The translations under genes were made by a program, and so were the position numbers. A stretch of DNA of 64,000 bases, from assembly GCA_002716385.1 (NCBI GenBank), contig PBAX01000025.1:39948-103947 (forward strand), in the 5' to 3' direction. Under the pieces are notes generated by a model. The model saw only the letters and a list, made by a program, of their open reading frames with translations, was not told where the DNA came from and searched no databases. Each line of letters starts with the position of its first letter. The first letter of the stretch is position 1. This document shows positions 1 through 64,000 of the stretch, piece by piece. This stretch comes from Phycisphaerae bacterium. GTDB lineage: Bacteria > Planctomycetota > Phycisphaerae > Phycisphaerales > SM1A02.

Positions 1-2
1 AG

Positions 3-755
3 AGATTGCTGACCTGTCGTTCGCCCAGAAAGGCGGCGTGGGCTGGCATCGCCTCCAATCTGATCGGCTGGCCGGTGACCTTCCTCTTTCTGGGCATGGG
101 CTTGCTGCTCTGGCTCGAGGTCGAGAAGAACGGTCCCATTCTTCCTCCCATGAACACGGCCGGTGATCGCGACGTCTTCCTGCTGTTCATTCTTCGTGAT
201 CTTCCAGTTGGTATTCGCGGCTTGATGATGGCCGGCTTGTTCGCCGCCGCCATGAGCAGCCTGGATTCGGCTCTCAACGCGTTGGCCGCCTCCACGATCT
301 CCGACATCGTGAGGCCATGGAGATCGGCCAACAATCGATCGCAGATGGCTCCTGAGGAAGAGACGCGACTGGCCAGATGGATCATTCTCGGTTGGACGAT
401 CGCCTTGACTGGCTTCGCCATCCTGTGCGCCTTCTGGCAGAGTGCCAGCGGCGAGACGCTGCTGAATTTCGCGCTTAACGTGATGATCTTCGCCTATGCC
501 GGCCTGCTTGGTGTCTTCGCGACTGTTCTGCTCACGCCTCGAGGGAATGCAACCTCTGCCTGTCTTGCTCTGATCATCGGAATGCTCGCTGTGCTGGCGA
601 TGCAGCCGTTCGCCTGGAACTGGTGGATGCCATGGTTCGCCGGCGAGGACCATCTCGTGCCACCGGCATTCCCGTGGCGAATGGCGATCGCGACCATCAT
701 TGCATTTGGAGTTTGTGTGATTGGCTGGACGTCCGCATCGAAGGTCAGCCGGTGA
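3..755 (+). CDS. Sodium:solute symporter family protein, C-terminal part
   Basis: The reading frame is open to the left edge, so only about the last 250 residues of the transporter are present. Seen: a run of hydrophobic segments (about six) and the stretch GLMMAGLFAAAMSSLDSALNA, which matches the conserved core helix of SSS-family (solute:sodium symporter) proteins, where the small and hydroxyl residues help form the sodium site. The family moves sugars, amino acids or carboxylates with Na+ across the inner membrane. The substrate cannot be read from this part. Its position before a tryptophan-catabolism region makes an amino-acid-derived substrate possible, but that is inference only. Confidence 0.85.
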   Translation, partial: RLLTCRSPRKAAWAGIASNLIGWPVTFLFLGMGLLLWLEVEKNGPILPPMNTAGDRDVFLLFILRDLPVGIRGLMMAGLFAAAMSSLDSALNALAASTISDIVRPWRSANNRSQMAPEEETRLARWIILGWTIALTGFAILCAFWQSASGETLLNFALNVMIFAYAGLLGVFATVLLTPRGNATSACLALIIGMLAVLAMQPFAWNWWMPWFAGEDHLVPPAFPWRMAIATIIAFGVCVIGWTSASKVSR

Positions 756-807
756 CTTCCAGTGACATCCATGGTGCCCTGCACCCTATCTACAGGATCG
801 ATTGATC

Positions 808-1701
808 ATGAATAAGGACATCGGAAAACAACAGAGTGTCTCGGTCATCGGCCTTGGTGCCATGGGATCCGGCATTGCCCGCACGCTGCTGGCAGCTGGG
901 TGCGAGGTCTCGGTCTGGAATCGATCGCGTGCCAAGGTCGATGAGCTCGTCTCACAGGGCGCCATCGCCTGCGACAGTCCCCTTGATGCCATTCAGGCCA
1001 ACACACATGTCGTCGTCTGTCTCACGGACTACTCGGCATGGCAGGGCATCATCGATGCCAATGATCTGACTGACTGCTTTGATGGAAGGTGCATCATCCA
1101 GCTGACAACAGGAACGATCGACACGGTTCAGGCGCACGCAGCCTTCATCGAAGGACACGGTGGTCGCATCGCGGACGGTGCCGTGATGTGCTATCCCAGA
1201 GATCTTGGTACCGAGACGGGGTCTTTGCTCATGGCGGGTCCTGCCGATGTGCTGAAAGAGTGCGATCCGATTCTTCGCCTGCTTGCCCCGACCTGGACGA
1301 ATCTCGGTGACGACATCAGGAAGCCGACGATCCTCAGCCGGGCCCTGATGGTTGATGTGGGCATGTCGCTGATCGGCATCGTCAACGGCGTGGCGATTGC
1401 CCAGGCAGGAGGCATACCACTCGATGTCTTCATGCAGCACACCGAAAATGTCGGCGCGATCATTCCGGATGAGAAGATCAGACTCATCGAGGCGATCCGG
1501 GACGGCAACACGGAAGAGACGCAGGCGTCCATCAACGCGTGGGGCGAAGGGCAGAAAGCGGTGCGTTCCATTGCCCAGTCGCTTGGAACGAACCTGGTCT
1601 TCCAGGATGCGGTGAAGATGGTCTTCGAGGAAGCCGAGAGACGTGGACTCGCCAAGAAGGATCTTGCGGCGCTGGCCGAGGTCTTCGCCCCCGGATCGTG
1701 A
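808..1701 (+). CDS. NAD(P)-dependent imine reductase-like / beta-hydroxyacid dehydrogenase-fold oxidoreductase
   Basis: The protein is about 297 residues with an N-terminal Rossmann fold (VIGLGAMGSGIA near residues 14-25) and an all-helical C-terminal domain. The beta-hydroxyacid dehydrogenase family has a catalytic Lys in a GxxxxxK helix. Here the corresponding helix reads DDIRKPTILSRALM, without the usual Lys-Asn pattern. The mid-region YPRDLGTETGSLLMAG resembles the imine reductase subgroup, which reduces C=N bonds. The ATG at 808 is preferred over the TTG at 802, with AGGA about ten bases upstream. It lies 50 bp after the symporter gene and is convergent with the aminotransferase. The cluster context makes an imine or enamine such as 2-aminomuconate a candidate substrate (inference). 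Confidence 0.75.
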   Translation: MNKDIGKQQSVSVIGLGAMGSGIARTLLAAGCEVSVWNRSRAKVDELVSQGAIACDSPLDAIQANTHVVVCLTDYSAWQGIIDANDLTDCFDGRCIIQLTTGTIDTVQAHAAFIEGHGGRIADGAVMCYPRDLGTETGSLLMAGPADVLKECDPILRLLAPTWTNLGDDIRKPTILSRALMVDVGMSLIGIVNGVAIAQAGGIPLDVFMQHTENVGAIIPDEKIRLIEAIRDGNTEETQASINAWGEGQKAVRSIAQSLGTNLVFQDAVKMVFEEAERRGLAKKDLAALAEVFAPGS

Positions 1702-1709
1702 CCGGTCCC

Positions 1710-2876
1710 CTACAGGCGTCCAAGTCGCTCGAGGGCGGCTTCGATCGTCTCGATGCGCTTGCAGAAGGCGAATCGCATCAGCTGGCTGCCTTCCGTTGGA
1801 TCCGCGTAGAAACTGCTGGGTGGAATCGCCGCGACGCCCGCGTGCTCGATGAGCCATCGACAGGCCGCCACATCATCGGGTTGTCCCAGATGAGCGTGAT
1901 TACACAGCACGAAGTATCCACCTTCTGGTGCGTTGAACGAGAAGCCGGCTCGATGAAGACCTTCGCAGAGCAGGTCACGCCGTTGTCGATAGTTGGTGAC
2001 GAGTTGTACGTAGTAGTCGGCCCTGTTCCTCAAGGCAACGGCCGCTGCGTGCTGCAGTGGATGGGCACAACCGAAGGTGAGGAACTGGTGAGCGGCTCTG
2101 ATGCCGGCTGTCAGGTGAGGCGGTGCGATCGACCAGCCGATCTTCCAACCGGTCACCGAGAAGGTCTTGCCTAGGCTGCAGAGCGTGATGGTCCGTTCGG
2201 CCATGCCGGGCAAGGAGGCGATGCTGACATGCTCGCCTTCGAAGACCATCCGGTTGTAGACCTCGTCTGAGAAGACGATCAGGTCGCGACGACGACAGAC
2301 CTCGGCAAGAGCTTCCAGTTCCGAGCGAGTGAAGACACGGCCGGTTGGATTGTGCGGCGTGTTGATCATGATGGCGCGAGTGCGATCCGAACAGGCGGCA
2401 TCGATGGCTGCGGCATCGAGCGCGAAGTCAGGGGCCTTCATCGTGACGGATCGTGACGCAACGTTGGCCAGAGCCAGGCATGGTCGGTAGGAGTCGTAGG
2501 CCGGATCCATGATGATGACCTCGTCACCCTCATGGAGTATCCCGAGTATCGAGGCCGCGATGGCTTCCGTGCATCCACATGTGACGGTCACCTCCGATGC
2601 GGCGTCGATATCCATCTTCATGATGTCTCGTGCATCATGCACGATGGCATCCGCCAGAACGGTGGCGCCGCCCATCGGGCCGTACTGGTTGTTGCCTGAG
2701 TTAATTGCCTCCTGGGCCGCCTCCCGTATGAAGGCCGGCGCATCGAAGTCCGGACAGCCCTGGCTGAGATTCACCGCGTTGGTCTGGATGGCCATTCGAT
2801 TTATCTCGGTGAAGACCGATTCTCCGAAGGAGCGGAGGGTTCTGGATATCTGATGGGGTTGATCCTGACTGCTCAT
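1710..2876 (-). CDS. Class I/II PLP-dependent aminotransferase (kynurenine/methionine aminotransferase-like)
   Basis: The protein is about 388 residues with fold-type I aminotransferase features: VNLSQGCPDFDAP near the N-terminus, the NQYGPMGG substrate-loop region, NTPHNPTGRVF, DEVY, and the Schiff-base Lys in SLGKTFSVTGWKIGW. This set is characteristic of the kynurenine aminotransferase / glutamine transaminase K / YbdL group. In a kynurenine gene cluster it may convert kynurenine or 3-hydroxykynurenine to kynurenate or xanthurenate, but methionine or glutamine are equally possible amino donors. The ATG at 2876 is preferred over the GTG at 2894 because GGAG lies about seven bases before it. 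It is divergent from the SDR gene and convergent with the imine reductase-like gene. Confidence 0.85.
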   Translation of the reverse strand: MSSQDQPHQISRTLRSFGESVFTEINRMAIQTNAVNLSQGCPDFDAPAFIREAAQEAINSGNNQYGPMGGATVLADAIVHDARDIMKMDIDAASEVTVTCGCTEAIAASILGILHEGDEVIIMDPAYDSYRPCLALANVASRSVTMKAPDFALDAAAIDAACSDRTRAIMINTPHNPTGRVFTRSELEALAEVCRRRDLIVFSDEVYNRMVFEGEHVSIASLPGMAERTITLCSLGKTFSVTGWKIGWSIAPPHLTAGIRAAHQFLTFGCAHPLQHAAAVALRNRADYYVQLVTNYRQRRDLLCEGLHRAGFSFNAPEGGYFVLCNHAHLGQPDDVAACRWLIEHAGVAAIPPSSFYADPTEGSQLMRFAFCKRIETIEAALERLGRL

Positions 2877-2923
2877 GGGTACTCCGTCCCCCACAGGTGG
2901 GGTTGGCTGCTAGTGTACGCCCC

Positions 2924-3712
2924 ATGACTCTCCCACTAGAAGGACGTCGCGCGATTGTCTGCGGTTCAACCCAGGGCATCGGTCGCGCCTGTGCAGAACG
3001 ATTGGCCTCCGACGGAGCCCATGTCACCTTGCTGGCCCGGAATCCGGATGCGCTGGCTGAAGTCCGGGACACGCTCCCGGTTCCGCTCAAGCAGAAGCAT
3101 GCCTGGATCGCCGGCGATTTCACGGACTGGGAGGGAACGGCTCGCAGCGTCTCCGAGTTCCTGGAGGATCGTGGCGAGGTGGACATACTCGTGAACAATT
3201 CCGGTGGTCCCCCGCCAGGTCGCGCCTACGACGCGGACCCGGCCTCTTTTCTCGAGGCCATGAAGCCGCATCTCATGCTTTCGCAGGCATTGGTCCAGGC
3301 GGTCGTCCCTGGCATGCAGGCGAAGAAGTTCGGTCGAATCATCAACATCATCTCGACCTCGGTCCTCATGCCGATTCGTGGGCTCGGTGTCTCCAACACG
3401 GTGAGAGGAGCGATGGGCAACTGGGCTCGGACCCTGGCGGATGAACTGGCCGGTGACGGCATCACCGTCAACAACGTGCTTCCCGGATTCACCGAGACGG
3501 GACGCCTGTCGTCGATCTTCGAACGCAAGGCCGAGAAGGCCGGCACCACACCGGAGAAGATTCGTCAGCAGATCGTCAATGGAATTCCAGCCAGGCGTAT
3601 CGGCAAGCCCGAGGAACTGGCGGCATTGATCGCCTTCCTCTCATCCGATGATGCCGGCTACATCTGCGGCGCGAGCATTCCAGTCGATGGCGGTCGACTC
3701 GCAGCCCTTTGA
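2924..3712 (+). CDS. Short-chain dehydrogenase/reductase-fold protein lacking the YxxxK catalytic motif
   Basis: The protein is about 262 residues. It has the cofactor motif GSTQGIG near the N-terminus, NNSGG in the NAG position, and the usual C-terminal PVDGG. Where classical SDRs carry Ser...Tyr-x-x-x-Lys, this protein reads GVSNTVRGAMGNW, with neither Tyr nor Lys in place. A subgroup of SDRs with an LSNxxR-type replacement is known, so this looks like a family trait and not damage. No Shine-Dalgarno site is seen. A TAGTGT hexamer ends seven bases before the ATG, which fits a leaderless transcript. The aldehyde dehydrogenase follows at once, so it is probably the first gene of the plus-strand catabolic operon. 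Substrate unknown. Confidence 0.85.
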   Translation: MTLPLEGRRAIVCGSTQGIGRACAERLASDGAHVTLLARNPDALAEVRDTLPVPLKQKHAWIAGDFTDWEGTARSVSEFLEDRGEVDILVNNSGGPPPGRAYDADPASFLEAMKPHLMLSQALVQAVVPGMQAKKFGRIINIISTSVLMPIRGLGVSNTVRGAMGNWARTLADELAGDGITVNNVLPGFTETGRLSSIFERKAEKAGTTPEKIRQQIVNGIPARRIGKPEELAALIAFLSSDDAGYICGASIPVDGGRLAAL

Positions 3713-3723
3713 TCGGAGTCGAC

Positions 3724-5196
3724 ATGGTCGATGTTCTCAATCTCATCAATGGGCGACATGTTCCAGCGGATGACACCCTTGATTTGATCTCCCCCGCTAC
3801 CGGCAAGGTCTACGGAACCGTTCCTAGGACCATTTCAGCCAGTGATGCGATCATGGCGGCTCACGATGCCGCCTCATCCTGGAGAGCGACCCCCGTTCGC
3901 GAGCGATCTCGACTCATGCATGCGCTGGCCGACGCCATCGAGTCCGATCTGCTGGCGTTCAGCGAAGCGGAGAGCATCGACAACGGCAAACCGGTCGAAT
4001 TGGCTCGGACGGTCGATATTCCTCGTGCCGTCGCCAATCTCCGCTGGTTCGCCAGTTCGATCCTTGAGTTCGAGAATGAGCACTACGAGACGGGATCCCG
4101 CGCCGTCAACGACGTGCTGCATGTTCCGGTCGGTGTGATCGGGGCGATCTCCCCCTGGAACCTTCCGCTCTATCTCTTCACATGGAAGATCGCCCCTGCA
4201 TTGGCCACCGGCAACACCGTGGTCGCCAAGCCTTCGGAGCTGACACCTGTGACCGCCTGGATGCTTGGCAAGCTTGCTCAGGACGTCCGTTTTCCACCTG
4301 GTGTGTTGAACATCGTTCACGGACTCGGGCCCGAAGTCGGCCAGTCGATCGTCGACGACACTCGGGTCGGTGCCGTCACGTTCACCGGAGGAACCGCGAC
4401 CGGACGGCATATCGCCGAGTCGATGGCGGCCAGCTTCCGCAAGGTCTCCCTCGAGATGGGCGGCAAGAACCCGACGATCATCTTCGAGGATGCCGATCTG
4501 GAACCGTCCATCTCCACCGCAGCGGCAGCCGCCTTCGCCAATCAGGGGGAGATCTGCCTGTGTGGCGAACGACTGCTGGTCCACGAGGACATCTACGAAC
4601 AAGTCGTCGAGGGACTGTGTCGACAGGCAGCCGCCTTGAAGATCGGCGATCCGCTCGAGTCGGAGACGCAGTTCGGAGCCTTGGTATCCAGTGAGCATCG
4701 TGATCGTGTCGAGGCAATGATCCAGAGAGCCCGTGACGAAGGTGGGCAGGTCATCCAGGGTGGCAGTCGTCCAGATGGACTGCCCGATCATTGTCGTGAC
4801 GGCTTCTTCCTGGAGCCCACGGTCATCACCGGTCTGGACATGACCGCCAGAACCAATCAGGAGGAGATCTTCGGTCCGGTGGTCTGCGTGATCCCGTTCA
4901 GTACCGAAGCTGAAGCCGTAGAACTGGCCAACGCCACCGACTACGGACTGTCGGCGGCGATCTTCACGTCCGATGCCGATCGTGCTGCTCGTGTGGCCCC
5001 CGCCATCGAAGCCGGGACGGTCTGGGTGAATTGCTGGCTGGTGCGAGACTTCAGGGTTCCATTCGGCGGCGTCAAGAACAGCGGACTCGGTCGTGAAGGC
5101 GGCGACGACGCCTTGAGGTTCTGCACCGAAGCGAGGACGATCTGCACAGCCACAAAGACCATGAAGGGCTCAGCCCAGGGAGCGGTTCCGTCATGA
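3724..5196 (+). CDS. Aldehyde dehydrogenase, probable 2-aminomuconate semialdehyde dehydrogenase
   Basis: This 490-residue NAD(P)-dependent aldehyde dehydrogenase has the WNLPL region, the Rossmann motif FTGGTATG, the general-base Glu in LEMGGKNP, and catalytic Cys278 in NQGEIC. The 2-hydroxymuconate/2-aminomuconate semialdehyde dehydrogenase subgroup fits both the sequence style and the setting: it would oxidise 2-aminomuconate semialdehyde, the product of the ACMSD encoded at 13130-14173. The ATG at 3724 has GGAG six bases upstream and is preferred over the TTG at 3709, which overlaps the previous stop. Its stop overlaps the start of the RidA-type deaminase gene (ATGA), implying translational coupling of consecutive steps. 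Confidence 0.88.
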   Translation: MVDVLNLINGRHVPADDTLDLISPATGKVYGTVPRTISASDAIMAAHDAASSWRATPVRERSRLMHALADAIESDLLAFSEAESIDNGKPVELARTVDIPRAVANLRWFASSILEFENEHYETGSRAVNDVLHVPVGVIGAISPWNLPLYLFTWKIAPALATGNTVVAKPSELTPVTAWMLGKLAQDVRFPPGVLNIVHGLGPEVGQSIVDDTRVGAVTFTGGTATGRHIAESMAASFRKVSLEMGGKNPTIIFEDADLEPSISTAAAAAFANQGEICLCGERLLVHEDIYEQVVEGLCRQAAALKIGDPLESETQFGALVSSEHRDRVEAMIQRARDEGGQVIQGGSRPDGLPDHCRDGFFLEPTVITGLDMTARTNQEEIFGPVVCVIPFSTEAEAVELANATDYGLSAAIFTSDADRAARVAPAIEAGTVWVNCWLVRDFRVPFGGVKNSGLGREGGDDALRFCTEARTICTATKTMKGSAQGAVPS

Positions 5197-5621
5197 GCAG
5201 TCAAACCCATTCCAGTGAACGAGCCCCTGAGCCGGTCGGCGCCTACCCGCATGCCAAGCGTGCCGGCGACTTCCTGTATCTCTCCGGAGTCGGGCCTCGT
5301 CAGCGTGGCACGAAGGAGATTCCGGGTGTCACGCTCGATTCCGACGGCAAGCTCGTTGATCACGACATCGAGCTTCAGTGCCGATCATGCTTCGACAACG
5401 TGAAGACCATTCTCGAGGATGCCGGGGCCAGTTGGAACGACATCGTGGATGTCCTGGTGTTCCTGACGGACATGGATGGCGACTTCAAGCGATACAACAA
5501 GGTCTATGCCGAATACTTCGCCGGTGAGAGAAAGCCGAATCCGACCCGGACCACCATCGAGATCAACTGCCTGCCCACGCCCATCGCGGTCGAGGTCAAG
5601 GTAGTGGCCTTCACAGGCTGA
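5193..5621 (+). CDS. RidA/YjgF-family 2-aminomuconate deaminase
   Basis: The protein is 142 residues, the usual size for this family. RAPEPVGAYPHAKR at the N-terminus and YLSGVGPRQRGTKEIPGV closely resemble the RidA-like 2-aminomuconate deaminases of nitrobenzoate- and tryptophan-degrading bacteria. The conserved Arg of the RidA active site lies in NPTRTTIEI. The enzyme is expected to hydrolyse the enamine 2-aminomuconate to 2-oxohex-3-enedioate (4-oxalocrotonate) plus ammonia. It overlaps the dehydrogenase gene that makes its predicted substrate by four bases. A generic enamine/imine deaminase role is the alternative. Confidence 0.87.
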   Translation: MSSQTHSSERAPEPVGAYPHAKRAGDFLYLSGVGPRQRGTKEIPGVTLDSDGKLVDHDIELQCRSCFDNVKTILEDAGASWNDIVDVLVFLTDMDGDFKRYNKVYAEYFAGERKPNPTRTTIEINCLPTPIAVEVKVVAFTG

Positions 5622-5640
5622 ACAGAAGAAAGTGTGAGTC

Positions 5641-6519
5641 ATGAAAATCGCCTTCATTGGTACCGGGGTCATGGGGCATTCGATGGCCGGCCATCTCATG
5701 GGTGCTGGCCATGAGCTCGTCATCTCAACTCGTACGAAGTCGAAGGCCGAGTCGCTTCTTGAACGAGGAGCGAGCTGGGCGGATACCGCGGCCGAAGCTG
5801 CCGATGGCATGGACATGGCCATCGCCATCGTCGGCATGCCTCATGATGTGGAGGAGGTCTTTCTGGGCGATGCTGGAATACTGTCGGCCAATACACCCCC
5901 GCCGATCATCATCGACATGACGACCAGCCCCCCCTCGCTCGCTCGACGAATCGCCGAGGCGGCGACGGCCAAGGGCGTCTCCTCGATCGACGCACCGGTC
6001 AGTGGAGGTGATATCGGGGCGAGGAACGGAACGCTCTCGATCATGGTTGGTGGCGAAACACCGGCAGTCGCCACCGCGATGCCGATCTTCGAGCTCATGG
6101 GCAAGACGATTGTCCATCAGGGGCCGGCCGGTTCGGGGCAGCACACCAAGATGGTCAATCAGATACTCATCGCCGGCGGCATGCTGGGGATGTGCGAAGG
6201 ACTTCGCTATGCGGACGCCGCCGGACTGGATGGCGGCAAGGTCATCGAATCGGTCGGCGGTGGCGCAGCCGGTTCATGGAGCATCAACAATCTGGGACCG
6301 AGGATTCTCCAGGGCGACTTCGAGCCCGGATTCTTCATCGAGCATTTCCTGAAGGATCTCACGATCGCCTTCGATGAAGCGGCGGCGATGGATCTCGATC
6401 TCAAGGCATTGGCGATGGCACGAGCGTTCTATGAACTGGCGGTGAACGAGGGGCTCGGGCGCAAGGGTACCCAGGCGCTGCAGCTGCTGATCGAACGAGA
6501 TCCGGTCGCCTCTAGTTGA
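5641..6519 (+). CDS. 3-hydroxyisobutyrate dehydrogenase-family oxidoreductase
   Basis: The protein is 292 residues with the intact signature of NAD(P)-dependent beta-hydroxyacid dehydrogenases: Rossmann motif FIGTGVMG, substrate-binding DAPVSGGDIGA, catalytic Lys in GSGQHTKMVNQ, and the cofactor Lys region FLKDL. The family includes 3-hydroxyisobutyrate, tartronate semialdehyde and succinic-semialdehyde reductases. Position 20 bp after the aminomuconate deaminase suggests it handles a later acid in the same route, but the substrate is not deducible. It is distinct from the imine reductase-like paralog at 808-1701, which lacks the canonical Lys helix. Its end overlaps a small minus-strand ORF. 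Confidence 0.88.
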   Translation: MKIAFIGTGVMGHSMAGHLMGAGHELVISTRTKSKAESLLERGASWADTAAEAADGMDMAIAIVGMPHDVEEVFLGDAGILSANTPPPIIIDMTTSPPSLARRIAEAATAKGVSSIDAPVSGGDIGARNGTLSIMVGGETPAVATAMPIFELMGKTIVHQGPAGSGQHTKMVNQILIAGGMLGMCEGLRYADAAGLDGGKVIESVGGGAAGSWSINNLGPRILQGDFEPGFFIEHFLKDLTIAFDEAAAMDLDLKALAMARAFYELAVNEGLGRKGTQALQLLIERDPVASS

Positions 6520-6622
6520 GGACGAACGCCAGGATCAGGAGCACGATGCAGGCGATGATGAAGAGCCCGACGACGATGACTGCCGCACGGCCAAGTTTCT
6601 GATCTGGATTCTTCATGCCCAT
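6512..6622 (-). CDS. Putative 36-residue single-pass membrane peptide
   Basis: This short frame lies after the kynurenine formamidase gene on the same strand. It reads MGMKNPDQKLGRAAVIVV and continues with an unbroken hydrophobic helix of about 22 residues to a C-terminal VLN. A Lys/Arg/Asp-containing N-terminus followed by one membrane helix is the classic layout of small bacterial membrane proteins. GAGG lies 12 bases before the first ATG and 18 before the second in-frame ATG. It is 47 bp downstream of the formamidase stop and overlaps the end of the convergent dehydrogenase gene by eight bases. No homolog is recognised. A chance ORF is possible. Confidence 0.42.
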   Translation of the reverse strand: MGMKNPDQKLGRAAVIVVGLFIIACIVLLILAFVLN

Positions 6623-6669
6623 GCCATGAGCATACCTCGAAGAGACCGCGTGGCCAGTGCCGAATGCAT

Positions 6670-7308
6670 CTATCCACCGGGTTGGCCCGGAAGTGATCGA
6701 AGAATGGCTCTCACGGGCGATCCGTCAAAGCCCATGAGCTTCAACGGAAGTGCGATCAACTCGTAGTAGCCTGCCGGAACCTTCTGCAGCTGAAGGGTTT
6801 CGAGAATTCGAACCTCGTTTCTCAAACAGGCGTTGTGACTCAGGAGCTCCTTGCATTGGCACAGATCGACACTGGGCGTGTCGACGCCGATCGTGATCAT
6901 GCCATGTTGAGCAAGATGATCGATGAGCGAAGGATCTGGTGCCGCGAAGTCCTCGTTGAAGATGTTCGGGTCGGGATAGGTGCCGCTGCACAGCAGTATG
7001 CGTGGAGCAAGCATCTCGAAATCGGGTGGCAATGAATCGATTCCATACCGCTCCCCCTTCGAAGCCTTGACATGAACGACCTGGCAGGGCCCGATGAAGT
7101 GCTCGAGCGGTTGTTCTCCGATTCCATCTTCACCAGCCGCATAGTGATTGATCCCGTCCGCATGCGAGCCCAGATGCACGGTGGCCCTGAGGGTGCTGAG
7201 ATTCACGCTGTCTCCCGAATCGATTTTCAGGAGAAGCTCTCTGGACATGGCGGTATCGCCGGGCCAGACGGCCAGTTGCTCTGTGATTGGTGGGCTCAGG
7301 TCGTACAT
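6670..7308 (-). CDS. kynB: Kynurenine formamidase (KynB-type cyclase family)
   Basis: The protein is 212 residues. It hydrolyses N-formylkynurenine to kynurenine and formate, the second step of tryptophan breakdown. The metal-binding pattern of the cyclase/KynB family is visible as H45-LGS-H49-A-D51-GIN-H55, with WPGDTA near the N-terminus and GVDTPSVD, a typical KynB stretch. GGAG lies six bases before the ATG. It is separated by one base from the upstream MFS gene and belongs to the same minus-strand operon as tryptophan 2,3-dioxygenase. It is the bacterial metal-dependent type, not the alpha/beta-hydrolase type of animals. Confidence 0.95.
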   Translation of the reverse strand: MYDLSPPITEQLAVWPGDTAMSRELLLKIDSGDSVNLSTLRATVHLGSHADGINHYAAGEDGIGEQPLEHFIGPCQVVHVKASKGERYGIDSLPPDFEMLAPRILLCSGTYPDPNIFNEDFAAPDPSLIDHLAQHGMITIGVDTPSVDLCQCKELLSHNACLRNEVRILETLQLQKVPAGYYELIALPLKLMGFDGSPVRAILRSLPGQPGG

Positions 7309-7309
7309 G

Positions 7310-8497
7310 TCAGCTCCTGCTGTTGATTCCCTTGGGAATGGTAACCATGAACGCGAGGATCATCGAAACCGCGAAGCAGCCGGCAGCCATCCAGAAGCCG
7401 GCCAGATAGCCCCATCCGACATGGATCATGTAGCCCATGGCGAATGCGCCGCCGGCCATGCTGATGTTGAAGAGAATGGTCAGCCTGCTCCACCACTTGA
7501 TGTGCCCCGCGGGCCCCGCCAACATCAGCACTCGATGCGTGACGGTTGATGCATACCCCATCTGCGCGATACCGAGGACGAATCCGGAGGCGACAGCCAT
7601 CCATACGCCATTCGTGAGCAGGATCATCAATGCGGCGGACAGGCCGATGCCCATGCAGAGAATGAGCGAGATGTAGCGGCCCAGCCATCGGCCCACCAGT
7701 CCTCCCATGATCGGTCCGCCGAGCATGACGCCGGCACCGTAGATCGCATAGACCATCATGCTGAAGCTCAGTGGCTGCTTGAGCACGACATGGATGTACG
7801 CAGCCAGGTAGATCGAGTGCGGAACGATGGCGGCTGCTGCGAAGAGATAGGTGATGCCAAGCAGGATCAGGCGTCCCCGATAGATGGGATGATGATCTGT
7901 GGAAGCGGCTCCGGAATTCCGGCCAGATCGAGTCTTGAGTCCCGGCCAGGCGACGACCAGGCAGACCAGTGTCAAGGCGGCTGTATACAGCCAGCCCATG
8001 GTCGGATCCTCGCCTGCGACGGAAGGAAGCGTCAGACTCAGGATGATGACACCCAGTCCACTACCGGCGAAGACGATGCTGATGAGTTTGCCACGTTGCT
8101 TGTCGGGGATGCCCTGGGCGACCAGTGCCGGTGTGAGGATCATGCCGCCGGCAGCCGTGAGCCCAGCCATGAAGCGACAGCCGGCCAGCCACCATGGACC
8201 GAAGTCGATGGCCGATAGACCGACGCTGATGAAGCCTATGAGCAATGCGGCTCGGCATACGACTCCTCCGCTGAAGCGTTTCGCGAACCAGGCGCAGAGG
8301 AAGGCGCCGATGAAGTTGCCGATGAAATTGACCGTGCCCAGATAGCCGACCTGGGAGCTGGATAGCCAGTCTTGGTCGATCATCGCAGGGACCAGGGGCG
8401 AATAGGCGTATCGCACGAGTCCTATCGACGCAAGCATGCCGAGCATGCAGGCGAACACTCGATACCAGGTTCGGTCACTCAGTTGTGTCATGGACAT
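7310..8497 (-). CDS. MFS transporter, YbfB/YjiJ-like (paralog 1)
   Basis: The protein is about 395 residues with roughly twelve hydrophobic segments and no soluble domain, typical of the major facilitator superfamily. The N-terminal RYAYSPLVPAMI followed by SSSQVGYLG is a YbfB/YjiJ-type signature. The gene overlaps the end of the second MFS gene by 23 bp and is one base from kynB. Two related transporters inside a tryptophan/kynurenine operon suggest uptake or export of tryptophan, kynurenine or an aromatic intermediate (inference). The ATG at 8491 is an alternative start. Confidence 0.88.
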   Translation of the reverse strand: MSMTQLSDRTWYRVFACMLGMLASIGLVRYAYSPLVPAMIDQDWLSSSQVGYLGTVNFIGNFIGAFLCAWFAKRFSGGVVCRAALLIGFISVGLSAIDFGPWWLAGCRFMAGLTAAGGMILTPALVAQGIPDKQRGKLISIVFAGSGLGVIILSLTLPSVAGEDPTMGWLYTAALTLVCLVVAWPGLKTRSGRNSGAASTDHHPIYRGRLILLGITYLFAAAAIVPHSIYLAAYIHVVLKQPLSFSMMVYAIYGAGVMLGGPIMGGLVGRWLGRYISLILCMGIGLSAALMILLTNGVWMAVASGFVLGIAQMGYASTVTHRVLMLAGPAGHIKWWSRLTILFNISMAGGAFAMGYMIHVGWGYLAGFWMAAGCFAVSMILAFMVTIPKGINSRS

Positions 8498-9680
8498 GGA
8501 CCGTTACGGGAACAGGCAGCTTCATGAAAATAGAGATGATCAGCGAAACGGCGAAGGTGATCGCGACAATCGTGAACAATTCCCCGTAATCCAGCCCAAT
8601 TGACATGAGTGCCCCTGAGATGAATGCGCCGAGTGTAAATGTTATGGAAGTCACTATCTTCATGATCTTGAGCCATATCGCTTCAGCGGCAGGCCCGGCA
8701 ATTTCAAGAACGTTGTATGTCTTGAGTGCACTTGTGCCAGAGAAGGAGATTGCCATCAGCAAGCTTGCGGCCAAGCAGACCCAGAGTGTGCTGCTCAGGA
8801 TAATCGCCACTGTGGAGGCCAGCCCGATGGCAATGGCGAGGACGAAGCTGACGTATCGGCCGAAGATCCTGACCAGAAGGTAGTCGCAGGTGATTCCGCC
8901 GATGGTCATTCCGATTCCTATCACCGCGTAATAGGCCGAGCTTGATTCCGCCGGAACCTTGAATAGATCGGATATGTAGGCGGCGAAGTAGATGTAGAAG
9001 GGAGCGGAGGCGAAGGTGATAAGCCCGTAGCAGACACTCAGGAGAATCAGCTGCTTTCGATGGTGGGAATGTGCATGTTTCAATTTCGGGAATTCAGGCG
9101 CCCCCGCTCGGCTATGCAGGCCTGGCCAGGCGATCATGATGCAGACTGCGGTGAGAATCGTGGCCAGGATCCAGCCGTTGGCCGGTGAGCTCACGAGATC
9201 GACGAATGGCATTGGCAGCAAGATGCTGATGATGATGAGCCCGAATCCGCTTCCAAATCCAACAAGGCCGATCAGGGCTCCTCTCGCGCTTCCCCTCACT
9301 CCCTGGGTGATGAGCGAAGTGATGGCTATTGACGAGGCTGCGGTGGAGACACCGGAGAGGAATCGCAGGGCACCAAGCCATATTGGGCCGTAGTCGATCG
9401 CCGAAAGGCCAAGGCTTGCCAGGCCGATCAAGAGAAAGAGTCGGGCGGAAAATCCAAGACTGCGCCTTCTCGCGATGGCCGTGCTCGCGAATGCCCCAAT
9501 GAACAATCCAATGGATGCGGCGGCTGAGATGTACCCAGCCTGGGATTTGCTGATCCATTCATGCTTCAGCATCGATGGAAGAAGGGGACCAAACAGCCCC
9601 ACCATGATGCCTGTGCCTGAAAACATCGCCAGAATGCAGGCCATCGCCCGAAACCAGATTCGCTCGCTCAGTCTGGTCAC
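8475..9680 (-). CDS. MFS transporter, YbfB/YjiJ-like (paralog 2)
   Basis: The protein is 401 residues with about twelve predicted membrane segments. Parallel stretches (LGLSAIDYGPIWL here, VGLSAIDFGPWWL in the neighbour; IAWPGLHSRAG versus VAWPGLKTRSG) show that it and the adjacent gene arose by tandem duplication followed by strong divergence. A His-rich loop (KHAHSHHRK) lies between the two halves. The start codon is GTG, with AGGTT about six bases before it inside the end of the tryptophan dioxygenase gene. The spacing of one base indicates co-transcription. Substrate unknown. Confidence 0.87.
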   Translation of the reverse strand: MTRLSERIWFRAMACILAMFSGTGIMVGLFGPLLPSMLKHEWISKSQAGYISAAASIGLFIGAFASTAIARRRSLGFSARLFLLIGLASLGLSAIDYGPIWLGALRFLSGVSTAASSIAITSLITQGVRGSARGALIGLVGFGSGFGLIIISILLPMPFVDLVSSPANGWILATILTAVCIMIAWPGLHSRAGAPEFPKLKHAHSHHRKQLILLSVCYGLITFASAPFYIYFAAYISDLFKVPAESSSAYYAVIGIGMTIGGITCDYLLVRIFGRYVSFVLAIAIGLASTVAIILSSTLWVCLAASLLMAISFSGTSALKTYNVLEIAGPAAEAIWLKIMKIVTSITFTLGAFISGALMSIGLDYGELFTIVAITFAVSLIISIFMKLPVPVTVHVHDTTE

Positions 9681-9681
9681 G

Positions 9682-10479
9682 CTAGAACCTGTGGCGGATG
9701 GCCCAGAGATCCGGGAATACGGGTTCGAAGAGCGTGCTCTCGAGATACTTCACGCCGGGCGAACCGCCCGTTCCATGCTTCCCGCCGATGGTTCGTCGCA
9801 CGAGCTGCACATGGCGATATCGCCACTCCTGGAGCCCTTCATCGATATCGAGCATGAGTTCGAAGAGGTTGACCATCTCGGGCGATTCCTGCGAAAGCTT
9901 CACCAGTAGATCCTGAACACACTCGTTGGGCTCATATCGCTGCGCAATGTCGCGGTCGAGCACCTCTGACGGGAACTCACCGCCTCGACTGGCCAGGAAG
10001 GAATGGAAGTCGTCGATGAGGGATGGCTGCTTCAATCGTTCCATGGCGACATCCCGGCCATGCATTCCCTCCGGCATGTACTTGAGCACCTCTTCACGCT
10101 TGAGTCCGAGCCTGAATTCGATTTCCCTGAACTGCATGGACTGGAATCCGGATGCGGTGTCCAGACGATCCCTGAACGAGACGAAGGACTCCGGAGTCAT
10201 GGTCTCGAGGATGTCGACTTGTCCGACGATGGTCTTGAGGATCATCCGGACTCGCTTCAGCAGGTTGTAGACGCCCCACAGATCGCCTTCGCGAAAACGG
10301 GCGCCGGCAAGATCGAGTTCATGCAGCATCTGCTTGAACCAGAGCTCATGTACCTGATGGATGATGATGAACAGTGTCTCATCATGCTCCGGCGGGTTCG
10401 AGCGTGGCTGCTGGATATCTAGGAGCTGGTCGATATGCAGATAGCTTGCGTAGGTGAGTTGTTCTGTCTTGGGTGGCAT
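9682..10479 (-). CDS. kynA: Tryptophan 2,3-dioxygenase
   Basis: The protein is 265 residues. This heme enzyme opens the indole ring of L-tryptophan with O2 to give N-formylkynurenine. Family marks are HQVHELWFKQ (H41 is the active-site His of bacterial TDO), RVRMILKTIVGQVDILETMTP, and the C-terminal RRTIGGKHGTGGSPG substrate loop preceded by EWRYRHVQ, whose His is the expected proximal heme ligand. It lies 19 bp downstream of the kynurenine monooxygenase gene on the same strand and directly upstream of two transporters and kynB. Confidence 0.97.
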   Translation of the reverse strand: MPPKTEQLTYASYLHIDQLLDIQQPRSNPPEHDETLFIIIHQVHELWFKQMLHELDLAGARFREGDLWGVYNLLKRVRMILKTIVGQVDILETMTPESFVSFRDRLDTASGFQSMQFREIEFRLGLKREEVLKYMPEGMHGRDVAMERLKQPSLIDDFHSFLASRGGEFPSEVLDRDIAQRYEPNECVQDLLVKLSQESPEMVNLFELMLDIDEGLQEWRYRHVQLVRRTIGGKHGTGGSPGVKYLESTLFEPVFPDLWAIRHRF

Positions 10480-10498
10480 GGATGGAACCTACTAACTC

Positions 10499-11851
10499 TC
10501 AGACTATGATGCCTCCAAGAAAGCCGACCATGAGCAGGATGACGGCCAGCACGACCAATGGGACGGTCCTGACAAGTTGTCTTCGGCGTTCCTGGCGACG
10601 GGTGATGTCGCTGTATGGAGTGGTTGAGAAGGAAACGAGGTTGTACACGGGCTGGACGTAGGCAGGCATGACCCGATGCAGCCGGCGTTCCAGCTTCTGG
10701 ACAAGGCGGAACATGGTCGAATTGACCTTGTCCCTCATGATGAGGAAGTTCTCCATGCTCAGTTGGGCGATGGCGTCGCCGTTGGGCTTCTGCTCCCGGC
10801 TGAATTCCCGTATGGCCTGCTTGATGTCACGCCCGTGCTTCCTGAGATGCTTCTGGAGAACCAGGCAATCCTGGAAGGCGGCATTCATCCCCTGCCCGTA
10901 GAACGGGACGATGGCATGGGCCGCGTCGCCGAGGAGGACGGCGTGATCTCCGCAGTACCAGCGATCGCATGAGATCGTGACGAGATTGCCCACGGGGTTC
11001 TCCCGACAGTCCTCGACCAGAGTAGGCATGAGATCGACGGCATCCGGGTAGATGTCTCTGATGAATTCGGTCGGATCATCGGCCGAATCGAGCGACTGGA
11101 AGCTCGTGCCTTCACCTTCGCGTGGCCAGAAGAGCGTGCAGGTGAAGCTCTTGTCCGTATTGGGCAGCGCGATCATCATTGAGGCGCCACGAGGCCAGAT
11201 GTGAAGCGCATCGGGATCGATCGCGTACTCCCCGGATGGTGTCGGTGGTATCACCAGTTCCTTGTAGCCATGGGATATGAAGGACTGGCTGAAACCGAAC
11301 CCCCCCTTGTCGGACGATCTCTGCATCGCGCTGCGAATCGCGGAATACGCGCCATCGGCGCCGACGATGAGATCGGCCTTGATGGTCCGTGTCTCGTTGT
11401 CGTGAGCATGTTGGACAGTGACCTCTCCGGACTGGAAGTCGACATCCACGATCGGTTCCTCGAAATGCAGGGTGACATGCTCATGTTTCGCGGCCTGCTC
11501 GAGCAGCCGGAGGTTCAGGTCGCCTCGTGAAACGGAGTTGATGGCCTCGGCGGGGTCTGAGCTGTACGGATGAAAGCTCTCCTGCCCTTCGGCGGAATGA
11601 AGAATCCGTCCCTTCATCGGAATGGCCATCGTCTCCATGACGTGCTCACGCAGTCCGATCCTCTCAAGCGCCTCGAGGCCGCGGTTGGACAGCGCCAGAT
11701 TGATCGAACGGCCACCGAGGAATCCACGGCGGCGTGGATCGGAACGACGTTCGTAGACCGAGACCCGATGGCCATCCTGGGCCAGAAGACTCGCGAGCAG
11801 ACTCCCGGCAAGCCCAGCACCTCCGATGACGACATGGAGTCCTTCGCTCAT
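10499..11851 (-). CDS. kmo: Kynurenine 3-monooxygenase with C-terminal membrane helix
   Basis: The protein is 450 residues. This FAD/NADPH hydroxylase makes 3-hydroxykynurenine from kynurenine. Seen: the dinucleotide motif GGAGLAGS, the KMO-typical GGRSINLALSNRG, the second FAD motif GDAAHAIVPFYGQGMNAAF, and a late region ending in a basic stretch (RRQERRRQ) plus a hydrophobic helix covering about the last 22 residues. A C-terminal membrane anchor is known for mitochondrial KMO, so this bacterial form may also sit on the inner membrane. It overlaps kynureninase by four bases (ATGA). Confidence 0.95.
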   Translation of the reverse strand: MSEGLHVVIGGAGLAGSLLASLLAQDGHRVSVYERRSDPRRRGFLGGRSINLALSNRGLEALERIGLREHVMETMAIPMKGRILHSAEGQESFHPYSSDPAEAINSVSRGDLNLRLLEQAAKHEHVTLHFEEPIVDVDFQSGEVTVQHAHDNETRTIKADLIVGADGAYSAIRSAMQRSSDKGGFGFSQSFISHGYKELVIPPTPSGEYAIDPDALHIWPRGASMMIALPNTDKSFTCTLFWPREGEGTSFQSLDSADDPTEFIRDIYPDAVDLMPTLVEDCRENPVGNLVTISCDRWYCGDHAVLLGDAAHAIVPFYGQGMNAAFQDCLVLQKHLRKHGRDIKQAIREFSREQKPNGDAIAQLSMENFLIMRDKVNSTMFRLVQKLERRLHRVMPAYVQPVYNLVSFSTTPYSDITRRQERRRQLVRTVPLVVLAVILLMVGFLGGIIV

Positions 11852-13143
11852 GGATCAGGAGTTCCGAATCGGTCGCCCATGAGCATCGCGAACTTCCAGC
11901 AGTCATGGAAACTGTTGTACATCGGTGTCGGGGCGATTCTGACAACGTTGGGAGGCCGGAAGTCGGCGACGACGCCGCACTCCTCGATGGTGGCGAAGGC
12001 CTCGGTCGCATCACCGTCGACCACTATCGAGAGCTGGCATCCGTGCTCGTCGTCAGCGTCGGGGGTGATGATCCGATATCGACGTCCCGGCCTCGATTCG
12101 AGCATCGAGCGGAGATAGCCGGTGAGTCTCAATGAGCGTTCACGAAGTGCTGCCATGCCGACCCCGTCGAAGAGTTCGAGGGATGCTCGCAAGGGTGCCA
12201 TGGCGAGTATCGGCGGATTGCTCATCTGCCAGGACTCGACATTGGAGACCGGCACGAATTGATCCTGAAGATGCATCTGGAAGCGAGTGTCCGGATCATT
12301 GCCCCACCAGCCTGCGAGCCTTGGGATATCCGGATTGGAAGCATGACGCTCATGCACATAGGCTCCAGCGATCGCACCCGGCGACGCATTGAGATATTTG
12401 TAGGAGCACCAGGCGGCGAAATCGACCTCCCAATCGTGAAGATTGAGGATGATGTTGCCGGCCGCATGGGCGAGATCGAATCCGACCATGGCCCCTGCCC
12501 GATGACCGGCTTCGGTGATGGCGGGCATGTCGAGAACCTGGCCGGTCAGGAAGTTCAGTCCGCCCATCATCACGGTGGCGATCTCATCACCATGCGACTC
12601 GATCGTCTCGATGATGTCGGATGTCCTGAGTGTCTCCTCTCCGTCTCGTGGCCCCACTTCCATTATCACGTCATCAGGGTCGAGGCCGCGGGCCTTCACG
12701 TGGCTCTGCAGGCAGTAGATGTCCGAGGGAAACGCCGGGGATTCCATGAGGATTCGTCGTCTCTGGCCCTCTGGTCGGTAGAAGCTGGTCAGCAGCAGAT
12801 GGAGATTCACCGTCAGGGAGTTCATCATGACCACTTCGCCTGATCGGGCGCCGACAAGGCGGGCCCCCGTCTCTCGGAAATGCTCGTGATAGGGATACCA
12901 GGGAGCGGATCCATTCCGGTGTCCATGGACACCACGGGCGGCCCAGCTGGTCATCACTTCATTCACATGATCCACGGCCCTTCGAGGTTGAAGCCCGAGG
13001 GAGTTTCCGCAGAAGTACAGGACGGGTTCGCCATTCGGGCCAGCGGGAATGCTGAACTCCTCTCTCAGCGAGGAGAGCGGATCGGCCTGATCGAGTGCGA
13101 TGGCGGACGCTTCATCCTGTGACACGTCATCAAGCATCGTCAT
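11848..13143 (-). CDS. kynU: Kynureninase
   Basis: The protein is about 431 residues. This PLP enzyme cleaves 3-hydroxykynurenine to 3-hydroxyanthranilate and alanine. Marks: YFCGNSLGLQP near the N-terminus, WYPYHEHFR, the cofactor Asp and His in GFDLAHAAGN, the PLP Lys in WCSYKYLNASPG (about residue 249), and RLAGWWGND. The ATG at 13143 is preferred over the TTG at 13167 because AAAGAGG lies about six bases upstream. It overlaps the ACMSD gene by 14 bp and the monooxygenase gene by four. Together with ACMSD this points to the 3-hydroxyanthranilate branch and not the anthranilate branch. Confidence 0.97.
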   Translation of the reverse strand: MTMLDDVSQDEASAIALDQADPLSSLREEFSIPAGPNGEPVLYFCGNSLGLQPRRAVDHVNEVMTSWAARGVHGHRNGSAPWYPYHEHFRETGARLVGARSGEVVMMNSLTVNLHLLLTSFYRPEGQRRRILMESPAFPSDIYCLQSHVKARGLDPDDVIMEVGPRDGEETLRTSDIIETIESHGDEIATVMMGGLNFLTGQVLDMPAITEAGHRAGAMVGFDLAHAAGNIILNLHDWEVDFAAWCSYKYLNASPGAIAGAYVHERHASNPDIPRLAGWWGNDPDTRFQMHLQDQFVPVSNVESWQMSNPPILAMAPLRASLELFDGVGMAALRERSLRLTGYLRSMLESRPGRRYRIITPDADDEHGCQLSIVVDGDATEAFATIEECGVVADFRPPNVVRIAPTPMYNSFHDCWKFAMLMGDRFGTPDP

Positions 13144-14173
13144 GGACAACCTCTTTGGTGTCGGCAAGGAAGGTGGACGCGTTCAGACCGAGGAACTCGA
13201 GTGCGGTTCCCGAGAGGATTCGATCTCTTGTACGCGGGTCGAGAGACATGGATTCGATCAGCTGTCCGGGGACGGCTTCTCCCAGAGGGAACGGGTAGTC
13301 GCTGCCGAGCGCAACGCGATCGGCTCCCATCACCTCGATGAGGAGCTGGAGAGTGTCGGCATCGTGAACAAGTGAATCGACATAGCAGCGACGAAGCAGT
13401 TCCCTGGGCGAGACCTTCGAGTCGATGCCGCACAGATCGGGACGGACATCGAATCCGTGTTGTATCCGACCGATCGTGAATGGAGTCGATCCTCCGCCAT
13501 GGGCAAAGGCGATCCTGAGCCCCTCGAGTTTCTCGAGCACGCCACCCATCATGAGCGAGGCCATGGCCGTCGCGGTTTCCGCAGGCATGCCCACCAGCCA
13601 GGGAAGCCAGTACTTGGGATGGCGGTCCTTGCCGAGCATCTCCCATGGATGGACGAATATGGAGGCATCGAGATCGCGAGCGGCTTCGAGCACCGCGACC
13701 ACGCCTGGATCGTCGAGGTTGGCTCCGTTGATGTTCGTACCGATCTGTATGCCGGGCATACCGAGCTCCTTGACGCACCGCTCGAGTTCCCTGATCGCCA
13801 GATCAGGAGACTGCATGGGAACGTTTCCCAGTCCCACGAATCGGGTGGGATAGGTCGAGACCACGCCGGCCATGTGGTCGTTGAGAAGCATGGAGAGGTC
13901 CAAGGCGTGCTCGGGCTCGGCCCAGTAGGTGAACATGATCGGCACGGTGGAGAGGACCTGGACGCGGACGCCTGCCTGGTCGCAATCCGACAGTCGAACC
14001 ACTGGATCCCAGCTATTCGACTCGATCTCGCGAAAAAAATTATCACCGACCATCATCTTGGCTGAGCATGATTGCTGGTGCTCCAGACGGACCCAGTCGC
14101 CGCATCCGTAGCGTTCAGCCAGATCCGGCCACTTCTCGGGAAGTATGTGTGTATGGAGGTCTATCTTGAGCAC
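13130..14173 (-). CDS. 2-amino-3-carboxymuconate-6-semialdehyde decarboxylase (ACMSD)
   Basis: The protein is about 347 residues, an amidohydrolase-fold Zn enzyme that decarboxylates ACMS to 2-aminomuconate semialdehyde and so steers carbon away from quinolinate/NAD. Visible: H7 and H9 in DLHTHILPE, FVHPWEM, KYWLPWLVGMPAET, CFAHGGG-like IAFAHGGG, and GSDYPFPLGE with the metal-binding Asp. These stretches are close to the animal and Pseudomonas enzymes. The GTG at 14173 gives the expected N-terminus, and a TAGAAT hexamer ends seven bases before it, so the transcript may be leaderless. The longer frame to 14332 has no family-like residues. First gene of the minus-strand tryptophan operon. Confidence 0.95.
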   Translation of the reverse strand: MLKIDLHTHILPEKWPDLAERYGCGDWVRLEHQQSCSAKMMVGDNFFREIESNSWDPVVRLSDCDQAGVRVQVLSTVPIMFTYWAEPEHALDLSMLLNDHMAGVVSTYPTRFVGLGNVPMQSPDLAIRELERCVKELGMPGIQIGTNINGANLDDPGVVAVLEAARDLDASIFVHPWEMLGKDRHPKYWLPWLVGMPAETATAMASLMMGGVLEKLEGLRIAFAHGGGSTPFTIGRIQHGFDVRPDLCGIDSKVSPRELLRRCYVDSLVHDADTLQLLIEVMGADRVALGSDYPFPLGEAVPGQLIESMSLDPRTRDRILSGTALEFLGLNASTFLADTKEVVHDDA

Positions 14174-14180
14174 GACGTTG

Positions 14181-14186
14181 ATTCTA
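14181..14186 (-). promoter_or_regulatory. Candidate -10 element of the tryptophan operon
   Basis: On the minus strand the hexamer TAGAAT stands seven bases before the GTG of the ACMSD gene. That spacing would place the transcript start at or beside the start codon. No convincing -35 hexamer is seen 16-18 bases further upstream. Confidence 0.4.
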
Positions 14187-14363
14187 CCGAGGACCCTGCA
14201 GCGGCTCATCCAGCCACGGCCCGGCGGATCTCCCGAATGGACATGGAAGATGCCGCCGTGCTCAAAAACCCGCTCAAACAGGGTGAAAATCCACTTTTCA
14301 GGACAATTGAAGGCTCCGAAGGGATATCTCAAATCCGCTTGGCGCGGTACACTTTCCGCCTTG

Positions 14364-14452
14364 GGACAGGTGACCGAGCGGCTGAAGGTACCGGTTTGCT
14401 AAACCGGCGTAGGGTGCAAACTCTACCGCGGGTTCGAATCCCGCCCTGTCCG
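14364..14452 (+). tRNA. tRNA-Ser (anticodon GCU)
   Basis: The class II tRNA folds cleanly: acceptor GGACAGG/CCTGTCC, anticodon stem CCGGT/ACCGG around loop TTGCTAA, a long variable arm, and a T-arm GCGGG-TTCGAAT-CCCGC. Discriminator G; no CCA is encoded. A TACACT hexamer at 14348-14353 could be its -10 element. A strong hairpin terminator follows. Confidence 0.97.
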
Positions 14453-14463
14453 CTTCCGAGGAA

Positions 14464-14499
14464 AACTGCTCGCACTTCAGGGTGCGGGCAGTTTTTTTT
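14464..14499 (+). terminator. Rho-independent terminator after tRNA-Ser
   Basis: The inverted repeat AACTGC-T-CGCAC / GTGCG-G-GCAGTT surrounds a six-base loop and is followed by a run of T residues. It ends the tRNA-Ser transcript. Confidence 0.9.
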
Positions 14500-14698
14500 A
14501 AAGTTATCGAGCCTTTTCGAAACCGCACCATTGAAATGCCGGCCTGCAAAAAACCCTGTATTTCTAGGCAATTCGGCTTGCACACAAGCCCATTACATGA
14601 GTACCTTCCCGTCATCAAAGGTGGAACGTCCACCAACAATTGGTTGCTCCGACGGCTACCGGGAGTCGGTAGTTAGGCGAGGAGGAAAGGATTCTCAA

Positions 14699-15061
14699 AT
14701 GGCCAAGAAAAAGACCACTCGTAAAAAGACCACCAAGAAGAAGGCATCATCCACCGAGATGAAGCCACGTACCAAGACCGAGATCTTTGGAAGCATCTCC
14801 GAGGACACAGGGCTCACCCGCAAGGAAGTCGCCTCCGTCTTCGAGTCAATGTCTTCCCTGATCAAGAAGGACATTGGTCGTCGCGGACCAGGCACCTTCA
14901 CCGTTCCTGGACTTCTCAAGATTCGCAAGCACCGCAAGCCCGCGACTAAGCGACGCTTCGGCAAGAACCCCTTCACCGGTGAAGAGCAGTGGTTCGCCGC
15001 CAAGCCTGCCAAGAATGTCGTGAAGTTCACGGCACTCAAGGGCCTCAAGGAGATGGTCTGA
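14699..15061 (+). CDS. HU/IHF-family DNA-binding protein with Lys-rich N-terminal tail
   Basis: The protein is 120 residues. The C-terminal about 90 residues carry the HU fold (KTEIFGSISEDTGLTRKEV, then GTFTVPGLLKIRK, RFGKNPFTGE). The first about 18 residues are almost all Lys, Thr and Arg, a histone-H1-like tail that standard HU lacks. The family bends and compacts DNA as a dimer. The ATG at 14699 is chosen because GGAGGAAAGG lies about nine bases upstream; the frame stays open further upstream only through the tRNA region. It is flanked by terminators on both sides, so it is monocistronic. Confidence 0.93.
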   Translation: MAKKKTTRKKTTKKKASSTEMKPRTKTEIFGSISEDTGLTRKEVASVFESMSSLIKKDIGRRGPGTFTVPGLLKIRKHRKPATKRRFGKNPFTGEEQWFAAKPAKNVVKFTALKGLKEMV

Positions 15062-15093
15062 TCTCCCAGACTTCTCCGTGTAATGACTTTCCT

Positions 15094-15133
15094 GAACCGA
15101 GGTCGCCCATGAGGGCGGCCTCGGTTCTTTTTT
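15094..15133 (+). terminator. Rho-independent terminator after the HU gene
   Basis: A perfect stem GAACCGAGG...CCTCGGTTC with an inner GCCC/GGGC extension is followed by six T residues. Its placement 32 bp after the HU stop is typical. Confidence 0.93.
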
Positions 15134-15161
15134 GCGACACGTGCTCTGCTAGTCTGACGTC

Positions 15162-16061
15162 ATGACATTGCCACCCGATCGAAGTCATGTTGCTACGGAG
15201 CAGCGACACGCATCCGAACCGATCGATCGGTTGGCCGATGATCGGCTGGTCGATGCCCTGCTGTCGGATCAGCTTGATGCGGTGAATGCATCATGTGCTG
15301 CCAGCGAATCGATGACACGATTTGTCGATGATCTCGTACCTCGAGTCAGGAATGGCGGGCGACTCTTCTATCTCGGTGCCGGCACGAGCGGTCGACTTGG
15401 CGTTCTGGATGCGTCCGAATGTCCCCCCACCTTCAACTCGGATCCATCGACGGTCGTCGGGCTGATTGCCGGAGGTGATGCGGCGTTGCGTCGATCGTCC
15501 GAGGCACGCGAAGATGATCCTTCCGGTGCTGATGACGAACTCGCGTCACATCATGTCGGCCCTGCAGACACGGTCCTCGGAATAGCCGCTGGCGGAACGA
15601 CACCATGGGTTCTTGGTGGAGTCGAAGAAGCCTCGCGACTTGGTGCCATGACTGGCCTGTTGACCTGTGCTCCATTACCGAGGAACGTTCGTCCGGATCA
15701 CCACATTCACCTTGATACGGGGGCGGAACTGCTGACGGGATCAACTCGGCTGAAGGCCGGGACGGCCACCAAGATCGCTCTGAACGCGATCACCACGAGT
15801 CTATTCGTGCGGCTCGGCAAGGTGTACGAAGGCCTCATGGTGGACCTCAGGGCGACCAACAGCAAGCTTCATGATCGCTGCCTTCGAATACTCTGCGACC
15901 TGTGTCCCACTATTGATCGAACTTCGGCCAACGAGCTCCTGATGCGGGCCGATGGAGAACTGAAAGTGGCGATCCTGATGGCGAGAAGCGATCTTGGCGG
16001 GGATGAATCAAGAAGATTGCTGGAGCAACATGGCGGCGATCTCAGAAACGCTCTGGGCTGA
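15162..16061 (+). CDS. murQ: N-acetylmuramic acid 6-phosphate etherase
   Basis: The protein is 299 residues, the usual MurQ length. SIS-domain marks are YLGAGTSGRLGVLDASECPPTF (includes the family Glu), GIAAGGTTPWVLGG and the C-terminal SRRLLEQHGGDLR. The enzyme splits the lactyl ether of MurNAc-6-phosphate to GlcNAc-6-phosphate and D-lactate in cell-wall recycling. It has no Shine-Dalgarno site; TAGTCT ends six bases before the ATG, suggesting a leaderless transcript. With mraY, murE and murF in the same window it supports a peptidoglycan-bearing organism that recycles its wall. Confidence 0.95.
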   Translation: MTLPPDRSHVATEQRHASEPIDRLADDRLVDALLSDQLDAVNASCAASESMTRFVDDLVPRVRNGGRLFYLGAGTSGRLGVLDASECPPTFNSDPSTVVGLIAGGDAALRRSSEAREDDPSGADDELASHHVGPADTVLGIAAGGTTPWVLGGVEEASRLGAMTGLLTCAPLPRNVRPDHHIHLDTGAELLTGSTRLKAGTATKIALNAITTSLFVRLGKVYEGLMVDLRATNSKLHDRCLRILCDLCPTIDRTSANELLMRADGELKVAILMARSDLGGDESRRLLEQHGGDLRNALG

Positions 16062-16195
16062 TGGTGCCGTTGGACCGGCGGACTCTTCTGCGATGGATGG
16101 TTATTGATTGGAATCGATTCATTCTGGCGACAGTGCCGAACTCCGCATGGACAGCCAATCTGGCATCGGCTTGGTCCTGAATGCCAACTTGATTT

Positions 16196-17128
16196 TCAGA
16201 CAATCGAATTGACATCGCCCACTCGGGCGGCGGCCTGATACTTGGCCATGCGTTCCTCGAGCCCTTCCATGGTCAGACCCTGTAGGCCTTCGAGGGCGAA
16301 GGCGCCCAGCGTGAAGCTGGCACTGACGGTCCCCCATGCCATGGCGGCCTGCAGATCGCTGAATTCCCAGCTGCCGCGTGAGGCGATGTAGCCCATGAAG
16401 CCGCCGGCGAAGGAATCTCCGCAGCCGGTCGGATCGACAACCATGGTCTCGTCGGCCGGATAGGCCGGAATCACGGCGACACCCTCGGGCGTGACCAGCA
16501 CGGCGCCATGTTCGCCCTTCTTGATGATGACGACCTTCGGCCCCATCTCCATGATGGCCTTGGCGGCGGTGAACGGATTGCGGTGTTCGGTCAGAAGCAG
16601 GGCTTCGGAGTCGTTGATGACGATTCCGTCGATCTCGCCGAGGAGACCGACCAGGTCATCCCGGGCGATGTTGATCCAGAGATCCATCGTGTCGGCGACC
16701 GTGAACTTCCGATTCGGCAGACTCTTGAGGAAGCCACGCTGGACACCGGGATGCGTATTGGCCAGGAATACGATCTCCGAGTCCTGGAAGGCATCTGGAA
16801 TGGCTGGAGGTGCTTCCTCGAGGACACCAAGGTCCGTGAAGAGCGTCTCCCGGTCGTTCATGTTCTCGAGATACTTGCCGCCCCATCGGAAGGTCTTCGA
16901 GCCCGCTCGTGTCTCGAGTCCGGCCAGATCGATTCCCGGGAATGATTCGAGCATGGAACGATGATCCGCCGGCCAGTCGTCACCGACCGCCGCCACGATT
17001 CGAGTCGAGGTGTAGCAGGAGGCAGCGGCTGCGAAGTAGGCGCACGATCCACCGAGGATGCCCTCGGCGGATCCGGTAGGCGTTTCAACGTTGTCGATAC
17101 CGATGGTTCCGGTGACGATCAGTGACAT
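16196..17128 (-). CDS. PfkB-family carbohydrate/nucleoside kinase
   Basis: The protein is 310 residues with the PfkB signature DPTGCGDSFAGGF (catalytic Asp and anion hole), an N-terminal GGSCAYFA substrate-lid region, and IVINDSEALLL. It phosphorylates a sugar or nucleoside using ATP. The acceptor cannot be fixed from sequence, and adenosine, ribose or a ketose are all possible. It is convergent with murQ over 134 bp of non-coding DNA and is a single-gene unit as far as can be seen. Confidence 0.88.
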   Translation of the reverse strand: MSLIVTGTIGIDNVETPTGSAEGILGGSCAYFAAAASCYTSTRIVAAVGDDWPADHRSMLESFPGIDLAGLETRAGSKTFRWGGKYLENMNDRETLFTDLGVLEEAPPAIPDAFQDSEIVFLANTHPGVQRGFLKSLPNRKFTVADTMDLWINIARDDLVGLLGEIDGIVINDSEALLLTEHRNPFTAAKAIMEMGPKVVIIKKGEHGAVLVTPEGVAVIPAYPADETMVVDPTGCGDSFAGGFMGYIASRGSWEFSDLQAAMAWGTVSASFTLGAFALEGLQGLTMEGLEERMAKYQAAARVGDVNSIV

Positions 17129-17257
17129 GGCTGGATTCCCCGCCGATTTCGGCAGTCAAGGGTGGTCGATACGAGACTCAATCGCGCACACTGGATGATC
17201 CAGCGGCGATTCCAGTGCAGATCATACTGCTCCTGACTCGTGGATGACAGGAACGGA

Positions 17258-20017
17258 TCAGTTCCAGTCGGCGCCCCAGCCCTCGATCGTGGACAGCAGA
17301 TCATGGACGTTGATCTGGCCATCGAGATCGGTGTCGTACGCACAGGGCCACGGACATGACTCGCCCCAGCGGTCGATGACCGCCAGCACATCCTCGATGT
17401 CTGTTCTGTGGTCTCCGGTCACATCTCCGGGTGTTCCCATGTTATAGAACAGATTGGATGCACCAGAGACGTACTGCGTGGCGGCTGGACAGCTGCAGCT
17501 TCCAAACTTGCCGGCATAGGGATCCCAGCACGAACGTTCGCCTGTGACGGAATCGGCGCCGTAGGCCGATGTGCTCGTGTAGAAACCGCTCATGGCGGAA
17601 TGGGTCAGCAGGCAGTGATACGAGAAGTGGTTGTTGATCGCATATGGGGTCGTGGGATCAAGATGATCGCTGAGCGGCGATCCTGATGGACCGGTCGATT
17701 GCTGGAGGAGTCGATCGACTGCCGCGAATCCCCAGGCGTCTCCGATTCGAAGGGTCCCGCTGCTCAGGGTTGCCGAGGAGTCGCCACCGAAGACGTAGAG
17801 CACACGATCGGCTTGACACAACGGATCGATCAGGGCCGAAGGCCATTGATTGGGTCCGGCGGTTGTCTGGCCACTGGCGCAGGGTGTCGTGTCCGTGCCG
17901 TTCACATTGTCGCCCCAGACCCATCTGTTGCCGACGGAGTTCTTGAAGCAGACGCCCGCGGAACCGGATCCAGCCTGGTCCGAATCCAGTGGCGTGAGCT
18001 CGAGCGTCATGACGACCTTCGGGGTGTCCGCATCTGGATTGTGCTGCCCCCACTGATCGATGGAGTTCAGCATTCTGGCTGCGAATGGCGCCCACCCCTG
18101 CCATGGCATGTCGTAGGCGCCGTAGTAATCACCACATTGCTCCTGGCCACTGAAGCCACTCCAGTCGGGCGTGGCGTTGCCGTTCGCCGCGAATGGCGGC
18201 CATGCCGTGATCGGGTTGTAGTACAGAGGATTCCATTCGGATCCGTTGCCCGTGAAGTCGGGTGGATAGAGGATCCATCCGCCATCCGGAAGCAGGCCGG
18301 TCTCGTTGGCCTCGACCGCCGTCGGGGCGAATGTGGCCACCTTGGCGAAGTCGATTTTCTTATCGGAGTTCTTTCCACCTGCGGGAACCCCCATGCCGGG
18401 GAGGATCTTGTGGGCATCCGGCGGTGGAAGGCTCACGATATCACCAGTGAGATCGACTGCCGTGTTGTTCCTGAACTCGTGGTTCTTCCATGTCCCCTTG
18501 GGCTGCACCAGCCCGACGGGCACGGACTGATATGTCCCGTAGGCGATCCGATCGACGAACTGGAAGATGCAGTTGTTGATGTTGAAGTCGTCGATGGTCG
18601 GCGTATGCGCCTGGTAGGTGTGGTCTCCCGGCCCCGCCGAGGGATCGAGTCGAGCGCAGTCGCAGGTCCATGGTTCGGAATCGTATACCGGCGATTCATC
18701 CGTGCCACCAGTTCGCCGCTTGACCTGAGCGCTCCCGAAGGGCTGGTTGAACTTGCCGTAACCCTCGGCCACCCGGCTTGGATCCGATTCCCAGCTGCTG
18801 TCAGACACGGTCGTGTCGAGTATCGCGAATCTCGGAGAGCAGAATCTGTACGCCTCCTGCACCCAGACCGAGAGCGTCAGCTCGATGTCCCCTGGTTGAC
18901 GCTGCGCGTTGTACGTGTCGACCTTGTGACGACACATCCTCAATGTCCGCCAGAATGCGTCGGCGACATTGGCCGGGACCATCCAGTAGCTCGGGATGTC
19001 CGCCCGGTCATTCTCCTTGTCCCACCAGGTCATGTTCTTGAGACAGAGATCGGGAATATTCTCGATTCCCGGATAGTGGGTCCCGAAGGGTGTCGTGTTG
19101 GAATTGCTCGGCGCGACATGGTTCAGCTGGAAGAGCTCGAGATCCAGATACAGATCGAGTTTCGGTGAGCTTCCGAGGTCATGCGAAGTGTTGTTGTTGC
19201 AGTAATCGACCAACTCAAGACAGCGATCGATGAAATTCAGTGTCATATCGACGTCATCAACCGTCGATGTCGTGGCGTTCTTGGGCCAGTTGACACTCCA
19301 TCTCCCTCCGCCCAGAGCCTTCTCCCCATCAGTCGTCGTGGGTTCGAGATTCGGCGCTGATGAAGTGGCGTTCATTTGAGTCAGCCCACCGAAGTACACC
19401 GTTCCGGACGTGTCGAGATGGTCAACATGCTGCTTTTCCGAAAGAAGCCTGCCGAAGCGAAGCGTTCGGAATGAACTGAACATCAACGAGACTGGCACCG
19501 CATCCGAGGATGATTCTGGTGCGATCATCTGGCTGATGAAGCCGTGGAAGGCATTGAAGGTCATGTCCTTGGCCTGATCGACTGTTCCAAAGCACGAAGG
19601 CACCTGACCGTCGCCATCCCCGACATCGAGCTTGTCCCATGGCCTGAATTCGTTTTGCCCAGTGGGATCGAGCGATGTTGAGATGATGAACACGTTGCCG
19701 TTGTTCAGGCGTGCACCTGCGGGCATGCCGAGGGAATCCGTGGCGAGCTCCCTGAGCTGTTTGAATCCGGTGCCGTCTACATCAGCCAGAATGGTGTTGG
19801 CCGGTTTGAGATACTTCATGTTGCTGCTGGGTGGCACATCCACGATGCATGGTGGATTGGAACCATCGAACCAGTCGGTATCGGCACTCCAGACGGCCGA
19901 ATCGAACCAGACGAAGGTGCCCACGCCATCCGCGGCATTGGCCGGCGACGCATTGCTCAGAAACAGGAACGTGATGATCGCGACGAGAACACGACGAAAC
20001 TGAATAGCCCAGCACAT
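17258..20017 (-). CDS. Secreted 919-residue protein of unknown fold with C-terminal dockerin-like repeats
   Basis: The N-terminus has a signal peptide: basic start, a hydrophobic run (VLVAIITFLFLS) and an AxA-like site before AADG. The body is rich in Trp, Asp, Asn and Pro and contains about 20 Cys, as in extracellular proteins, but no catalytic domain is recognised. The last about 60 residues hold two EF-hand-like dockerin repeats, DVTGDHRTDIEDVLAVIDRWG and DTDLDGQINVHDLLSTIEGWG, a C-terminus common in Phycisphaerae secreted proteins. A candidate promoter lies 67 bases upstream. The long open frame on the opposite strand is a composition shadow. Confidence 0.85.
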   Translation of the reverse strand: MCWAIQFRRVLVAIITFLFLSNASPANAADGVGTFVWFDSAVWSADTDWFDGSNPPCIVDVPPSSNMKYLKPANTILADVDGTGFKQLRELATDSLGMPAGARLNNGNVFIISTSLDPTGQNEFRPWDKLDVGDGDGQVPSCFGTVDQAKDMTFNAFHGFISQMIAPESSSDAVPVSLMFSSFRTLRFGRLLSEKQHVDHLDTSGTVYFGGLTQMNATSSAPNLEPTTTDGEKALGGGRWSVNWPKNATTSTVDDVDMTLNFIDRCLELVDYCNNNTSHDLGSSPKLDLYLDLELFQLNHVAPSNSNTTPFGTHYPGIENIPDLCLKNMTWWDKENDRADIPSYWMVPANVADAFWRTLRMCRHKVDTYNAQRQPGDIELTLSVWVQEAYRFCSPRFAILDTTVSDSSWESDPSRVAEGYGKFNQPFGSAQVKRRTGGTDESPVYDSEPWTCDCARLDPSAGPGDHTYQAHTPTIDDFNINNCIFQFVDRIAYGTYQSVPVGLVQPKGTWKNHEFRNNTAVDLTGDIVSLPPPDAHKILPGMGVPAGGKNSDKKIDFAKVATFAPTAVEANETGLLPDGGWILYPPDFTGNGSEWNPLYYNPITAWPPFAANGNATPDWSGFSGQEQCGDYYGAYDMPWQGWAPFAARMLNSIDQWGQHNPDADTPKVVMTLELTPLDSDQAGSGSAGVCFKNSVGNRWVWGDNVNGTDTTPCASGQTTAGPNQWPSALIDPLCQADRVLYVFGGDSSATLSSGTLRIGDAWGFAAVDRLLQQSTGPSGSPLSDHLDPTTPYAINNHFSYHCLLTHSAMSGFYTSTSAYGADSVTGERSCWDPYAGKFGSCSCPAATQYVSGASNLFYNMGTPGDVTGDHRTDIEDVLAVIDRWGESCPWPCAYDTDLDGQINVHDLLSTIEGWGADWN

Positions 20018-20083
20018 GATTGAATACTCCCACCCACAATGAGAAGCCCGACCACTTCATGAGGACTTCAAATGCACGACCTC

Positions 20084-20112
20084 AATATGGTTGCGTGAGA
20101 GGGGCGAGTCAA
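20084..20112 (-). promoter_or_regulatory. Candidate sigma-70-type promoter for the 919-residue secreted protein
   Basis: On the minus strand TTGACT is followed after 17 bases by CATATT. Transcription would start about 60 bases before the ATG at 20017, leaving room for the GGGAG ribosome-binding site that lies about ten bases upstream of it. Confidence 0.5.
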
Positions 20113-20193
20113 CAGTGTTGTTAGAAGTTGCTCCAATATCACACACAGCAAGAGCCCTGGGGCCCCTTCATGGGAAGAAGTCGCACGGCTGAG

Positions 20194-20862
20194 TCAAGAG
20201 GCGAGATCCTTCTCGATCTCCTTGAGATCCCGCTCGATCTCCTTTTCATCATGCCTGATCTCACGGAGAGTCTGTTTCCATGATCGACCTGATCCACGAA
20301 CCCAGGCAGGAAGCAGCCAGACACAGAGGATGACGGGCCAAGCGAGATGCAGAACCAGATCCGCTACATAGATGGGCGTGTGATCGCCATAGAGTGGCGA
20401 GTCGATGTTCTGATTGAAGACGGACCAGGCTTCGAAGGTCGCCCAGACAAACCAGCCGATCGACAGGATCGCCCATACGGCTGCGCCGATGATCGCCCAG
20501 GCCTGACGTGCCGCCAAGCAGACGCCTATGAACATCGCGGATCCGGAGATGCCGATCCTGATGTAGCCCATGATCTCCAGAAAACGCGGAGTCGGGAACG
20601 AGTCCATGATGTCCTTGGCGTTCTCGGCGGTTTCGACACCAGCGAGATTGAGTATGCCAATGGAGAAAGTCTTGACCACACTGCCGACCGCAATGCCGAA
20701 CCGATGGTCATGGAGATTCTGTGAGATGGCCGCGAGCTCCTCGCCGATCTCTATGGTCGTCCATCCGTAGGTGACCCCGAAGATGCCCAGGAGAAACATG
20801 GCGTTACCCAGCACGCCGGCCCAGTATCCCGTGGGATACTTGCTTGTGACAAGTGGGCTCAT
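20194..20862 (-). CDS. Four-helix integral membrane protein with charged C-terminal tail, unknown function
   Basis: The protein is 222 residues. About four hydrophobic segments are visible (near residues 12-34, 98-120, 124-146 and 166-188), followed by a cytosolic-looking tail with a heptad-like charged stretch (EIRHDEKEIERDLKEIEKDL) that would form a short coiled coil. It is not assigned to a family. It stands alone between the secreted dockerin protein and another membrane protein on the same strand. Confidence 0.65.
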   Translation of the reverse strand: MSPLVTSKYPTGYWAGVLGNAMFLLGIFGVTYGWTTIEIGEELAAISQNLHDHRFGIAVGSVVKTFSIGILNLAGVETAENAKDIMDSFPTPRFLEIMGYIRIGISGSAMFIGVCLAARQAWAIIGAAVWAILSIGWFVWATFEAWSVFNQNIDSPLYGDHTPIYVADLVLHLAWPVILCVWLLPAWVRGSGRSWKQTLREIRHDEKEIERDLKEIEKDLAS

Positions 20863-21003
20863 GATCGATTCTCCGTGACGATTGGCATGAAGGTGGTTCT
20901 ACGAGCAGGACATCACATCAGCGTTGCTGTCGCAGGTCGCAATGGTATAGACCTTGATTGGCTCAGCACAAGGAGGATTCGAGATTGCGAGGCAGTGTCC
21001 GGG

Positions 21004-21939
21004 TCAGGATGACGACAGCTGGGCAGCCTGCTCTCCGTCGTCATGCTGCAGGAAGGCATTGCCGAAGTAGATACCCCAGGGGACCCCTATCAACGACCCC
21101 GCGGCCCAGTCGATCGGAACCGGAATGAGCAGATGAGGGAACGATCTCTCCATGTACATGGTCGCCAGTTCGCTGGATGGAATCATGAAGCTCATGGCCC
21201 ATTGAGCGAGCGCGCCGGCAAGGACAGGGGCGACCATCAAGAGCAGCGGCTGCGCATGGGGCGCCAGCATCCGACCAATCATGCCCACGGCGACACAGCC
21301 GACGATCACGGAGGCGACGGCCTGACCTCGCATGGGAGACTGTGCGAACAGCCAGACGACCGGCAATACGGCCAGGCCGCTGAGCATGAAGAAGCCCGCG
21401 GATGAGCTTGTTGCCCAGTTCTCGCAGATCTTCCGCCCTTCCTTGGGCTGGACGCATGGAAGTGGCCCGGAGATGAGATAGACACCAGTCGTCATGAGAA
21501 GCACGACCAATGTCCACAGAAGGCTCTCGATGGCCACCCATTTCATGCTTCCACCGAAGGCCACGAACTCGACGCCCTCGAGTCTCCACGCAAGCCAGGC
21601 AAGACCGAGGCCGATGACCACCAGTCCCTTGCTGGCGGATCTGAGGAGTCTGCCAGCAGATGCCCCGATGAGGAACACCACGACCAGAGCTGCCACCATC
21701 GAGATGACGGCCGGGCCCGGATCGGTGGTCTGGAGAATGGTCGGACCGAAAGCCCCTCTGGGAGAGAGCAGCATCTGCTCGATGGAAAGAAAGGCCAGCC
21801 CTGAAAGCCCGACGGCCAGAATGAAGAGGATCCAGTCGGTGGTGGCCTGCATCATCGAGACCTGGGTTCCGGGGATGGGAGGATCGCCCGGCATGTCCAG
21901 ACTCTTTATGCGATCAAAAACACGTCGAATGGACACCAT
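21004..21939 (-). CDS. Polytopic membrane protein, unknown function
   Basis: The protein is 311 residues with about seven or eight hydrophobic segments. A short soluble N-terminus contains a Pro-rich stretch (MPGDPPIPGTQ), and a Cys-containing loop (LPCVQPKEGRKICENW) lies in the middle. No transporter or enzyme motif is recognised. It is divergent from hutH over about 90 bp. The start at 21939 is the only reasonable one in frame, though an ATG at the VSMMQAT stretch is possible. Confidence 0.6.
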   Translation of the reverse strand: MVSIRRVFDRIKSLDMPGDPPIPGTQVSMMQATTDWILFILAVGLSGLAFLSIEQMLLSPRGAFGPTILQTTDPGPAVISMVAALVVVFLIGASAGRLLRSASKGLVVIGLGLAWLAWRLEGVEFVAFGGSMKWVAIESLLWTLVVLLMTTGVYLISGPLPCVQPKEGRKICENWATSSSAGFFMLSGLAVLPVVWLFAQSPMRGQAVASVIVGCVAVGMIGRMLAPHAQPLLLMVAPVLAGALAQWAMSFMIPSSELATMYMERSFPHLLIPVPIDWAAGSLIGVPWGIYFGNAFLQHDDGEQAAQLSSS

Positions 21940-22031
21940 TGCCTCCAGTTACCGGTCGGGTGCTGAAAATGTTACCACCATTGGAACGCCCCGCGTGCGA
22001 GTAAGCAAGTCGCCCCTGTATCCTCTTGGAC

Positions 22032-23555
22032 GTGAACAACACCACCGACAGCTCGTTGTGCCTTGATGGCAGCCCCCTCACCATTGCCGATGTCGATGCC
22101 GTCGCCCAGTACGGCATGAAGGTTCATCTCTGTGATGAAGCGGCCGCATCGATCGATTCGTCTCGTTCGATCATCGAGAATGTGGCGGGAGGGCCCGATC
22201 CCGTCTACGGGATCAACACCGGATTCGGATCCTTGTGCCGTCACAAGATCGACGCGGGCGATGTCGCCGACATCCAGCTCAATCTCCTCAGATCCCATGC
22301 GGCCGGTGTCGGTGAGCCGCTTCCCAGAGAAGTCGTTCGTGGAATGCTCCTGCTGCTGGCCGCCAGCCTGACCCGCGGCCATTCAGGCGTGAGAACAATC
22401 GTGATCAAGGGCCTGATCGATCTGCTCAACGCCGACATTGTTCCGGTTGTTCCGTCGCGTGGATCCGTCGGCGCGTCGGGCGATCTCGCCCCACTGTCCC
22501 ATCTCTGCCTGGTTCTGGTCGGAGAGGGATTCGCCACACAGGGCAGAGGGCAGGATGTGACATCAGGTGGCGAAGCCCTCAAGGCCGCCGGGCTTGCGCC
22601 CGTGACGCTGGCAGCCAAGGAGGGACTTGCGCTGATCAACGGAACGCACATGATGGCTTCCTTCGCCGCCTTGACACTCAGAAGCTTCGATCGGGTACTC
22701 GATGCAGCGATGTACAGCGCCGCGATGGCGATTGACGCCTGCCTCGGTTCGGCAACACCGCTCGATGAACGGATTCATGAAGCACGCAACCAGCATGGTC
22801 AGAAACATGTGGCCAGAAGGCTTCGCGAAGCGCTTGAGGGAAGCACCATTCTTCCCAGTCATGCGGAAGACGATCCTCGAGTACAGGACCCCTATTGCCT
22901 TCGCGCCACACCCCAGGTGCTCGGCGCCGCCTTCGATGCCGTTGAATATGCCCGGGGTGTCGTCAATCAGGAACTTGGGGCGGTCACCGACAACCCGCTG
23001 GTATTCGAGGAGGGGGACATTCTCAGTGGGGCCAACTTCCACGGCATGCCACTGGCAATTGCCATGGACACGCTCTGCATCGCCTTGTGCCATGTAGCCG
23101 GCATCGCGGAGCGCCGCATCTACTGGATCCTCTCCGGGCACGATGCCGAGAACCAGGTCCCCGTCTACATGAGTCCATCGCCGGGCCTGCATAGCGGCCT
23201 GATGATCGCCCAGTACACGGCTGCGGCCTGCTGCAATGAGATGCAGACTCTGGCCACACCGGCAAGTATCGCCAACATTCCCACGTCAGCTGGCATCGAG
23301 GACTACAACTCCATGGGTGCGACCTCCGCCCATCAGCTCGCGGCGAGTCTTCGACTCTGCCGGGATGTCATCGCGATCGAGCTGCTGATCATGAGCGAGG
23401 GCCTCGAGCATCAAAGACCTCTGGTCAGTGGCGATCAGGTCGAGGCCATCCACGGCCTTGTGAGATCGGCGATACCGCCTCTGACAGGAGACCGCCCCCC
23501 GGGGCCGGATATAGAGAAGCTGGCAGCCATGATCCAGCGTGGCGATCTGGGATGA
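22032..23555 (+). CDS. hutH: Histidine ammonia-lyase
   Basis: The protein is about 507 residues. It deaminates L-histidine to urocanate. The Ala-Ser-Gly triad that cyclises into the MIO cofactor is in [16 protein letters not shown] (about residues 148-150). The Tyr of YGINTGFG, the [11 protein letters not shown] stretch and the [14 protein letters not shown] DAENQ region are also present. The GTG at 22032 is favoured over the TTG at 22026 because a TATCCT hexamer ends seven bases before it, the leaderless spacing seen at other genes here. Its end overlaps only a non-coding extension of hutU. Confidence 0.97.
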
Positions 23556-23619
23556 TCACCCACCTTTCCCCGCTCGACCTGACTACGATGGTGAAACAGT
23601 CTTTTTCGAGGATTTCCTG

Positions 23620-25287
23620 ATGGCAACCAGTAGTCCAGCACGAACCATAAAAGCACCTCGCGGCAGCACGCTCTCCTGCAAGACCTGGCAGGCCGAAGCC
23701 GCGATGCGCATGCTCATGAACAATCTCGATCCGGAAGTCGCCGAGGTTCCCGAGAACCTCATCGTCTACGGGGGAAGAGGACAGGCTGCACGTTCCTGGG
23801 AGGCCTTCGATGCCATCATCAAGTCGCTCCAGGAACTCGAGGCCGATCAGACGCTTCTGGTCCAATCCGGAAAACCGGTCGGCATCGTCCAGACGCATCC
23901 CGATGCCCCTCGTGTGATGATCGCGAACTCGAATCTCGTACCGCACTGGGCAACCCAGGAGCATTTCGACGATCTGGCCGCCAAGGGACTGATCATGTAC
24001 GGGCAGATGACCGCCGGGTCCTGGATCTACATCGGCACGCAGGGGATTCTCCAGGGAACCTATGAGACCTTCGCCGAATGTGCTCGCCAGCACTTCGGAG
24101 GAACGCTCAAAGGACGGCTTGCCGTGACCGCTGGATGCGGAGGCATGGGTGGCGCCCAACCACTCTCGGTGACCATGAACGAGGGCACCTGCCTGATTGC
24201 GGATGTCTGCCGGGAACGTCTGGAGAAACGGGTCCATGATCGATATCTCGATGAGATCATCGAGGACCTCGATGCCGCCATCGATCGTGCCGTTCAGGCT
24301 CGTGCTGACGGCGAAGCCGTTTCCATCGGCTGGCTTGGCAATGCCATTCACATGCTCGAGCGACTCGTCGAGCGGGAGATAACGCCTGATGCCCTGACCG
24401 ATCAGACCTCCGCACATGATTGTCTGGAAGGCTATTGGCCCCACACCCTGGATCGCACGCAGGCCGAAGCCCTTCGACGTGAGGATCCCGACGCTGCAGT
24501 GGCCGCTTCGATCGAATCGATGACGAGGCATGTAGAGCTGATGGTCGAGCTGATGGACCGTGGTGCCAAGACCTTCGATTACGGCAACAACATCAGGCAG
24601 CGAGCATTGGACAATGGCTACAAGCGGGCATTCGACTTCCCAGGATTCGTGCCCGCCTACATTCGTCCTCAATTCTGCCTTGGTCGAGGCCCCTTCCGTT
24701 GGGCGGCGCTTTCAGGCGATCCGGAGGACATCGCGGTCACCGACCGAGCCCTGATGGAGTTGTTCCCCGAGGATGAAAGCCTCCACCGCTGGCTCAAGCT
24801 GGCGGGCGAACGAGTCGCCTATCAGGGACTTCCTTGTCGAATCTGCTGGTTTGGCCTGGGTGAGCGGGATCGAGCAGGCCTGCTCTTCAACCAGCTCGTT
24901 CGGGATGGAAAGGTCAAGGCCCCCATCGTGATCGGCCGGGATCATCTTGACTGCGGATCGGTCGCCTCACCCAATCGTGAAACCGAAGGCATGCTTGATG
25001 GAACCGACGCGGTCAGCGACTGGCCTCTGTTGAACTTCGCGGTGAACATCGCCAGTGGTGCCAGCTGGGTCTCCTTCCATCACGGCGGTGGAGTCGGCAT
25101 CGGATTCAGCCAGCATGCGGGACAGGTGATCGTGGCTGATGGAACGGCGGAAGCGGATGCACGCCTCAAACGAGTGCTCACGAACGATCCAATGATGGGG
25201 ATCTTCCGCCATGCGGATGCCGGATACGACATCGCCAAGGACTGTGCGCGTGATCAGGATGTCCAGATACCGATGAAGGACTGGTGA
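23620..25287 (+). CDS. hutU: Urocanate hydratase
   Basis: The protein is about 555 residues, the normal size. It uses NAD+ as an electrophilic cofactor to hydrate urocanate to imidazolonepropionate. Characteristic: [13 protein letters not shown] near the N-terminus, the NAD-binding [18 protein letters not shown], the active-site region FPCRICW-like [11 protein letters not shown], and [13 protein letters not shown]. The ATG at 23620 has GAGG nine bases upstream and is preferred over the GTG at 23539, which lies inside hutH. It is the second gene of a hutH-hutU-hutI operon. Confidence 0.97.
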
Positions 25288-25296
25288 CCCGAACCC

Positions 25297-26556
25297 ATGT
25301 CGATTCGCTATCTCATCAATGCCCGACTGGTCACCCTTGCCGGTGGAGAGGGCCCGCTGCGCGGTTCCGACATGCAGGATCTCGGGGTCATCGAGAGAGG
25401 CTGGGTTCGAATCGACGGATCGACCATCGCCGAAGTCGGCGAAGGCATTCCGGACGAGCTCGAGGAAGGCACCGTGCTGGATCTTGGAGGCCGCCTTGTG
25501 CTTCCAGCATGGGTCGATTGTCATACGCATGCCTGCTGGGCGGGTAGCCGCCTCGATGAATTCGAGGCCGGTCTCCGCGGTGTCGAGTATCTCGAGATAC
25601 TCAAGCAAGGCGGCGGCATCATGTCGACCGTTCGAGCTGTCAGGGAAGCGACCGACGAACAGCTCGCCGAGATGCTCAATGCCAGGCTTGGCCGGATGGT
25701 CACGTTCGGCACGACCGCAATGGAAGTGAAGACCGGATACGGCCTCTCCACCCCTGATGAACTCAAGATGCTCAGGGCGATTCATGCCGCCTCCAGATCG
25801 CAGGATGTGATGATCCTTGGAACCTTCCTGGGAGCCCATGCCAAGGACCCGGACGTGCCCGACTATGTCGACCGCACCATTCAGGAAACGCTGCCGGCCG
25901 TTGTGGAGGAGTTCCCGGGGATCTGCTGTGATGCGTATTGCGAAGAAGGCGCCTGGTCTGTGGAGGAGACGACCAGGCTCTTCAGTGCCGCCATGGAACT
26001 GGGCTGCCCGATCAGGGTACACACCGATCAGTTCAATTCACTTGGCATGACCAGACGGGCCGTGGAGATGGGCGCACGAAGCGTCGACCATCTCGAGGCG
26101 ATCACGCCTGAAGATATCACTCTTCTTGGAGATTCCTCCACGATCGGCGTCATTCTCCCAGCCAGTGGATTCAGTCTTGACCAGCGGTACGCCCCCGGTC
26201 GCGAGTTGATTGACGCCGGGGCGGCGATCGCGATCGCGACGAACTACAACCCCGGTTCGGCACCCAGTCCAAGCATGCCCATGACCATCTCCCTTGCCTG
26301 CAGGCGTGCCGGCCTGTTGCCAAGCGAAGCGATTACCGCCGCGACCCGCAATGCCGCCAGTGTTCTCGGAATCGAATCGAGTCATGGACGAATAGAGGCT
26401 GGACTGCAGGCTGATATGCAGATCTTCGATTGTCATGATGAACGCGAACTCGGCTGGTCGTTTGGCAATCCACCTCCACCACTGATCATCTGTCGCGGTG
26501 AAGTCATCCAGTTCCTCGGTGACGCCGAGCTTGATGGCCAGGAGGACTCCGAATGA
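25297..26556 (+). CDS. hutI: Imidazolonepropionase
   Basis: The protein is 419 residues, an amidohydrolase that opens imidazolone-5-propionate to N-formimino-L-glutamate. Metal ligands are visible in VDCHTHACWAG and in VHTDQFN, with the conserved KTGYGL and the late Asn/Pro region TNYNPGSAPS replacing the usual SDxNPG-like motif. It starts nine bases after hutU. Neither a formiminoglutamase (hutG) nor a deiminase (hutF) is seen, so the last step must be encoded elsewhere. Its stop overlaps the upstream part of the methionine aminopeptidase gene region. Confidence 0.96.
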   Translation: MSIRYLINARLVTLAGGEGPLRGSDMQDLGVIERGWVRIDGSTIAEVGEGIPDELEEGTVLDLGGRLVLPAWVDCHTHACWAGSRLDEFEAGLRGVEYLEILKQGGGIMSTVRAVREATDEQLAEMLNARLGRMVTFGTTAMEVKTGYGLSTPDELKMLRAIHAASRSQDVMILGTFLGAHAKDPDVPDYVDRTIQETLPAVVEEFPGICCDAYCEEGAWSVEETTRLFSAAMELGCPIRVHTDQFNSLGMTRRAVEMGARSVDHLEAITPEDITLLGDSSTIGVILPASGFSLDQRYAPGRELIDAGAAIAIATNYNPGSAPSPSMPMTISLACRRAGLLPSEAITAATRNAASVLGIESSHGRIEAGLQADMQIFDCHDERELGWSFGNPPPPLIICRGEVIQFLGDAELDGQEDSE

Positions 26557-26575
26557 GATGCCTGGAGGCCATCGG

Positions 26576-27385
26576 ATGCTGCTGAAGAAGCAACGTGACA
26601 TCGAATCGGCTGCGATGGCCGCAGACAAGGTGTCGCAAGTGCATCACGCGCTAGTCGACTACCTCAAGGCTGGCCAGACGCTTGCGGATGTTGATTCGTT
26701 CATAGGGCGAACCTTGGACTCGCTCGACTGCAAGAGTGCATTCCTTCGATATCGAATTCCGGGCCATCCCCCGTTTCCGAGTCATTCATGCCTGTCGCCC
26801 AACGACTGTGTCGTGCACGGAACGCATCTGATGTCCACCAAGCCGATCGAGCCCGGCGACGTTCTCTCCGTCGACGTCGGCGTGAGCTACAAGGGCTGGA
26901 TAGGCGATGCGGCCTGGAGCTATGGCATCGAGGCCGTCAGTGATACGGCCATGGCGCTCATGCGTGCCGGTCGTGAATGTCTGGAGGCCGGACTCGATGC
27001 GATGCAGCCAGGACGACCATTGATCGATTGGGCCAAGGCGGTGGAGGCGCATGTCGAGTCGGCGGGCTTCACTCTGGTCAGAGGGCTCGGGGGACACGGA
27101 TATGGTCGTCGGCTTCACGGCCCCCCATTCATCTCCAATGTCGTTCCTCGAAGACAGGGAGAATGGCCCGATGCCTTTCGGACGTTCGAGCCGGGGCTGC
27201 TGGTCGCCGTCGAGCCGATGCTCAATGCAGGTCGAGCGGAGATCATCAACCCGCCAGGCGAATGGCCCATACATTCGGAGGACGGTTCACTGAGTGTTCA
27301 CTACGAGGCAGATGTTCTCATCACGGAGCATGGCCGCGAGGTGCTCACGGATACCATGTTCGATCTCCCCGATATCGTGGGATGA
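26576..27385 (+). CDS. map: Methionine aminopeptidase, type I
   Basis: The protein is about 269 residues. It removes N-terminal Met from new proteins. The five metal ligands of the pita-bread fold are visible: Asp in SVDVGVSYKGWIGD (both), His in GGHGYGRRLHGPP, Glu in VAVEPML and Glu in HYEADVLIT. The ATG at 26576 has GGAGG seven bases before it; an ATG at 26558 is the alternative. Its position directly behind hutI and before a peptidase gene may mean co-transcription. A lone map gene outside the ribosomal-protein operon suggests an extra copy. Confidence 0.94.
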   Translation: MLLKKQRDIESAAMAADKVSQVHHALVDYLKAGQTLADVDSFIGRTLDSLDCKSAFLRYRIPGHPPFPSHSCLSPNDCVVHGTHLMSTKPIEPGDVLSVDVGVSYKGWIGDAAWSYGIEAVSDTAMALMRAGRECLEAGLDAMQPGRPLIDWAKAVEAHVESAGFTLVRGLGGHGYGRRLHGPPFISNVVPRRQGEWPDAFRTFEPGLLVAVEPMLNAGRAEIINPPGEWPIHSEDGSLSVHYEADVLITEHGREVLTDTMFDLPDIVG

Positions 27386-27419
27386 CTCAAACTCATTAGA
27401 AAAGCGGAAGGCGCCATCA

Positions 27420-29537
27420 ATGAACTCACTGATCCTCATCACCTGCTTCCTTCTGGCACAGCCGGGACATTCCAAGCTGTCCTATCCGGAAACACCGCGT
27501 GGCTCGACGGTGGACGACTACCACGGAACGCCGGTGCCCGATCCCTATCGGTGGCTCGAGGAGGATGTCAGGACAAGTGATCGTGTCTCCGACTGGGTAG
27601 ATGCCCAGAACAAGGTGACCTTCCAGTATCTGGAAGAGATTCCCCAAAGAAACGAGATCAGGGATCGCATCGAGACTCTGTGGGATTACGAGAAGTATCG
27701 AGCTCCCTTCAAGGTCGATGATCGCTACTACTACTACGCCAATGACGGCCTTCAGAACCAGTACGTCCTCTACGGAATGGATTCGCTCGATTCCGATCCG
27801 GAAGTCGTCCTGGATCCAAACACATGGTCTGACGACGGAACTGTCGCGCTCAGCGGACTCGGATTCAGTCAGGACGGGCAGTACATGTCCTACGGCATCT
27901 CGAAGGCGGGATCCGACTGGAAGACCTGGAAGATCCGGGATCTGGCGAATGGGAAGGATCTCCCGGATTCAATCGAGTGGAGCAAGTTCTCCGGCACCGC
28001 ATGGCGGCCCGACGGGAGCGGATTCTTTTATGCTCGATATGAAGCACCCGAGCAGGGCGAAGGGCTGATCGAAGCCAATGAGAACCAGGAACTCTGGTAT
28101 CACGTGCCGGGAACCAGTCAGGACCAGGATGTCCTCGTGCATCGAGATCCCGCCAACCCAAGATGGGGGTTCTCGCCATCGGTCAGTGAGGACGGGCGAT
28201 ACCTGATCATCTCGACCTGGCGAGGTGGCGAACCGAACATGGTGTCGTACGTCGACCTGTCCAAGGACGAGTGGACGGTCGTCCCTCTGGTAGACAACTT
28301 CGACAATGCCTGGTCCTTCGTCGGCAATGACGGCGAGACGATGTACTTCAAGACGAACATGGACTCGCCCAGAGGCAGGCTCGTATCCTTCGACATCGCC
28401 GACCCGAAGAACATCCGGGAGATCATCCCCGAGCAGGAATCCACTCTTCGTGGCATCTCTCATATCGGCAACAGCTTCATCGCGCAGTATCTCACGGATG
28501 CCTCAAGCAAGCCGCTTCGATATGGAATGGATGGCCGATTCATGGGTGCCATCGATCTGCCTGGTATCGGAACGGCCAGTGGATTCGGTGGTCGACATGA
28601 TGATGAGGAGACCTTCTATTCGTTCTCCAGCTTCACGACGCCACCGAGCATCTATCGAGTCGATCTGAAGACGAACCAGCAGACGCTGCTCCGTCAGGCC
28701 AAGGTCGATTTCGATCCCGATGATTTCGTGGTGAATCAGGTCTGGTACGAGAGTGCCGATGGGACGCTTGTGCCCATGTTCCTCTGCTACAAGAAGGGAC
28801 TGGTGCGCGACGGCAGCAATCCGACGCTCCTCTACGGCTACGGGGGATTCAACATCCCGCTCACCCCCTACTTCTCGCCGACCAGAATCACCTGGATGGA
28901 GAGAGGCAACATCTATGCGGTGGCCAATATCAGGGGAGGCGGCGAGTTCGGGGAAGCCTGGCACGACGCCGGCACCTTCTCGAGAAAGCAGAATGTGTTC
29001 GACGATTTCATCGCAGCAGCCGAATGGCTAATCGACAACAAGTACACGAGCCCGGCCAATCTGGGCATTCAAGGCGGAAGCAACGGAGGCCTGCTCGTTG
29101 GCGCCTGCATGACCCAGCGTCCCGAACTGTTCGGCGCGTGTCTTCCAGCGGTCGGTGTGATGGATATGGTCCGCTTTCCGGAGTTCACGATCGGACACGC
29201 GTGGACCAAGGAGTACGGTGATCCGCGCGATGCCGAGGAGTTCAAGGCCATCTGGGAGTATTCGCCCTATCACCGACTGGAACCTGGAACCAGCTATCCA
29301 TCGACCATGGTCACGACCGCGGACACGGATGACCGCGTGGTACCGGGCCATTCGTTCAAGTTCGCGGCCGCCCTGCAGAATGCCCACCGGGGCGATGATC
29401 CGGTCTTGATTCGAGTCGAGCGATCAGCCGGTCACGGTGCCGGCAAACCGACATCGATGCGGATCGATGAAGCGGCGGATACCTATGCCTTTCTGGAGGC
29501 CAATCTGGCTCGTCAGCGATCAACACCAAGCAAGTGA
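27420..29537 (+). CDS. Secreted prolyl oligopeptidase (S9A)
   Basis: The protein is about 705 residues. A signal peptide is likely (MNSLILITCFLLAQPGHS). The N-terminal PDPYRWLED-like motif and a beta-propeller precede the alpha/beta-hydrolase domain with the catalytic Ser554 in GGSNGG, Asp in DTDDRVVP and His in GHGAGKP. It cleaves short peptides after Pro, presumably in the periplasm. It is close behind map and the hut genes, which suits scavenging of proline-rich peptides. The ATG at 27420 gives the signal peptide; the frame upstream overlaps map. Confidence 0.95.
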   Translation: MNSLILITCFLLAQPGHSKLSYPETPRGSTVDDYHGTPVPDPYRWLEEDVRTSDRVSDWVDAQNKVTFQYLEEIPQRNEIRDRIETLWDYEKYRAPFKVDDRYYYYANDGLQNQYVLYGMDSLDSDPEVVLDPNTWSDDGTVALSGLGFSQDGQYMSYGISKAGSDWKTWKIRDLANGKDLPDSIEWSKFSGTAWRPDGSGFFYARYEAPEQGEGLIEANENQELWYHVPGTSQDQDVLVHRDPANPRWGFSPSVSEDGRYLIISTWRGGEPNMVSYVDLSKDEWTVVPLVDNFDNAWSFVGNDGETMYFKTNMDSPRGRLVSFDIADPKNIREIIPEQESTLRGISHIGNSFIAQYLTDASSKPLRYGMDGRFMGAIDLPGIGTASGFGGRHDDEETFYSFSSFTTPPSIYRVDLKTNQQTLLRQAKVDFDPDDFVVNQVWYESADGTLVPMFLCYKKGLVRDGSNPTLLYGYGGFNIPLTPYFSPTRITWMERGNIYAVANIRGGGEFGEAWHDAGTFSRKQNVFDDFIAAAEWLIDNKYTSPANLGIQGGSNGGLLVGACMTQRPELFGACLPAVGVMDMVRFPEFTIGHAWTKEYGDPRDAEEFKAIWEYSPYHRLEPGTSYPSTMVTTADTDDRVVPGHSFKFAAALQNAHRGDDPVLIRVERSAGHGAGKPTSMRIDEAADTYAFLEANLARQRSTPSK

Positions 29538-30916
29538 GCAAGTCGACCGGCGGGCACCTCCTCGATGCCCGAGGCATCTCCGGTGATGGCTGATGCGGCG
29601 AGATAGCCGCTCCTGACGGCGCCCTCCATGGTCGCCGGCCAACCGGTGTCGCACCAGTCGCCCGCCACATACAGCGATTCGAGATCACCACCCTCGATAC
29701 CGATCGGACTCGGTCCGGCCGATGGGCGACACGGTTCGATGGTGGCCGTTGCCGAGAATGTGGCACGCTTCTCCTTGACGGCACGAACCGAACATGGCGT
29801 CAATCGAGCCGTCTTCGGGAGCGCTTTGTCCGTGACCGAACGTACACGCTCCAGAATCGAGTCTTCATCGAGCCCCATCCAGTCGTCGGCGGCACTGATC
29901 ACCATGTGAAGATGCTGCCGATTCGAGGCGTCTACCCCCTTGTTGAAGATCCAGTGCACCGGTTGTCCGGCAAGAACCAGATGCGGCAGATCCATGACCG
30001 GTTCGGGCCAATGGACATGCACACCGAGGATCGGGCTGAATTCAAATGATTCTAGATGCTGAAGGCGACGATCCGTTTCCCGGGTCGTCGAGGGGATGAG
30101 CTTGGCGAGCCTGTCTGGCGGAACGGTCGATACCACGACATCGGCTCGCTCCATCGAATCCGCGGTCATCACGCCCACCGCCTTGCGTCCCTCCATGCAT
30201 ATCTCTCGAACGGAACACCCCAGCTGAAGTTGGCCGCCCGAATCGATCAGTATCTGTTCCGCCGGATCGTAGAGTTCAGCCAGTGGCACAGTGGACAGCC
30301 CCATGGTTCCAGCCCAGCGACCAGGAAGGAAGGCTTCCTGGAATACCTGCATCCCGTGAACAGCGGCCGTGCTGCTTGATGGCAGATTGCAGGCACTGAT
30401 GATGATCGTGTCCCAGAAGAGGCGAATAGTCTCATCGGTTTGGCCGGTGGCCTCCAGGAACTGCCCGAACGTCTTGCCGGCGTATTTCGCACGAAGCCGA
30501 TGGCCTCCTCTGAGCATGGCCAGCATGGCTCTCCTGACTTCCTTCTTCTGATGTCGATTCATCATCTTCATACGAAGGAAGCTCGCTGCCGTGTGGAATG
30601 GCGCTGGAAGGCGGCCGGGGGCCAGCAGATCAATGCCCCCATCCTCTCGCCACCAGAAGAGGTCCTCGTGCCATTCGATCCGATCGGCGACGCCCAGTCG
30701 CTCGTAGAGTGAAAGCAATGCTGTGCAGCAGCCCATCAGGACATGCTGGCAATTGTCCAGCGACTGTCCGCTTCGCTGATCGGGAAAACTCGTGGCTCGG
30801 CCTCCGAGCTTCTTTCTCGTCTCGAGTAGCGTCGGCTGCCAACCGGCATCCGCCAGTCTGACCGCAGCCGATATGCCAGCAAGGCCCCCGCCGATGACAA
30901 GTGCCCGTCCACTCAT
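29513..30916 (-). CDS. hpnE: Hydroxysqualene dehydroxylase-type FAD protein (HpnE)
   Basis: The protein is 467 residues with an amine-oxidase/phytoene-desaturase fold: VIGGGLAGISAAVRLADAGW at the N-terminus, GRATSF, and a C-terminal LYVAGDWCDTGWPATMEGA FAD motif. HpnE reduces hydroxysqualene to squalene in the three-enzyme bacterial route. It overlaps hpnD by four bases (30913-30916), and the order hpnC-hpnD-hpnE is the classic one. Its end overlaps the convergent peptidase gene by 25 bp. Confidence 0.93.
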   Translation of the reverse strand: MSGRALVIGGGLAGISAAVRLADAGWQPTLLETRKKLGGRATSFPDQRSGQSLDNCQHVLMGCCTALLSLYERLGVADRIEWHEDLFWWREDGGIDLLAPGRLPAPFHTAASFLRMKMMNRHQKKEVRRAMLAMLRGGHRLRAKYAGKTFGQFLEATGQTDETIRLFWDTIIISACNLPSSSTAAVHGMQVFQEAFLPGRWAGTMGLSTVPLAELYDPAEQILIDSGGQLQLGCSVREICMEGRKAVGVMTADSMERADVVVSTVPPDRLAKLIPSTTRETDRRLQHLESFEFSPILGVHVHWPEPVMDLPHLVLAGQPVHWIFNKGVDASNRQHLHMVISAADDWMGLDEDSILERVRSVTDKALPKTARLTPCSVRAVKEKRATFSATATIEPCRPSAGPSPIGIEGGDLESLYVAGDWCDTGWPATMEGAVRSGYLAASAITGDASGIEEVPAGRLAHLLGVDR

Positions 30917-31803
30917 TGGATCGTCGCCTTGACTCGCGCCGCAAGGGCTATGGAGAGCTTTCGAATGCTCCCAAGCCGTACTCGTTCAGTCCCGGCGATG
31001 GCCGCGGGGTTGCGATCGATTCTTCTCAGGAGACCATGGTAGATGCCGGTCATTGCCTGAAGCGTAGGCCGACAGGAACCGGTGATCATGGAATCCAGCG
31101 GTGCAGATTCCCGATAATGGGTTTCAGCGATCTCGACGATTGATCTCACAAGCAGCGTGCAACGATCAGAATCCGACCATTCAAGCAGAGACGATATGTC
31201 AATATCGCAGGAATCAAGCATGTCCATCGGAAGATAGACGCGGCCGTTCGCATGATCCTCACGCACATCGCGAAGAATGTTGGTCAACTGGAAGGCGAGG
31301 CCTCTCTGATCGGCCAGAGTGCGTGCGGATGGATCGTCGTATCCCCAGATTCGGATGCAGACCTGCCCGACGCTTGATGCGACTTGTCGGCAATAGTCCT
31401 CGAGCTGAGCCATGGTCTGCGGCTGAACGAACTCGAGATCGGCCACCTGGCCATCGATCATCTGATCGAATGGCGCCTTGTCGAGGGCGTAGTGCGTGAC
31501 GATGGCATGGAAAGCCCGCCACATTGGATCCTTCGAAGGCAGGTTTCCTGAAATGGCTTCATGTGTATTGGCCCTGAAGCGATCGAGATTTCGAGCGGCC
31601 GATTGAGGATCATTCAGACCATCCTCGTCATCAGCCAGATCGTCGGCCTGTCGCATCCACGCATAGATGCAGTAGAGCGATGATCGCTGTGGCTCAGGAA
31701 GGAGCCGAAGGCCGTAGTAGAAGTTCCGGGCCTCACGCTTCGTGATATGCCTGCAGTGATCAATCGCGGACTGATCGCATTGAAGTGCCGAGTGCGTGTT
31801 CAT
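30913..31803 (-). CDS. hpnD: Presqualene diphosphate synthase (HpnD)
   Basis: The protein is 296 residues of the trans-isoprenyl synthase head-to-head family. The first Asp-rich motif is DDLADDED and the second is DVREDHANGR. HpnD condenses two farnesyl diphosphates to presqualene diphosphate. The tyrosine-rich NFYYGLRLLPEPQR near the N-terminus is typical. It is coupled by ATGA overlaps to hpnC upstream and hpnE downstream. Confidence 0.94.
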   Translation of the reverse strand: MNTHSALQCDQSAIDHCRHITKREARNFYYGLRLLPEPQRSSLYCIYAWMRQADDLADDEDGLNDPQSAARNLDRFRANTHEAISGNLPSKDPMWRAFHAIVTHYALDKAPFDQMIDGQVADLEFVQPQTMAQLEDYCRQVASSVGQVCIRIWGYDDPSARTLADQRGLAFQLTNILRDVREDHANGRVYLPMDMLDSCDIDISSLLEWSDSDRCTLLVRSIVEIAETHYRESAPLDSMITGSCRPTLQAMTGIYHGLLRRIDRNPAAIAGTERVRLGSIRKLSIALAARVKATIQ

Positions 31804-32753
31804 GCGGCCGGCCTCCGGGAGGCACGCTTGGCGGAAAGCAGCAGTGCCAGTTTTCCGATGAGGCCGATTCGAGGTCTGAAAAGAACGGTCTCGTAGTTGA
31901 CCTGCTCGATCTTACGGAGGATGGTCGACCCACCGGCTGCAAAGAGCCAGATCATCGGCCTGAGCTCGGGCGTGAGGGCATCAAGCAACGGATAGATCTT
32001 CTCAAACCCGGGCCAGGTCCGCTTCACCATCGATTGCATCATCTCTCTCCACTCGCCGAGGAACTGGTGATCGGGCGCGTGCCCGTGCTCGATGGTCCAC
32101 CGGAATCTGTCCTCGAATGATTGGATCGAGGCGTGGCACTCGACAGGAATGTAGATACGGTCTCTTTCGACGAGATCACGCCGAGCATCCTGCCAGTGAT
32201 TGGCAAGCTGCAAGGCCGTACAGATGGCATCACTGGCGACCAGCGTCTCCGAATTGTGGTCCTGATCGGCGAGTCGCAGAACCAATCGCCCGACAGGATC
32301 CGCGCTTCTTCGGCAATAGTCGATCACCTGATCCCAGGTCTCGTATCGGCTGACACGCTGATCCTGTTCGAAGGCGTCTATGAGATCCAGAAAGGGCTTG
32401 GGCTGCAAGTCGTACTGCTCTCGTATCGAAGCCAACGCAACGAATACGGGATGATGAAAACCTTCTCCGTGGAAGCAGGCTTCGAGCTCCCCCCTCCACC
32501 ATGCCAGAAGCTCCAGACTTCTCGCGGAATCGCCGATCTCGTCACCCAGATCATCCGCCCATCTGCAGAAGGCGTACACGACGGCCGCCCCTTCCCGCAT
32601 TGGCTCGGGGACCATCCTCGAGAGCACCGAGAAATTCTCGTAATGACCAAGTGCCAGACGCCTGCAATAGGCGATAGCCTCCTCCGCGGTGGCTCCTGGG
32701 CGTTGCCCGGGGCCCCAGTCCTGCAATTGATCGATGATTGAGTGGACGCTCAT
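31800..32753 (-). CDS. hpnC: Hydroxysqualene synthase (HpnC)
   Basis: The protein is 317 residues of the squalene/phytoene synthase family. The aspartate motifs are FCRWADDLGDE and NHWQDARRD, and the N-terminal HYENFSVLS is HpnC-like. It turns presqualene diphosphate into hydroxysqualene. It is the first gene of the minus-strand hpnCDE operon, divergent from ispH over 80 bp. No squalene-hopene cyclase is in the window, so the product could feed hopanoids or other triterpenoids made elsewhere. Confidence 0.93.
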   Translation of the reverse strand: MSVHSIIDQLQDWGPGQRPGATAEEAIAYCRRLALGHYENFSVLSRMVPEPMREGAAVVYAFCRWADDLGDEIGDSARSLELLAWWRGELEACFHGEGFHHPVFVALASIREQYDLQPKPFLDLIDAFEQDQRVSRYETWDQVIDYCRRSADPVGRLVLRLADQDHNSETLVASDAICTALQLANHWQDARRDLVERDRIYIPVECHASIQSFEDRFRWTIEHGHAPDHQFLGEWREMMQSMVKRTWPGFEKIYPLLDALTPELRPMIWLFAAGGSTILRKIEQVNYETVLFRPRIGLIGKLALLLSAKRASRRPAA

Positions 32754-32833
32754 ATGGCCTCAGTCCGATGGAAAGATGCACACTGTATCGTCAGATCCGT
32801 CTACAATCCCGCTGAAGGGCTATCAGTACTCCC

Positions 32834-33892
32834 ATGAAGATCATTCTCGCCAATCCTCGCGGCTTCTGTGCCGGCGTCTACATGGCCATCGATGTGGTGG
32901 ACCAGCTGCTTGACGTCGTGGAAGGCGACACCATCTACGTCTATCACGCGATCGTGCATAACAAGCACGTCGTGCAGCGTTTCGAGGACCGAGGCGTGAT
33001 CTTCATCGAGTCAATCGATGAGGTTCCAGAAGGTTCCATCGTCGTCTTCAGTGCCCATGGAGTCAGCCCGGAAGTTCGAAAAGAAGCCAGGGCCAGAAGC
33101 CTGACCGCCATCGATGCGACCTGCCCACTGGTCACCAAGGTGCATGCGGAAGCCATTCGCTATGCCAAGCGTGGATGGCAGATTGTCCTGATCGGGCATC
33201 GACAGCATCAGGAGATCATCGGCACCTACGGGGAAGCCCCCGATTCCATCCAGATCCTCGAATCCGTCGATGGAATACCCGATCTCAAGATCGATGACCC
33301 GAGCAAAGTGGTCTATCTGACCCAGACGACGCTGAGCCTCGACGATGCCAACCAGATCATCAATGCGCTCAAGGCCGCCTATCCTGAGGTCAACAGTCCA
33401 CCGAGTGAGGACGTTTGCTATGCAACGACCAATCGCCAGTGGGCCGTGCGTCAGCTGGCTCATGAGTGTGATCTGGTGCTGGTCGTCGGCAGTCAGAACA
33501 GTTCCAATTCACTCCGACTCACCGAGATCGCACACGCAACGGGAACGAACGCGGTGCTGATCGACGATGTCACCGAATTGACAAGCGACATGCTCAAGGA
33601 CGTCGAACGCGTGCTTGTGACGGCAGGCGCCAGTGCTCCAGAGGATCTCGTCCAGTCGCTTGTTCTGCATCTGGTGCAAAATCACCATGGCGAAGTCGAA
33701 CAGCATGACGTCTTCCACGAAAGCGTGGACTTCGGACTGCCCGGAACCCTGAAGAAGTTCATGCGTTCCCGGGATGTCAATCCGGACGGCCGTCGAATCA
33801 TGATGGACAACATCGCCTCGACGGCGGCCTTCCTCGAATCTCACGGCATTGATCAGCAGGTCGTCGATCTCACCATCTCCGCTGCCGGCTGA
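32834..33892 (+). CDS. ispH: 4-hydroxy-3-methylbut-2-enyl diphosphate reductase
   Basis: The protein is 352 residues, somewhat longer than the E. coli form. The [4Fe-4S] cysteines are visible in NPRGFCAGV (C12), DATCPLVTKVH and DVCYATTNRQ, and the acid/His pair in VVFSAHGVSP and IGHRQHQE. It makes IPP and DMAPP in the last MEP-pathway step. A TACAAT hexamer at 32802-32807 is a possible -10. It is divergent from hpnCDE, placing isoprenoid precursor supply beside squalene synthesis. Confidence 0.96.
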   Translation: MKIILANPRGFCAGVYMAIDVVDQLLDVVEGDTIYVYHAIVHNKHVVQRFEDRGVIFIESIDEVPEGSIVVFSAHGVSPEVRKEARARSLTAIDATCPLVTKVHAEAIRYAKRGWQIVLIGHRQHQEIIGTYGEAPDSIQILESVDGIPDLKIDDPSKVVYLTQTTLSLDDANQIINALKAAYPEVNSPPSEDVCYATTNRQWAVRQLAHECDLVLVVGSQNSSNSLRLTEIAHATGTNAVLIDDVTELTSDMLKDVERVLVTAGASAPEDLVQSLVLHLVQNHHGEVEQHDVFHESVDFGLPGTLKKFMRSRDVNPDGRRIMMDNIASTAAFLESHGIDQQVVDLTISAAG

Positions 33893-33897
33893 TTTTC

Positions 33898-34998
33898 ATG
33901 AAGCATCTGCTCGATCTGACACTTGATGAGTTCAGTGACTCCTGCATTGACGCGGGCCGTCCGGGCTATCTTGCCAAGCAGGTCTTCAACTGGATCTACC
34001 AGAAGAACGTTGTCGATTTCCAGTCGATGACAAACGTCTCCAAGGCCGACAGGCAGTGGCTCGAGTCCAGCTACCGCATTCTGCGAAGCCGAGTTGATCG
34101 TTTCCAGCAGGCGACCGATGGGACCATCAAGCTTCTTCTTGGATGGGATCCGCCTCAGGATGGCTCCCTGCCCCTGATGTCCGGAGAGGGCGAACTTCGA
34201 CAGACCGAAACAGTCATGATTCCCGCCGCGAAACGGCGGACGGCCTGCGTATCCTCGCAGGTGGGTTGCCCGGTCGGGTGCCGCTTCTGTGCCTCTGGCC
34301 TCGGGGGGCTGGAGGGCAACTTGTCCGCCGGACAGATAATCGAGCAGGTGCTCCGGCTCACCATGGATGACGACGTCGATCGAATCACGAACATCGTGTT
34401 CATGGGGATGGGCGAACCTCTCGCGAACGAGAGTGCGGTGACTCGCGCCATACGAATCCTGAACGCTTCCTGGGGAATGGGAATCGGGGCCCGTCACATA
34501 ACGGTCTCAACCGTCGGGCTTCCAAAAGCCATCAGGCGATTCGCCAAGTTTGATCTTCCGGTGACGCTGGCATTGAGCCTTCATGCTCCGAACGATGAAC
34601 TCAGGAGATCGCTCATCCCATGGGCGGACTATTCGACCGTCGACGAACTTCTTTCAGCCTGCCAGAAGTGGTTCGATGTCAGCGGGCGTGAGATAACGCT
34701 TGAATATCTCCTCCTGCGCGAAGTCAATGACCGCACGGAACATGCCAGACAACTGGCCCGCATCGCCTCGACCCTGCGATCAAGCGTCAATCTGATCCGC
34801 TACAACGAAGTCAAGGGGCTTCCGTACCAGCGGCCATCGACCGTCGACGTCAGGGAATTCCAGCGAATCCTGAGGCGTCACGGCGTGCGAGCGACGATTC
34901 GAGCCAGTCGCGGTCGGGATATCGCGGCCGCTTGCGGCCAGCTTCGATATGAACAGCGGTCAAAGCGGGCTAGCCCCCAGCCAGACTCACGCACATGA
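33898..34998 (+). CDS. rlmN: Dual-specificity rRNA/tRNA adenine C2-methyltransferase RlmN
   Basis: The protein is 366 residues, a radical-SAM enzyme with the cluster motif CPVGCRFCASG, the N-terminal helical domain (PGYLAKQVFNWIYQK), the GMGEPL SAM motif, and the C-terminal RASRGRDIAAACGQL with its methyl-carrying Cys. It methylates A2503 of 23S rRNA. It starts five bases after ispH, so the two are co-transcribed. Its end overlaps a convergent membrane-protein gene by 29 bp. Confidence 0.95.
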   Translation: MKHLLDLTLDEFSDSCIDAGRPGYLAKQVFNWIYQKNVVDFQSMTNVSKADRQWLESSYRILRSRVDRFQQATDGTIKLLLGWDPPQDGSLPLMSGEGELRQTETVMIPAAKRRTACVSSQVGCPVGCRFCASGLGGLEGNLSAGQIIEQVLRLTMDDDVDRITNIVFMGMGEPLANESAVTRAIRILNASWGMGIGARHITVSTVGLPKAIRRFAKFDLPVTLALSLHAPNDELRRSLIPWADYSTVDELLSACQKWFDVSGREITLEYLLLREVNDRTEHARQLARIASTLRSSVNLIRYNEVKGLPYQRPSTVDVREFQRILRRHGVRATIRASRGRDIAAACGQLRYEQRSKRASPQPDSRT

Positions 34999-35275
34999 TC
35001 ACGAACCAGATCACGCTGCTGCAGGCGCCAAGAGACATGGCGGCGATGCCCAGTAGCAGTCCGGCTCGTTGAAGCCCGTGTCCCTCCAGCCGTTCGTCAG
35101 ATTCCAGCTGGATCGCCGCTTGCTGCGAGCGAAAGAACGCCATCCATCCGAGGACGAAACCGATGATCGGGGCCAGGCACAGGAAGATGGCGATGACGCC
35201 ATAGACAACGGCGGGCGTCGCGCTTGGCGCTAACCCTCGGATAGGGTCACTCGGGGTTTCAGGCTGACTCATCAT
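34970..35275 (-). CDS. Small DUF4190-like membrane protein
   Basis: The protein is 101 residues with two hydrophobic hairpins (YGVIAIFLCLAPIIGFVLGW and LLLGIAAMSLGACSSVIWFV) and a Pro-rich N-terminus. The layout resembles DUF4190-type proteins, whose function is unknown. It overlaps the end of the large oxidoreductase-like gene by 17 bp and is the last gene of a three-gene minus-strand unit (HAD phosphatase, oxidoreductase-like protein, this). Confidence 0.65.
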   Translation of the reverse strand: MMSQPETPSDPIRGLAPSATPAVVYGVIAIFLCLAPIIGFVLGWMAFFRSQQAAIQLESDERLEGHGLQRAGLLLGIAAMSLGACSSVIWFVIMCVSLAGG

Positions 35276-38200
35276 GGCGATCTCGAAGTAGGTCTCTCAA
35301 CCGTTCAGGATTGATTATTCTCAATCTCCCATCAAGCGCCATGTCGTGAAGTTCCTGCATCGCATTGAGCCAACGATCATAGTCTTCCTCTGCACCCGTG
35401 GCGGCACGCAGCAGAATCTCCTCGACGAGGCGTCGAACCTGACGGTCTCTCCGGGTGGCTCTCCAGGAAGTCGGAAGCACATGCCTGCCGGCCGCCAGTA
35501 TTCTCGCCAGCCAGTCGCTCGTACGCAGGTCGATCCGGAACCTCCATCTGGCAAGCGTCAGTTCAAGTCGAGTCAGATAACGAGCCTCCACGACATCTCC
35601 ACGTGCGAGATGCACATTCAGTCGCTGGCGAGTGTGGCGTCTGTGTTCACTGCTTACTACCATGGATGCCAGATAGATCGAGTCCCGGGCCAGGCAAGCT
35701 TCAGCCAATGGGAGTATCGCCTTGCAGGTCAATGCACGACCGGTGTCAGCCCGATCCGCGTTGTAGAGCGCGACGACGGCATCTGCAAATCGTTCTGCGT
35801 AGTCAAAACCCCCCCATGTGACGCAGCGACGCAGCGCGACGGCCAGATCGCAATAGGCCTCTCGCCCCGCCTCGGTCTCATTCAGATCCGGAATGTCGTA
35901 GTAGACACGCTGGGTAAGTCGAGCAAACCGTTCCGAACGACCACGTGTCCCCATTCGATGCTTGCCCAGGGACGGGGTCTTCTGCCGCCGAAGGAATCGC
36001 TCGGCGGTCTCGGCGTTGGGATCCTCGCCCGGACGACGCAGCCCGCTGGAATGCTCGGCAAAATGGCGTCCGAGCGTGAATGCCTCGAGAGATCTTGCAT
36101 AGCCAGCTGATTCCATTTCCTGCAGGGCTGATTCAAGAGAGTCCGCACTCAGCGGAACGGCGCCCATCTGGAAAGCCGTTCCAAGCTGGGCGAGATCGGC
36201 CAGTCGCTCGTTATGGAAACGCCATCTGCAAAGATCGGTGTAGTCCTCAATCACCTGACCCTCAGGATGCAGGAGTTCGCGGAAGTAGTTGGCAATCTCC
36301 GATGTTGACTGCGATGCGACCTCTCGATCCATCTGGTCTTCAAACAGGCCGATGTTGATCACGCCACGAGTCCTGCCGGCGGCGGCAACCCGGAGTGACT
36401 CGTCGGGACTGACTGACAACAAGCCCTGCACACGATCAAGTGAAAGCAGGAGATCGGCCTCCCCCCATGGAATCGTGGCACCAATGGTGGCCGCCTCCTC
36501 ATCCGATCGTGGTCTGGAGAAGGAGACCTGGGCCCATGCTCGACGGCCGGCACCGATGGGAGCGGGAAGCATCCTTGCCTGGACGTGATAGCCCATCCGG
36601 GTTCCCGCAATCAGCAGCACGCGAGCGGCAAGTCCGGGAGACTTGCCTCGTAGGCCGGCGATATGTACGGACCATGATGCCGAATCCGCATGGATGGGCG
36701 TTGGAGGCTTGAGCCGCCTGTCCCGATCGGTCAGCGTTCTGATAGGTGGGCGACTGCGATGGACCTCGACCTGCTCGACGAGCAACTTGACACGCCCTCC
36801 CAGTCGGGGAGGCCATCTCCAGACGACGGGATCTCGACTAGTTCTCGTTTCCAGCGCGGCGGCATGACGTACGGCCTCGACTTCAAGTTCAGCGAGCATG
36901 GGAGGCTGCCTGATGACACAGGCCCGGTCTGCTGGCCAGACGATTCTCTGCATCGGCTGGAATCCCTGGCGGTCCACCTGAACCATTTCCGATTCGATTG
37001 AACTGACGTCGAACCTGGTGGGTGGACCATCATCAATGATGATGACCACCAGCCCCGATTCGTAGAGGGATTCTCGCAACATCCTTCGAAGTCGACTTGT
37101 CTCGGCAAGCGTTCCTCGCTTGATGTGGATCTGGTCCGCATGATCGGCGGGCACAGCGGCTCGTGCCAGCCTTTCGAGGTCGACACGCGAAGGCCCATGC
37201 GGCTGTGCAACAAGCAGGATCCAGGATTCCGTGGACAGTGCCGCCTGCCTGACAGCGGCCGCACCATGTCGGAAGAATGCCGGCCCGGAAAACGTCTCGA
37301 CATACACAGGCCTGCCTTCGACGGGCCCCATGGCCTCGCCATCAAGAAAGAGTCTGATTGGTGACTGGTCCCGCATTGGCTCGCCTTCAACGGCCTCGAC
37401 GTCGTCAGAATCGGGCGAGTCACTGTCGATGGCATCGATCAGGGTGGTCGCGAGTCGTCGTACCGCCTCATGCTGACCGGCTGATCCGAATCTTTCCATG
37501 AGCACAGGCACGGGAAGCGCCGGCGGCTCCTCCTGGAATTCCTCCCTGATGACATCGTCTGTGGCGAATTCCCGAAGAAGATGCTGGAGCTTCCTCAACA
37601 GACTCGAAGGATGCAGGGCTTCACGGAATTCAAATCCATCCGAGTGGCCGTCCTCATCGGGTGGCAGCGATTCGCCCCAGACGAGTGCGGGCTTGCCACC
37701 ATTGCTTCTGAGATCCTCGGCGATCCGAAGGACCTCACGTTCGACGGTTCCCGGACGAGGTTCAAGCACGACGACGTTCTTGCATCGTTTCAGGATTCTG
37801 GCCACGGCCGCCTCATCCATGGGATGAAGAACGCCGAGATGAAGCGCCGGTACCTTTCCGGAGATGCCGAGGATCATCGCCATGTGACGCAAGGCGCGAT
37901 CGGCCGGACCAACGGTCACGAAACCGATCGAGATGGCTTCTCCGGGTGAGGGTAGCGCACGCCATGAGTTGAGTTCGAGACGGCGAGCCATTCTCAGCGG
38001 CCCCCCTGTTTCCTGCCATCGAGGGCGACGACGTCTTCGATGCCTCATGGGATCATCTACATCCTCTTCACCTCGATTGGCCCGGAGAGTCACGGACTCG
38101 GTGTTTCGCAGAACGCTGCGATCCACAACGACAGCCGCCATCCCCTTGTCCGAGCGACTGATCCGCAGGACATTCTCGACAGAGTCCCTGAGATGCGGGA

Positions 38201-38669
38201 CATCACGTGCTTCCAGGACAGGGATGTTCCGACGAGCCAGCCTCCCGCGTATGTCGACGGCGGAGTTGTTCAGCGCCAGATCCTCGACAAGGAGGCCAAG
38301 GGCGGCGCCCTCGGGCAACGGGCGTGAATTGGATTCAAGCAGGCTCAACGCGGCTGGGACAGTTGGGCCCGTGAGGACAGCGATCACATGCTGCCCCTGA
38401 CGGGCTGCCCAGGAGGCCATCTGTGCCGCCCGCCCCGCATCCGCCATCCGATCGAGACGGATGCGATGCATCCTGAGCAATTCGGAAGTGTCCGGATTGG
38501 ACTGTATGTCATCGAGGTCGGCGGTAGCCTGCGATGCCACATAGACCACTCGCTGCACACTCGGAAGACATTCCAGTGCGCCTTTCAGAATGGCCTCGGC
38601 GGCAGACAGGGTGGTCGTGCCGGAATGTCGCCAGATCGCATGTTCCGGAGGCACGCTGGAGCTCATCAT
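35259..38669 (-). CDS. Degenerate fused indolepyruvate:ferredoxin oxidoreductase-like protein (probable pseudoenzyme)
   Basis: The protein is 1136 residues, close to the roughly 1150-1190 of fused IOR enzymes. Seen in order: an alpha-like N-terminal region (about 1-200), an Arg-rich linker (RHRRRRRPRW), a transketolase-C-like region (about 235-370, HLGVLHPMDEAAV), a TPP-domain-like region (about 440-555) where FFRHGAAAVRQA replaces the family GDSTFFHSG-type motif, a gamma-domain-like region (about 665-850, AGLRGKSPGLAARVLL, GEADLLLSLDRVQGL, FQMGAVPLS), and a C-terminal helical region resembling that of large IORs. Between 560 and 660 there is one Cys only, so no Fe-S motifs. Catalysis of the usual kind is unlikely. 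Role unknown. Confidence 0.6.
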   Translation of the reverse strand: MMSSSVPPEHAIWRHSGTTTLSAAEAILKGALECLPSVQRVVYVASQATADLDDIQSNPDTSELLRMHRIRLDRMADAGRAAQMASWAARQGQHVIAVLTGPTVPAALSLLESNSRPLPEGAALGLLVEDLALNNSAVDIRGRLARRNIPVLEARDVPHLRDSVENVLRISRSDKGMAAVVVDRSVLRNTESVTLRANRGEEDVDDPMRHRRRRRPRWQETGGPLRMARRLELNSWRALPSPGEAISIGFVTVGPADRALRHMAMILGISGKVPALHLGVLHPMDEAAVARILKRCKNVVVLEPRPGTVEREVLRIAEDLRSNGGKPALVWGESLPPDEDGHSDGFEFREALHPSSLLRKLQHLLREFATDDVIREEFQEEPPALPVPVLMERFGSAGQHEAVRRLATTLIDAIDSDSPDSDDVEAVEGEPMRDQSPIRLFLDGEAMGPVEGRPVYVETFSGPAFFRHGAAAVRQAALSTESWILLVAQPHGPSRVDLERLARAAVPADHADQIHIKRGTLAETSRLRRMLRESLYESGLVVIIIDDGPPTRFDVSSIESEMVQVDRQGFQPMQRIVWPADRACVIRQPPMLAELEVEAVRHAAALETRTSRDPVVWRWPPRLGGRVKLLVEQVEVHRSRPPIRTLTDRDRRLKPPTPIHADSASWSVHIAGLRGKSPGLAARVLLIAGTRMGYHVQARMLPAPIGAGRRAWAQVSFSRPRSDEEAATIGATIPWGEADLLLSLDRVQGLLSVSPDESLRVAAAGRTRGVINIGLFEDQMDREVASQSTSEIANYFRELLHPEGQVIEDYTDLCRWRFHNERLADLAQLGTAFQMGAVPLSADSLESALQEMESAGYARSLEAFTLGRHFAEHSSGLRRPGEDPNAETAERFLRRQKTPSLGKHRMGTRGRSERFARLTQRVYYDIPDLNETEAGREAYCDLAVALRRCVTWGGFDYAERFADAVVALYNADRADTGRALTCKAILPLAEACLARDSIYLASMVVSSEHRRHTRQRLNVHLARGDVVEARYLTRLELTLARWRFRIDLRTSDWLARILAAGRHVLPTSWRATRRDRQVRRLVEEILLRAATGAEEDYDRWLNAMQELHDMALDGRLRIINPERLRDLLRDRHDESA

Positions 38670-39526
38670 GACCCTTCATCCATCAGGAGTTCGATTGCAT
38701 GGGCCACGCCGTCCTCATCATGGGATCGTGTTGTCCGATCAGCCACAGCCAGAACAGACTGGTCCGCGTTCTCAACGGCAATGCCCACACCGGCACCGGC
38801 CAGCAACTCGATGTCATTGAGCCCATCGCCTATGGCGGCGACTTTTTCGACGTTGATTCCGCAGCCATGGCAATACTGCGACACCATGGTCCACTTGTTG
38901 ACGCCATGCATGAAGATTTCGAGCATGTGAACGCACTCTCCGCTCCTGCCAACGGCTGGCCAGTGACGCCAGAATACACGATCGCCAAGCACGGCCTGTA
39001 TCGCCTCGGCTGCCATCGCCATTTCTTCTGGTGTTCCAAGACTCGCGATGCGCAGCGTGGATTCGATCGAGTCATCCTGAGCAAGATCATCTATATGGCG
39101 ACATCGAACGCCATGCAGATCCAACCACCAGCTGGAGGTGGGATGCATCCTGTCTGAATCTATGATCGTGTAGTCGACGTCGGCGACATGTCTGTCCTTC
39201 AGCAACATGACGCTATGGCCCAGCGACTGCAACGTTGATGCGGCAAGCAGGGTGTCTTCTTGCTGAAGAGGCGTGCTGTGCAACGTCATTCCGCTTGGCC
39301 AATCAACCAACGCGGCTCCACTGGCGATGACAAGTGGTCCGGTGTAGCCGATCGCATCCAGCGTTCCAATGCATTCCATGTGGGTCCGGCCCGTGGCGAT
39401 CATCACTTCGATGCCGACCCGTCGGGCCGCAGCGAGCGACTCCCGATTGGCTTGGGACACCTGGCCACGTGGACACAGGAGTGTGCCGTCAAGATCCACC
39501 ACGAGCAAGCTGGGAATGCCGTTCAT
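38666..39526 (-). CDS. Cof-type HAD-superfamily phosphatase
   Basis: The protein is about 286 residues. HAD motifs: VVDLDGTLL (nucleophile Asp), IATGRTH, and GDGLNDIELLAGAGVGIAVENA with the Mg-binding Asp pair; the large C2-type cap is typical of Cof/YidA sugar-phosphate phosphatases. The ATG at 39526 is preferred over a TTG at 39562. The stop overlaps the start of the large IOR-like gene (ATGA), so the two are translationally coupled. Substrate unknown. Confidence 0.85.
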   Translation of the reverse strand: MNGIPSLLVVDLDGTLLCPRGQVSQANRESLAAARRVGIEVMIATGRTHMECIGTLDAIGYTGPLVIASGAALVDWPSGMTLHSTPLQQEDTLLAASTLQSLGHSVMLLKDRHVADVDYTIIDSDRMHPTSSWWLDLHGVRCRHIDDLAQDDSIESTLRIASLGTPEEMAMAAEAIQAVLGDRVFWRHWPAVGRSGECVHMLEIFMHGVNKWTMVSQYCHGCGINVEKVAAIGDGLNDIELLAGAGVGIAVENADQSVLAVADRTTRSHDEDGVAHAIELLMDEGS

Positions 39527-39623
39527 CAGCCGGACACTACGCTGTCGTGCAGACAGGGGCAACTCTGAAACAAGAACGATGCCAACCTGCTACGCTCAAG
39601 GCTGTCATGCCGAGCGCCCTGAC

Positions 39624-40595
39624 ATGAGAAACGAAAGCAATTCAGGCAACCGCCAGCTGGCGGACATGCTCCTTCCCCATCTCTATCGAGCATGCAATGG
39701 TCATCTCGGGGATGTCAACTGGTTTCGCGCCGACTGGCAGCGAGGCGGCGCCGCCACGGGCCGGGCAACATGGCGAGCCAGCGATGGAAGCGAGCATGAT
39801 GTCATGGTCAAGTTTCCAATCAGGGCACGCGAGTTGCTCTGGATGAGAAGGCTTCAGCATCCGCAGGGTGATCTCAAGCCGGTCGTGCCTCATGTCTATG
39901 CTTCCGGCAGCAGTCTGGAATCCTACGATCTCGCCTGGATCGTCATTGAATGGCTTCCATATGGCCCGCTTGGAAAACGGTGGCACGCCGATCATGTCTC
40001 AAGGACAGTCGAAGCAGTCACTCGCTTCCATGAGGAGGCGGACGCCTTCGTGGTAGATCAGGAGAAAGCACGGGTTGAGGATTGGAATGCCTTGTGCGAA
40101 AATTCTGTCCGAAGCATCAAGCGAAACCACATTGCCGAAGAGGCCAGATGGCTCGGCTTGCTGGACAGGCTCCAGGAAAATCTCCCAAGCATGGTAGAAC
40201 GATGGAGGTCCCGTGATGCTGACCACTGGATACATGGAGATCTGCATCTGGCCAATGCCATGAGCCGTGTGGCCGCCGAAAGCGGCGAGGTGACCTTGAT
40301 CGATCTGGCCGAAGTAAGACCCGGCCACTGGATCGAGGATGCGGTCTTCCTTGAAAGGCGCCTCTGGGCACGCCCTGAAAGACTTGAGGCGACCAGACCG
40401 GTCAAGGCCATGGCCGAGACCAGAATCGCACGGGGGCTCTCAGTCCAGAAGACGTATGAAACACTTGCCGATATTCGCCGAGCCTTGATGGCCTCCACGG
40501 CCCCTGCCTTCATGAAGACCGAGGGCCACCCCAAATTCCTCTCAGCCTGCCGTAATCAGCTGACAAGCGCCCTGGATCGCCTTCAGGAAGACTGA
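39624..40595 (+). CDS. Phosphotransferase of the APH/choline-kinase-like fold
   Basis: The protein is about 323 residues. The kinase-like motif HWIHGDLHLANAM carries the catalytic Asp and metal-binding Asn, followed by LIDLAEVRPGHWIEDAV (the DFG-equivalent Asp). A nucleotide-loop Lys is plausible in HDVMVKFPIRAREL. The family phosphorylates small hydroxylated molecules, so antibiotic resistance need not be meant. No Shine-Dalgarno site is obvious. The frame continues upstream but without family-like residues. It is divergent from the HAD phosphatase. Confidence 0.75.
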   Translation: MRNESNSGNRQLADMLLPHLYRACNGHLGDVNWFRADWQRGGAATGRATWRASDGSEHDVMVKFPIRARELLWMRRLQHPQGDLKPVVPHVYASGSSLESYDLAWIVIEWLPYGPLGKRWHADHVSRTVEAVTRFHEEADAFVVDQEKARVEDWNALCENSVRSIKRNHIAEEARWLGLLDRLQENLPSMVERWRSRDADHWIHGDLHLANAMSRVAAESGEVTLIDLAEVRPGHWIEDAVFLERRLWARPERLEATRPVKAMAETRIARGLSVQKTYETLADIRRALMASTAPAFMKTEGHPKFLSACRNQLTSALDRLQED

Positions 40596-40653
40596 TTGGG
40601 CTCCTAGGCATTGATCCCCCTCTGCTACCCCGATACCATGCGGTGCTTGTCCC

Positions 40654-41481
40654 ATGAGCCAATTCATGGCCATGGAACTGCAGGAGCCAATCAACATGGA
40701 TCGCGAACGCCTCCAACAAGTTCAGCAGTCGGATCTGGGTGAAAGCCGAGTCAACGAGGACTTTGTGAACTGGATCAAGACCAGCGGCCCCTGGTACCTG
40801 CTGGCTGTACTGGTTGGCATCGCCGTCTACATGTATCTCGTGAACATTCAGAGAGCCGAGCTCAGAGCACGTGAGCAGGCATGGTTCGATCTGAGCGAGG
40901 CTTCGATGCCCGCATCACTCGAGGATGTGGCCATGAACCATGGCGACATCGATGGGATTGCGAATCTCGCCCGCCTGCAGGCGGCCAACACATACCTTCA
41001 GGCAATACAGAGCAATCTGGCGATCGGTTCAACAATCGACGACGGAACCCCATTGAGCGAGGAGGATCGCGAGAAGGGTCTTCAGCACGCGAAATCGCTC
41101 TACACGCAGGTTGTGGACACCGACGATGGCTCATTCGGCGACACGATCATGACCGTATCGGCCCTGAATGGTCTTGCGGCGTTGTCCGAGTCCACAGGCG
41201 ATGTTGATCAGGCGAAGAAGTACTACGAACAATCCGCCGCCCGATCGGGCGAGTGGTATCCGTTCCTAGCCGAGCAGGCCAACCAGCGTGCCGCCACCGC
41301 CGACCTCTATGCCCAGGAGATCACGCTGCCGAATCCACCGGCACCGGCGACGCCGACACTGCCTGCCACCACGACACCCGAACTCCCCACCATATCCGGC
41401 GACAACATTCTCAATCTGCCCTCACCCACGGCGCCATCAAAGGGCGATGAAGGCGGATCAGCCCAGCCCGTCAGCCCGTGA
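40654..41481 (+). CDS. YfgM/TPR-like membrane-anchored protein
   Basis: The protein is up to 275 residues. After a short N-terminus (SRVNEDFVNWIKTSGPW) comes one membrane helix (YLLAVLVGIAVYMYLV), then an alpha-helical repeat region with a TPR-like unit (AALSESTGDVDQAKKYYEQS) and a Pro/Thr-rich C-terminal tail. This is the layout of YfgM-type periplasmic chaperone-associated proteins. Several ATGs (40654, 40666, 40696) could start it. It overlaps the pseudouridine synthase gene by four bases. Confidence 0.7.
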   Translation: MSQFMAMELQEPINMDRERLQQVQQSDLGESRVNEDFVNWIKTSGPWYLLAVLVGIAVYMYLVNIQRAELRAREQAWFDLSEASMPASLEDVAMNHGDIDGIANLARLQAANTYLQAIQSNLAIGSTIDDGTPLSEEDREKGLQHAKSLYTQVVDTDDGSFGDTIMTVSALNGLAALSESTGDVDQAKKYYEQSAARSGEWYPFLAEQANQRAATADLYAQEITLPNPPAPATPTLPATTTPELPTISGDNILNLPSPTAPSKGDEGGSAQPVSP

Positions 41482-42662
41482 CCGCACACCCGGAAGATCT
41501 GCCAGATCAGGTGGAATCCGGTGACGAGGCCCTGATCAACGCTGGTGGCAAGGTCGATGCCGATCGCCTCCACGAACTCTACGAATCACTCACTGACGAC
41601 GATGGCGCCATCGTCGTGGACTTCACGCTCTCTCGTGATCTCAACAAGCGGCTGGATAGATACCTGGTCGACCGGATCCCGTTTCTCAGCAGAACTTCGC
41701 TTCAGAGACTGATTAGCGAGCAGGCGGTGACGGTCAATGGCCGCACACCCAAGGCATCCACCAGACTTCGACGTGGAGACCAGGTCTCGGTCGCCATACC
41801 GCCGCCACCAAGCTCGGTCCTGCCCGCCGACGAGATGGCCCTCAACATCATGTACGAGGATCGGGAACTTCTGATTCTGAACAAGCATGATGACGTCATT
41901 GTCCATCCCGCCAGAGGCAATCAGAGAGGGACGCTGGTCAATGGTCTGGCTTGGCATTGCCGAAACAGATCATCGGGCGAACTTTCGGATGTCGGACGCG
42001 AAGAGGCCAGGCCAGGTGTGGTTCATCGTCTCGATCGCCACACGACAGGGGTCATGGTCTTCGCCAAGACGGACACGGCCCATTGGCGGCTGGGTCGTCA
42101 ATTCGAGAACAGGCGTACGCGAAAGCGATATCTTGCGCTGGTACACGGAAGAGTCGAGCCGATGACCGATGTGATCGATGTCCCACTGGGCAAGCATCCC
42201 ACCATCCGTGATCGCTATGCCGTTCGATGGGACTCCACGGGCAAGCCGTCGGTCACGATCTATCGTGTACGCGAATGCTACGAGGACTACACACTTGTCG
42301 AGCTCGAGCTGAGAACAGGAAGAACCCATCAGATCCGTGTACACCTGTCCCATCTGGGCTGGCCGATCGCCGGCGACGACTACTACGGGGGCCGACACCT
42401 TCATGGACGGGACCTCTTTGGCCCGGGTCGGGACGACTCGCTTTCCCAGTCATCGATGATTCTCGGCAGACAGGCGCTTCATGCCAGTCTGCTGGGCTTC
42501 GTCCATCCGATCTCGGATGAGGAGATGACGTTCACGGCTCCACTTCCGGAGGACCTCAGGAATCTGGTTCTTCTACTGAGAAAGCACCAGTTCGTCTCGA
42601 GACCGAAGGTGCCCGGCACCGAGCTCGATGTCGATGCCATGCTCGGGCTGCAGGCTTCGTGA
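41478..42662 (+). CDS. RluA/RluD-family 23S rRNA pseudouridine synthase
   Basis: The protein is 394 residues. An N-terminal acidic extension of about 45 residues precedes an S4 RNA-binding domain (RLDRYLVDRIPFLSRTSLQRLI) and the synthase domain with catalytic Asp in HRLDRHTTGVMVF and the RTGRTHQIRVHLSHLG motif. The family isomerises uridines in 23S rRNA. The GTG start overlaps the previous gene. An insertion (RDLFGPGRDDSLSQSS) near the C-terminus is unusual for E. coli RluD but seen in some family members. Confidence 0.92.
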   Translation: MTAHPEDLPDQVESGDEALINAGGKVDADRLHELYESLTDDDGAIVVDFTLSRDLNKRLDRYLVDRIPFLSRTSLQRLISEQAVTVNGRTPKASTRLRRGDQVSVAIPPPPSSVLPADEMALNIMYEDRELLILNKHDDVIVHPARGNQRGTLVNGLAWHCRNRSSGELSDVGREEARPGVVHRLDRHTTGVMVFAKTDTAHWRLGRQFENRRTRKRYLALVHGRVEPMTDVIDVPLGKHPTIRDRYAVRWDSTGKPSVTIYRVRECYEDYTLVELELRTGRTHQIRVHLSHLGWPIAGDDYYGGRHLHGRDLFGPGRDDSLSQSSMILGRQALHASLLGFVHPISDEEMTFTAPLPEDLRNLVLLLRKHQFVSRPKVPGTELDVDAMLGLQAS

Positions 42663-42666
42663 ATCG

Positions 42667-43836
42667 CTAGCGGAGCTTCAGTAGAACGGCGGCCACAACG
42701 ACTGCCACCACGCCGAGTATCCAGAAACGCGAGACGATCTGCGACTCGGACCATCCACCAAGATGGAAATGATGGTGAATGGGAGAGCAGCGAAAGATGC
42801 GCTTGCCGCCGGTCACGCGAAAATACGCCACCTGCAGCATGACGCTAAGGAGCTCCCAGTAGAACACCGCCCCGATGACGACAAGCATGATCTCCTGACG
42901 AAGTGCGCAAGCGATCAACGCGAGAAGCCCTCCCAGTGGAAGCGACCCCGTGTCACCCATGAATACTCTGGCGGGAGCGCAGTTGAACCAGAGGAATCCC
43001 AGACAGGCGCCGGCGATGGAGCCTGCGACCACCATGAGCTCCTCGCTTCCGTCCACGAATGGGAACAGCATGTATTGGGCCCGACCGGATGAGCCGGCGA
43101 TATAGGCCAGAAGCATCATCGCCAACGCCGCGATGAGCATCAGTCCAGACACGAGCCCATCCATTCCATCCGTGATGTTCACGGCATTTGAAGTCCCCGC
43201 TATCCACAAGGTGGCGATGACGACGAATGGCAGCCATGTGAGCACGATCACACCCTGCTCGAGAATCAGACCTTCCGTACCGGGCTCGTAGGTTCTCTGG
43301 AATGGAAGATTAAGAACCATGGCCGACTGGCTGTCCCCCGTCAGCCGCCAGAGATACATGCCGGCGATGACACCGATGCCAATCTGGAACAGGAACTTCT
43401 CCCACGCGAAGAGGCCTTCACGGGCACCCGGCCTGCGACGAGCTGTGGTCAGCTTCAGCCAGTCGTCGACCCCACCGAGGATCGCCAGCCAAAGCAGCAC
43501 AACGAGCGATATGTGGACATAGTCGTTGAACATATCGGCGAGGAGGCAGGTCGAGACCAGAATCGAGAAGACGATGAGAATGCCACCCATCGTGGGCACG
43601 TTGGCCTTGCTCGCCATCAGCTGGTTGAGATCGGCGTTGTAGAACTCCGGGGAATCGCCAAGCTTCTGCTTGAGGAGCCAGCGTATCGTCCGCTCGCCGA
43701 GGAGAAGCACGATCGAGAACGAGAGGATGACGGCAAAGAATGCCCGGAATTCAATCTGGTAGAGAACCTGCAGGAGCGAATAGCCACCGAACGATTCAAG
43801 CCAGTCGTGCCAGGATTGAAGAAGGTTGTAGATCAT
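42667..43836 (-). CDS. mraY: Phospho-N-acetylmuramoyl-pentapeptide transferase
   Basis: The protein is 389 residues with about ten membrane helices. Family motifs: VDDWLKLTTARRRPGAREG (DDxxK), NAVNITDGMDGLVSG, FMGDTGSLPLGG and the cytoplasmic HHHFHLGGW loop. It transfers phospho-MurNAc-pentapeptide to undecaprenyl phosphate, forming lipid I. It lies 25 bp downstream of murF. Together with murE and murF it gives direct evidence for peptidoglycan synthesis in this genome. Confidence 0.97.
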   Translation of the reverse strand: MIYNLLQSWHDWLESFGGYSLLQVLYQIEFRAFFAVILSFSIVLLLGERTIRWLLKQKLGDSPEFYNADLNQLMASKANVPTMGGILIVFSILVSTCLLADMFNDYVHISLVVLLWLAILGGVDDWLKLTTARRRPGAREGLFAWEKFLFQIGIGVIAGMYLWRLTGDSQSAMVLNLPFQRTYEPGTEGLILEQGVIVLTWLPFVVIATLWIAGTSNAVNITDGMDGLVSGLMLIAALAMMLLAYIAGSSGRAQYMLFPFVDGSEELMVVAGSIAGACLGFLWFNCAPARVFMGDTGSLPLGGLLALIACALRQEIMLVVIGAVFYWELLSVMLQVAYFRVTGGKRIFRCSPIHHHFHLGGWSESQIVSRFWILGVVAVVVAAVLLKLR

Positions 43837-43861
43837 GCTTCCGGTTACCTTCTATCGACCT

Positions 43862-45229
43862 TCAAGCCCGTGCAGCTTCCGATTCGATGGAATCGATGTA
43901 GTGGGGAATCCTCTCGAGTCTCATCCCTCTGGAACCCTTGAGCAGAACGAGGTCCCCCACGGTCAGGTGATCGCCGATCTCCCGGATCGCCTGATCATCC
44001 AGTTGCTCCCAATGCTCTGCCGACAACAAGTTCTCACAGGCAAGGGACTTCTGCAACGCAGCCATCTCCTTGCCCACGAGCAGAACCTGACCGATCGGGG
44101 ACTTCATGTGGGCCTGCATCAATGCGGACTGGAGCTCTAGATGAAGTCGAGTGGACTGATCCCCCAGTTCGAGCATGTCACCGAGGATCACGACTCTTCG
44201 GCCGGAAGACTCGAGTTCCGGAAACATCATGAGGGCTGCGGCGACTGAATCTGGATTGGCGTTGTAGGCATCGTTTATGAAGTCGATGCCGCCATGCGTC
44301 GATATGGCACCTCTGCCATCCGAGGGCAGCGACACCGCCAGAGCGGCATGAATCTCCGAGTCCTTCATGCCGCAGGCTCTGGCGGCCGTGATTGCCGCCA
44401 CCGCATTGACGGCATGATGAGGTCCGGGAACGGGGAACTCGAAGCAGCTACCATCGTCAAGCGTCAGTATGCCACTGGCTCGTGAGATCAGCCTCGGGAT
44501 CGAGTCTGAAGACACGCCATGACGAAGCAGGCCGACCCCGTCCGGGACATCGACCGCATGACCATCCTCATGGACGATGGCAAGACCCCCGGGCATGATG
44601 TGGTGGAGCAGGCTGGTCTTCTCCGCTCGCACGCCATCGATATCGGCCAATCCTTCAAGATGCCCGTGACCGATGAGCGTGATCATCGCGATATCGGGAC
44701 GGATGATGCCAGCGAGTGATTCGATCTCCCCCGGACTGCTGGTGCCCACTTCAAGAACGACGTAGTCGTCACCTTGCCTGGCACGCAGGAGGCTCATCGG
44801 CCCGCCGATGGCGTTGTTCCATGAAGCCGGACTGGCCGTGCCGGTGAGCGTGCTCCCAAGAACATGATGAAGGAGATTCTTCGTACTCGTCTTGCCGGCC
44901 GTTCCAGTGATCGCGATGACGCGAGTGCCGGCGAGCACGTCCCGCCAGTGACTGGCTAGGCGAGCGATCGCCTCGACCGTGCACGGGACCTTCAGGCATG
45001 GAATCGGCGAATCCATCCGACGTTTGACTATGGCCATCGAGGCGCCTGATTCCCCCGCCTCTTGAATGAAGTCATGACCATCGCGAGCGTCCCCCTTGAT
45101 CGCGACATACGCGCCACCATCAAGACGTTCGCGGGTATCGTGACCAATGCAAGCGGGACCTCGAGTGGGCGGTGGACCAATCCACTCGCCGCCGGTTATC
45201 CGAGCCATCTCTTCGGGCGTGAACATCAT
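43862..45229 (-). CDS. murF: UDP-N-acetylmuramoyl-tripeptide-D-Ala-D-Ala ligase
   Basis: The protein is 455 residues, a Mur ligase with P-loop TGTAGKTSTK, the central GTSSPGEIESLAGI stretch, HAVNAVAAITAA, and DAYNANPDSVAAAL. It adds D-Ala-D-Ala to UDP-MurNAc-tripeptide in the cytoplasm. It overlaps murE by four bases and precedes mraY, the usual dcw-cluster order. The P-loop reads TAGKTS where many homologs have SNGKTT or NGKTT. Confidence 0.96.
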   Translation of the reverse strand: MMFTPEEMARITGGEWIGPPPTRGPACIGHDTRERLDGGAYVAIKGDARDGHDFIQEAGESGASMAIVKRRMDSPIPCLKVPCTVEAIARLASHWRDVLAGTRVIAITGTAGKTSTKNLLHHVLGSTLTGTASPASWNNAIGGPMSLLRARQGDDYVVLEVGTSSPGEIESLAGIIRPDIAMITLIGHGHLEGLADIDGVRAEKTSLLHHIMPGGLAIVHEDGHAVDVPDGVGLLRHGVSSDSIPRLISRASGILTLDDGSCFEFPVPGPHHAVNAVAAITAARACGMKDSEIHAALAVSLPSDGRGAISTHGGIDFINDAYNANPDSVAAALMMFPELESSGRRVVILGDMLELGDQSTRLHLELQSALMQAHMKSPIGQVLLVGKEMAALQKSLACENLLSAEHWEQLDDQAIREIGDHLTVGDLVLLKGSRGMRLERIPHYIDSIESEAARA

Positions 45230-46686
45230 GAGGAGGCAGACCTCCCCAGTATGTCGGCGGCCACCTGCCGATCATCGAATGGAACCACCCGGCTTCCGAT
45301 GAGCTGCACGGACTCATGCCCTTTGCCGGCGATGAGGGCGATATCCCCCTCGCCGAGCATGCCGATCGCCTTCTCGATCGCGACGGCCCGATCGGGTTCA
45401 ACCTCGACAGCCCGTCCATCCTGAACACCGGAAAGCACATCACGAATGATGTCCCCCGGGCGTTCGGTTCGAGGATTGTCGGACGTGACCACGACGACAT
45501 CCGCCAGACGACTGGCGACGGACCCCATCCTTGGTCGCTTGGTTCGATCGCGATCGCCTCCGCAACCGAAGACGACCACCAGACGTCCATCATCGTCGAC
45601 CAGCGGTCTCAGGGCGGTCAAGGCGGTCTGAAGCGCCTCGTCCGTATGAGCGAAATCAACATAGATCCGGGCACCGATCCCTTCGTCATCGACGGGTTCA
45701 AGCCGGCCTTTGGGGATTGGCATCGTAGATAGACGGTCTGTCGACGGTGTCGCACCGATGGCCATGGCGGCGGCATGGGCCTGAGCCAGATTCATCGCGT
45801 TGTGATCGCCCGGCATGGAAAGGTGGGCCGCGACCGTCCCGTCATGACCATCGAGCCGAATGCCTCCATCGGAAGTCCGACTGACACGAACATCGGCGAA
45901 TCCTTCACTCCTCATCCGACACCTGATGAGACGGGCCCTGGTGGAGGCAGCCATCACGGCGGCAGATGGATCGTCCATGTTCAGAACGGCAAAGGCGGTG
46001 GGCGGCAAGGAGGCGAAGAGGGCTCGCTTGGCAGCCTGATACCTGTCCATCGTGCCGTGAAAATCAAGATGATCGCCGGAGAGGTTGGTCATGATGGCGC
46101 CTGCCAACTTGAGACCGTTGAGTCGGCCAAGTGCTATGCCGTGGCTGCTGGCTTCCATGACCAAATACCTACAGCCGTTGGCGAGCATTCTCGCCATAGA
46201 TCTCCTGAGCAGGAGTCCCCCGGGCGTCGTGAGTCTGGATGGGGTGCGTTCAAGCGTGTCGTCGATCTCTATCGAGCCGATCAATCCGGCCGCTGGACTG
46301 ATCATGTGCTGAAGATAGGTGGCGGTGGTCGTCTTGCCGTTCGTTCCAGTGATGGCGATCACGGACAACTTGTCAGTTGGATGCTCAAACAGCCGGTCGG
46401 CTATGACGAGACCATGGGCGGTGGGCTCGGATGATTCGATGGCTGGCAGGCACGATTTCATGCTTCCTAAATCGTCAGTAAGGACGGCTGCTGCGCCGGC
46501 ATCCTTGGCGAGCGGAATGAGATCGCGTCCATCGAACCGTCCCCCCGGCCTTGCGATGAATAGACTTCCAGGTGTGACATCGCGAGTGTCCTCGACGACA
46601 TCGCTTATCACTATGTCGCCGATGTTCGGCGGACACGTGACTGGCAGTTCGTGAACAAGTTCCTTGATGGGCTTTGCCCAGCGCAT
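45226..46686 (-). CDS. murE: UDP-N-acetylmuramoyl-tripeptide synthetase (MurE), probably meso-diaminopimelate-adding
   Basis: The protein is 486 residues. P-loop ITGTNGKTTT, MEASSHGIALGRLNG, the carbamylated-Lys region YQAAKRALF, and the amino-acid-specifying motif SDNPRTE. In this family DNPR goes with meso-diaminopimelate, whereas lysine-adding enzymes differ there, so an mDAP wall is predicted. It is the first mur gene after queA, with 64 bp between them. Confidence 0.96.
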   Translation of the reverse strand: MRWAKPIKELVHELPVTCPPNIGDIVISDVVEDTRDVTPGSLFIARPGGRFDGRDLIPLAKDAGAAAVLTDDLGSMKSCLPAIESSEPTAHGLVIADRLFEHPTDKLSVIAITGTNGKTTTATYLQHMISPAAGLIGSIEIDDTLERTPSRLTTPGGLLLRRSMARMLANGCRYLVMEASSHGIALGRLNGLKLAGAIMTNLSGDHLDFHGTMDRYQAAKRALFASLPPTAFAVLNMDDPSAAVMAASTRARLIRCRMRSEGFADVRVSRTSDGGIRLDGHDGTVAAHLSMPGDHNAMNLAQAHAAAMAIGATPSTDRLSTMPIPKGRLEPVDDEGIGARIYVDFAHTDEALQTALTALRPLVDDDGRLVVVFGCGGDRDRTKRPRMGSVASRLADVVVVTSDNPRTERPGDIIRDVLSGVQDGRAVEVEPDRAVAIEKAIGMLGEGDIALIAGKGHESVQLIGSRVVPFDDRQVAADILGRSASS

Positions 46687-46750
46687 TCCTTCGCTCCAGG
46701 CCGTCTACTGCGGTATTCAAAGTATAGATGCAAGCGTGAATGTCGATTGT

Positions 46751-47791
46751 TCAGAGCAGCAGCATCGCATCTCCATAGCTGTAGAAGCGATAGCCCCTCT
46801 GGACGGCTTCCCGGTAGGCGGTCTGCATGAGCTCCGTGCCGATTCTCGCCGCGACCAGAGCCAGCAGGGTCGACCTGGGCAGGTGAAAGTTGGTCAGCAA
46901 GACATCGACGAATCTCCAGTTGAACGGCGGCGAAATCAGGAGATCGGTCATGCCGGACCAGTCACGGCCCGAATCCTGCTCCGGAAGCGACTCCAGCACT
47001 CTTGCGGTCGTGGTGCCCACGGAGACTATTCGTCCGGAACGGGCGGGATCCATGAGCCTGCCGATCGTCCGGCGGTCAACATGGCACCACTCCTCGTGCA
47101 TCGGATGATCGTCGAGCTCGTCCGTCGTGACCGGAGCGAACGTGCCGGGGCCGACATGAAGCACGACTTCCAGGATGGAGAGCCCCATCTCCTTCAGCTG
47201 GTTCTCAAGCGCACTCGTGAAGTGCAGCCCAGCTGTAGGCGCCGCCACCGAACCAGCTTCCTTCGCGTAGATAGTCTGGTAACGCTCGCGATCGTATTCA
47301 TCCGGAAGCTCAGCCGAACCTCGCGCCCTCAGAATGTAGGGCGGCAAAGGCGTCAATCCGCAGGATCCCAGAATCTCCTCGGCGGAACCGGAGGCATTGG
47401 GGCGAACGATCCAATGCGCATCACGGCGATCGACAAGCGTCAGGACCGGTCCTCCATCGTCCAGCTTGATTTCAATCCCGTCTCGCAGACGACCATTGCT
47501 CCTGAGCATGACGAGCCAGTGGCCATCGGGCTCCTGATTCAGAAACAGTCCCGAGACCGATCCACCGCTTTCGACACGATGTCCATTGAATCGGGCAGGC
47601 AGAACGCGGGACCGATTGCGCACGATGGTGTCATTCCGATCGAGATAGTCCGGGAGGTCGCCCACATGCCGGTGCTCGATTGCCCCGGATTCCCGATGCA
47701 CCACCATCATGCGAGCCGAATCCCGAGGTTCCACGGGTCGTGTGGCAATGAGCGCCTCGGGCAGCTCGTAATCAAGATCGTCGATACGCAT
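46751..47791 (-). CDS. queA: S-adenosylmethionine:tRNA ribosyltransferase-isomerase
   Basis: The protein is 346 residues. QueA builds epoxyqueuosine at the tRNA wobble position by transferring the ribosyl moiety of SAM. Family marks: DYELPEALIATRPVEPRDSARMMV at the N-terminus, AAPTAGLHFT, VGPGTFAPV, and TNFHLPRSTLLALVAA near the C-terminus. It lies upstream of murE on the same strand; the 64-bp gap leaves co-transcription open. Confidence 0.96.
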   Translation of the reverse strand: MRIDDLDYELPEALIATRPVEPRDSARMMVVHRESGAIEHRHVGDLPDYLDRNDTIVRNRSRVLPARFNGHRVESGGSVSGLFLNQEPDGHWLVMLRSNGRLRDGIEIKLDDGGPVLTLVDRRDAHWIVRPNASGSAEEILGSCGLTPLPPYILRARGSAELPDEYDRERYQTIYAKEAGSVAAPTAGLHFTSALENQLKEMGLSILEVVLHVGPGTFAPVTTDELDDHPMHEEWCHVDRRTIGRLMDPARSGRIVSVGTTTARVLESLPEQDSGRDWSGMTDLLISPPFNWRFVDVLLTNFHLPRSTLLALVAARIGTELMQTAYREAVQRGYRFYSYGDAMLLL

Positions 47792-48346
47792 GTTTTCAGG
47801 AAACCTTCATGTTGATCCTGGGCATCATCTCGCACAGACCGATTGGCCCGAACAGATGATCATCCACTGGATGAGTAGCTTCGGCAAGCCGATCCCCGTC
47901 TGTTTATCGGCAGAGCTCTCCCAATCACGCCTTCTGTAGACATGGGTGCAGCCCTTGCTCCTCCAGAGGCATGAACACGATAGATGCCATTGCCGCTGGA
48001 AGCCTGATGCCTCTGAACACCAGTCGACTCGCCGACACCTGTTCGCCATGTGTCAACGTGGTCACAGAAGGTGCGATCCCGCCACGCATGGTTGATCAGG
48101 TCACATGGAGCCCAGGACTCTGGTGGCTTCTCTATAGATACGAATACCTGTTTGACGGCATGCTGCCGCAGCCTGGGAGTGGTGCTCAGATGCACGTCTA
48201 CGAGAAACCGGACTCGATGACCGAGGGCCAGTTGCTCGCGTCAGCCCACCCGCATTGGGATGAACGACAGCTCGTGAATCCCCCTCCGGCACTGGCGACC
48301 ATGCCGGATTCGAATATGGACATCCCGCCGGCCAGCATGGAGGCAT
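47792..48346 (+). other. 555-bp stretch without a supported gene
   Basis: Between queA and the metalloprotease-like gene no frame shows a recognisable protein. The longest is a 140-codon plus-strand frame at 47971-48393 that runs into the end of the downstream minus-strand gene; minus-strand frames of 74, 111 and 81 codons also exist. None has a Shine-Dalgarno site, signal peptide or family motif that I can see. It could hold a decayed gene, a structured RNA, or the real 140-residue protein of unknown type. Confidence 0.4.
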
Positions 48347-48934
48347 TCACCCAACCTGTTTCCGTCGCCGCCTTCGTCGATCTGCTGGCCTGAGCTGCTG
48401 GCCATCCGGAAGATATGGTACCAACGGCTCGGGCAGCTGTTTCAGGCCACGCCTGATCGCCTTGGCGATCGCGTACCGGACAGCATCGTCCATTCGCTTG
48501 CGGACCCTGTCCGTGACGTTCAGCCGACGAGATTCCATCATTCTGATCGCCCAGTCCCAGGCCATGTACTCCTCGAGACATCTCGGCGAATAGCGGTTGA
48601 AGCCGATGGCATGATGGCCGACCTCATGCAGGAAGACCGCGCAGCTCATCGGCCCTTTCGGATATGGGGATTCGATCATTCGATCGACGTGACCCGAACG
48701 ATCGCGCAGCTCCCAGGCGCAACCACTGGTCGATGTCCGCCATCGATGTACTCGTATACCCCACTGGGATTTCATGTCGATGACAAGCTGGTCATACTTG
48801 GCCTGCATGCCCTTCGATGCACTCGCCCCACCGGGCTTCGGCGGCTCGGGCCCGGGGCGTGATCGATCGGGCGCACGCACCTGGACCTCGGGCGCCTTGA
48901 TCAGATCCCAGAGCGTGAGCATGAATCGCTTCAT
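48347..48934 (-). CDS. Putative zinc metalloprotease-like protein (HEVGHH), unknown function
   Basis: The protein is about 195 residues. The metal-binding HExxH motif is HEVGHH at residues 103-108, in a predicted helix (AVFLHEVGHHAIGF), followed 13 residues later by LEEYMAWDWA, whose Glu could be the third ligand. This matches the ImmA/IrrE-type and related compact metallopeptidases only in outline. The C-terminus is very basic (ending RRRRRRKQVG-like). The ATG at 48934 overlaps the fmt stop by four bases (ATGA), so it is co-translated with fmt and def. Confidence 0.6.
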   Translation of the reverse strand: MKRFMLTLWDLIKAPEVQVRAPDRSRPGPEPPKPGGASASKGMQAKYDQLVIDMKSQWGIRVHRWRTSTSGCAWELRDRSGHVDRMIESPYPKGPMSCAVFLHEVGHHAIGFNRYSPRCLEEYMAWDWAIRMMESRRLNVTDRVRKRMDDAVRYAIAKAIRRGLKQLPEPLVPYLPDGQQLRPADRRRRRRKQVG

Positions 48935-49842
48935 AGAGAATCCATCCTCTCGTCTCCGGAAAGCGGATGACCACGCACCCAATCCGTCCACTTCATCGGA
49001 CGTCCCCCGGCAGGCTGGACTTCGAGAATCTCTATGGAACCGACGCCACAGGCGAAGTGACCAGAATCCAGAATCGCCCCGGGATGAGCCTGATGCTCGA
49101 CGTCATGCGCACGGACTCGTCGCAGTCTGAGTGTCCCATCGCCAATGCGCACATCGCACCCCGGCCACGGAGTCAACCCATGAACCTGGCCTCGGACACG
49201 CTCGGCTGGCAGGGAGAGATCCACGGTGGCTTCGGAACGTGACAGTTTGGCGGCGAAGGTCACCTCCGATTCGTCCTGCGGTCTGGGAGAGAGTGTTCCC
49301 GCCTGATGGGCGGCCAATGTCTCCAGAACGGCGGATGGCCCAAGCTTCGCAAGCCGATCATGTAGTTCGCCGGCCGTCTCGAGAGGATCGATGTGGGTGG
49401 CGACCTCGGCCAGAATGTCGCCCGCGTCCATCACAGAGGCGAGCGTGATCACGCTAACGCCGCTTTGCTCATCGCCAGCCATGAGACATCGCTGGATCGG
49501 GGCCGCTCCTCGCCATCGTGGCAAGAGGGAGCCGTGAAGATTGCAGGAGAATCGATCTTCAAGAAGTGCCGGTGGAAGCTTGAGACCGTAGGCGATCACG
49601 ACCCAGGCATCGACTTCAAACGACCGGATGGTCTCGATCTGGGCGGCATCAAGCTTCTCCGGCCTGAGCAGATCGATCCCACTCTCCATCGCAAGCTCGG
49701 AAATGGGCGTTGCTCGAAGTTGACGCCGTCGACCCGCGGGCCTGTCCGGCTGGCTTACGACGAAGACGACCTCATGATCCGCCATGATCGCTTCAAGCGT
49801 CGGAAGGCCAAATGCACCTGAACCAAAGAAGCCGAGTCGCAC
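48931..49842 (-). CDS. fmt: Methionyl-tRNA formyltransferase
   Basis: The protein is 303 residues. It formylates initiator Met-tRNA using 10-formyl-THF. Marks: FFGSGAFGLPTLEAI at the N-terminus, the SLLPRWRGAAPIQRCLMAGD active-site region with the catalytic His/Asn/Asp set (NLHGSLLP), and GVSVITLASVMDAGDIL. The start codon is GTG. It follows def by three bases and overlaps the metalloprotease-like gene downstream. Confidence 0.96.
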   Translation of the reverse strand: MRLGFFGSGAFGLPTLEAIMADHEVVFVVSQPDRPAGRRRQLRATPISELAMESGIDLLRPEKLDAAQIETIRSFEVDAWVVIAYGLKLPPALLEDRFSCNLHGSLLPRWRGAAPIQRCLMAGDEQSGVSVITLASVMDAGDILAEVATHIDPLETAGELHDRLAKLGPSAVLETLAAHQAGTLSPRPQDESEVTFAAKLSRSEATVDLSLPAERVRGQVHGLTPWPGCDVRIGDGTLRLRRVRAHDVEHQAHPGAILDSGHFACGVGSIEILEVQPAGGRPMKWTDWVRGHPLSGDERMDSL

Positions 49843-49845
49843 GGT

Positions 49846-50409
49846 TCAACCTCTTTCCATGTCGCGTAGCGCTCGTCGATTTCGTATTCGATCCATGGAG
49901 GACATGCGGTCGATGATGAGCACGCCGTCGAGATGATCGTTCTCATGCTGCCAGACTCGGGCGATGTGCTCGGATGAGATCGCCTGGGCCGGCTGGCCAT
50001 TCTCATCGAGCCCCTTGATTCGAATGGACAGCGGCCTGTTCACATGGACCACGACCCCGGGCAGGCTCAGGCACCCCTCCTCGGCAGCTTCCGCATCGGG
50101 CTCGAGGACCTCAAGTTCCGGATTGATCCAGACGACGGCCCGCTTGGCCTCATCCGGGTCTCTGGTGATGAACAGTCGCCAGGGCAGTCCCACCTGGGGT
50201 GCCGCTAGCCCGATCCCTTCATATTCCTCCATCAGATCGATCATTCGCTCGATCACCGCTCTCACGGCGTCATCGACCGCCTCGACAGGCTTGGCGGCCT
50301 GCCTCAGGATCTGGGCCGGATGAATGACGATGTCCAGAGCTGAAGGATCGGGATCCATGGCCTGCATGGTACGGGAGACAAGGCTGCCGAGGCCAGATCT
50401 CCGCTCCAT
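49846..50409 (-). CDS. def: Peptide deformylase
   Basis: The protein is up to 187 residues. It removes the N-formyl group from nascent proteins. The three motifs are GIGLAAPQVG, EGCLSLPG (Cys metal ligand) and QHENDHLDG (HExxH). The last reads HENDH where most homologs have HE(F/L/M)DH; the Asn is unusual. AGGG lies about five bases before the ATG at 50409, but a shorter form starting at 50367 or 50358 would be nearer the usual length. First gene of the def-fmt-metalloprotease operon. Confidence 0.95.
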   Translation of the reverse strand: MERRSGLGSLVSRTMQAMDPDPSALDIVIHPAQILRQAAKPVEAVDDAVRAVIERMIDLMEEYEGIGLAAPQVGLPWRLFITRDPDEAKRAVVWINPELEVLEPDAEAAEEGCLSLPGVVVHVNRPLSIRIKGLDENGQPAQAISSEHIARVWQHENDHLDGVLIIDRMSSMDRIRNRRALRDMERG

Positions 50410-50505
50410 GTTGACCCTGATCCGGGAGGGTCATAATGTGATCTGTTAACCTATTCGATTCATTCGACCGGATATCGCCTCTCCCAAACTGGATACAAGA
50501 CCTCC

Positions 50506-51984
50506 GTGGCCATCTTTCGAAAGAAATCCGACGATTCCTCCCCCAAGGAGGAGCTCAAGGCCTTCAAGCCAGATCCGGTCAAGGCCAGCAAGTGGTTTGA
50601 CCATGCCAAATCGATGGCGGACTCCCACCAATATGCCTCGGCGCTCGTCTACTACGCCAACGGCCTGAAATTCGATCCGGACTCGATCTCCGCTCAGGAG
50701 AACATGCTCGCTGTCGGTCAGCAGCATCACAAGAACGGCGGAAAGAAGATCTCATCCAAGGACATCAAGCAACTTGATGGCCCCTATCCCTCCGACAAAC
50801 TGGCCATGGCGATGCTGGCCTGGACGGGTGAGCTTGAGAAATCCGCCTTGGCTCTCAAGGCACTCGAAGCGGCCATCAACTGCGAGAAGTACAGCCTGGC
50901 CAGCCATCTGTGCCCGATGATCCTGACATTGATCCGTCGTGGCAAGAAGGTGAATCGTTCCCATCTGCTCCAGCTCAAGGATCTGGCAGGCGAGTGTGGC
51001 GAATGGGATATCGCCATTGCCGCCGGCACGATCGCGATGGAGATGGATTCAACCGATTCGAAGCTTGATGACGAGCTGAAGGATCTCGCTGCCCAGAGGG
51101 CCATGGCCAAGGGCGGCTACGAGAAGGCCGGCGGCAAGGAAGGCGGCTTCCGTGAATTCATCAAGGATGCCGACAAGCAGAGGGAGCTCAGCCAGGAGGA
51201 TTCCCTCGCTGGCGCAGGCGGTTCACGCGAGTCCAGCCTCGAGAAGGCAAAGCATGCCTACGAGACCAGCCCGAACGTGCCGGACATCCTGAACAAGTAT
51301 GCCCAGCTCCTGAGGCGAGAGGGATCCGACAAATCGCTTGACGAGGCCGAACGCGTCTATCGCAAGGGATACGAGGACACCGGCGAGTATCGATTCCGCA
51401 TGAACGCCGGCGATATCGCCATCAATCGTTCACGATCCCAGTTGGCCAAGATCAAGCATGAACTGCAGTCGGCTTCCGAAGCGGACAAGCCGGCTTTGAA
51501 GGATCGCCATGAGAAGCAGGTGGCAGCGCTCCTCGATCTGGAAGCCATCGAATACGCCGATCGCACGGAGAAATATCCGACTGACAGAGGCCTCAAGTAC
51601 CAGCTCGGTGATGTCGCCTTTCGTCGTGGAGACCTTCCGACTGCGATGGAATGCTTCCAGAAGGCGAAGGACGAGCCGAAGCTCAGAGTCATGTCGGGCC
51701 ATTATCTGGGCAAGTGCTTCGCTCAGGAGGAATGGCACTCCGAGGCCATCGCCGAGTACAAGGAAGTCATCGAATCGATCGATGCCAGCAACAAGGAACT
51801 CGAGCTGGAGATTCGCTACGACCTCATGGTGTCGATGATCGCCCATGCCCGTGCTGAGCGAGATTCCGAGATCGCCAGAGATGCTCTGGAGATCTGCTCA
51901 TGGATAGCCCGCAAGGACATCAGCTATCGAGACATCCGGGACCGCCGCAAGGAAATCGACCAACTCAATCGTGAGATCTCCTGA
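50506..51984 (+). CDS. Tetratricopeptide-repeat cytosolic protein, unknown function
   Basis: The protein is 492 residues and strongly helical and charged, with TPR-like units (HQYASALVYYANGLKFDPDS, LKYQLGDVAFRRGDLPTAMECF, EWHSEAIAEYKEVI). There is no signal peptide or membrane segment, so it is probably a cytosolic scaffold. The start codon is GTG; TTGACC...CATAAT at 50410-50436 may be a weak promoter with a 15-base spacer. It is followed three bases later by kdsB, so the two are likely co-transcribed. Its role is not known. Confidence 0.75.
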   Translation: MAIFRKKSDDSSPKEELKAFKPDPVKASKWFDHAKSMADSHQYASALVYYANGLKFDPDSISAQENMLAVGQQHHKNGGKKISSKDIKQLDGPYPSDKLAMAMLAWTGELEKSALALKALEAAINCEKYSLASHLCPMILTLIRRGKKVNRSHLLQLKDLAGECGEWDIAIAAGTIAMEMDSTDSKLDDELKDLAAQRAMAKGGYEKAGGKEGGFREFIKDADKQRELSQEDSLAGAGGSRESSLEKAKHAYETSPNVPDILNKYAQLLRREGSDKSLDEAERVYRKGYEDTGEYRFRMNAGDIAINRSRSQLAKIKHELQSASEADKPALKDRHEKQVAALLDLEAIEYADRTEKYPTDRGLKYQLGDVAFRRGDLPTAMECFQKAKDEPKLRVMSGHYLGKCFAQEEWHSEAIAEYKEVIESIDASNKELELEIRYDLMVSMIAHARAERDSEIARDALEICSWIARKDISYRDIRDRRKEIDQLNREIS

Positions 51985-51987
51985 CTG

Positions 51988-52725
51988 GTGTCTGGTGTGA
52001 TCGGCATCATTCCGGCCCGCTTGGAATCTGTGCGTTTTCCCGCCAAGGCGCTCGCTGACGAAACCGGCCTTCCGCTCATCATTCATGTCGCCAAAGCCGC
52101 AGCCGCCTGCACGCGACTGGACAGGGTCCTGATTGCCAGTGATGCCGAATCGATCCTTCAGGCGGCGACGGACCACGGATTCGAAGCCTGCCGAACCCGC
52201 CCTGACCATCCCAATGGAACCAGTCGAATTGCCGAGGTGGTCGAATCGCTCGATTGCGATCTGGTCGTGAACATTCAGGCTGACGAGCCCGAGATAGATC
52301 CTGAGGTCATCCAGGCCGGAATCCAGGCTCTGGAACAAGCCCCGGACTGTCAGGTGGGTACCATCGCCTCCCCGATGGAGTCATCGGATGATCCCAATGA
52401 TCCCAACATCGTGAAAGTCGCTCTCGACCAGTCGAATCGCGCGATGTACTTCTCGAGATCCCCCATCCCCTTTGATCGGGATGGGCACGCTCACCCCGAT
52501 CGACTCCGACATGTCGGACTCTATATCTACCGAAGAGAGTTTCTTTCGGTCTACGCGGGGCTCGAGCCGACCCCGTCGGAGAACCTCGAGAAGCTGGAAC
52601 AGCTGAGGATTCTCGAACACGGATTCCGGATAGCAGTCGGAATCCATGCCTGCTCGCATGTGGGAATCGATACTCCCGAGCAGTACGAGGCCTTCGTCGA
52701 ACGATTTAGGCGGACGAACCCCTGA
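51988..52725 (+). CDS. kdsB: 3-deoxy-manno-octulosonate cytidylyltransferase
   Basis: The protein is 245 residues. KdsB activates Kdo with CTP to CMP-Kdo for lipid A core assembly. Marks: IIPARLESVRFPAKALAD (CTP loop), VLIASDAESI, VVNIQADEPEID (usually NVQGDEP), YFSRSPIPF and GLYIYRREFL. GTG start three bases after the TPR gene. Its presence implies an LPS-bearing outer membrane. The gene for CTP synthase follows 43 bp later, next to a CTP consumer. Confidence 0.94.
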   Translation: MSGVIGIIPARLESVRFPAKALADETGLPLIIHVAKAAAACTRLDRVLIASDAESILQAATDHGFEACRTRPDHPNGTSRIAEVVESLDCDLVVNIQADEPEIDPEVIQAGIQALEQAPDCQVGTIASPMESSDDPNDPNIVKVALDQSNRAMYFSRSPIPFDRDGHAHPDRLRHVGLYIYRREFLSVYAGLEPTPSENLEKLEQLRILEHGFRIAVGIHACSHVGIDTPEQYEAFVERFRRTNP

Positions 52726-52733
52726 TATCCGTA

Positions 52734-52763
52734 TTGAAACGAAGCCCATCTGCGCGGTACACT
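52734..52763 (+). promoter_or_regulatory. Promoter of pyrG, leaderless arrangement
   Basis: TTGAAA and TACACT stand 18 bases apart, and the -10 hexamer ends only five bases before the pyrG ATG. Transcription would therefore begin at or next to the start codon. There is no ribosome-binding site in between. Confidence 0.65.
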
Positions 52764-52768
52764 CGGAC

Positions 52769-54634
52769 ATGCCCCATCAGGATCATGACGCACGAGTTGG
52801 ATCGTTCCTGAGCCAGTTCGGCCAGACTTCAGAAACTACAGAGTTCTTCTCTCCACACCCGGAAGGCTATGTGCCTGGCCGGACGTCCTACGTGGCTGTG
52901 CTCGGCACCGTCATGAGCGGACTGGGAAAAGGGATCTTCTCCTCTTCCTTGGCCAAGCTCCTCAAGGACAAGGGACTAGCCGTCGCGCCCGTCAAGCTGG
53001 AGGGCTATCTCAATGTCGACAGTGGAACACTGAACCCCTATCGCCATGGCGAAGTGTTCGTTCTCGATGACGGCACCGAATGCGACATGGACCTGGGTAC
53101 CTACGAGCGAATGCTTGATCAGAACCTCTCGGTCCAGAACTTCACGACCGCCGGACAGATCTACACAGAGGTGCTTGATCGCGAACGAAGAGGTGGCTAT
53201 CTGGGACGCGATGTCCAGATGATTCCCCACGTCACAGGCGAGGTCAAACGACGCCTGAGACAACTTGCGATGACCGGTGGCCCCGATGGCGGACCGGCCG
53301 ATCTGGTCTTCATCGAAGTCGGTGGAACCGTCGGAGACTACGAGAACGGCTTCTACATCGAGGCGTTGCGAGAACTGGCTTTCGAGGAGGGGCAGGGACG
53401 GGCCTGCTTCGTCGCACTGACCTACGTGCTGGACCCCCCCACGCTCGGAGAACAGAAGTCAAAGGCCGCCCAGCTGGGAATCAAGCGACTGATGGAGTCC
53501 GGTATCCAGCCCCACATCATCGCCTGTCGCGCGGAACGCCCCGTCGAAGAGACCGTCAGGGAAAAGGTGTCGATGTTCTCGAACGTCCCGCTGCAGCGGG
53601 TCATCTCCATGCATGATCGCGATTCGATCTACACGATCCCCGAAGCGATGCGGGCCCAGGGACTCGACCGCGAGATCCTCACGATCCTGAATTGCCACAG
53701 TCGCGTGAACACCGTTCACGAGGACACTCATCGGGGCAACTGGAAATCTTTCGCCGAGAAGCTCACCGGACCTCGTCAGCATGACGTGAACATCGGAATC
53801 CTCGGCAAGTACACGGCATTGCGGGACGCCTATGCATCGATCGACAAGGCCATCGAACACGCCTCGACACACCTCTCGATCAAGCCAAACCTCCAGTGGA
53901 TCGACACGACGGAGATCAGCGATCCGGGCAAGGAACTGAGCGAGCTGAATCTTCATGCGGTCATCGTTCCCGGCGGTTTCGGCGAACGTGGCGTCGATGG
54001 CAAGATCCACGGTGTGCAATGGGTCCGCGAGAACAAGATCCCGTTCCTTGGCATATGCCTCGGATTCCAGATGGCGGTCATCGAATATGCGCGTCATGTG
54101 GCGGGATTCACGGAGGCCAACTCGACTGAATTCCTCGCCGATGCCGCGCAGCCTGTCATTTCCGAGCTGCCCGACCAGAAGCTCATCGAGGATCTAGGGG
54201 GCACCATGCGACTCGGTGGTCAGGACGTCGCGATCACCCCGGGATCGCTCGCCAGCTTCCTGTACGACGAATCGACTTCCGTCCGGGAGCGATTCCGCCA
54301 TCGATTCGAAGTCGACCCATCCTTCATCGAGAAACTGGAACAGGCGGGGCTGATATTCTCCGGGCGGCATCCCGAGCAGCCGATCATGCAGTTCCTCGAA
54401 CTGCCCAGATCGGTGCATCCGTATTTCGTCGCTGCCCAGTATCACCCTGAGCTGACAAGCAGGCCCCTGACCCCCCAGCCCATGTTCATGGGCCTTCTGG
54501 CAGCGGCCATTCTTCGAAGCAATCCATCACTGACACGTGAGGACGTCTCCACTCGCTGGATCCCCGAGCCGTCAGCAAATACCGCCGTACCACCCACTCA
54601 GAGCTCCTCCGCCACCCCAAGCCCGTGCGGATGA
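52769..54634 (+). CDS. pyrG: CTP synthase, diverged
   Basis: The protein is about 621 residues. It aminates UTP to CTP with glutamine. Seen: a roughly 40-residue N-terminal extension, synthetase domain (GTVMSGLGKGIFSSSLA, HGEVFVLDDGTECDMDLGTYER, EVGGTVGDYENGFY) and glutaminase domain with nucleophile in GICLGFQM and the QYHPE His-Glu. Differences from typical PyrG: KLEGYLNVDSGTL for KLDPYINVDPGTM, and KSKAAQ for the KTKPTQ UTP-binding motif. The C-terminus extends in a Ser/Pro-rich tail. It has its own leaderless promoter after kdsB. Confidence 0.93.
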   Translation: MPHQDHDARVGSFLSQFGQTSETTEFFSPHPEGYVPGRTSYVAVLGTVMSGLGKGIFSSSLAKLLKDKGLAVAPVKLEGYLNVDSGTLNPYRHGEVFVLDDGTECDMDLGTYERMLDQNLSVQNFTTAGQIYTEVLDRERRGGYLGRDVQMIPHVTGEVKRRLRQLAMTGGPDGGPADLVFIEVGGTVGDYENGFYIEALRELAFEEGQGRACFVALTYVLDPPTLGEQKSKAAQLGIKRLMESGIQPHIIACRAERPVEETVREKVSMFSNVPLQRVISMHDRDSIYTIPEAMRAQGLDREILTILNCHSRVNTVHEDTHRGNWKSFAEKLTGPRQHDVNIGILGKYTALRDAYASIDKAIEHASTHLSIKPNLQWIDTTEISDPGKELSELNLHAVIVPGGFGERGVDGKIHGVQWVRENKIPFLGICLGFQMAVIEYARHVAGFTEANSTEFLADAAQPVISELPDQKLIEDLGGTMRLGGQDVAITPGSLASFLYDESTSVRERFRHRFEVDPSFIEKLEQAGLIFSGRHPEQPIMQFLELPRSVHPYFVAAQYHPELTSRPLTPQPMFMGLLAAAILRSNPSLTREDVSTRWIPEPSANTAVPPTQSSSATPSPCG

Positions 54635-54676
54635 ACAACTTCGCCAGTGCTGGTAGACTGGTGGATTATTCCCTCT

Positions 54677-54751
54677 GGCGATGTAGCTCAGCCTGGTTAG
54701 AGCGAGGGATTCATAAACCCTAGGTCACAGGTTCAAATCCTGTCATCGCCA
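54677..54751 (+). tRNA. tRNA-Met (anticodon CAU, elongator type)
   Basis: Acceptor GGCGATG/CATCGCC, D-stem GCTC/GAGC and T-stem ACAGG/CCTGT pair perfectly. The anticodon loop is TTCATAA. The anticodon stem AGGGA/ACCCT has an A-A mismatch at its loop end. G1-C72 pairing excludes an initiator tRNA. An Ile-decoding CAU tRNA (lysidine-modified) is the alternative. Discriminator A, no CCA encoded. TAGACT at 54654-54659 may be its -10. Confidence 0.94.
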
Positions 54752-54756
54752 TTGAG

Positions 54757-54779
54757 AGCCCCCACTTGGGGGCTTTTTT
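54757..54779 (+). terminator. Rho-independent terminator after tRNA-Met
   Basis: Stem AGCCCCC/GGGGGCT around a four-base loop (ACTT), followed by a T run. It lies five bases after the tRNA. Confidence 0.92.
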
Positions 54780-54916
54780 CATGCCTCATCCATCATCCAT
54801 GGTCATTTGCGATGAATGAGATCAATTGCACACTTCGCATCTCACATGCTGATCCAAGGCACATATACGGGGCTGAGCCACCAAATCGACCAAATACGCC
54901 ACTTCGGGATCCAAAA

Positions 54917-57109
54917 ATGCGACCAATACATGTTTTCCTGACCATCATCACAATCATCTCTCTTAGCACACCACTGACTCAAGGCAGGATCATCAGAGTT
55001 GATCCCACAGGAGAGACCAGCGAATACATCTCCATCCAAATGGCCTTGAATATGGCCCGGCCAGGAGACGAGATCGTCCTGGGGCCTGGCATCTACGATC
55101 CGGTAGTGTCCGACTCGAGTTCTTGGATAACTTCGAACATAGGGACCGTGAGACAGGACGACATCGTGATACGCAGCTCTCATGGGCCAGCCTCGACCAT
55201 CATCGAAGGCCGTGATCGACTTCGCGGTATCTATGGAAAAGCCATGGGTTCATCACTTCAGATCGAGGGAATCACATTCAGAAACTGCGTCGGTGCGATT
55301 ATTGCCAGCGATAGTGAAATCACTGTTCGAGACTGCATATTTGAATCCTGCATATCAATGCGACATCCGGATGACCCGATTCCGAATCTCGCATCCTGTA
55401 TCCATGTGGAGCGTTTTTATCGCAATGGATACGTCGATTACGACTATTCACCTTCTAATCTTGCAATAGAAAGATGTCAGTTCAGCAACAATAATGGCTG
55501 GTATGGCGCCGTCAGATGCGATAGCAACATAGATGTGTCGAATTCGGTGTTTCAAAACAATACATCCAGATTCGGTGGCGCCGGGCTCTTGTGGGGGCAA
55601 CTCTGGTACATCTATGGACATGATCACAATCAAACCGAAGTGCACGTTCCACACACACTGACAATGACGGTCGATCACTGCACGTTTATCGCGAACGAGA
55701 GTGAATGGCATGGGGGTGGCATCTGCGCATACCACGGCCACCAGGCATGGGGTGTCAATGCCGTGATCACAAACAGCAAGTTCGAAGAGAACCATGCCGA
55801 CGACTGCGGAGGAGGCCTCTACTTCTACGTGGATGATTCCAAGTACTGGACTGTGACTGAGGTCGACTGGATCACTCCCGGTGGCATCCACACGGTTTCA
55901 GGCCGACCGCTGACATTGCGAGATCGCGATAGCTTCAGCACGCTCCACGGCCCTGCCCCCATCCACAGCGCAATCACATTGGACAACTGCGACTTCGAAG
56001 GCAACACCGTTTCAAGCGGCGCAGGAGGTGGCGCATTCCTGAAGTCCAATGATGCGCATGTGAACAACAGCAGGTTCAACAGGAACCAGGCAGATGGCAG
56101 ATCTTGGATTGAAACGACTACGAAGATGTCAGATTGGACTGAGCTGTTCTCCGATGAGGATCGAGACTTTATACCACGAGCACGAACATGGCTCCATGTT
56201 GGCGATTGGGAATTGGGGACGCGTCATATCAGGCAATTTCAGAATGAACTCTCCGGCATGGGTGGCGGCCTCTACGTCTCCGTGCACGATTCGTATGATC
56301 ACGACGAACTTCATTCAAAGTCCATGATCGCTCGCGATCTGACATTCGTCGAGAATCACTCTACCCATGGAGGTGGATTTGCAATGTCCCTTTCGACGAA
56401 TGAACTCGCCCATCGTTATGAACTCGAGCTATCAGACATTGCATTCAAACAGAACAACTCACGAACAGGATCAGCCATGTTCGTAGCAGGCACAAGAGAT
56501 GCCACTCTTGACCCCCTGTTCCTCAACCTCAATAGAATCTACATCCGCGACAATATTGCCTCGTATGCAGCAGCCATTCAACTCGATGCCGAGAGCCTGA
56601 TAACCATCATCAACGACAGTCAGATCATCTCCAATCTTGCTCCCGTGGCCGCGATCCTCGAGAACAGCCCCGTCGAATTCGATGAGTTTGCCCCACCTCG
56701 GTCAGTGGATAAGAGGCGATTCGGAATCGGCACCACACTTTTCTGCGAGAACTCCCACAAAGACGCCTACGCAGGCTCCCCGATCGGCTGGCATGACATG
56801 GGGGGCAACACATTTGGATGCGGATTGGATCCGGTCGATTCAGAAGCCCGCTTTAGGTGGCTATCAGAGGATATTGTGGACTGGGCCATGGGCGCCGATG
56901 AATGGTCCGATGAATCAAGTCGAGATCTTGACAACGATGGCAGTGTCACCGCCAAGGATCTTGCAGTACTTATCGACAACATTGGTGTCTATGAACCATT
57001 CAGGCATCTGGACGACGACCAAAAATTGGACTTGAAAAGAGAAGCTCGATTCGGCTTCCCAGAGAACCTTGTTTCCAAGCCCCTGATATCTCCACCCAAA
57101 CAGAAGTGA
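54917..57109 (+). CDS. Secreted right-handed beta-helix protein with dockerin-like C-terminus
   Basis: The protein is about 730 residues. A signal peptide is clear (MRPIHVFLTIITIISLSTP). Repeats of the polymorphic outer-membrane/parallel beta-helix kind follow (ITFRNCVGAIIASDSEITV, CQFSNNNGWYGAV, NCDFEGNTVSSGAGGGAFL, TFVENHSTHGGGFAM), a stacked fold found in adhesins and polysaccharide lyases. The end carries one dockerin-like EF-hand, LDNDGSVTAKDLAVLIDNIG. No catalytic residues can be named. Base composition is visibly lower in GC than neighbours. The ATG at 54917 is chosen for the signal peptide. Confidence 0.82.
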   Translation: MRPIHVFLTIITIISLSTPLTQGRIIRVDPTGETSEYISIQMALNMARPGDEIVLGPGIYDPVVSDSSSWITSNIGTVRQDDIVIRSSHGPASTIIEGRDRLRGIYGKAMGSSLQIEGITFRNCVGAIIASDSEITVRDCIFESCISMRHPDDPIPNLASCIHVERFYRNGYVDYDYSPSNLAIERCQFSNNNGWYGAVRCDSNIDVSNSVFQNNTSRFGGAGLLWGQLWYIYGHDHNQTEVHVPHTLTMTVDHCTFIANESEWHGGGICAYHGHQAWGVNAVITNSKFEENHADDCGGGLYFYVDDSKYWTVTEVDWITPGGIHTVSGRPLTLRDRDSFSTLHGPAPIHSAITLDNCDFEGNTVSSGAGGGAFLKSNDAHVNNSRFNRNQADGRSWIETTTKMSDWTELFSDEDRDFIPRARTWLHVGDWELGTRHIRQFQNELSGMGGGLYVSVHDSYDHDELHSKSMIARDLTFVENHSTHGGGFAMSLSTNELAHRYELELSDIAFKQNNSRTGSAMFVAGTRDATLDPLFLNLNRIYIRDNIASYAAAIQLDAESLITIINDSQIISNLAPVAAILENSPVEFDEFAPPRSVDKRRFGIGTTLFCENSHKDAYAGSPIGWHDMGGNTFGCGLDPVDSEARFRWLSEDIVDWAMGADEWSDESSRDLDNDGSVTAKDLAVLIDNIGVYEPFRHLDDDQKLDLKREARFGFPENLVSKPLISPPKQK

Positions 57110-57168
57110 TGCCATCGCAATAGGCCAGCCCAACTCTATCGGTACGTGCGTGATAGCATGACCAGAAG

Positions 57169-58047
57169 ATGCAACTTCACCTTCTAGGCACTGGCTGTCC
57201 AGCCGTCGACACAAGCCGATACGGCCCCGCCTCGCTCATACGCGCGAACAATGGCGCCCGTGTTCTGGTCGACTGCGGATCGGGCGTCACCCAGAGACTG
57301 CTGTCCGCCGGCACCCCCGGGGCAGAGATCGATCTCCTGCTACTGACTCATCTTCATTCCGACCATGTCGTCGACCTCTTTCAGTTCGTCATTTCATCGT
57401 GGCACCAGGGAAGGGCTCATGGGCATCAGATCGTTGGTCCTGCCGGCACTCAGGAATTCGTGGGGAATCTGCTTGAGGTCTGGCGTCCCGAACTCGAGGG
57501 TCGAGTCCGGCATGAAAGACGCCCGTCCGTCGAAGGCCTTGATGTCGAGATCACCGAAATCGGACATGGTGCCAGCATGGATATCGGAGACATGAGCATC
57601 GATGCCTTCGAGGTCGACCATCGACCCATGGCTCCGGCCTTCGGATATTCCTTCAGGGAAGGCGACGAGCATCTCGTGATCAGTGGTGACACCGGACCAT
57701 GCGACACCCTGATCGAAGCCGCGATGGATTGCGATGTCCTGGTTCACGACGTGCTTCTCAGACATGAGATGGAACCGCGTGAAGGCGTCAGATCCCAGGA
57801 AACCATCGATCAGGTGGCCTCGTATCACGCGACGGCTGATCAGGTCGGAGTCATTGCCACCAAGGCAAATGCCGGATGCCTGATTCTGACCCACTTCGTA
57901 CCACCACGTTTCGATGCCGCTCGTCTGATCGAGATGGTCGGAAAGGACTACGAAGGGCCGGTCATCTGTGGCGAGGATCTCCTCAGGGTGAATATCTCCG
58001 ATCCGACATCGGCCGCCATATCCCGGGTAGACGATCAGGCTGATTGA
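57169..58047 (+). CDS. Metallo-beta-lactamase-fold hydrolase (RNase Z-like)
   Basis: The protein is 292 residues with the metal-binding THLHSDH motif, ISGDTGPCD, a His in VLVHDVLLRHE, and LILTHFVPP. These are in the order seen in RNase Z/ElaC and arylsulfatase-like MBL enzymes. The exosite arm of tRNase Z is not recognised, so a general phosphodiesterase or lactonase role is equally possible. It stands 59 bp after the beta-helix gene and about 70 bp before the convergent tRNA-Glu. Confidence 0.85.
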   Translation: MQLHLLGTGCPAVDTSRYGPASLIRANNGARVLVDCGSGVTQRLLSAGTPGAEIDLLLLTHLHSDHVVDLFQFVISSWHQGRAHGHQIVGPAGTQEFVGNLLEVWRPELEGRVRHERRPSVEGLDVEITEIGHGASMDIGDMSIDAFEVDHRPMAPAFGYSFREGDEHLVISGDTGPCDTLIEAAMDCDVLVHDVLLRHEMEPREGVRSQETIDQVASYHATADQVGVIATKANAGCLILTHFVPPRFDAARLIEMVGKDYEGPVICGEDLLRVNISDPTSAAISRVDDQAD

Positions 58048-58116
58048 ATCGCCGATGATCAAAAACAGCGGAAGCCGATCTCGTAAGAGACCGGCTCCCG
58101 CCTTTCCTTCTCGAAG

Positions 58117-58188
58117 TGACCCCGGGGAGAATCGAACTCCCGTTTTAAGGATGAGAACCTCACGTCCTAGCCGCTAGACGACGGGGCC
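58117..58188 (-). tRNA. tRNA-Glu (anticodon CUC)
   Basis: On the minus strand: acceptor GGCCCCG/CGGGGTC (one G-T pair), D-stem GTC/GAC with TAGCGGCTAG loop, anticodon stem TGAGG/CCTTA around TTCTCAT, T-arm GGGAG-TTCGATT-CTCCC. Discriminator A, no CCA encoded. A strong promoter lies directly upstream. Confidence 0.94.
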
Positions 58189-58201
58189 GAGCGAGCCGCG
58201 T

Positions 58202-58231
58202 ATTTTACACCAGATGCGACAGGCCCGGCAA
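58202..58231 (-). promoter_or_regulatory. Promoter of tRNA-Glu
   Basis: On the minus strand TTGCCG, 18 bases, then TAAAAT; transcription would start about seven bases before the mature tRNA 5' end. This is one of the best sigma-70-type promoters in the window. Confidence 0.7.
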
Positions 58232-58292
58232 CAGGTCTTGTGATGGCTCACAGAGCAATCGCATTCAAGCAGTATGGGTACACTCGGGCCAT

Positions 58293-59183
58293 ATGAAGAC
58301 CACCTATCGCCTGGGCGTGGACCTTGGCGGAACCAAGATCGAAGCCGCTCTTCTGGACTCCAGTGGCGCGACCGTGTCAACGGCACGAGCCGCCACGCCA
58401 TCTGGGGATTACCAGGGGACACTGGATGCGATACGGGATCTCGTACTTGGAATCGAATCCGATGCGTCACTGGACCCGTTGCCGCTGGGTATCGGTGTTC
58501 CCGGGAGCCTGTCTCCCACGACCGGACTGATGCGCAATGCGAATTCGACCTGCCTAAACGGCAAACCTCTGGAAAAGGACTTGGCCAGAGTGCTGGATAG
58601 AGATGTCCGGCTGGCCAACGATGCGAATTGCCTCGCCTTGAGCGAAGCGACCGATGGCGCCGCCTCCGGAGCTTCCACGGTCTTCGGGATCATCCTTGGA
58701 ACAGGCGTTGGCGGCGGTCTGGTGGCCGATGGTTCGCTGGTTGTCGGCGCCAATGCTGTGGCCGGGGAATGGGGACACATCCCGCTTCCATGGCCCGGCC
58801 CTCAAGAATTGCCCGGCCCGCTGTGCTATTGCGGAAGACACGGTTGCCTGGAGACCTTCCTCAGTGGGACCGCCGTCGAGAGACAGGCTCGCGAGATAGG
58901 GCTTGATATCCGACAGGCTACGGACATGGAACATGATCCGGCGTGCACCGAGCTGCTGGAACAATGGCTTGACAGGCTCGCACGCAGTCTGGCGATCATC
59001 GTGAACGTGGTGGATCCGGATGTCGTCGTGGTCGGCGGTGGATTGAACAGAATTCAGGCGATCTACGACCGGGTACCGCTACTGCTGCCGAAATGGGTTT
59101 TCAGCGATGCGGTGTCTACACGAATCGTGCCGGCCGTCCATGGAGACAGCAGTGGCGTCCGCGGCGCCGCTCGACTCTGGTAG
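58293..59183 (+). CDS. ROK-family sugar kinase (fructokinase/N-acetylglucosamine kinase-like)
   Basis: The protein is 296 residues. ROK marks: GVDLGGTKIEAALLD (phosphate 1), GVPGSLSP, the catalytic Asp in LANDANCLALSEA, GTGVGGGLV, GEWGHIPLP, and the zinc-binding CYCGRHGCLETFLSG. The last resembles Mak/NagK proteins. A TACACT hexamer ends eight bases before the ATG and no Shine-Dalgarno site is present, so the message may be leaderless. A role in GlcNAc use would complement murQ (inference). Confidence 0.9.
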   Translation: MKTTYRLGVDLGGTKIEAALLDSSGATVSTARAATPSGDYQGTLDAIRDLVLGIESDASLDPLPLGIGVPGSLSPTTGLMRNANSTCLNGKPLEKDLARVLDRDVRLANDANCLALSEATDGAASGASTVFGIILGTGVGGGLVADGSLVVGANAVAGEWGHIPLPWPGPQELPGPLCYCGRHGCLETFLSGTAVERQAREIGLDIRQATDMEHDPACTELLEQWLDRLARSLAIIVNVVDPDVVVVGGGLNRIQAIYDRVPLLLPKWVFSDAVSTRIVPAVHGDSSGVRGAARLW

Positions 59184-59197
59184 ACGAGAACGCGAAC

Positions 59198-59563
59198 TCA
59201 GGGCTGTCCTATGTCGCCCGATGGATCGACTTCCATGGGATTCGTTCCGATGCCTTCACCCATCGCATCAGGGACCTCGGTGCCTTCATCCTGACGGCTG
59301 CTGATTTCCTGAGAGCGTTGGGCGATGAAAGGGTCCGGATCGAATGGATCCTGCACCATGTTGACATTTTGCTGAAGTTCGGCATCGGAAGGATTGCCGA
59401 CTGTTCCGTCCTGCTGCCTCATGGCGAGCTGGCCGTCGGCTGCGATGGCGGCTCTCTGCTGATCGAGCCCCTTCGTCGACACAGGCTCCTGACAACCAGT
59501 CAAGGCTGGAATGCAGGCCGTGGCCAGAATCAGGGCTGAAACAGTACAAGTGCTTGTTCGCAT
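59198..59563 (-). CDS. Small predicted lipoprotein, unknown function
   Basis: The protein is about 121 residues. A signal peptide with the lipobox LTGC (MRTSTCTVSALILATACIPALTGC) is followed by a Gln/Asp-rich, probably disordered chain. AGGAGG lies seven bases before the ATG at 59563, clearly choosing this start over the longer frame to 59620. It is convergent with the ROK kinase. No family is recognised. Confidence 0.72.
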   Translation of the reverse strand: MRTSTCTVSALILATACIPALTGCQEPVSTKGLDQQRAAIAADGQLAMRQQDGTVGNPSDAELQQNVNMVQDPFDPDPFIAQRSQEISSRQDEGTEVPDAMGEGIGTNPMEVDPSGDIGQP

Positions 59564-59886
59564 CGAGAATCCTCCTGCTCGTGAAGACATTCTACGACAT
59601 CCTGAGACAGCGGCATCCACCGCAACGATCGATTTCGCAGAGACGCCTCCAAATGCCTTTCGAGCCGTTCTGAGAGCGGGCCGGGGGACAGATCCTGATT
59701 GGTACCTGTGGGAAACATGACCGAATCCTAGAGCAGGACTGATGCCCCGAATCTATGCCATACGAAAAAAGACCGTAATGCCATCTGGCCGTACAGAGGA
59801 AATTTGGCAGCAAATGGCTCTGTCACGAAATTCACTAACCAACCCACAAGATCGAATCTTGTTCAGATTCCATTCAGGCATCGATC
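59564..59886. other. 323-bp intergenic region between lipoprotein and monooxygenase genes
   Basis: Both neighbours are on the minus strand. Frames of 60-74 codons exist but read as shadow translations without family features. The stretch near 59760-59800 is A-rich (ACGAAAAAAG). No terminator, tRNA or repeat is seen. It presumably carries the lipoprotein promoter and leader. Confidence 0.5.
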
Positions 59887-61437
59887 TTAAGTGAGCACAG
59901 ATAGCCACTCAGTCACTCGCCCAGCGTCATTCGAAACGACTGCTATGAATGAATCGGGTCGAACTAGAACGTAGCCTCCAGCCGGAAGTTCGAAGGCATC
60001 CGCCAGTCGGCCATCGATGTCTTCCGCATCACCGCCCGTGCACACCCTTCGAACATGAAGATCAATACTGGCCCTGATGAAGCTGTCGACAATCACCCTT
60101 GGCTCATCGGGATCGCCTATGACGACGAGCGTGAAACCAGGCTCCTTCAACAAATGGATTGCTGCCCGATCATCGCCATCGTTCATCCTGATCATGAAGT
60201 CCGGGAAGGCATCCCCGGAACCATGGCCCGTCCAACCGGAACGAACACCCGCCAACGGACCATCCCGATAGGAAACGAAGTCCTCCGTTAGAAACGACAT
60301 CGCTCGCTTTCTGATCATCGGCAGCGTCGTCATGATGGGCGCCAGCACCTTTCCGAGACCGATGGCGAACGGACTTGTGTCCATCGCGGCTCTCATCATC
60401 AATCTCGAGGCCTTGATGACGTAGGCCCCCACTGGATGACGCTCCGCGTGATACGACTGCATCAGGGAATCCGGCGCCTGATCACTGAGAACCATCGACA
60501 GCTTCCATGCCAGGTTCACCGCATCCTGGATTCCCGTATTCATGCCTTGCCCGCCTGCCGGAGTGTGCACATGTGCCGCGTCTCCAGCCAACAGGACACG
60601 TCCATTCACATAGCAATCGATCTGGCGTTCATTGATGTGAAAATGAGTCAGCCAATGCTCGGCCATGATCCTCCAGCCAAGCGATGTCCGATCATCGATG
60701 GCCTGCTGGATATCCTCGATTGCCGGAGCCCCTGCGTCGACCCCATCCTCGACCTCGCCGGCATCGACGATTATTCGCCAACGCCTCTCCGAGATTGGAA
60801 AGCAAACTACAGCTCCAAGGCCGGACTGTACGATTCGAAGCTCATGTTCATCTTCCTGACGATCGATATCGACATCCGCAAGCAACCAGCGATGTTCTCT
60901 TGACTGGCCATCGAAGGACAGGCCCAATGTCTTTCGTATCGTGGAATGGCCGCCATCACAGCCGATCAACCAGCTGGCCTGAATGTCTTCATCGCCGTTG
61001 CCACTCGCCACTCGAACCGACACTCCATCGTCCGACTGCGAGAACGACTCCAACCTTGAGCCACGTTCGATCTCGATCCCCTGCTCTTGCAGCGCATCGA
61101 TAAGACAAGACTCCGTGTCGTACTGTGGAATGAAGATTCCTGGGACGACGCCTCTGTCTTCGTCCTCGAGCGACATGTGTGCGATTGAATCCTTCTTGGA
61201 ACTCAGCCTGGCGCCACGCACATCGGAGTGCCCGGCCTCGAAGCGACTGATGTCGATGAATGGATTCAGCGTCTTGAGCGAGCCTCGCCAGAGAACCAGC
61301 GCCTTGGAATAGGAAGCCTTCGAAGGCTGCTCATCGATGATCCTCACCCTGATTCCAAGACGAGAGAGCACCAGAGCACAGGTCAGCCCGACCGGTCCCG
61401 CGCCCACAACAAGCACTTGAGTTGATGGTGACTGCAT
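59887..61437 (-). CDS. FAD-dependent aromatic-ring monooxygenase (PHBH/UbiH fold)
   Basis: The protein is about 516 residues. FAD motifs VVGAGPVGLTCALVLSRLG and LLAGDAAHVHTPAGGQGMNTGIQDA are intact, plus the DG motif GCDGGHSTIRK. The C-terminal about 130 residues resemble the thioredoxin-like domain of phenol- and resorcinol-hydroxylase relatives. It hydroxylates an aromatic substrate with NADPH and O2. The ATG at 61437 is chosen because it begins just before the FAD fold. It is divergent from the sulfotransferase. Not part of the tryptophan operon. Confidence 0.9.
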   Translation of the reverse strand: MQSPSTQVLVVGAGPVGLTCALVLSRLGIRVRIIDEQPSKASYSKALVLWRGSLKTLNPFIDISRFEAGHSDVRGARLSSKKDSIAHMSLEDEDRGVVPGIFIPQYDTESCLIDALQEQGIEIERGSRLESFSQSDDGVSVRVASGNGDEDIQASWLIGCDGGHSTIRKTLGLSFDGQSREHRWLLADVDIDRQEDEHELRIVQSGLGAVVCFPISERRWRIIVDAGEVEDGVDAGAPAIEDIQQAIDDRTSLGWRIMAEHWLTHFHINERQIDCYVNGRVLLAGDAAHVHTPAGGQGMNTGIQDAVNLAWKLSMVLSDQAPDSLMQSYHAERHPVGAYVIKASRLMMRAAMDTSPFAIGLGKVLAPIMTTLPMIRKRAMSFLTEDFVSYRDGPLAGVRSGWTGHGSGDAFPDFMIRMNDGDDRAAIHLLKEPGFTLVVIGDPDEPRVIVDSFIRASIDLHVRRVCTGGDAEDIDGRLADAFELPAGGYVLVRPDSFIAVVSNDAGRVTEWLSVLT

Positions 61438-61497
61438 GTTGAAGATGCTAACAATCAAGGTGGCAACGCGTCATGCCTGCCGCTATCTTGAGGCCAG

Positions 61498-62565
61498 ATG
61501 TCCGAATCAACGCCAAGCACAACCAGACCGGTGTTCATCGCCGGGAGACAGCATTCCGGCAACACGGTGATGGCCGTTCTTCTGGAAGGCCTCTCGGGCT
61601 GGTATGTGCAAAGTGGCGAGAACTCGATGATCGAGGTCCACAGGCTCATCGATCGCCTGAGTGATCCCGAATCGAAGAGCCGGGAACTCTTTCGCAGACT
61701 GAAGTTCGAGGATCCCGAGAACCATGACTGGATGCTCCAGAAAGTGACGTCGCTTGTCACAGCAGATCCTCGAAGACCTAGCATCGAAATCTATCGCGAG
61801 GCCATGGACCAGTTCGTCGCCCATCGGGGCGATCATGCCTGGGGACAGAAGGCCACCTCCTACATCTTCCATGCCGAGGAGCTCCTCGAACTGATTCCGG
61901 GCAGCCGGCTCATCTATCTGATGAGAAACCCATGGGATCTGTCCGCGTCCATGAAGAGACGGAAGCCCGAAGCGGAACGAGCATTCGGGCTCACGCTTTC
62001 ATGGGCCAAGGGCGTGCGGATAGCCGACCGTCTTTCGACGGAGATCCCGGATCGATTCAGACTCATTCGATACGAGGATCTCACAGGTCGCCCCGAACAG
62101 ACCGTGCAGCAACTCTGCGACTGGCTGGGCGAGCCGTACGACGAATCACTTCTCAACGTGCCTCAGGTCAATACCAGCGAGAATCAGGTCCACGCGGGAG
62201 GAATGACTGGTCGCGAGAGGATCAAGGAAAGCACGGGACATGAGACCAATCGCTCCGGAACGAACACGCCAACGGCTACCAGCGGGCTGAGTCGAGACAA
62301 GGTGTATCGATACGGAGAAAAACTCGACTCGTTCGAGATTGCCAGAATTGATCAACTCATCTCGCTGTTCGGTGTTCGACACCTGATCAAGAAGCACTAC
62401 AAAGATCTCCCCCATGAACTTGGAGGGCATGGATTGGTCGCAAAAACCAGATCTCTGGCCGGCCTCCCGCTGGCTCCGGTCCGATTCGGACTGAGCTATT
62501 TCACCTCCATCAAGCGAAGTCCAATGCACACCATCTCCAGAAGCGTCAAGCGTTTTCGAGCCTGA
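61498..62565 (+). CDS. PAPS-dependent sulfotransferase family protein
   Basis: The protein is 355 residues. The 5'-phosphosulfate loop is AGRQHSGNTVMAVLL and the 3'-phosphate-binding region is YLMRNPWDLSAS. The family transfers sulfate from PAPS to sugars, tyrosine or small molecules. TATCTT ends eight bases before the ATG, and GAGG stands within that gap. It is divergent from the flavin monooxygenase over 60 bp. Acceptor unknown. Confidence 0.85.
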   Translation: MSESTPSTTRPVFIAGRQHSGNTVMAVLLEGLSGWYVQSGENSMIEVHRLIDRLSDPESKSRELFRRLKFEDPENHDWMLQKVTSLVTADPRRPSIEIYREAMDQFVAHRGDHAWGQKATSYIFHAEELLELIPGSRLIYLMRNPWDLSASMKRRKPEAERAFGLTLSWAKGVRIADRLSTEIPDRFRLIRYEDLTGRPEQTVQQLCDWLGEPYDESLLNVPQVNTSENQVHAGGMTGRERIKESTGHETNRSGTNTPTATSGLSRDKVYRYGEKLDSFEIARIDQLISLFGVRHLIKKHYKDLPHELGGHGLVAKTRSLAGLPLAPVRFGLSYFTSIKRSPMHTISRSVKRFRA

Positions 62566-62788
62566 TAGCCCTTGGTGGCCACTTTATAGGCCCTTGTCAC
62601 GGACTTACCCACTCTTAGAGGAATACAGGCTCGACCAGCGGCTGATTTCTGTACAATCCGCCCCTCGGTTCCGACCCCTATTCGCATCTGGATAGCGAGC
62701 GGCCTGCTGAAGAATCCCTTTCGTGTTGGGAGTCTGCCAAAGCACCGTTCCGAAAGAACTGTTTGTTACTTGATTTGGAGATTGTGCT
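62566..62788 (+). promoter_or_regulatory. Long leader of the RRM protein gene
   Basis: The 223 bp between the sulfotransferase and the RRM gene include TACAAT at 62652-62657 as a possible -10, leaving an untranslated leader of about 125 bases. A small GTTC-CGAAA-GAAC hairpin lies near 62750. GGAG stands eight bases before the start codon. RNA-binding proteins of this type are often regulated through their own leaders. Confidence 0.4.
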
Positions 62789-63061
62789 TTGAGGCTTTAC
62801 GTAGGAAACTTGAATTTCGATACGACTGAAGACACCCTTCGCGACCACTTCGCCGCTCATGGAACGGTTGAGGAGGTAGCAATCATCACCGACCGTGAAA
62901 CCGGTCGCCCTCGCGGATTCGCATTCGTCACCATGGCGAGCGAAGACGACGGCCGCAAGGCTATCGAGGAACTTGGCGGCAAGGAGCTTGAAGGTCGTAC
63001 GCTCAATGTCAATCAGGCCCGAGAGCGACAGAGTGGCGGACCACGCCGCGATCGCTACTGA
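62789..63061 (+). CDS. RRM-domain RNA-binding protein
   Basis: The protein is 90 residues, a single RNA-recognition motif with RNP2 LYVGNL and RNP1 RGFAFV, and a short basic tail (GGPRRDRY). These proteins bind single-stranded RNA and often serve cold adaptation, as in cyanobacterial and planctomycete relatives. The start is TTG, supported by GGAG eight bases upstream; no in-frame ATG or GTG gives the beta-1 strand. It ends with a terminator. Confidence 0.93.
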   Translation: MRLYVGNLNFDTTEDTLRDHFAAHGTVEEVAIITDRETGRPRGFAFVTMASEDDGRKAIEELGGKELEGRTLNVNQARERQSGGPRRDRY

Positions 63062-63103
63062 ATCCCAGGATCCTCTGGATCCCGATTCAACAAGCCCAAA
63101 TTG

Positions 63104-63133
63104 AAAGCGGTCGCTCCTAGAAGCGGCCGCTTT
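63104..63133 (+). terminator. Rho-independent terminator after the RRM gene
   Basis: Stem AAAGCGG-T-CGCT / AGCG-G-CCGCTTT (one T-G pair) with a short loop and a T-rich tail. It lies about 43 bases after the stop. Confidence 0.85.
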
Positions 63134-63211
63134 TCACATTGACGAGTCGCCATGGAAGACAAGACGGCTTCCAGCGAATACCATCAACGCACGATCGCCA
63201 AGCAGACACCC

Positions 63212-63299
63212 GGTGGGGTGGCCGAGCGGTTGAAGGCGCCGGTCTTGAAAACCGGTAAGGGGCTTGTCCTCTTCATGGGTTCGAATCCCATCCCCACCG
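63212..63299 (+). tRNA. tRNA-Ser (anticodon UGA)
   Basis: Class II tRNA: acceptor GGTGGGG/CCCCACC, anticodon stem CCGGT/ACCGG around CTTGAAA, long variable arm, T-arm ATGGG-TTCGAAT-CCCAT. Discriminator G, no CCA encoded. It lies just before the compositional break. Confidence 0.97.
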
Positions 63300-63306
63300 C
63301 TTTATC

Positions 63307-63336
63307 AAACGTCCTTTCTTAGGAAAGGGCGTTTTT
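63307..63336 (+). terminator. Rho-independent terminator after tRNA-Ser
   Basis: Stem AACGTCCTTTC/GAAAGGGCGTT around TTAG, then T residues. It appears to be the last element in the base composition of the main genome. Confidence 0.88.
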
Positions 63337-63341
63337 CTTAA

Positions 63342-63455
63342 TTAGCGGGGACTCGATTCTTTGCTTTCTAATCGCTCTTTAACTCGCAATTCAGCTTCCT
63401 CAATCATTTTGATTTGGGTGGCTATTTGAGTCGTGGCTACTTGGATCCAATTTTC
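63342..63455 (-). pseudogene. Possible C-terminal gene fragment at the composition break
   Basis: On the minus strand a 37-codon open frame reads NWIQVATTQIATQIKMIEEA and continues with an Arg/Glu/Lys-rich end to a stop at 63342. It has no start and is closed upstream by a stop at 63456. The composition is protein-like, but the piece is too short to assign. It abuts a 10-bp palindrome (TTGGATCCAA) shared with the foreign peptidase region, and may be one side of a junction. Confidence 0.25.
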
Positions 63456-63485
63456 TTATTTATTCACCCATCAAATTCAAGCTCT

Positions 63486-64000
63486 GATAATGATTTCGAG
63501 GCTTTTAAAAATGGTTCAGGAAAATATAAAAATTGGTTAATAAATTTACGTCGTTTTAAAGACCATCAATTAGATCAAAAAAGTGAGAAAATCTTTTTAG
63601 ATAAAAACCTAACATCCAATTCATCATGGGTAAGGTTTTTTGAAGAACAGATAAATGATTTAAAATTTTTAATTAATGGAAAAGAACATAATAGCTCTGA
63701 TGCTCTTAACTTATTATCCGATCATGATGAAGAGATTAGAAAAAAAGCAGCATTGAGCATTGAAAGTGTTTTTCAAAATAATGTTAAAACATTTACTTTT
63801 ATCACTAACACTCTAGCGAAAGATAAAATAACAAATGATAAATGGAGAAATTATACATCCCCAGTTGAGTCTCGTAATCTTACTAATAATGTTGAAGGTG
63901 AAGTTGTAGACGCTCTCACAAAAAGTGTAACATCTAACTACAAAAATATTTCTCATAGATATTATGAAATCAAATCAAAATTATTTAATAAGAAACAACT
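63486..64000 (+). CDS. M3-family oligoendopeptidase (PepF-like), partial, foreign composition
   Basis: The frame is open to the right edge and starts without a start codon. It reads RRFKDHQLDQKSEKIFLDKN, SSWVRFFEEQINDLKFLING, DHDEEIRKKAALSIE, TFTFITNTLAKDKITND, SPVESRNLTNNVEGEVVDAL and ISHRYYEIKSKLF, all typical of the helical N-terminal half of PepF/M3 oligoendopeptidases; the HExxH site would lie beyond the window. Before 63486 the likely continuation (LFTHQIQAL) is in another frame, so a frameshift or sequencing error is probable. The DNA is about 28 % GC by eye and unlike everything else here. Confidence 0.75.

Follow-up and report, generated by a model that had tools for sequence, protein, structure and literature searches.

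A probable pseudoenzyme family with the predicted fold of 2-oxoacid:ferredoxin oxidoreductases in planctomycete bacteria

Relation to fused indolepyruvate:ferredoxin oxidoreductases

Pseudoenzymes are proteins that retain the fold of an enzyme, have lost its catalytic residues, and stay under purifying selection. The closest described systems for the protein analysed here are the fused indolepyruvate:ferredoxin oxidoreductases (IORs; NCBIfam PRK13030/PRK13029, with PF01558, PF02775, and PF20169) and the pyruvate/2-oxoglutarate:ferredoxin oxidoreductases of known structure 9bt4, 6n2n, 7plm, and 6cip, which are TPP and Fe-S enzymes (TPP is stated in the title of 6cip). In the literature searched, no pseudoenzyme of the 2-oxoacid:ferredoxin oxidoreductase (OFOR) superfamily was found in titles and abstract openings, and no mention of DUF6537 was found.

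The window is a stretch of 64,000 nucleotides from a Phycisphaerae bacterium, and the features analysed are listed in Table 1. A sequence-only reading had described an intact giant frame at 35259..38669. It was found that the frame is real, with an ATG start and no internal stop, but that it lies on the minus strand; the plus strand across this interval is interrupted by stops.

Table 1. Focal gene, its parts, and adjacent genes (positions in the window)
Feature	Position	Strand	Basis
Focal gene, cofactor-less fused IOR-like protein P0001, 1136 aa	38669..35259	minus	open frame and homologs
PYR-like domain, residues 14-200	38070..38630	minus	canonical IOR alignment; model matches OFOR and DXS chains
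Domain II (transketolase C-like), residues 230-376	37542..37982	minus	model match, conservation
PP-like domain, shortened, residues 395-620	36810..37487	minus	alignment with canonical IORs
SGPAFFRHG, residues 461-469, in place of GDSTFFHSG	37263..37289	minus	alignment
C584, sole survivor of seven ferredoxin-like-region cysteines	36918..36920	minus	alignment
Gamma-like domain, residues 661-835	36165..36689	minus	PRK13030 match and alignment
DUF6537-like helical C-terminal domain, residues 836-1136	35262..36164	minus	aligns to canonical DUF6537 proteins
Cof-type HAD-IIB phosphatase, 298 aa, upstream	38666..39562	minus	PF08282, E 1.1e-43
Small two-hairpin membrane protein, overlaps focal 3′ end	34970..35275	minus	weak DUF4190/CCC_membrane similarity

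The OFOR-like domain order proposed in that reading is borne out by sequence matches and by the predicted fold: the PYR-like, domain II, PP-like, gamma-like, and DUF6537-like helical parts follow one another as in OFORs. PRK13030 matches residues 652-974 (E 3.6e-15) and IOR_alpha matches residues 244-322 (E 5e-4), while no Pfam family matched the focal protein at E<=1. The PRK13030 score of 54.7 bits does not reach the curated cut-off of 816 bits, a weak criterion given that the canonical P0087 also falls below it with 467.8 bits. The predicted model matches the fold of 9bt4, 6n2n, 7plm, and 6cip at 9-13% identity, and the DUF6537-like domain, modelled separately, has a pLDDT of 86.6. The FQMGAVPLS motif that had been noticed ahead of the last domain (residues 833-841) is the aligned counterpart of the canonical WQLGLIPVS. 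The focal protein descends from fused IORs. It belongs to their length class, shares their domain order and predicted fold, and is homologous to them in gamma and DUF6537. In contrast to them, the focal family lacks the TPP Glu, the Gly-Asp pair, and CPGC, its PP domain is shortened, and its conservation pattern is reversed. Homologs of the focal protein were seen under the label 'Pyruvate/2-oxoacid:ferredoxin oxidoreductase gamma subunit'; this annotation on such proteins is no proof of an OFOR.

Cofactor landmarks and conservation

I counted 18 cofactor landmarks in 88 family rows (one protein occurs twice, as P0083 and, with an upstream extension, as L092; the fragments P0085 and P0086 were excluded) and in 46 canonical rows (of the canonical proteins P0088-P0206, every third was used). 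Each landmark is kept in 45-46 of the 46 canonical rows, whereas no family row retains more than two of the 18. The TPP-activating Glu, replaced by Ala at residue 78 of the focal protein, is present in 0/88 family rows versus 45/46 canonical rows. The Gly, Asp, and Asn of the Mg-diphosphate motif are each found in 46/46 canonical rows; in the family, the Gly and Asp never occur jointly (Gly alone in 18 rows, Asp alone in two), and the Asn remains in six rows. The cysteines of CPGC and GDTGC are missing from all 88. In the ferredoxin-like region, Cys 2-7 are likewise absent throughout, while Cys 1 (C584) persists in 71/88; the assignment of individual cysteines to particular Fe-S clusters is presumed here. 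Thus, the loss of motifs that had been noted for this copy extends to the whole family. In the focal protein, the PP-like domain lacks the CPGCPH, HGDTGC, GDS/GDG, Asn, and TGH motifs, and a whole PP segment is deleted compared with canonical IORs. The reported replacement of (GDS)TFFHSG by FFRHG was recovered in the alignment (residues 465-469), as was the single cysteine in the Fe-S region; the protein has eight cysteines in total.

I infer that the protein binds neither TPP nor an Fe-S cluster. That it might still be an OFOR, holding both cofactors by unrecognised residues, is hardly credible. The fold match to OFORs and the survival of C584 would suit this, and the reference list of PMC5020499 includes glyoxylate carboligase as a TPP enzyme lacking the usual Glu. 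Against it, the Glu, the Gly-Asp pair, CPGC, and six ferredoxin-like-region cysteines are lost jointly, together with the PP segment.

The losses are accompanied by a shift in conservation. In canonical enzymes, the TPP-cleft domains (PYR and PP) lead conservation in 125/125 matched pairs, whereas they trail in the focal family, leading in 0/881 (the matched pairs are not independent). At an identity of 0.6-0.75, exceptions to the respective pattern amount to 6/79 family pairs and 1/276 canonical pairs. Within the family, PYR and PP show the lowest conservation of all domains, and domain II ranks among its best-kept parts. Conservation has left the TPP cleft and now centres on domain II, gamma, and the C-terminal domain. 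Because of this shift, a scaffold fits better than a sensor. The likeliest reading, to which I give about even chances, is a dimeric scaffold without catalysis that uses these three parts for docking or regulation. In such a scaffold, the old chemistry would have ended with the loss of the TPP-activating Glu, of the Gly-Asp pair, and of every Fe-S cysteine but one; dimerisation as in OFORs may persist with the participation of domain II, and a partner protein may be gripped by the gamma 'wing' together with the C-terminal helical part.

Some observations run against the scaffold. Among close relatives, the PYR region is constrained like gamma (dN/dS 0.026 and 0.028; the PYR value is against L001), and the exceptions to the reversal at an identity of 0.6-0.75 also count against it. 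Moreover, 34 of the 91 near-invariant focal positions are family-specific, many of them charged (including R80, E458, D566, R291, R674, R709, and R822), and these could equally belong to a new catalytic or ligand-binding site. R80, E232, R291, E458, D566, H660, and R822 occur in 88/88 rows, and Arg accounts for 11 of the 33 family-specific near-invariants that were tested against the old cofactor loops. The OFOR scaffold might have been refitted as a new enzyme, with an active site of family-specific Arg, Asp, and Glu that works without TPP or Fe-S, and the strong purifying selection on the PYR region would agree with this. I consider a new enzyme possible but doubtful, as PYR and PP rank lowest in conservation and the new invariants are not significantly enriched near the old cofactor loops (5/33, p 0.079).

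In the gamma domain, a Gly of the glycine loop is changed to R674 in 86/88 rows and a later Gly to R709 in 83/88, while G672 and G679 of the loop are retained in all 88. These glycines together with R674 could bind an anion, and the adjoining coupled gene encodes a phosphatase. It could be speculated that a 2-oxoacid, an acyl-CoA, or a phosphate compound is bound by gamma or in the vacated TPP cleft and that the signal passes to a partner. Such a metabolite sensor, which the sequence-only reading had offered for 2-oxoacids or acyl-CoA, seems rather unlikely: in the KGxxxRxGG loop, the canonical Lys is absent from the five commonest family states and the Arg is retained in only 2/88 rows, HAD homologs occur also where no focal relative was found, and nothing examined points to a particular ligand.

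Distribution and origin of the cofactor-less clade

The focal gene has matches in 115 of the 117 genomes listed for the family of the window (planctomycete bacteria; f1), where the two misses head a truncated, kinship-ordered list of non-matching genomes and were taken as the only ones in f1. There are 85 homologs with 33-90% identity to P0001, the canonical P0087 apart, and 80 loci with conserved synteny. A DUF6537 match was found in 14 f1 genomes; in 10 it falls within the mapped cofactor-less gene, and the remaining four (G663, G664, G667, and G668) were assessed by frame length only. The dN/dS of 0.051 against L001 indicates purifying selection, as had been supposed from the intact frame (estimates are complete for L001-L003; dS is near saturation, and saturated over most of L002 and L004). 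Decay or an assembly error, for which one in-frame stop in four f1 genomes among the matches listed (G598, G430, G588, and G534) might speak, has a negligible probability and was rejected: the other f1 matches listed have no stop, the same losses recur in 88 rows, the gene is under purifying selection, and nearly all listed genomes match.

In the rooted tree, kept smaller by leaving out eight alignment rows (P0048, P0079, P0106, P0160, P0207, P0216, P0229, and P0232), the cofactor-less forms are a single clade (support 96/86) nested within intact enzymes. The earlier suggestion to look for homologs with the same losses in other Phycisphaerae is answered by the 88 rows. Homologs with intact motifs, which might have marked this copy as a one-off, do exist, but they lie outside the cofactor-less clade. 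The f5-type and L086-type proteins (P0207-P0222 and L084-L086) fall in the same clade and are cofactor-less in the 11 rows inspected; they differ from the focal family in missing R674 and R709, and the HAD/RlmN/IspH neighbourhood was not found at L084-L086. Phycisphaerales has canonical forms, a divergent near-intact form (L083), and three cofactor-less kinds (f1, f5, and L086). Therefore, the route from enzyme to pseudoenzyme is traceable in sequence. Profile searches with PF20169 and PF01558 found no intact paralog in the same genome (G000). PF20169 gave no match there at E<=1, the focal gene itself included, and PF01558 matched one other gene, on contig C19, which has a TPP_enzyme_C gene nearby and looks like a separate two-subunit OFOR.

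As in pseudoenzymes in general, homology to active enzymes and a retained fold are combined here with the family-wide absence of catalytic residues and with purifying selection. This is probably a new pseudoenzyme family with a known fold. An OFOR deprived of every redox cofactor has probably become a near-core gene throughout a bacterial family: TPP and Fe-S chemistry would have been lost once, and in the radiation that followed, domain II, gamma, and DUF6537 would have replaced the TPP cleft as the working surface. If this is true, it would be the first cofactor-free OFOR family, with a new job as a scaffold, a regulator, or a new enzyme. A very large redox-enzyme scaffold without its sets of cofactor sites, kept nearly throughout the sampled family, means that OFORs can be co-opted beyond redox chemistry.

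Neighbouring genes and candidate partners

The neighbours of the focal gene include HAD, RlmN, and IspH in 77, 75, and 70 of 81 loci, respectively; the HAD gene was not found at L016 and L021. The translational coupling to the HAD phosphatase gene that had been proposed holds, with a 4-base ATGA overlap; the focal start was set at the start codon closest to the HAD stop, so the overlap counts are upper bounds. Of the 77 loci with a HAD frame, 68 have it upstream of the focal gene and on the same strand. The HAD protein scores 150.3 bits against PF08282 (gathering score 20.9); for the Cof subfamily, its 134.8 bits fall slightly short of the cut-off of 137, with the DxDGT-type motif intact in 76/77 loci and GDxxND in 77/77. 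By gene coupling, the co-translated HAD phosphatase may be the first candidate partner of the putative scaffold. The case for it is weak: its partial rate correlation with the focal gene (0.28) is below those of RlmN (0.30) and IspH (0.47), and its frequency as a neighbour is hardly above that of other syntenic genes. Two f2 genomes in which the search found no focal relative, G002 and G034, nevertheless have HAD homologs, and in G368 the homolog is unlinked to the focal gene.

IspH and RlmN are presumably ferredoxin-dependent. In PMC5020499, domain III of the S. tokodaii OFOR was modelled as the holder of ferredoxin. A gamma wing that still holds ferredoxin without any cofactor of its own, and thereby serves ferredoxin-dependent Fe-S enzymes (IspH and RlmN nearby among them), would be in line with this model, with the frequency of both genes, and with the top rate correlation of IspH. 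This is very unlikely, as many unrelated genes share the synteny, the cysteines for electron transfer are absent, and both genes lie on the strand opposite to the focal gene, so that they are not co-transcribed with it.

The proposed coupling to the small membrane protein stands only as far as the overlap of the two genes, which is real. Since a relative was found in only 6/81 loci, the membrane protein is a lineage feature outside the conserved unit.

Loss of the cofactor landmarks

The family to which the focal protein belongs was aligned with canonical, intact fused indolepyruvate:ferredoxin oxidoreductases (IORs), and 18 landmark columns were read in 46 canonical rows and 88 family rows (84 family proteins and four further family loci; 87 distinct proteins). 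Each landmark is present in 45 or 46 of the canonical rows, and at most two of the 18 remain in any family row. The TPP-activating Glu, the CPGC cysteines, the Asp and Cys of GDTGC, and the Thr and His of TGH are absent from all 88 family rows. At GDS/GDG, the Gly remains in 18/88 rows and the Asp in 2/88, never jointly, while the His following FF remains in two and the Asn of the Mg-diphosphate motif in six. In the ferredoxin-like region, the first cysteine is found in 71/88 rows and the remaining six in none. The landmark cysteines of the aligned rows are presumed to be Fe-S cysteines. The jobs assigned here to the TPP-activating Glu, the Gly-Asp-Gly and the Asn are those given for a 2-oxoacid:ferredoxin oxidoreductase (OFOR) in PMC5020499.

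Conservation in the family is inverted relative to the canonical enzymes. In sampled pairs, canonical enzymes are most conserved in PYR and PP (0.67) and least in domain II (0.44), whereas the family has domain II (0.45), gamma (0.43) and the C-terminal domain (0.42) on top and PYR (0.32) and PP (0.30) lowest. With pairs that are non-independent, PYR+PP exceeds the other three domains in 125/125 canonical but 0/881 family pairs at overall identity 0.4-0.5, and in 275/276 and 6/79 pairs, respectively, at 0.6-0.75. Against the homologous locus L001, the focal gene has dN 0.079, dS 1.55 and dN/dS 0.051 (PYR 0.026, gamma 0.028; the neighbouring HAD gene 0.127), and its dN/dS against L003 is 0.090, the focal ratios being only approximate because dS is high.

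Gene neighbourhood

Focal gene and its neighbours on the same strand of the window
Feature	Position	Strand	Basis
Focal gene, single open frame, 1136 aa	38669..35259	minus	open reading frame
Cof-type HAD phosphatase, next gene upstream	38666-39562	minus	PF08282, E 1.1e-43
Small membrane protein, overlapping focal 3′ end	34970-35275	minus	open reading frame

In the window, the last four bases of the HAD gene are shared with the start of the focal gene. Past the small membrane protein, RlmN and IspH lie on the opposite strand, followed by HpnC/D/E-like genes (putative names, assigned by reading). A gene for an APH-like kinase (39369-40595) is divergent to HAD and, as listed, overlaps its 5′ part.

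Synteny was compared at 81 loci (the window and 80 kept of 109 confirmed loci), some truncated by contig ends. HAD occurs in 77, RlmN in 75, TPR in 71, IspH in 70 and RluD in 65; HpnC (47), HpnD (46), HpnE (43), the APH-like kinase (40) and the small membrane protein (6) follow. HAD is on the focal strand and upstream of the focal gene in 68/77 loci, the four-base overlap being possible in 32, an upper bound since the start codon closest to the HAD stop was used; it is divergent in the other nine (L030, L040, L044-L048, L057, L059). Its motifs are intact (DxDGT type 76/77, GDxxND 77/77). An adjoining HAD was not found at L016, L021 and L095; G368, the genome that carries L095, encodes a HAD homolog at another site. 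HAD homologs are also present in G002 and G034, genomes of another family (f2) in which the search for focal-gene relatives (A1) gave none. The HAD/RlmN/IspH neighbourhood was not found by tblastn (E<=1e-4) in the stretches fetched around the relatives outside the family, L083-L091.

At L086, the cofactor-less IOR relative of genome G342 adjoins a 1153-aa frame (10264-13722) in which E1 dehydrogenase alpha, a transketolase-like E1 beta, a lipoyl domain and beta-ketoacyl-ACP synthase III are fused; perhaps this single chain produces branched acyl primers.

A possible scaffold role

Judging from the sequences, the cleft of the family is not maintained for TPP work. The maintained parts are domain II, the gamma wing and the helical C-terminal domain. 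I take the gamma wing to be the counterpart of the ferredoxin-holding domain of the S. tokodaii OFOR. In that enzyme, domain II lies at subunit interfaces and domain III holds ferredoxin in a model (PMC5020499). The retention of these three parts, together with a cleft not kept for TPP, points to a docking or regulatory scaffold. The main rival is a new enzyme, putatively built on new family-specific invariants: canonical enzymes share 39 of the 91 near-invariant focal positions, and 34 are family-specific, with Arg, Asp and Glu abundant among the latter. For a scaffold, HAD would be the first candidate partner because of the translational coupling; rate covariation does not set it apart (partial rate correlation with the focal gene over 54 loci: HAD 0.28, RlmN 0.30, IspH 0.47). 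Neither a cofactor-less OFOR nor DUF6537 was found described in a literature search of titles and abstract starts, with subscription papers mostly outside its reach.

Phylogeny and distribution

A tree of 46 rows was built from gamma and C-terminal columns and rooted with four plasmid-borne IORs (Streptomyces, Rhodococcus, Sphingobium, Variovorax). The family (f1) is supported at 100/100. The cofactor-less proteins of f1, f5 (another family) and L086 form one clade (96/86) nested among intact enzymes; f1+f5 without L086 has 94/72 (not starred). L083 branches as the sister of this cofactor-less clade, the two together being supported at 99/97. The tree suggests that the cofactors were lost once and the protein spread afterwards, with the inner branching order less sure owing to long branches. 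The L083 frame (G111, 6869-10714) encodes a divergent fused IOR with 16/18 landmarks intact, a possible intermediate.

In the phylum scan, 45/392 genomes match A1, including 10/10 f1 genomes; matches outside the class are mostly weak and cover one part of the protein only. In the order scan, 164/301 genomes match, 115 in f1 and 49 outside it (counted from the listing). Among the non-matching genomes listed, the f1 genomes G624 (86% complete) and G648 (92%) gave no A1 match. Contig ends cut some of the f1 matches short, and one in-frame stop occurs in each of four f1 matches among those listed. In genus g278 (L103-L106; G612 and G496, 2.0-Mb genomes), the focal protein is further reduced, with frames of 1065 and 1037 aa. 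The f5 genome G394 has a DUF6537 match within a frame of just 326 aa (C1:2154668-2155180), which may be a split gene. The genome of the window carries a separate gene pair with PF01558 and TPP_enzyme_C (G000:C19:12885-15322), probably the working two-subunit OFOR of the organism.
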